Part shown: positions 1 to 19,415 of the stretch, piece by piece
How the letters are laid out: every line of letters starts with the position of its first letter
How positions within the stretch are numbered: position 1 is the first letter of the stretch
Origin: an uncultured Ruminococcus sp.
GTDB lineage: Bacteria; Bacillota; Clostridia; Oscillospirales; Ruminococcaceae
NCBI GenBank assembly: GCA_947174965.1
Contig: CAMWKY010000007.1
Span: 1-19,415, forward strand
Length of the DNA stretch: 19,415 nucleotides
Direction: 5' to 3'
Notes under the pieces: model-generated
Seen by the model: only the letters and a program-made list of their open reading frames with translations
The model's database searches: none
Told to the model about the DNA's origin: nothing
Position numbers and translations under genes: made by a program

Positions 1-22
1 GACTTTTACACCGTTTCAACAA

Positions 23-40
23 AATATTTCAAAAAATATT
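23..40. repeat. AT-only inverted repeat upstream of the SRP RNA promoter
   Basis: AATATTT (23-29) and AAATATT (34-40) form a 7-bp dyad around CAAA, ending 10 bp before the -35 box. The stretch is A/T rich like an UP element that could boost the SRP RNA promoter. There is no T-tract, so it is not a convincing terminator for an upstream gene. The dyad may be chance in AT-rich DNA. Confidence 0.3.
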
Positions 41-50
41 AAAATAACTC

Positions 51-79
51 TTGACAAATCGATTTAAGTGTGATATAAT
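51..79 (+). promoter_or_regulatory. Sigma-A promoter for the SRP RNA
   Basis: A perfect -35 TTGACA (51-56) and a perfect -10 TATAAT (74-79) are separated by 17 bp, and TG at 71-72 gives an extended -10. The predicted start is near 86, about 10 nt before the first base of the RNA's closing stem. This is the strongest promoter in the window, as expected for an abundant stable RNA. No separate dnaX promoter was seen, so dnaX-ybaB-recR may partly depend on read-through from here. Confidence 0.9.
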
Positions 80-95
80 AATTATGTTGTAAGTG

Positions 96-223
96 ATTTC
101 GGAATATAGATGTGCGGGTCCTGTGCAACAGGATACCGTGAACCATGTCAGGTGGGAAACCAAGCAGCATTAAGCGGACTTTCTTGTGTGCCGCAGCAAA
201 CCTGCACATCTATGTTCCGAAAT
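96..223 (+). ncRNA. ffs: Signal recognition particle RNA, small bacterial type (4.5S/scRNA)
   Basis: This RNA binds Ffh (SRP54) and targets membrane and secreted proteins to the translocon. The ends close in a long stem: 96-119 pairs with 200-223 with only two G-U wobbles. The conserved helix-8 core is present: GTCAGGT (147-153), a GNRA tetraloop GAAA (156-159), then AAGCAGC (162-168). The two pairs closing the loop are G154-C161 and G155-C160, whereas E. coli has C-G pairs and a GGAA loop, so both sides changed together. At about 128 nt it has no room for a Bacillus-style Alu domain. Its place directly before dnaX matches the scr-dnaX-yaaK-recR order of Bacillus. Mature ends are inferred from the stem and promoter only. 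Confidence 0.92.
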
Positions 224-228
224 TTTTT
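200..228 (+). terminator. Likely 3' end of SRP RNA: closing stem plus U tract
   Basis: The 3' arm of the SRP RNA closing stem (200-223) runs directly into six T residues (223-228). The RNA's own terminal helix could therefore act as an intrinsic terminator, probably leaky, with dnaX starting about 30 nt further on. Confidence 0.5.
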
Positions 229-257
229 GGCGAAATTCGTTGAAAAGGGTGATGATG

Positions 258-1853
258 ATGTATAAGGCTTTGTATAGAAAATGGCGACCGCTTACGTTCG
301 ACGACGTTATTTCTCAAAATCATATCACTGATACTATCAAAAATCAGATTAAAAACGAAAAAACAGCCCATGCTTATCTTTTTACCGGCTCAAGAGGTAC
401 GGGAAAAACGACCTGCGCAAGAATTTTTGCAAAAGCTGTAAACTGCCCGAACATGAAAGACGGCAACCCATGTCTTGAGTGTGATATTTGCAGAGAAGCG
501 GACGAAAATTCACTTACAGATATTGTGGAGATTGACGCAGCTTCAAACAACGGTGTTGAGGATATACGTGATTTGCGTGAGGGTGCTGTTTATTCGCCTG
601 AAAGATGCAGATACAAGATTTATATTGTTGACGAGGTGCATATGCTTTCCGTTTCGGCATTTAATGCACTGCTGAAAATCATGGAAGAACCGCCACCGTA
701 TGTCAAGTTTATACTTGCCACAACAGAGATTCACAAAGTCCCTGCAACTGTTGCATCACGCTGTCAGCGGTACGATTTCAGACGTATCAGGCAGAACGAC
801 ATTGCGGACAGGCTTTCATATATAGCGGAGCAGGAACATATTGAACTTACAAAAGACGGTGCTTTCCTCATTGCAAAGCTTGCGGACGGCGGTATGCGTG
901 ATGCTGTTTCACTTCTTGACCAGTGTTCAGTGTGTGCGGACAGAATTGATGCAGAGACAGTCTCTCAAACGGCAGGTATCGCAGGAAATGACTTTCTGTA
1001 TGATATACTTGAAGCTGTTGCTGATTCAGATGCTCCGAAAGCTGTCGCAGTTACGGCAAAGCTGTATGATATGTCAAAAGAACTTACACGCCTTTGTGAC
1101 GAACTTATCATGCAGTTGAGAAACATCATGCTTATAAAAGCATCTCCCACAAATGCGGACAGTATCATAACAGTTATGCCTGATGATATGGCAAGACTTA
1201 AAGTAATTGCCGATAAATCGGGGCTTGACAAGATAATGCAGTGGCTTGCGCAGTTTCAGAACTGCCGTGAACGCATGGCAAGAGTAATGAACAAGCGTGT
1301 TGAATTTGAGATGAATCTTATAAAAATATGTTCAGATATTAAAGAAAATTCCGTTCAGACTATTGACAATTCTGAAATTTATGATAAAATAAAGAAGTTG
1401 GAGAATAAAATCAATTCAGGATATATCCCGAAAGAAAAAGAATTCCTTACGGCTACAGCTCCGAACACAGATAATCAGCCTTTGCCGAATGTGAATGTTG
1501 ACATTAAAAACATCAACCCTGATGAGTGGACACCATGTTCACGCTGGAATGAAATAATGCAGGTTTTCAGCGATATAAACGGAGCTTATGCAGGCTGTAT
1601 GAACGGCTCAACGGCATCAACAAACGGAAATGTACTCTGTATTTTCACTCCGAACAGATTCGCTATAGATTTTCTGAAAAAAAGCAGGGAAAATGCAATT
1701 GCTTTAAGCAAGGCAGTCTATACTGTTTTAGGACAGAAATACAGTATCACGGCACGCTGTACAACTACTGTTGAGGAAACAAAGGCAAAGGCAGAACAGT
1801 TTCTGAAAAAGGCAATTAACAGCGGTATCGAAACAGCTGTTGAGAATAATTAA
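258..1853 (+). CDS. dnaX: DNA polymerase III subunit gamma/tau
   Basis: Clamp-loader ATPase of the replicative polymerase, acting with delta and delta' to load the beta sliding clamp at the fork. The 531-residue product opens with the family signature YKALYRKWRP, then Walker A GSRGTGKT (44-51), the zinc-site cysteines C63, C72, C75 and C78, Walker B VDEVH (124-128) and the SRC motif with arginine finger R168 (167-169). The C-terminal third is divergent and matches the tau-specific, DnaB/polymerase-binding part. Three consecutive in-frame ATGs occur at 252, 255 and 258; the last is chosen because AAAAGGG (243-249) lies 8 nt upstream of it. A longer GTG-initiated ORF from 186 would overlap the SRP RNA and is unlikely. 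No slippery site in the correct phase for a programmed gamma frameshift was seen. Confidence 0.95.
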   Translation: MYKALYRKWRPLTFDDVISQNHITDTIKNQIKNEKTAHAYLFTGSRGTGKTTCARIFAKAVNCPNMKDGNPCLECDICREADENSLTDIVEIDAASNNGVEDIRDLREGAVYSPERCRYKIYIVDEVHMLSVSAFNALLKIMEEPPPYVKFILATTEIHKVPATVASRCQRYDFRRIRQNDIADRLSYIAEQEHIELTKDGAFLIAKLADGGMRDAVSLLDQCSVCADRIDAETVSQTAGIAGNDFLYDILEAVADSDAPKAVAVTAKLYDMSKELTRLCDELIMQLRNIMLIKASPTNADSIITVMPDDMARLKVIADKSGLDKIMQWLAQFQNCRERMARVMNKRVEFEMNLIKICSDIKENSVQTIDNSEIYDKIKKLENKINSGYIPKEKEFLTATAPNTDNQPLPNVNVDIKNINPDEWTPCSRWNEIMQVFSDINGAYAGCMNGSTASTNGNVLCIFTPNRFAIDFLKKSRENAIALSKAVYTVLGQKYSITARCTTTVEETKAKAEQFLKKAINSGIETAVENN

Positions 1854-1888
1854 TCATAATTACTAATTCATAAAGGAGATTTGTTAAA

Positions 1889-2233
1889 ATGAAAGCAAGA
1901 ATACCAAAAGGCGCAGGCGGTGCGCAGAATATGGGTCAGGTTATCAAGAAGGCACAGAAAATGCAGGAGCAGATTACAGAACTTCAGGACCAGATTGAAG
2001 CTCGTGATTTTTCAGCTACAGCAGGTGGCGGAGCAGTTTCAGTTGTCCTCACTGGCAAAAAGACTGTAAAATCTCTATCTATCAAGCCAGAAGTTGTTGA
2101 CCCTGATGATATTGAAATGCTTCAGGATTTGATTATCAGCGCAGTTAATGAGGCTATCAACAATATTGAAGCTGAAACAGAAGCTGAAATGGGCAAGATA
2201 ACTGGCGGAGTATCACTTCCGGGATTATTTTAA
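1889..2233 (+). CDS. ybaB: YbaB/EbfC family nucleoid-associated protein
   Basis: Small DNA-binding protein of the YbaB/EbfC family (B. subtilis YaaK), 114 residues, the normal size. The N-terminus is Gly/Ala rich and basic, followed by a helix QVIKKAQKMQEQITELQDQI, then the typical GGGAVSVVLTGKKTVKSLSI core and a hydrophobic C-terminal helix. It binds DNA as a dimer; the cellular role is only loosely defined, with proposed links to recombination and repair through its constant linkage to recR. AAAGGAG (1873-1879) precedes the ATG. The stop codon overlaps the recR start by one base (TAATG), indicating translational coupling. Confidence 0.92.
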   Translation: MKARIPKGAGGAQNMGQVIKKAQKMQEQITELQDQIEARDFSATAGGGAVSVVLTGKKTVKSLSIKPEVVDPDDIEMLQDLIISAVNEAINNIEAETEAEMGKITGGVSLPGLF

Positions 2234-2835
2234 TGGCTGACCATAATGCACTCCCGCTTGTGATACTTGCGGAGAAGTTCGCATCTCTGCCCGGAATAGG
2301 CATGAAAACCGCACAGCGACTTGCATATCATGTCATGTCAATGAACACGAACGAAGTCGAGGAATTTTCAAAGGCTCTTGTTGATGCAAAAAAAAATGTG
2401 AGATGCTGTTCTGTATGCCAGAATCTCACGGAGCGCAATATTTGCCCTATTTGCAGTGATGCCGAACGCAAAGCCAATATTATATGCGTTGTCGAAAGTC
2501 CGAAAGACGTTACGGCATTTGAGCGTACAAAAGAATATGGCGGTTTATACCATGTTCTGCATGGACTTATATCGCCTATGGACAATATAACACCCGATAA
2601 ACTGCGTATCAGGGAACTGCTTTCAAGAGTACAGCAAGGCGGTGTTGACGAAGTTATTATGGCAACGAATCCGACTGTTGAGGGTGATGCAACTGCGCTG
2701 TATATCGCAGGACTGCTTAAACCTATCGGCATAAAGGTTTCACGTCTTGCATTTGGTCTGCCTGTCGGTGCTATGCTTGAATATGCGGACGAAGTAACAC
2801 TGTTCAAGGCTCTTGAGAACAGAAATATTATTTAG
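2233..2835 (+). CDS. recR: Recombination mediator protein RecR
   Basis: RecR acts with RecO (and RecF) to load RecA on gapped, SSB-coated DNA. The 200-residue length is standard. In order are seen a helix-hairpin-helix (LPGIGMKTAQRLA, about 19-31), a four-cysteine zinc site (C58/C59, C62, C71, C74) and a Toprim domain from about 83, with E88 in the VVESPKD strand, GGLYHVLHG (103-111) and GDATALYIAG (151-160). It follows ybaB by a one-base overlap and ends the dnaX operon 35 bp before a strong hairpin. Confidence 0.95.
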   Translation: MADHNALPLVILAEKFASLPGIGMKTAQRLAYHVMSMNTNEVEEFSKALVDAKKNVRCCSVCQNLTERNICPICSDAERKANIICVVESPKDVTAFERTKEYGGLYHVLHGLISPMDNITPDKLRIRELLSRVQQGGVDEVIMATNPTVEGDATALYIAGLLKPIGIKVSRLAFGLPVGAMLEYADEVTLFKALENRNII

Positions 2836-2870
2836 ACATCTACTTATTAACTCTTTTTAATATTCATAGG

Positions 2871-2895
2871 AAAAGCTCCAATTCGGGAGCTTTTT
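2871..2895. terminator. Bidirectional intrinsic terminator between recR and the ABC exporter operon
   Basis: A 9-bp perfect stem, AAAAGCTCC (2871-2879) with GGAGCTTTT (2886-2894), closes a 6-nt loop and is followed by T on the plus strand; the A-run gives a T-tract on the minus strand. It lies in the convergent gap and abuts the stop codon of the minus-strand ATPase gene, so it can serve both operons. Confidence 0.85.
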
Positions 2896-3633
2896 CTACT
2901 TTTTATTGAGAAATTCAGCATATTTGTCGCATATTTCTTTCGTCTCACCAAAATCAATCTGTTTTCCTTTTTCAATCCAGAGGACTTTTGTTGCCATACG
3001 TCTTATTTGTGCGAGCGAATGCGATACAAGCAGAGTTGTCGCACCACCTTTTATAATCTCCAGCATCTTTTTTTCACTCTTTTGACGAAATGCGCCGTCC
3101 CCGACCGACAAAACTTCATCAAGAATAAGTATTTCAGGCTTCACAAGACAAGCTATTGAAAATGCAAGTCGTGACTTCATACCAGACGACAAGTGCGCAA
3201 ACTTTCTGTCCTCAAACTCTTTCAGTTCGGCAAAGTCTATGATGCTTTCATAGGTCTGATTCATGAAATCACGTGTATATCCTAACATTGCGCCACGCAG
3301 GAACGTATTTTCTTTTACAGTAAGTTCACCGTCAAATCCCGTGCCTAATTCAAGGAGTGACGCTATACTTCCACGCACTGCCATAGTTCCCTTTGTCGGA
3401 CGCATTATGCCTGAAATCACCTTGCAAAGCGTGGACTTGCCTGCACCGTTCGTCCCGATAATACCCAACAATTCGCCCTCATCAATCGAAAACGATATGT
3501 CATTGAGTGCCTGAAATTCTTTCTGCTTGTAAGTGCCTTTGATTTTCTGTATGATAATATCTTTCAAGCCGACGTTTGAGAAGTCTCCTACAATATACGA
3601 CACGGAAACGTCATTCAGTTCAATTTTTTTCAC
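2896..3633 (-). CDS. ABC transporter ATP-binding protein, polysaccharide/teichoic acid export (TagH/Wzt family)
   Basis: Nucleotide-binding subunit that powers export of an undecaprenyl-linked surface polymer across the membrane with the permease encoded just upstream. The 245 residues include the short Wzt/TagH-type lead-in, Walker A GTNGAGKST (60-68), Q-loop region near 105-112, signature LSSGM (148-152), Walker B ILILDE (168-173) and the switch histidine H205. It ends after the ATPase core, so there is no C-terminal carbohydrate-binding domain as in E. coli O9a Wzt and no TagH-type C-terminal extension. The start is GTG at 3633, with a G-rich ribosome site AAGGGGGG; an overlapping ATG is out of frame and stops at once. 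It begins 15 nt after the permease stop. Confidence 0.9.
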   Translation of the reverse strand: MKKIELNDVSVSYIVGDFSNVGLKDIIIQKIKGTYKQKEFQALNDISFSIDEGELLGIIGTNGAGKSTLCKVISGIMRPTKGTMAVRGSIASLLELGTGFDGELTVKENTFLRGAMLGYTRDFMNQTYESIIDFAELKEFEDRKFAHLSSGMKSRLAFSIACLVKPEILILDEVLSVGDGAFRQKSEKKMLEIIKGGATTLLVSHSLAQIRRMATKVLWIEKGKQIDFGETKEICDKYAEFLNKK

Positions 3634-3648
3634 ATTGCACCCCCCTTG

Positions 3649-4428
3649 TCACATATAGTACATGAATTTATAGTTATACTTTCTGTATATCAATGCGCCC
3701 ACTGTCAAAGCAATAACGGCATACACAAGGCAAAGTGCGTGTACTTTCCAGTTTGGTATGATGCCATAAATGACAATCTGCCTGAAATACGTTATATAGG
3801 TGTAAAGCGGATTGAGATAGAAAAGCTTCTGAACTTGCGGAGAATATGTGTCGGTGTAGTAGAAGATTGCAGACATATACATCAGCATAAGCGTAAATAT
3901 ATCGTATAAGTACTGAATATCCTTGAAAAGAACGAACAGTGCCGAAAGAATAAATCCGCACCCGATATTGAACAAGATAAGGCACACAATCGGATATATC
4001 AGCATGAAAAAGCTGAAATGAAAGTCTATGCCGTCCACAAGGGCAAACAGAAAGAAGATTATCAGCGTAAGAACGTAGTTTATTACAGATGCGACATTTT
4101 TCGACAGCAGGAACATATATTTCGGCAGATTTATTTTTGTGATGATGTTTGCATTCTGCATAAGCGAGTGCATACCGCCTGTTGTGGAATCCTTGAAAAA
4201 TGCGTAGGTGAGATTTCCGGCGAACAGATATATTGTGTAGTGCGGTTTGTCCCTGCCGAAAAAGTGGGTAAATACGATACTCATTACAAGCAACTGCATC
4301 ATTGGCGAGACGAGACTCCAGAGCATACCTAATATAGTACGCTTGTATTTTTTCTTGAAATCACGCTTAACAAGCTCCTCAAAAAGAAATCTGTATTTTT
4401 TCATGCGGTTGAATATATTTTCAGTCAT
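3649..4428 (-). CDS. ABC-2 type permease for polysaccharide/teichoic acid export (TagG/Wzm family)
   Basis: Membrane subunit partnered with the ATPase encoded next. The 259-residue product has an amphipathic N-terminus with basic KRDFKKKYKRT (21-31), followed directly by LGMLWSLVSPMMQLLVM, the hallmark of Wzm/TagG permeases. About six membrane spans are visible (near 35-55, 65-80, 111-132, 139-165, 175-192, 231-248), with the usual NPLYTYITYFRQ motif (206-217) before the last span. The ATG at 4428 is preferred over a Met 30 nt upstream because AGGAG lies 6 nt before it. It overlaps the end of the preceding transferase gene by 8 nt. Confidence 0.9.
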   Translation of the reverse strand: MTENIFNRMKKYRFLFEELVKRDFKKKYKRTILGMLWSLVSPMMQLLVMSIVFTHFFGRDKPHYTIYLFAGNLTYAFFKDSTTGGMHSLMQNANIITKINLPKYMFLLSKNVASVINYVLTLIIFFLFALVDGIDFHFSFFMLIYPIVCLILFNIGCGFILSALFVLFKDIQYLYDIFTLMLMYMSAIFYYTDTYSPQVQKLFYLNPLYTYITYFRQIVIYGIIPNWKVHALCLVYAVIALTVGALIYRKYNYKFMYYM

Positions 4429-6160
4429 GATTTTCTCCTGTAATAATTTCATGCTCATTCTGTATAACTCTCATCTGCGCCCCGACTGTTTCATAGCTGT
4501 AGTCACGGCTCACAACGTTCATATCAAGAAGACGGAGTGAGAGATGACGAGGGTCGTTTGTGCCTGTTTTCAGATGTTTCCGCTTGTATACGTGGGAAAA
4601 CCTGAAGCTGATTTTGATTTTGCCGTCTGATGCAATGTACTCTTTCGGAACTTCAAAGACAAGATAATCATTTTTCGGACGAAAAATTTCACGTGCAAGA
4701 ACTTTGTGACCATTGACGTACACCTTCAGGAAAAATTTATATTGTTTGTAATATATATATGGCTCATAGTGAATCTGTACAGCAAGATTTTTGTCATATG
4801 ACGGCATAACAAAGCTGATGTAAGCTTTTTTACGTACAATCCATCTGCCCTCTGGTGAGGGATATTCAATGCCGAAAGTCTCAATATCGGGGCATCTTGC
4901 AAAATCCGTGAAGCCTTTATTGATGTGATACAGAACTTTTGTTTCGTCTTTCATGCTGACAAGATAATCATAGAATCGCTCACAGAAATTTCCGTTGTAG
5001 TAGAAAAACTTGTCACGCTTTGTTTTTTCGTCTGCGGTAAGTCTGAATCCGTTGTTGAAGTAACAGCGCAGTTTGTCAACACAGTCTTCAACGGTATCAA
5101 CGATATTGAAGATGTAGTCTTTTTTGTTGCTGTAAGGGTCGGCAAGGTCGGTTTTGTGGTTGTATTTCAGGCAGTCTTCATTGTCGGGGATATTGAGGAA
5201 GATTGACGGCTTGTGCTGAAACCACATCTCAAAGCACATTGAAGAATAGTCCGTTATCAGTATGGAAGATGTGTGCTTTGCTTCGGCAATTTCGTCATCA
5301 CTCAATATCTGCACATTCTCAAGCAGTCCGTTTCCGCAGACCTGCAATACACTGTGATGCAGAGCGATTTTTAGGGTGTAGCCGTTTTCTTTTACAAGTC
5401 TCTGAAATTCAGGATTTTCAAGAAGTTCTGAAATCGTTCGCACATAGACAGTATTTTTCAGTTCATTTTCAGGGATATTTTTCAGGTATCGCCTGTGCGT
5501 GAAGTATATGAAGATACTTTTCCCGAACTCTGCATTTTCGGAGCTTAACAAATCCCACCTGAACAGACCGTTTTTCACCAGATTATCTTCCGTATAGCAC
5601 GCACGTTCCATAAATATTTTCTTTTCAAAGTCGTTGCTTATCATAATCTTGTCAAAAAGGAAAGCACTGTAAGACGACTGTGAAATAAAATCGTCCTTGA
5701 AAAAGTTTATGCCGTGCTGTGTGAAGATTGAGTACACATATGGACTTCTTTTTACAGCTTCTGTGATGCCGATACGTAGGGAATGGAGTACCTGAAATCC
5801 ACCGCAGATAAACTTTGTTGTTTTGAATAAGTCACGCATGAAAAAAGCGAACTCAACAATATTATCTGCCGAATACGGAATAATATTATCCCCGAACTGC
5901 TTTTTTATTTCAGGATAAGCACTGCAATCCCTGTTGATGATATAATAAGGCTCAAAGGGGTGATTTTTGTGTGCATAGAGGTACTTGAACAGCTCAAATT
6001 CGTCCTGCGGAGAGGTATCGGCTTCTACAATAAAATCACAGCAGATAACCTTGTTGCGTACGGTCTGTAGGGTCATGGATTTGTAAATTGCGTGGGCAAT
6101 GTATCTTCTGAAAACGCTGTCTCTGATAGTGTTTATGGTGTTTTTGATTTTTCCGAACAT
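4421..6160 (-). CDS. CDP-glycerol glycerophosphotransferase family protein (TagB/TagF-like)
   Basis: First gene of the exporter operon, 579 residues. The central part carries the features of the family that polymerises or primes teichoic acid from CDP-glycerol (or related CDP-alditols): FTQHGINFF (146-154), YFTHRRY (219-225), ALHHS (266-270) and ILITDYSSMCFEMWFQHKP (300-318). The region after about residue 410 looks like an extra beta-rich domain and lacks these motifs; its role is unknown. No signal peptide is seen, so it is likely cytoplasmic and membrane-associated. AAAGGA precedes the ATG by 8-9 nt. Immediate coupling to a TagGH-type exporter supports synthesis and export of a glycerol-phosphate-type polymer, though the exact donor (CDP-glycerol or CDP-ribitol) cannot be told. 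Confidence 0.82.
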   Translation of the reverse strand: MFGKIKNTINTIRDSVFRRYIAHAIYKSMTLQTVRNKVICCDFIVEADTSPQDEFELFKYLYAHKNHPFEPYYIINRDCSAYPEIKKQFGDNIIPYSADNIVEFAFFMRDLFKTTKFICGGFQVLHSLRIGITEAVKRSPYVYSIFTQHGINFFKDDFISQSSYSAFLFDKIMISNDFEKKIFMERACYTEDNLVKNGLFRWDLLSSENAEFGKSIFIYFTHRRYLKNIPENELKNTVYVRTISELLENPEFQRLVKENGYTLKIALHHSVLQVCGNGLLENVQILSDDEIAEAKHTSSILITDYSSMCFEMWFQHKPSIFLNIPDNEDCLKYNHKTDLADPYSNKKDYIFNIVDTVEDCVDKLRCYFNNGFRLTADEKTKRDKFFYYNGNFCERFYDYLVSMKDETKVLYHINKGFTDFARCPDIETFGIEYPSPEGRWIVRKKAYISFVMPSYDKNLAVQIHYEPYIYYKQYKFFLKVYVNGHKVLAREIFRPKNDYLVFEVPKEYIASDGKIKISFRFSHVYKRKHLKTGTNDPRHLSLRLLDMNVVSRDYSYETVGAQMRVIQNEHEIITGENHD

Positions 6161-6194
6161 CTGGAAAGTCCTTTCTTCTGATAGTTTTTACTAT

Positions 6195-6223
6195 ATTTTA
6201 CCATTATATCAGCATTTTGTCAA
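6195..6223 (-). promoter_or_regulatory. Sigma-A promoter for the surface-polymer export operon
   Basis: On the minus strand, -35 TTGACA (6223-6218) and -10 TAAAAT (6200-6195) are spaced by 17 bp, with an extended-10 TGG immediately before. The start would be near 6188, giving a leader of about 28 nt before the ATG at 6160. An alternative TATAAT lies inside the spacer but only 9 bp from the -35. Confidence 0.8.
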
Positions 6224-6257
6224 TAGTAAGGTGTGCGGAAGCATATAAGGGCGTATC

Positions 6258-6286
6258 AAAAAAACGGTCAGAACTGAATCCGACCG
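6258..6286 (-). terminator. Intrinsic terminator of secDF
   Basis: On the minus strand CGGTCGGA pairs with TCTGACCG (8 bp, one G-U) around a 6-nt loop and is followed by seven T residues (6264-6258). It starts 9 nt after the secF stop codon. Confidence 0.88.
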
Positions 6287-6295
6287 CTTGTATTA

Positions 6296-7249
6296 TTATT
6301 TGTCCTCTGATTTTTTGCTTTCCTTGCCTTTCCACCACGACCATGTTACCGGAGCAACAAAAAGTGATGAGTAAGTACCTGAAATCAAGCCGAAAATGAG
6401 TGGAACGGAGAAGCTAAGAAGTGAAGTATATCCGCTGACGAACACAACAACTGATACAACAATCATAGTGCCGATTGTTGTGATAGATGTTCTGATTGAA
6501 CGTTTGAGCGACTGCGAACAGCCCATATTTATAAGCTCATTCAGTGATGCATTAGGATAGAGATTTCTGTTTTCTCTGATTCTGTCGTAGATTACGATAG
6601 TGTTGTTGATTGAATATCCTAAAATTGTAAGGATTACAGCAACGATATTTGCGTTGAACTCAAAACCAAAGAGAATGGACGTTGCAAGCGCAGTTACAAG
6701 GTCATGACAGAGGGCGAATATTGAGCAGATACCAGCCGACCAGCCACCGATTTTATTGAATCGTACTGCAATATAGATGATTATAATGAAAGATGCAACG
6801 ACTATCGCAAGCAGGCATTTCAACAGAAATTCACGTCCTGATGCGGAGCTTACGTCATTGGAATCGAACAATTCAAGCTGATTATCGGGGAAAGCCTGAT
6901 TGAGTGCTTCTGTGAGTGCGAACTGTCGTTCAGCGTTAAGTCCTTCGTTTGATGTGAATGAGAGTGTAACCTGATTTGAGTCGGAATCAAGGCTATGACC
7001 TGTCCGCACGGTTACGGGAACACCCACAACACTTTCGGTTTCATTGTTGATTTTGTTCGTATCAATGTCGCCTGTATATGAGTATGTGAGGATTGTACCG
7101 CCCTTAAATTCGATTGCAAGATTTATTCCACGTATCACAATACCCACACAAAGTGCAATCACAACACATACAGCTATTGCAAGTATCGTCTTTTTCTTTG
7201 CGCAGAAATCATAGATTTTGCTTGTGTTAGGAGTAGTTTTTTTGCTCAT
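6296..7249 (-). CDS. secF: Protein translocase subunit SecF
   Basis: RND-family partner of SecD that uses ion-motive force to pull translocating proteins on the outside of the SecYEG channel. The 317 residues show the first span (about 20-40), the conserved IEFKGGT loop (46-52), a small extracytoplasmic domain, then five spans from about 143 containing GYSINNTIVIYDRIREN (211-227). In E. coli SecF this motif reads NDTIV, and its Asp (D213) lies on the proton path. Here the residue is Asn216 (codon AAC at 6604-6602), while the paired Arg, 34 residues later (R250), is kept. The ATG overlaps the secD stop as ATGA, with GGAGG 9 nt upstream. Confidence 0.95.
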   Translation of the reverse strand: MSKKTTPNTSKIYDFCAKKKTILAIAVCVVIALCVGIVIRGINLAIEFKGGTILTYSYTGDIDTNKINNETESVVGVPVTVRTGHSLDSDSNQVTLSFTSNEGLNAERQFALTEALNQAFPDNQLELFDSNDVSSASGREFLLKCLLAIVVASFIIIIYIAVRFNKIGGWSAGICSIFALCHDLVTALATSILFGFEFNANIVAVILTILGYSINNTIVIYDRIRENRNLYPNASLNELINMGCSQSLKRSIRTSITTIGTMIVVSVVVFVSGYTSLLSFSVPLIFGLISGTYSSLFVAPVTWSWWKGKESKKSEDK

Positions 7250-8670
7250 TTCTCAACACCTCCATAAAGCTTTCTATTTCTGAACGCATTGAACTTTGAA
7301 AGTGAAGTCACCATAAGTTTAGCAAAGAATACGCCGAAAATAAAGTTGCATATAACGCCGACAAGAAGCGTGAATCCGAACGAATACACAACACCCTCTG
7401 TAGTTGCGCCGAACATAAAGAAGATTGTTTTATTGAGAATCTGTGAGAAGAAGCTTGACGGCACACCAAATGCACCCATAAGAATTATAGCAATAATTAC
7501 ATTCGTGATATTTCCGTCAAGGATTGCTGAAAATGCCTTCTTGTATGCAATTTTGATTGCTGAATCAAGAGTTTTTCCAGAACGGACTTCCTCTTTGATG
7601 CGTTCACCCGTGATGATATTTGCGTCGACACCCATACCGATTGAGAGAATGATACCAGCGATACCTGGTATTGTGAGAGTTGAGCCGGGCATGAATCCGA
7701 ACCAGCCTGTTATTGCGGAAAGAGTTCCTGCAATCTGTCCGACAAGCGCAATTACTGCAACGAAGCCGGGCAATCTATAGAGGATAAGCATATAAACAGC
7801 AATAAGTGCGAATGAAATATATGATGCAAGGAGAATTGCATTAAGTGAGCCTTCGCCCATAGTTGACGAAATCGTCTTGAAACTTGTCGTAACCATTTTG
7901 AAAGGCAATGCACCGGAGTTAATCTGGTCGGCAAGAGCCTTTGCGGATTCGGCTGTAAAGTTACCTGTAATGACAGCTTCGCCGTTTGAGATAACGCTGT
8001 TTACAGACGGGTATGAAATCATGTTGTTGTCCATCCATATAGAAATCGGGGTACTTGTGCCACTTAATTCAGCTGTAGCCTTTGCAAATTTTTCAGTACC
8101 GCTGTCATCTCCGCCCGAAGTGAGTTTGAGAGTAACAACGTATTCAAGATTACCATTGCTGTCGGGTTGCTGACCATATCCAGCCTTTTCGACATCATCA
8201 CCGCTTAATACAAGTTCACCTGTCGGGATTGTGTTTCCTAAATCGTCAGTGATAGAGTCAGTGCCTTTTCTGAATGTGAGTTCAGCCATTTCGCCAAGTT
8301 CCTTGACAGCTTCTTCTGCGTCGTATTCGCTTTCGCCAGCCTGCCATGGGAAACGTACGATAATTCTGTCGCTTTTGTTGTCGCTGTAGAGTTCATTATC
8401 GTTGATGCCGAGTGCGGAGAGACGAGTTTTGATTTTTTGAGTTGCAGCATCAAGCTGTTCGTCAGTTACGTCAATATCGTCCGCAGGTGCAAAAGTTACA
8501 TCAACACCGCCCTTGATGTCAATACCCAGTCGAATATCGTCAACACCCTTTATAATCGTTTTTGTGTTGTCGCCGAAAAGGTAGTCAAGACCAAAGACAG
8601 ATGAAACAGTAAACAACGCAATAAAAACAGCAATTAGAAAAAATGTTGATTTGCGTGTTTTTTTGTTCAC
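7246..8670 (-). CDS. secD: Protein translocase subunit SecD
   Basis: Larger subunit of the SecDF translocation motor. With a GTG start at 8670 the product has 474 residues. It shows one N-terminal span (about 9-27), LGIDIKGGV (48-56), the P1 head domain, then five spans containing the diagnostic IPGIAGIILSIGMGVDAN stretch with the conserved D349. GTG is chosen because AGGAGG lies 9 nt before it; an in-frame ATG at 8712 lies upstream of that ribosome site and about where the transcript should begin. Separate secD and secF genes, rather than a fused secDF, are one of the two arrangements found in Gram-positives. Confidence 0.94.
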   Translation of the reverse strand: MNKKTRKSTFFLIAVFIALFTVSSVFGLDYLFGDNTKTIIKGVDDIRLGIDIKGGVDVTFAPADDIDVTDEQLDAATQKIKTRLSALGINDNELYSDNKSDRIIVRFPWQAGESEYDAEEAVKELGEMAELTFRKGTDSITDDLGNTIPTGELVLSGDDVEKAGYGQQPDSNGNLEYVVTLKLTSGGDDSGTEKFAKATAELSGTSTPISIWMDNNMISYPSVNSVISNGEAVITGNFTAESAKALADQINSGALPFKMVTTSFKTISSTMGEGSLNAILLASYISFALIAVYMLILYRLPGFVAVIALVGQIAGTLSAITGWFGFMPGSTLTIPGIAGIILSIGMGVDANIITGERIKEEVRSGKTLDSAIKIAYKKAFSAILDGNITNVIIAIILMGAFGVPSSFFSQILNKTIFFMFGATTEGVVYSFGFTLLVGVICNFIFGVFFAKLMVTSLSKFNAFRNRKLYGGVEK

Positions 8671-8720
8671 GTTTTTTCGCCTCCTGTATATTTTTCTTTG
8701 TCGCCGTGACAATTACTATT

Positions 8721-8749
8721 ATTTTACAATATCTGCGCCAAAAAGTCAA
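8721..8749 (-). promoter_or_regulatory. Sigma-A promoter for secD-secF
   Basis: Minus strand -35 TTGACT (8749-8744), 17-bp spacer, -10 TAAAAT (8726-8721). The predicted start is near 8714. A small dyad TTGTC/GACAA (8712-8708 with 8702-8698) would sit at the very 5' end of the transcript. The leader of about 43 nt fits the GTG start at 8670 and argues against the ATG at 8712. Confidence 0.75.
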
Positions 8750-8761
8750 GCATATCTGCAA

Positions 8762-8777
8762 TAATTGTCTGCAATTA
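8762..8777. other. Short dyad upstream of the secD promoter
   Basis: TAATTG and CAATTA form a 6-bp inverted repeat around 4 nt, about 13 bp upstream of the secD -35 box and 47 bp after atpC. No T-tract follows on either strand, so it is not an obvious atp terminator. It could be an operator or chance. No clear terminator for the atp operon was found in 8750-8823. Confidence 0.25.
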
Positions 8778-8823
8778 GGTAATATGCACAAGTTTCACGC
8801 TGATTTTTTGGTTATATAAGCAA

Positions 8824-11538
<2,715 letters not shown>

Positions 11539-11544
11539 AGTCTT

Positions 11545-13569
11545 TTACTCCTCAAATGCTTCAATAATTCTCTCAATACGCTCTTTCAGGTCGTCTGTAA
11601 GCACTTTTTTGTCCTCAATTTCCTCAATAATATCTTGTCCGTAACTCCTGATATAGTTCATAAGTTCATTGGTGTACTCTTTCATCTCTTTCGGCTTGAT
11701 ATGCTCAAAAAGTCGTTTCTGTGATGCATAGAGAAGTATAACCTGCTCATAGTGCGGAAGCGGATTATACAAAGGCTGTTTCAGCATTTCAGTAATAAGA
11801 TGACCATGATTGAGTAATTCTGTGGTTGCGGGGTCAAGTTCAGACGAAAACTGCGTGAAGATTTCCATTTCCTTGAACTGTGCAAGGTCGATACGCAGAT
11901 TTCCAGCCGCCTTTTTCATTGCCTTTGTCTGTGCCGCACCGCCTACACGTGAAACGGAAAGTCCATAGTTTACAGCAGGTCGCTGTCCTGAATTGAAAAG
12001 CTCACTTTCAAGAAATATTTGTCCGTCCGTGATTGAGATTACATTTGTCGGGATATACGCAGAAATATCACCTGCCAGAGTTTCAATAATCGGAAGTGCT
12101 GTGAGTGAGCCTCCGCCGTGTTCGTCGTCAAGACGACTTGAACGCTCCAGCAGTCTTGAATGTAAATAGAAAACGTCACCCGGATATGCTTCACGTCCGG
12201 GCGGTCTGTGCAGTAACAACGACATTGCACGGTATGCGACAGCGTGTTTTGACAAATCATCATACACAATAAGAACATCTTTTCCCTTTGACATGAAGTA
12301 TTCAGCTATAGCTGTACCCGAATATGGCGCAATATACTGCAATGGAGCTGGTTCGCTTGCTGACGCTGATACAACAACAGTATAATCCATAGCACCGTAC
12401 TTTTTAAGAGTATTTACAGTCTGCGCAACTGTAGACGACTTCTGCCCGATTGCAACGTATACGCATATAACGTCCTTGTCCTTCTGATTTATCATAGTAT
12501 CAACAGCAATTGACGTTTTACCCGTCTGCCTGTCGCCTATGATAAGTTCACGCTGTCCACGTCCTATCGGAAACATTGAGTCTATAGCAAGTATACCAGT
12601 CTGCAACGGCACATTTACCGACTTTCTTTCAATTACACCCGGTGCTTCACGTTCGATAGGGAAGTAATCGTCCGCCTTGATTTTTCCGAGTGCATCAATT
12701 GGTGAGCCGAGCGCATCAACAACACGTCCAAGCAGTTCGTCGCTTACTCCGATACCTGCCCTTTTGCCCGTGCGGACAACTGATGACCCCTCTGTCAAGC
12801 CGTAATCATTTCCAAGAAGTACGACACCGACCGACTTTTCCTCAATATTCTGCACAATTCCACGGATACCAGTCTCAAACTCCACAAGTTCGCCGTACAT
12901 TACGCCACTCATGCCACGCACTCTTGCAATACCGTCACCAAGTTTTGTTATAAAGCCCGTTTCAGTTGCACCCGAACGGACTTCAAAATCTTTTATCTCT
13001 GTTTTGAGTACGGAAATTATGTCTCCTGACTTTATTTCACCGCCGATTCTGTCTACAGTCTCAACGGCTTTATTCTGTAAAGTCTCACGGATTTCATGTA
13101 AACTTGTCCTGTAGCTTCTGTCATACTCAACATCACCGGCATTAAGGATAAAACCGCCGATAATATCGGGGTCGTGCCTGTATTCAATATCAACATCATC
13201 ACGTACAAATTTATTCATGATAAACTTACGCAAATCAGCCTGTTGTGATTCCGTGAGTGGCGTTACATAGCGCACAACAGCTTTGACACTGCCCTGCTTT
13301 TCAAGAAGTATGTCAAGATATTCGTCAAAAATATCATTCAAATCTGAAATTATGCCCGATTTTGCGGAGTTCAGCATAAATCGCTCCATACTTTCAGGGA
13401 AAATCTTCTGAATGATGTTTCTTTTTTCGTCAAGTGTCACAAGCGGATTTTCAAGCGTATCAGAGGCATCAGGACAAGCAACCATCACGCTTTTAGCCGT
13501 TTCAATATCATCACGGCTTATGTCAAGGCGGATAAGTTCTTTCAGAAAGTCTTTTGCAATATCTTTCAT
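11545..13569 (-). CDS. atpHA: Fused ATP synthase delta-alpha subunit (AtpH-AtpA)
   Basis: One 674-residue open frame holds two normally separate subunits. Residues 1 to about 170 match delta/OSCP: a helical N-terminal domain, then SVKAVVRYVTPLT (94-106), DIIGGFILNAGDVEYDRS (135-152) and a final helix ending near 165. From about 177 it is a complete alpha: TKLGDGIARVRG (208-219), Walker A GDRQTGKT (345-352), YDDLSKHAVAYRAMSLLL (436-453), PPGREAYPGDVFYLHSRLLE (456-475) and the arginine-finger stretch SVSRVGGAAQ (538-547, R541). Aligning on GDGIARV puts alpha residue 1 at about 177, so delta and alpha are joined almost without a linker. The start overlaps atpF as ATGA, with GGAGGG 9 nt upstream. 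Fusion of b to delta is known in mycobacteria; I do not recall this delta-alpha form as described. An AGGAG at 13027-13023 near the junction has no ATG, GTG or TTG after it. Confidence 0.93.
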   Translation of the reverse strand: MKDIAKDFLKELIRLDISRDDIETAKSVMVACPDASDTLENPLVTLDEKRNIIQKIFPESMERFMLNSAKSGIISDLNDIFDEYLDILLEKQGSVKAVVRYVTPLTESQQADLRKFIMNKFVRDDVDIEYRHDPDIIGGFILNAGDVEYDRSYRTSLHEIRETLQNKAVETVDRIGGEIKSGDIISVLKTEIKDFEVRSGATETGFITKLGDGIARVRGMSGVMYGELVEFETGIRGIVQNIEEKSVGVVLLGNDYGLTEGSSVVRTGKRAGIGVSDELLGRVVDALGSPIDALGKIKADDYFPIEREAPGVIERKSVNVPLQTGILAIDSMFPIGRGQRELIIGDRQTGKTSIAVDTMINQKDKDVICVYVAIGQKSSTVAQTVNTLKKYGAMDYTVVVSASASEPAPLQYIAPYSGTAIAEYFMSKGKDVLIVYDDLSKHAVAYRAMSLLLHRPPGREAYPGDVFYLHSRLLERSSRLDDEHGGGSLTALPIIETLAGDISAYIPTNVISITDGQIFLESELFNSGQRPAVNYGLSVSRVGGAAQTKAMKKAAGNLRIDLAQFKEMEIFTQFSSELDPATTELLNHGHLITEMLKQPLYNPLPHYEQVILLYASQKRLFEHIKPKEMKEYTNELMNYIRSYGQDIIEEIEDKKVLTDDLKERIERIIEAFEE

Positions 13570-14057
13570 GACATTTTACCCTCCTCTTTTGCAAGAAAAT
13601 CATCAACAAGCTTACGGTTTTTCTCGTCGTCAAGATTAGCCCCGATTACTTTTGATGCAGTTTCAATTGCAAGGTCAGCAATCTGCGCATGAGCCTGCTG
13701 TATTACACGCTTACGCTCGTTTTCGATTGTCTCGTCTGCTGATTTGATAATATCTTCTGCTTCCTTGTGGGATTTGCTGATAATGGACTCCCTTTCAGCT
13801 TCTGCATCTTCATGAGCCTTGCGGAGAATGTTATTAGCCTCCTCTTTGGCTTCATTTATTGAATCAGTATACTGCTGTTTCAGTTCTTCAGCTTCTCTTT
13901 TTGCCTTTTCAGCATCATCAATATCTTTCTGTATTGATTCTGTTCTTTCGTTCATGATTTTGTTAATTGGTTTAAACAGGAATATTCTCAACAGAATAAA
14001 CAGTATAATAACGTTTACAACTGCTTCCAATATGCTCCAGAACTCAAAATTAAGCAT
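13566..14057 (-). CDS. atpF: ATP synthase FO subunit b
   Basis: Peripheral-stalk subunit, 163 residues. One N-terminal membrane span (WSILEAVVNVIILFILLRIF, 7-26) is followed by a long charged right-handed coiled coil from about 35 to 135 and a C-terminal delta-binding region (IADLAIETASKVIGANL). Only one b gene is present, so a b homodimer is expected. GGAGG lies 7 nt upstream of the ATG. It overlaps the fused delta-alpha gene by 4 nt (ATGA), so the two stalk components are translationally coupled. Confidence 0.95.
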   Translation of the reverse strand: MLNFEFWSILEAVVNVIILFILLRIFLFKPINKIMNERTESIQKDIDDAEKAKREAEELKQQYTDSINEAKEEANNILRKAHEDAEAERESIISKSHKEAEDIIKSADETIENERKRVIQQAHAQIADLAIETASKVIGANLDDEKNRKLVDDFLAKEEGKMS

Positions 14058-14074
14058 CTATACGCCTCCGCTGA

Positions 14075-14302
14075 TTACTTATTGCCAAGTGAAAGAATGA
14101 TAAGAAGTGCAATAACAAAGCCATAGATAGCAGTTGCTTCTGCCAATGCACAGCCGATAAGAAGTGTACTTCTGATGTCACCTTTTGCTTCGGGCTGACG
14201 TGCAATTGATTCTGTAGCCTTAGCTGTTGCAATACCGATTCCGATTCCTGCTCCTGCTCCTGTTAATACAGCAACTGCTGCACCGATTGCGATTGTTCCC
14301 AT
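14075..14302 (-). CDS. atpE: ATP synthase FO subunit c
   Basis: Rotor-ring proteolipid, 75 residues, two spans joined by the polar loop ARQPEAKGD (34-42). The first helix has the close-packing GAGAGIGIG motif (15-23); the second carries the ion-binding carboxylate E55 in [10 protein letters not shown]. Compared with the Na+ c-ring of Ilyobacter tartaricus, the ligands Gln32 and Ser66 are replaced by Ile22 and Ala56, while the Thr and Tyr after the Glu (T57, Y60) are kept. Loss of Gln and Ser points to proton rather than Na+ coupling. CGGAGG lies 9 nt before the ATG. Confidence 0.96.
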
Positions 14303-14336
14303 GATAAAAAACCTCCGTTATTTTTAGTTAATTGAT

Positions 14337-15014
14337 TTATTCCTCCATAGCTTCCGCCATGAAAAGAGATGTCAGAAAAACAAATACATATGCCTGAATA
14401 AAGCCGTCAAAAATATCAAAATAAAGACTGAACACAACAGGCAAGCCATATGGCACACATAACTTTATAAGTTCCATTACAACAAATGCGCCGAGTACAT
14501 TTCCGAAAAGTCGCATACAAAGCGAAAGCGGACGTGTTATAAGTTCAAGAATATTTATCGGTATCATGATAGCCATAGGCTTTGCAAATCCCTTAATCCA
14601 GCCAATACCGCCGTTTTCAATCAGAGATGTAACCTGAATAAGTATGATTGCAATTCCCGCAAGTGCCACTGTAACATTTATATCCTTTGTGGGCGGGGTA
14701 AATCCGAATATACCGATTATATTTGAAAAGCCGATGTAAATAATCAGTGTTTCAAGTATAGTAAGATATTTCTTTCCCTTTTCACCTAATATGCCAAGAA
14801 AAAAGTTATTGAGGGCGGTTATGCCTGTTTCAATAAGACACTGCTTTCCCTTTGGTACTTTTTTCAGGTTGTGTGTGAAGATAAGCGACAGAATTACAAG
14901 TACAGCCATGATTATCCACGTTACAACACACGAATCAGCTATGGGAATGCCACATATCGTAAATGCGGTTTTCGATTCAAGCTCCTCCATAAGTTTTTCC
15001 GAAAGATTACCCAT
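14337..15014 (-). CDS. atpB: ATP synthase FO subunit a
   Basis: Stator subunit forming the two ion half-channels against the c-ring, 225 residues with five or six membrane spans. The essential arginine is R168 in RPLSLCMRLFGN (161-172), and the GFTPPTKDINVT stretch (104-115) typical of bacterial subunit a is present. It is the first gene of the operon; no atpI is seen upstream. The ATG at 15014 has AGAAGG 6 nt before it. About 105 nt of structured leader separate it from the proposed promoter. Confidence 0.95.
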   Translation of the reverse strand: MGNLSEKLMEELESKTAFTICGIPIADSCVVTWIIMAVLVILSLIFTHNLKKVPKGKQCLIETGITALNNFFLGILGEKGKKYLTILETLIIYIGFSNIIGIFGFTPPTKDINVTVALAGIAIILIQVTSLIENGGIGWIKGFAKPMAIMIPINILELITRPLSLCMRLFGNVLGAFVVMELIKLCVPYGLPVVFSLYFDIFDGFIQAYVFVFLTSLFMAEAMEE

Positions 15015-15042
15015 AAAGCACCTTCTTTCCTATATTATATTA

Positions 15043-15118
15043 ATTGGCAAAACAAAAACGGAGACATCAGATATGTCTGAATCTCCGTTGATTCACATAT
15101 CATAAAGCATTTGCCAAT
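15043..15118 (-). promoter_or_regulatory. Structured leader of the atp operon with mutually exclusive hairpins (candidate attenuator)
   Basis: Three pairings can be drawn on the minus strand. (A) GATATGTGAATC (15101-15090) pairs with GATTC (15083-15079) and ACATATC (15076-15070), 12 bp with a 2-nt bulge. (B) The terminator stem uses 15089-15057. (C) ATTGGCAAA (15118-15110) pairs with TTTGCCAAT (15051-15043), 9 bp, enclosing both. A and B share bases and cannot coexist, which is the layout of an antiterminator/terminator switch. The predicted start (15118-15120) coincides with the 5' arm of C. No known riboswitch class is recognised. Confidence 0.5.
15049..15089 (-). terminator. Intrinsic terminator between the glycan cluster and atpB
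   Basis: On the minus strand AACGGAGA (15089-15082) pairs with TCTCCGTT (15064-15057), then TCAGA with TCTGA inside a small internal loop, closing a CATA loop. The T-rich tail TTTTTGTTTTG follows. It is 85-125 nt after the last gene of the glycan cluster, so it can end that operon. It also lies downstream of the proposed atp promoter and would then cut the atp transcript unless antiterminated. Confidence 0.85.
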
Positions 15119-15124
15119 ACTTTA

Positions 15125-15153
15125 ATAATATACCAAAATTCAAAGAATGTCAA
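15125..15153 (-). promoter_or_regulatory. Probable sigma-A promoter for the atp operon
   Basis: Minus strand -35 TTGACA (15153-15148), 17-bp spacer, -10 TATTAT (15130-15125), immediately after the stop codon of the coiled-coil gene. Start near 15118-15120. A second TATAAT (15039-15034) nearer atpB lacks any recognisable -35 box. Confidence 0.7.
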
Positions 15154-15173
15154 GAGTTTAACGAAAATTTCAC

Positions 15174-15515
15174 TTAATCTTCCGTTTCATCTTCCGACAC
15201 CATATTTATTGCTTTGTCAAGTCTTGCAATAGCACTTGTGTTGAGCTTGTCCGAAAGTCGAACACGGTCAAGCTCCTTTTTCAGTGCGGAGAGTTCTGTT
15301 GCGACTTTTCGCATTATCTCCTCATTTTTAAGCTGTTTTTCCTCCAGTGCGCACACTCTTTTTATAAGGTCGTTCACGTTCAAAGCAAGTGCTTCATTTG
15401 CTTCGTTCTGTCTTTCACCGAACTCCGTAAGCTTGTCACCAGCCTTGAAAAAGCTGATTTTTTCGTGACCGTCAAAAGTGTGCATTTTTTCGTTTGTAAG
15501 TTTCATATCTGACAT
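15174..15515 (-). CDS. Hypothetical coiled-coil protein at the end of the glycan cluster
   Basis: Not recognised. The 113 residues have no signal peptide or membrane span. From about residue 35 to 105 the sequence is strongly helical and charged (for example DLIKRVCALEEKQLKNEEIM), consistent with a coiled coil, with an acidic tail SEDETED. It overlaps the SDR gene by 13 nt and has AGGAG 8 nt before its ATG, so it is expressed and coupled with the glycan enzymes. A scaffold or length-control role is possible but is speculation. Confidence 0.75.
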   Translation of the reverse strand: MSDMKLTNEKMHTFDGHEKISFFKAGDKLTEFGERQNEANEALALNVNDLIKRVCALEEKQLKNEEIMRKVATELSALKKELDRVRLSDKLNTSAIARLDKAINMVSEDETED

Positions 15516-16456
15516 TTTTTATACTCCTCTCTCCAGTAATCAAGTGTATCTTCAATTGTTTTTTCAAGTGAAATTTCAGCTTTCCAGCCAGTATCAGCAA
15601 ATATTTTTGATACATCAGGCTCTATTATGGGTGTATCAGATGCTCTCATGCGTTTCGGGTCTGTCTTTACATCAATATGCACTGCTGAAAAATTTAGCGC
15701 AGTATCAAGTATATGCTGTATGCTGACAGCTTTTCCACGTCCAACGTTGTATACGCTTCCGCTGATTCCCTTGTCCGCAAGAAGTCTGTATGCCCTCACA
15801 ATGTCACGTACATCAGTAAAATCACGCATAGCTGAAAGATTTCCCACGCATATTTCAGGTGATTTTCTGCCCGATTCAATTTCGGCAATCTGCCTGCAAA
15901 AATCGGAAATAACAAAAATACTGCTCTGCTTTGCGCCTGAATGATTGAACGCACGCACCATTACTATATCAAGATTATACGCTCTTGCATATATTTTTCC
16001 CGTCATCTCCTGACAAGCTTTTGTCATTGCGTATATATTCGCAGGATTCAGCGGTTGATTTTCACTTATCGGGCAGGCTTCGGGACGTATATAGCCGTAT
16101 TCCTCACCTGAACCAATCAGCACTAAACGCATATTTGCCGAATTTTCGCACTCCCTGAAAGCTTCAAGTACATTTATTGAGCCGATAATATTCACCCCTG
16201 CTGTAAGTTGTGGCTTTTTCCATGATAAAGCAACAGAACTTTGTGCGGCAAGATGATACACGACATCAGGTGATACACTGTTGAAAATATTGATTATATC
16301 GTCTTTTTTGAGAATGTCAAGTATATGGATTGTACATTTTTCGGAAATGCTCTCATTTTCAAGGCGTGTTGCGTGTACTTCAAATCCGTGTGCAGTCAGT
16401 TCATTGACAAGATAACCGCCGACAAATCCTGCTCCGCCTATAATCAAAGCTTTCAT
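15503..16456 (-). CDS. NAD(P)-dependent sugar-nucleotide SDR, GDP-6-deoxy-D-mannose reductase-like
   Basis: Extended short-chain dehydrogenase of 317 residues. It has the Rossmann GGAGFVG (7-13), a catalytic Ser in GSGEEYG (115-121) and the Y142xxxK146 pair in YAMTK. The C-terminal half resembles RMD enzymes, which reduce GDP-4-keto-6-deoxymannose to GDP-D-rhamnose: GNLSAMRDFTDVRDIVRAY and later RMRASDTP with DTGWKAEI. A GDP-mannose 4,6-dehydratase or another epimerase is possible. No dehydratase partner (gmd) lies in this window. GGAGG precedes the ATG, which overlaps the previous gene's stop as ATGA. Confidence 0.85.
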   Translation of the reverse strand: MKALIIGGAGFVGGYLVNELTAHGFEVHATRLENESISEKCTIHILDILKKDDIINIFNSVSPDVVYHLAAQSSVALSWKKPQLTAGVNIIGSINVLEAFRECENSANMRLVLIGSGEEYGYIRPEACPISENQPLNPANIYAMTKACQEMTGKIYARAYNLDIVMVRAFNHSGAKQSSIFVISDFCRQIAEIESGRKSPEICVGNLSAMRDFTDVRDIVRAYRLLADKGISGSVYNVGRGKAVSIQHILDTALNFSAVHIDVKTDPKRMRASDTPIIEPDVSKIFADTGWKAEISLEKTIEDTLDYWREEYKKCQI

Positions 16457-17577
16457 TCTGTCACCTCCAGTAAAAATTCGTATAATTTGCGTATAATTTT
16501 TTTCTCATTGAAATTGCTGATAACTCTTTTTTGTGCATTTTTTCCGAATTTTTCACGCAGACTTTTATTTTGAGCAAGTGTATTTATCGCATCTGCAAGT
16601 GCTTTATAGTCGGAGGGCGGAACGGTTATGCCTGTTTTTCCGCTGATACTCACATAAGGCACACCCGACGGCAGATTTGTATTTATTACGGGCTTGCCGT
16701 ATATCATGGCTTCAAGCTGTACTATGCCAAACGCTTCACTTTTTGCGACAGACGGCAGTATAAATATATCGCAGTCAGCATAAGCCTGTTTCAGCTCATT
16801 ATCGGGCAGAAATCCTAAAAAATGCACTTTTTCTGTAAGTCCGTGAGATTTTGCAAAGTCTTTCAGCGATTTTTCAAGTACGCCTGTTCCTGCTATGAAA
16901 AGTTCGCAGTTTTTCACTCTTGTAAACGCTTTCAGCAGAACGTCCACACCTTTATAATATACAAGTCTGCCAGTGAAAAACAGTTTTATAGCTGATTTGT
17001 CCGTCAGCTTATCAGTAAGAAACGGTACACGCTCAATATCAAGATAATTTTCGGGTGCTATACCATACGGCAGTATACGGCATTTTTCACGGTATGGAGC
17101 AAGATATGACGAGCCGTTAATATGCCCCTCTGTAGCCGTGAATATAACGTCCGCACGTTTCAGCAGGTATTGCATGAATGGTTTGTAAATAAGCATCAGT
17201 TTTTTCTGCTTCACTATGTCACTATGCCACGAAACAGCAACTTTTCCTTTATATCCCGACAAAAGCAATGCAACATCAGCAAGCGGAAACGGTACGTTTA
17301 TATGCACTATATCCGCATTTTTCGACATTTTTCTGAATAGTCTGATAAAACTGAATGAAACAGGACAAGAAAAGTATGTTCCTAAACTTCCAGCCCTTGT
17401 GATTTTCACGCCGTCTACAGTTTCAGTGACAGTCGAGCCGAAATCATCACGGCATACAAGCGTCTTTACGGCGCAGTACTGTCTTAACTCCTCTGAATAC
17501 TGCTTCACAAGACTTTCAATTCCGCCGACGTGCGGGAAATATGCCTTGTTTACTTCAAGAACTCTGATTTTGCCCAT
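16453..17577 (-). CDS. Glycosyltransferase family 4 protein
   Basis: GT-B fold retaining glycosyltransferase, 374 residues. N-terminal signature YFPHVGGIESLVKQYSEEL (13-31) binds the acceptor side; the C-terminal half has FTGRLVYYKGVDVLLKAF and the EX7E motif EAFGIVQLE that contacts the nucleotide-sugar donor. No membrane span, so cytoplasmic and peripheral. Donor and acceptor cannot be told from sequence; the neighbouring RMD-like gene makes a GDP-sugar plausible. It overlaps the preceding small gene by 1 nt (TAATG) and the SDR by 4 nt. Confidence 0.92.
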   Translation of the reverse strand: MGKIRVLEVNKAYFPHVGGIESLVKQYSEELRQYCAVKTLVCRDDFGSTVTETVDGVKITRAGSLGTYFSCPVSFSFIRLFRKMSKNADIVHINVPFPLADVALLLSGYKGKVAVSWHSDIVKQKKLMLIYKPFMQYLLKRADVIFTATEGHINGSSYLAPYREKCRILPYGIAPENYLDIERVPFLTDKLTDKSAIKLFFTGRLVYYKGVDVLLKAFTRVKNCELFIAGTGVLEKSLKDFAKSHGLTEKVHFLGFLPDNELKQAYADCDIFILPSVAKSEAFGIVQLEAMIYGKPVINTNLPSGVPYVSISGKTGITVPPSDYKALADAINTLAQNKSLREKFGKNAQKRVISNFNEKKIIRKLYEFLLEVTE

Positions 17578-17792
17578 TATTCAAAGCCGTTTGCCTTGCC
17601 ATAATCAAGTATATACTGCTGTAAGTCGATTCCTGCCGATTCGCTTATCTCCATCATTTCAAGAGTACGCTGTACAAAATCGGGGTCTTGCATGGTGTCA
17701 TTTCTTAAACGCTCCAGAAATTCGGGGAGGTATGTTTCCATTTCAAGTCTGAAAGTATCTTCTGCTGTTAAAAAGTTGTCATAATTTTCCAT
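17577..17792 (-). CDS. Small hypothetical acidic protein (71 aa) between two glycosyltransferases
   Basis: Not recognised. It starts at ATG 17792, with AAGGAG 10 nt upstream inside the end of the previous gene, and gives 71 acidic, helix-rich residues (NFLTAEDTFRLEMETYLPEF at the N-terminus). A longer frame from 17861 would lie inside the glycosyltransferase gene and is rejected. Tight packing (1 nt after one gene, overlapping the next) makes it a real gene. No membrane span. A partner or regulator of one of the glycosyltransferases is possible, but only context suggests this. Confidence 0.75.
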   Translation of the reverse strand: MENYDNFLTAEDTFRLEMETYLPEFLERLRNDTMQDPDFVQRTLEMMEISESAGIDLQQYILDYGKANGFE

Positions 17793-17793
17793 T

Positions 17794-18936
17794 TCAAATA
17801 ATCTCCTTGTAAATATTATATAGTTTTTCTGCGGATTTTTCCCATGAAAACAGTCTTGCACGCTGTAATCCTTTCATGCTCAAATCCTTTCTTAATTTCT
17901 CATCTGAATAGAGTTTGTACAGTCCTTTTGCAATGCTCTTGACAGAATAAGCATCACATATCACAGCGCAATCCCCTGTAACTTCGGGCAGTGATGCGCA
18001 GTCTGAACACAATACAGGTACTCCGCAAGCCATAGCTTCAAGTGGCGGCATACCAAATCCCTCATAAACCGACGGAAAAACAAATGCCAACGCTCCACAC
18101 ATAAGTGCAGTTATATCTTCTGACGGCACATACTCTGTAAAAATCACCTGTTTTGTGAGTTTCAACTCTTTCACACGCCTGAAAATACTGTCATACAGCC
18201 AGCCCTTGCCCCCTGCTAGTACAAGTTTAGGCGGATTTTTCAGCTTTTTTGCAAGTACATAGTAAGCCATTATCAGTCTTTCAAGATTCTTACGTGGCTC
18301 AATTGTACCAAGATACAGGAAATATTCTCCGTTTATACCAAGCGACTTTTTAACCTGCTGTATTTTTTCGGAATCCTCACACGGTCTGAACTTCTTCAAA
18401 TCCACTCCGCACGGTACAACACGGATTTTTTTCTTGTGTTGTGGGAAATACTTTACTATCTCACTTTTTGAAAACTCTGAATCCGTTACTATTATATCCG
18501 CACGCTTCATTGACTGCTTTAGTCCCATATCAAGCATTAACTTTGTACGCAATTTTACAGTTTCGGGAAATGTCTTGTATACCATGTCATGAACTGTTAT
18601 AACTGTTTTTCCGTGTACAAACGGCGGTGCAATGTAGTTGAAAAAGTGCGTTACATCAGCATTATTGCCAAAAAACAAGTTATACGGCAAGGGTATAAAT
18701 GTACTCAATGCACGGTATATGAGTATTGAAAAATGTGCAATATTCGGCTTTATATCTGCAAGAAACGGTGCAAGACGTTCAAGTTTTATGTGGTCATCTT
18801 TTCTTGAAAAAAAGTTGTACATAAATTTATCTTCGGGGTGCAGACGTGCCATAGCGGTTGTTTGTCCTGCCTCACACCAGCCTATACCAGTCATTCTGTC
18901 ACTTATCAATGGCAGTGCATCAAATTGTATATTCAA
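17794..18936 (-). CDS. Glycosyltransferase family 4 protein (mannosyltransferase-like)
   Basis: GT-B glycosyltransferase, 380 residues. N-terminal part includes [11 protein letters not shown] followed by [11 protein letters not shown], then [14 protein letters not shown] and [12 protein letters not shown]-terminal half has [15 protein letters not shown] and the EX7E motif in [16 protein letters not shown]. These resemble WbpZ/MtfB-type enzymes that use GDP-mannose or GDP-rhamnose, agreeing with the RMD-like gene, but donor identity is inference. The start is TTG at 18936, with AAAGGAG 7 nt upstream. A 55-bp piece (18577-18631) recurs exactly at the window end. Confidence 0.92.
18577..18631 (+). 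repeat. 55-bp exact direct repeat, copy 1 (inside glycosyltransferase gene)
   Basis: Identical over all 55 bases to 19361-19415. Here it encodes, on the minus strand, the [18 protein letters not shown] part of the glycosyltransferase. It fits its surroundings, so this is the native copy. Confidence 0.97.
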
Positions 18937-18940
18937 ATTA

Positions 18941-19351
18941 TCACTCCTTTATATTCAAAAACATTTCAAACAATACTAATCCCAGACAAGCAGAAGATGC
19001 AAGAAATATCAGCAGTCTTGCTATGAAATTTGTGAGAAGTACAGCATCATCAGGGTTATTTTTGTTGTATATCAAAGGACAGAACAAAAATGCTATTGTC
19101 GGAAAAGTATTCTGATATGTGTCGCCGTCTTTTGTGCTGTACTGAATTTGCGCATACGATACGCCCTTGCCTTCACCGAAACGATTAACTACTTTGCCTG
19201 TTGTAAGTCTGCCGTGAATTACTGTACTCATATATTCGCTTAACTTTGTAAAGCAGAATTTTACAAAAAAAGCTGTGAGAATTGAAATGTACGCAAAAAA
19301 TGATACAGGATTTTCAGTAAGTATGGCAATAAAAATACAGACAAAAAACAT
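18941..19351 (-). CDS. Membrane protein with DUF3592-like domain, N-terminus uncertain
   Basis: A hydrophobic N-terminal segment (about 1-33 from the Met at 19351) is followed by STVIHGRLTTGKVVNRFG and VSYAQIQYSTKDGDTYQN, a short beta-rich extracytoplasmic-type region resembling DUF3592 proteins, then a C-terminal span LLIFLASSACLGLVLFEMFL. The function of such domains is unknown. No ribosome site precedes the Met at 19351, and the frame stays open into the suspicious 55-bp terminal repeat, so the true start may be missing or misassembled. The stop lies 4 nt before the next gene's TTG, suggesting the same operon. Confidence 0.6.
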   Translation of the reverse strand: MFFVCIFIAILTENPVSFFAYISILTAFFVKFCFTKLSEYMSTVIHGRLTTGKVVNRFGEGKGVSYAQIQYSTKDGDTYQNTFPTIAFLFCPLIYNKNNPDDAVLLTNFIARLLIFLASSACLGLVLFEMFLNIKE

Positions 19352-19360
19352 ATTTGAACA

Positions 19361-19415
19361 GTATACCATGTCATGAACTGTTATAACTGTTTTTCCGTGT
19401 ACAAACGGCGGTGCA
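19361..19415 (+). repeat. 55-bp exact direct repeat, copy 2 (window end, likely assembly junction)
   Basis: Exact copy of 18577-18631, ending on the last base of the window. A perfect match of this length sitting exactly at a sequence end is what a k-mer graph assembler leaves at an unresolved node. A true 784-bp tandem duplication or a paralogous glycosyltransferase next door is the alternative. Confidence 0.9.

Follow-up and report, generated by a model that had tools for sequence, protein, structure and literature searches.

Described delta fusions and multi-stalk ATP synthases

The closest described counterpart of the gene analysed here is an engineered one. Ueno et al. (2025, PMC12229609) stripped the PS3 delta subunit of its N-domain and joined the C-domain to alpha; the resulting delta-DeltaN-alpha enzyme had ∼2 stalks and a subunits by gel, zero to three stalks by cryo-EM (average 1.26) and an H+/ATP ratio of 5.8 vs 3.0. 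The authors argue that the delta N-domain, placed on the threefold axis, restricts the stalks to one, and they name natural N-truncated delta-alpha cases (Acidaminococcus fermentans; UniProt G4Q3K6 and A0A1I2C5T3). Multi-stalk F-type enzymes exist in nature as well: each structure entry from Chloroflexus aurantiacus (PDB 9itj and others) contains two copies of delta and two of a. How many stalks and a subunits an enzyme has partly sets its ion cost or yield per ATP.

The window, that is, the whole 19,415-nucleotide stretch analysed, is contig C7 of a draft genome of an uncultured Ruminococcus sp. (371 contigs, 83% complete), and it encodes a full-length delta fused to alpha. Like the delta-DeltaN-alpha protein of Ueno et al. 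(PDB 9jc1), this gene joins the delta C-domain to the alpha N-terminus: residues 93-668 align in one piece with residues 2-572 of the engineered chain (9jc1_I), the gaps being 7 residues at the junction, where the window is longer, and 2 residues near the end. Unlike the engineered protein, the window's protein retains the whole delta N-domain (predicted to be folded) and has a linker 7 residues longer. The C. aurantiacus enzyme would be alike only if the window's enzyme is multi-stalk; its delta is a separate chain of 157 residues, whereas the window's is fused and is the sole OSCP match found in its 83% complete genome. In the mycobacterial b-delta proteins (e.g., PDB 9vkp, 7njk), delta is likewise fused with its N-domain to a stalk neighbour, but there the partner is b; in the window delta is joined to alpha, and b has a gene of its own (13566-14057), which bears out the distinction drawn in a preliminary description of this DNA. 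The ordinary atpH-atpA operons of near relatives (e.g., Anaerovorax, L091) have the same subunits and gene order as the window but keep two genes, alpha having its own start codon and Shine-Dalgarno sequence. A search of the literature on fused or multi-stalk ATP synthases, with few subscription journals covered, found no report of a full-length delta-alpha fusion. The proposal that natural delta-alpha fusions are multi-stalk enzymes has already been published for N-truncated cases; the present analysis adds the full-length form, together with its fixation across the genus, the loss of the start signals and the range of related architectures.

The delta-alpha gene, its operon and its junction

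The F1Fo operon lies on the minus strand in the order a-c-b-[delta-alpha]-gamma-beta-epsilon and is ordinary apart from the fusion. Its features are as follows.

14337..15014, minus strand: atpB, a subunit, 225 aa; PF00119, the single match in its own genome
14075..14302, minus strand: atpE, c subunit, 75 aa; PF00137
13566..14057, minus strand: atpF, b subunit, a separate gene, 163 aa; PF00430, 96.3 bits; its stop overlaps the ATG of the fusion
13054..13569, minus strand: delta (OSCP) part, residues 1-172, with N-domain (six helices) at ∼3-91 and C-domain at ∼93-164; from PF00213, AlphaFold2 and Foldseek
13030..13077, minus strand: junction, residues 165-180; from the sequence, the junction survey and linker lengths
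11545..13035, minus strand: alpha part, residues 179-674 with the stop codon; TIGR00962, with PF02874, PF00006 and PF00306
10639..11538, minus strand: atpG, gamma subunit, 299 aa; PF00231; its ATG lies 6 bases past the stop of the fusion
9227..10642, minus strand: atpD, beta subunit, 471 aa when counted from the listed GTG; TIGR01039, 813.1 bits
8824..9324, minus strand: atpC, epsilon subunit, 166 aa when counted from the listed TTG; PF02823 and PF00401

The true atpC start is probably later than the listed TTG, since the domain match begins at residue 36.

The fusion is a single ORF of 674 aa (11545..13569, minus strand) with an ATG start and no internal stop, while the plus strand across the same positions is blocked by stops. 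The preliminary description had reported one 674-codon frame with a full delta and a full alpha, naming no strand, and the ORF together with two profile matches confirms it. PF00213 (OSCP) covers residues 15-164 at 90.0 bits (cut-off 22.3; profile positions 19-172 of 172) and so takes in both delta domains, and the atpA profile TIGR00962 covers residues 179-673 at 758.9 bits (cut-off 484.45; profile positions 2-498 of 503). Within the alpha part, Pfam places ATP-synt_ab_N at 204-268, ATP-synt_ab at 325-540 and ATP-synt_ab_C at 547-672. The alpha profile of the N-ATPase (alternate F1F0 ATPase, TIGR03324) scores 616.7 bits, below its cut-off of 750.5; in every respect tested, the window's enzyme is an F-type ATP synthase. 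The ATG of the fusion and the stop of b overlap as ATGA, with GAGGAGGG upstream of the ATG.

The delta part and the alpha N-terminal helix are separated by ∼16 residues (165-180), so the earlier statement that there is essentially no linker was nearly right, short of these residues. This stretch contains no in-frame ATG, GTG or TTG. A full-length AlphaFold2 model (mean pLDDT 69.9, poor at 486-556, and used solely for the secondary structure of the junction) predicts the last delta helix at 153-175 and a separate alpha N-terminal helix at 181-198, the latter strongly conserved across 22 Ruminococcus-type sequences. Counted between window positions 165 and 182, the linker spans 16-30 residues in these 22 and 10-15 in 20 other full fusions.

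Distribution, start signals and related forms

All 120 listed homologues of residues 1-240, the first being the window itself, carry OSCP, PF02874 and PF00006 in one protein; three (P0057, P0060 and P0066) are short and lack PF00306. The named close homologues among the matches listed are mostly labelled Ruminococcus. Within the genus, 115 of 120 genomes (own included) have an alpha match, and 108 of the 115 hold a frame of 670-699 aa; the earlier suggestion that close relatives might all have separate genes, which would have spoken against the fusion, therefore fails. Eight of the 108 hold an unfused-length alpha as well, four genomes hold an unfused-length alpha alone, and the remaining three contain shorter frames only, with OSCP in the same frame in two. 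When the count is confined to the 65 good genomes (≥90% complete, ≤5% contaminated), the fused frame is found in 62, of which 58 have no unfused-length alpha, and three have the unfused form only. An OSCP match is present in 56 of 59 same-genus relatives, with a delta of ordinary length in six (four beside a fusion, two without one).

The genus genomes with both lengths of alpha are G021, G034, G042, G043, G359, G374, G378 and G409, and those with the unfused length only are G016, G054, G376 and G377. G045 (6% contamination) has a fused 681-aa frame on each of two contigs, C31 and C41, with equal scores.

Across the class, 100 of 157 genomes have an OSCP match, and in 20 of them (own included) the match lies in a frame of 575 aa or longer, a count by frame length that takes in one frame with an internal stop and one match below the Pfam cut-off. 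Full fusions also occur in cultured Lachnospiraceae, in isolates such as Pseudobutyrivibrio xylanivorans DSM 14809 and Oribacterium parvum ACB1. An artefact of assembly or sequencing, for which the fragmented state of the source draft might speak, can practically be dismissed when the same architecture recurs in the listed homologues, in other assemblies and in these isolates. The fusion is genuine, stable in evolution and near-fixed in the genus. In the two homologue lists made, nearly all rows with a named source are annotated simply as alpha subunit; automatic annotation conceals the delta-alpha fusion.

Comparison of the best 80 of 587 loci by similarity, drawn from named genomes and carrying no estimate of prevalence, gave 26 full fusions, 29 fusions of the delta C-domain only and 25 unfused loci. 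A start codon with a Shine-Dalgarno sequence (at least 5 bases) stands at the junction in 25/25 unfused loci vs 3/42 full fusions and 2/31 C-domain fusions, and is absent from the window; start codons without a Shine-Dalgarno sequence lie near the junction in 22/42 and 21/31 of the two fused classes, respectively. In 22/25 unfused loci, GGAGGTGA precedes the alpha start, and at the place it usually holds the window has GGCGGTGAA. In several unfused loci (L075, L091, L093), the TGA of GGAGGTGA also serves as the delta stop codon. Delta and alpha share one frame in L073, L075, L092 and L093, split by a single stop codon (two in L075), and loss of stop codons would therefore be a short route to the fusion.

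These junctions bear on whether a free alpha is made alongside the fused chain. An internal start for such an alpha is absent in the window and, by the junction survey, unlikely for the full-fusion class. As nearly all fusions have lost the start signals at the junction, separate initiation of alpha is unlikely, and every alpha is expected to have a delta attached. The separate alpha that the preliminary description allowed as an escape was not found: the own genome, 83% complete, contains no second full alpha, the three other matches being the beta of this operon and two frames on contig C17 (465 and 594 aa). The second complete set that it also considered occurs in some relatives, namely the eight fused genomes with an unfused-length alpha; none was found in the 83% complete own genome. 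A free alpha or delta supplied from elsewhere, by internal initiation or by a gene within the 17% of the genome that is missing, draws on that incompleteness and on those eight of 108 genomes; set against a window junction devoid of a start codon, the 3/42 vs 25/25 contrast in start signals and the 58 of 65 good genus genomes in which the fused alpha is alone, it is very improbable.

In the alpha tree, nine Ruminococcus sequences form one group (support 100) beside the unfused Anaerovorax L091 and L101 (support 92), apart from the remaining fusions, where full and C-domain-only forms are intermingled. A single clade of all fused sequences was rejected (p 0.00045; 60 fused vs 36 unfused) in a test that used a quick tree of 96 of the 113 sequences and was picked after the first tree had been seen; the 17 left out were nine b-delta-alpha sequences, five with stand-alone C-domains, and L159, L164 and L024. 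The fewest changes between fused and unfused states on the tree number seven, with gains and losses indistinguishable by count. On this sequence evidence, the fusions had multiple origins or underwent losses.

The C-domain-only fusions (Butyrivibrio, Shuttleworthella, Absicoccus and Mogibacterium; L098, L105, L114, L127 and L138) share alpha lineage and operon place with the window but lack the N-domain; b lies directly upstream in 4/4 such loci looked at. Nine further alpha genes (L145-L153, from G078, G342, G150, G176, G224, G148, G079, G321 and G118) encode 736-759 aa, with a b-like membrane helix and coil at the front, alpha at the end and a delta C-domain between them, and are apparent b-delta-alpha triple fusions. 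They form one clade in the alpha tree (support 100). Pfam, run on two of the nine, gave PF00430 at 38.2 bits and PF00213 at 39.6 in L152, and PF00430 at 27.7 bits (just under the cut-off of 28) and PF00213 at 39.1 in L153. A separate b-like gene of 138-141 aa lies just upstream in at least six of these nine loci. If uncleaved, these proteins would provide a membrane-anchored stalk for every alpha. In a second homologue search, OSCP and alpha occur together in 120/120 listed rows, part of which carry PF00430 too.

Other variants were seen among the loci. The 675-aa alpha gene of L155 (G157) begins with two tandem delta C-domains (two OSCP stretches, 88.8 bits), not a full delta. In L157, L158, L161 and L162, stand-alone genes of 72-74 aa resembling the delta C-domain lie just upstream of an alpha of 499-517 aa, and OSCP matches confirm those of G075 (L157) and G086 (L158). 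In L163 (3601-4290, minus strand), a b-like gene of 229 aa upstream of a 510-aa alpha has a tail that appears to resemble the delta C-domain.

These forms also bear on cleavage, another escape named in the preliminary description: a post-translational cut in the linker would release ordinary free delta and alpha, the excess delta being degraded. The linker is short and variable in length and sequence, so that a cut would do little harm; by eye, it has no common motif across the 22 Ruminococcus-type and 20 other full fusions, and the last delta helix is predicted to reach residue 175. Were the chains cut, the b-delta-alpha and C-domain-only relatives would lose their link, and the latter (29 of the best 80 loci) would make little sense, which argues for an uncleaved chain. 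Fusions that arose repeatedly or were lost, as the rejection of one clade indicates, are a further point against cleavage, and we regard it as unlikely.

The delta domains and the number of stalks

The delta part alone (residues 1-174) is predicted by AlphaFold2 as an N-domain of six helices followed by a C-domain (mean pLDDT 85.5), and in Foldseek the model matches delta/OSCP chains, PS3 delta with a TM score of 0.75. Values of dN/dS, rough at the high dS of these sequences and taken from 37 of 231 pairs, are 0.158 for the N-domain, 0.066 for the C-domain and 0.053 for alpha, which indicates purifying selection on the N-domain. At matched alpha identity, the N-domain is at least as conserved as in unfused deltas, save in the 90-95% bin (59 vs 62%). 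Decay of the N-domain, as expected if it were useless, was not found as such by either measure. The Ruminococcus-type C-domain lies above the unfused one in every bin (e.g., 66 vs 38-40% at 75-80% alpha identity) and is better preserved than the rest of delta.

The E. coli delta reportedly presents residues Y11 and A14 on its alpha-binding face. Across 84 aligned deltas hand-picked from the loci (22 Ruminococcus-type, 20 other full fusions, 25 unfused and 17 ordinary), position 11 of helix 1 is nonpolar or small in 42/42 unfused deltas, and charged or polar in 22/22 Ruminococcus-type and 12/20 other full fusions. When relatedness is allowed for, the pattern is not significant (four independent pairs, ∼2 as expected and none against), and it gives a hint that the helix-1 docking face has changed in full fusions. 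Helices 1 and 5 of OSCP grip the alpha N-terminus, according to a review (PMC4057687).

The preliminary description had raised the stoichiometry of a delta on every alpha as a puzzle, and the puzzle is real. The mycobacterial b-delta fusion brings one delta copy per complex. Here, three delta anchors per motor head should be expected instead of one. What the preliminary description overlooked is that a delta C-domain on each alpha could recruit two or three stalks, a plausible outcome in view of the published engineering (PMC12229609).

The best explanation, with a probability of about 0.4, is an uncleaved delta-alpha chain, present three times per F1, in a natural multi-stalk ATP synthase. 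It takes from observation the fusion, its conservation, a genome in which no second alpha or delta was found and a junction without alpha start signals, and it supposes the lack of cleavage, the three copies, the changed docking and the stalk number. The gene would yield one uncleaved chain, three chains would enter each F1, and the delta C-domain of each would grasp a b2 stalk. The covalent bond to the alpha N-terminal helix would replace the crown docking done by the N-domain of a free delta. Three C-domains per F1, together with an altered N-domain docking face, could then recruit more than one b2-a unit, and such an enzyme would move more ions per ATP, which would be useful at a small ion gradient.

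If the chain stays uncut, there are three delta parts per F1, and the stalk number hangs on whether one N-domain still takes the axis. Should it do so, its C-domain would hold the sole b2 and the other two delta parts would hang free as tolerated ballast, in line with the unbound deltas suggested in the preliminary description. This single-stalk outcome is a serious contender at somewhat less than even odds: the N-domain is retained in fold and under purifying selection, Ueno et al. (PMC12229609) give it the role of capping stalks at one, and the own genome has a single a match and one b above cut-off. It sits less well with the changed helix-1 face (weak once relatedness is allowed for), with a Ruminococcus-type C-domain more conserved than in unfused relatives and with the loss of the N-domain in related lineages.

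For the multi-stalk enzyme speak the near genus-wide fixation, the failure to find a free delta in the 83% complete own genome, the loss of junction start and Shine-Dalgarno sequence, the alignment with 9jc1_I, the stalks and H+/ATP ratio of the engineered enzyme, and the C. aurantiacus entries as examples of multi-stalk F-type enzymes. Against it stand a well-folded (as predicted), constrained N-domain, the very domain that limits stalks to one in the argument of Ueno et al., a helix-1 pattern that loses significance with relatedness, and an average of just 1.26 stalks by cryo-EM even in the engineered enzyme (PMC12229609). We lean slightly towards a multi-stalk enzyme, since no part of delta is kept as well as the C-domain, the helix-1 face appears changed, and relatives have dropped the N-domain or fused b too. 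That the Ruminococcus enzyme in particular has two or three stalks despite its N-domain, with crown docking made dispensable by the fusion, the docking face changed and the N-domains folded but off axis, is conceivable and on the doubtful side.

The fusion may mean that Ruminococcus-type motors work with two or more side stalks. With delta on alpha and the N-domain kept, the Ruminococcus type and a number of Lachnospiraceae are a natural experiment on the one-stalk rule: a single stalk in full-fusion enzymes would back the rule, whereas several would break it and would add to c-ring size a second natural way of shifting the ion/ATP ratio. The carriers are rumen and gut anaerobes with small energy yields. 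If the multi-stalk reading is true, a stop codon lost between neighbour genes would have shifted an entire genus to a higher ion-to-ATP ratio, and this would have happened more than once among Clostridia.

Two minor observations concern the ions and the other rotary machinery of this cell. The c subunit (14075-14302, minus strand) carries RQPEA and ALAEATAIY, which match the residues of Na+-binding c rings for the most part but incompletely (Ala standing for the usual Ser) and so do not settle the coupling ion. On contig C17, at about 6834-9061, the 594- and 465-aa frames resemble V-type A and B subunits, and the cell may have two rotary ATPases.
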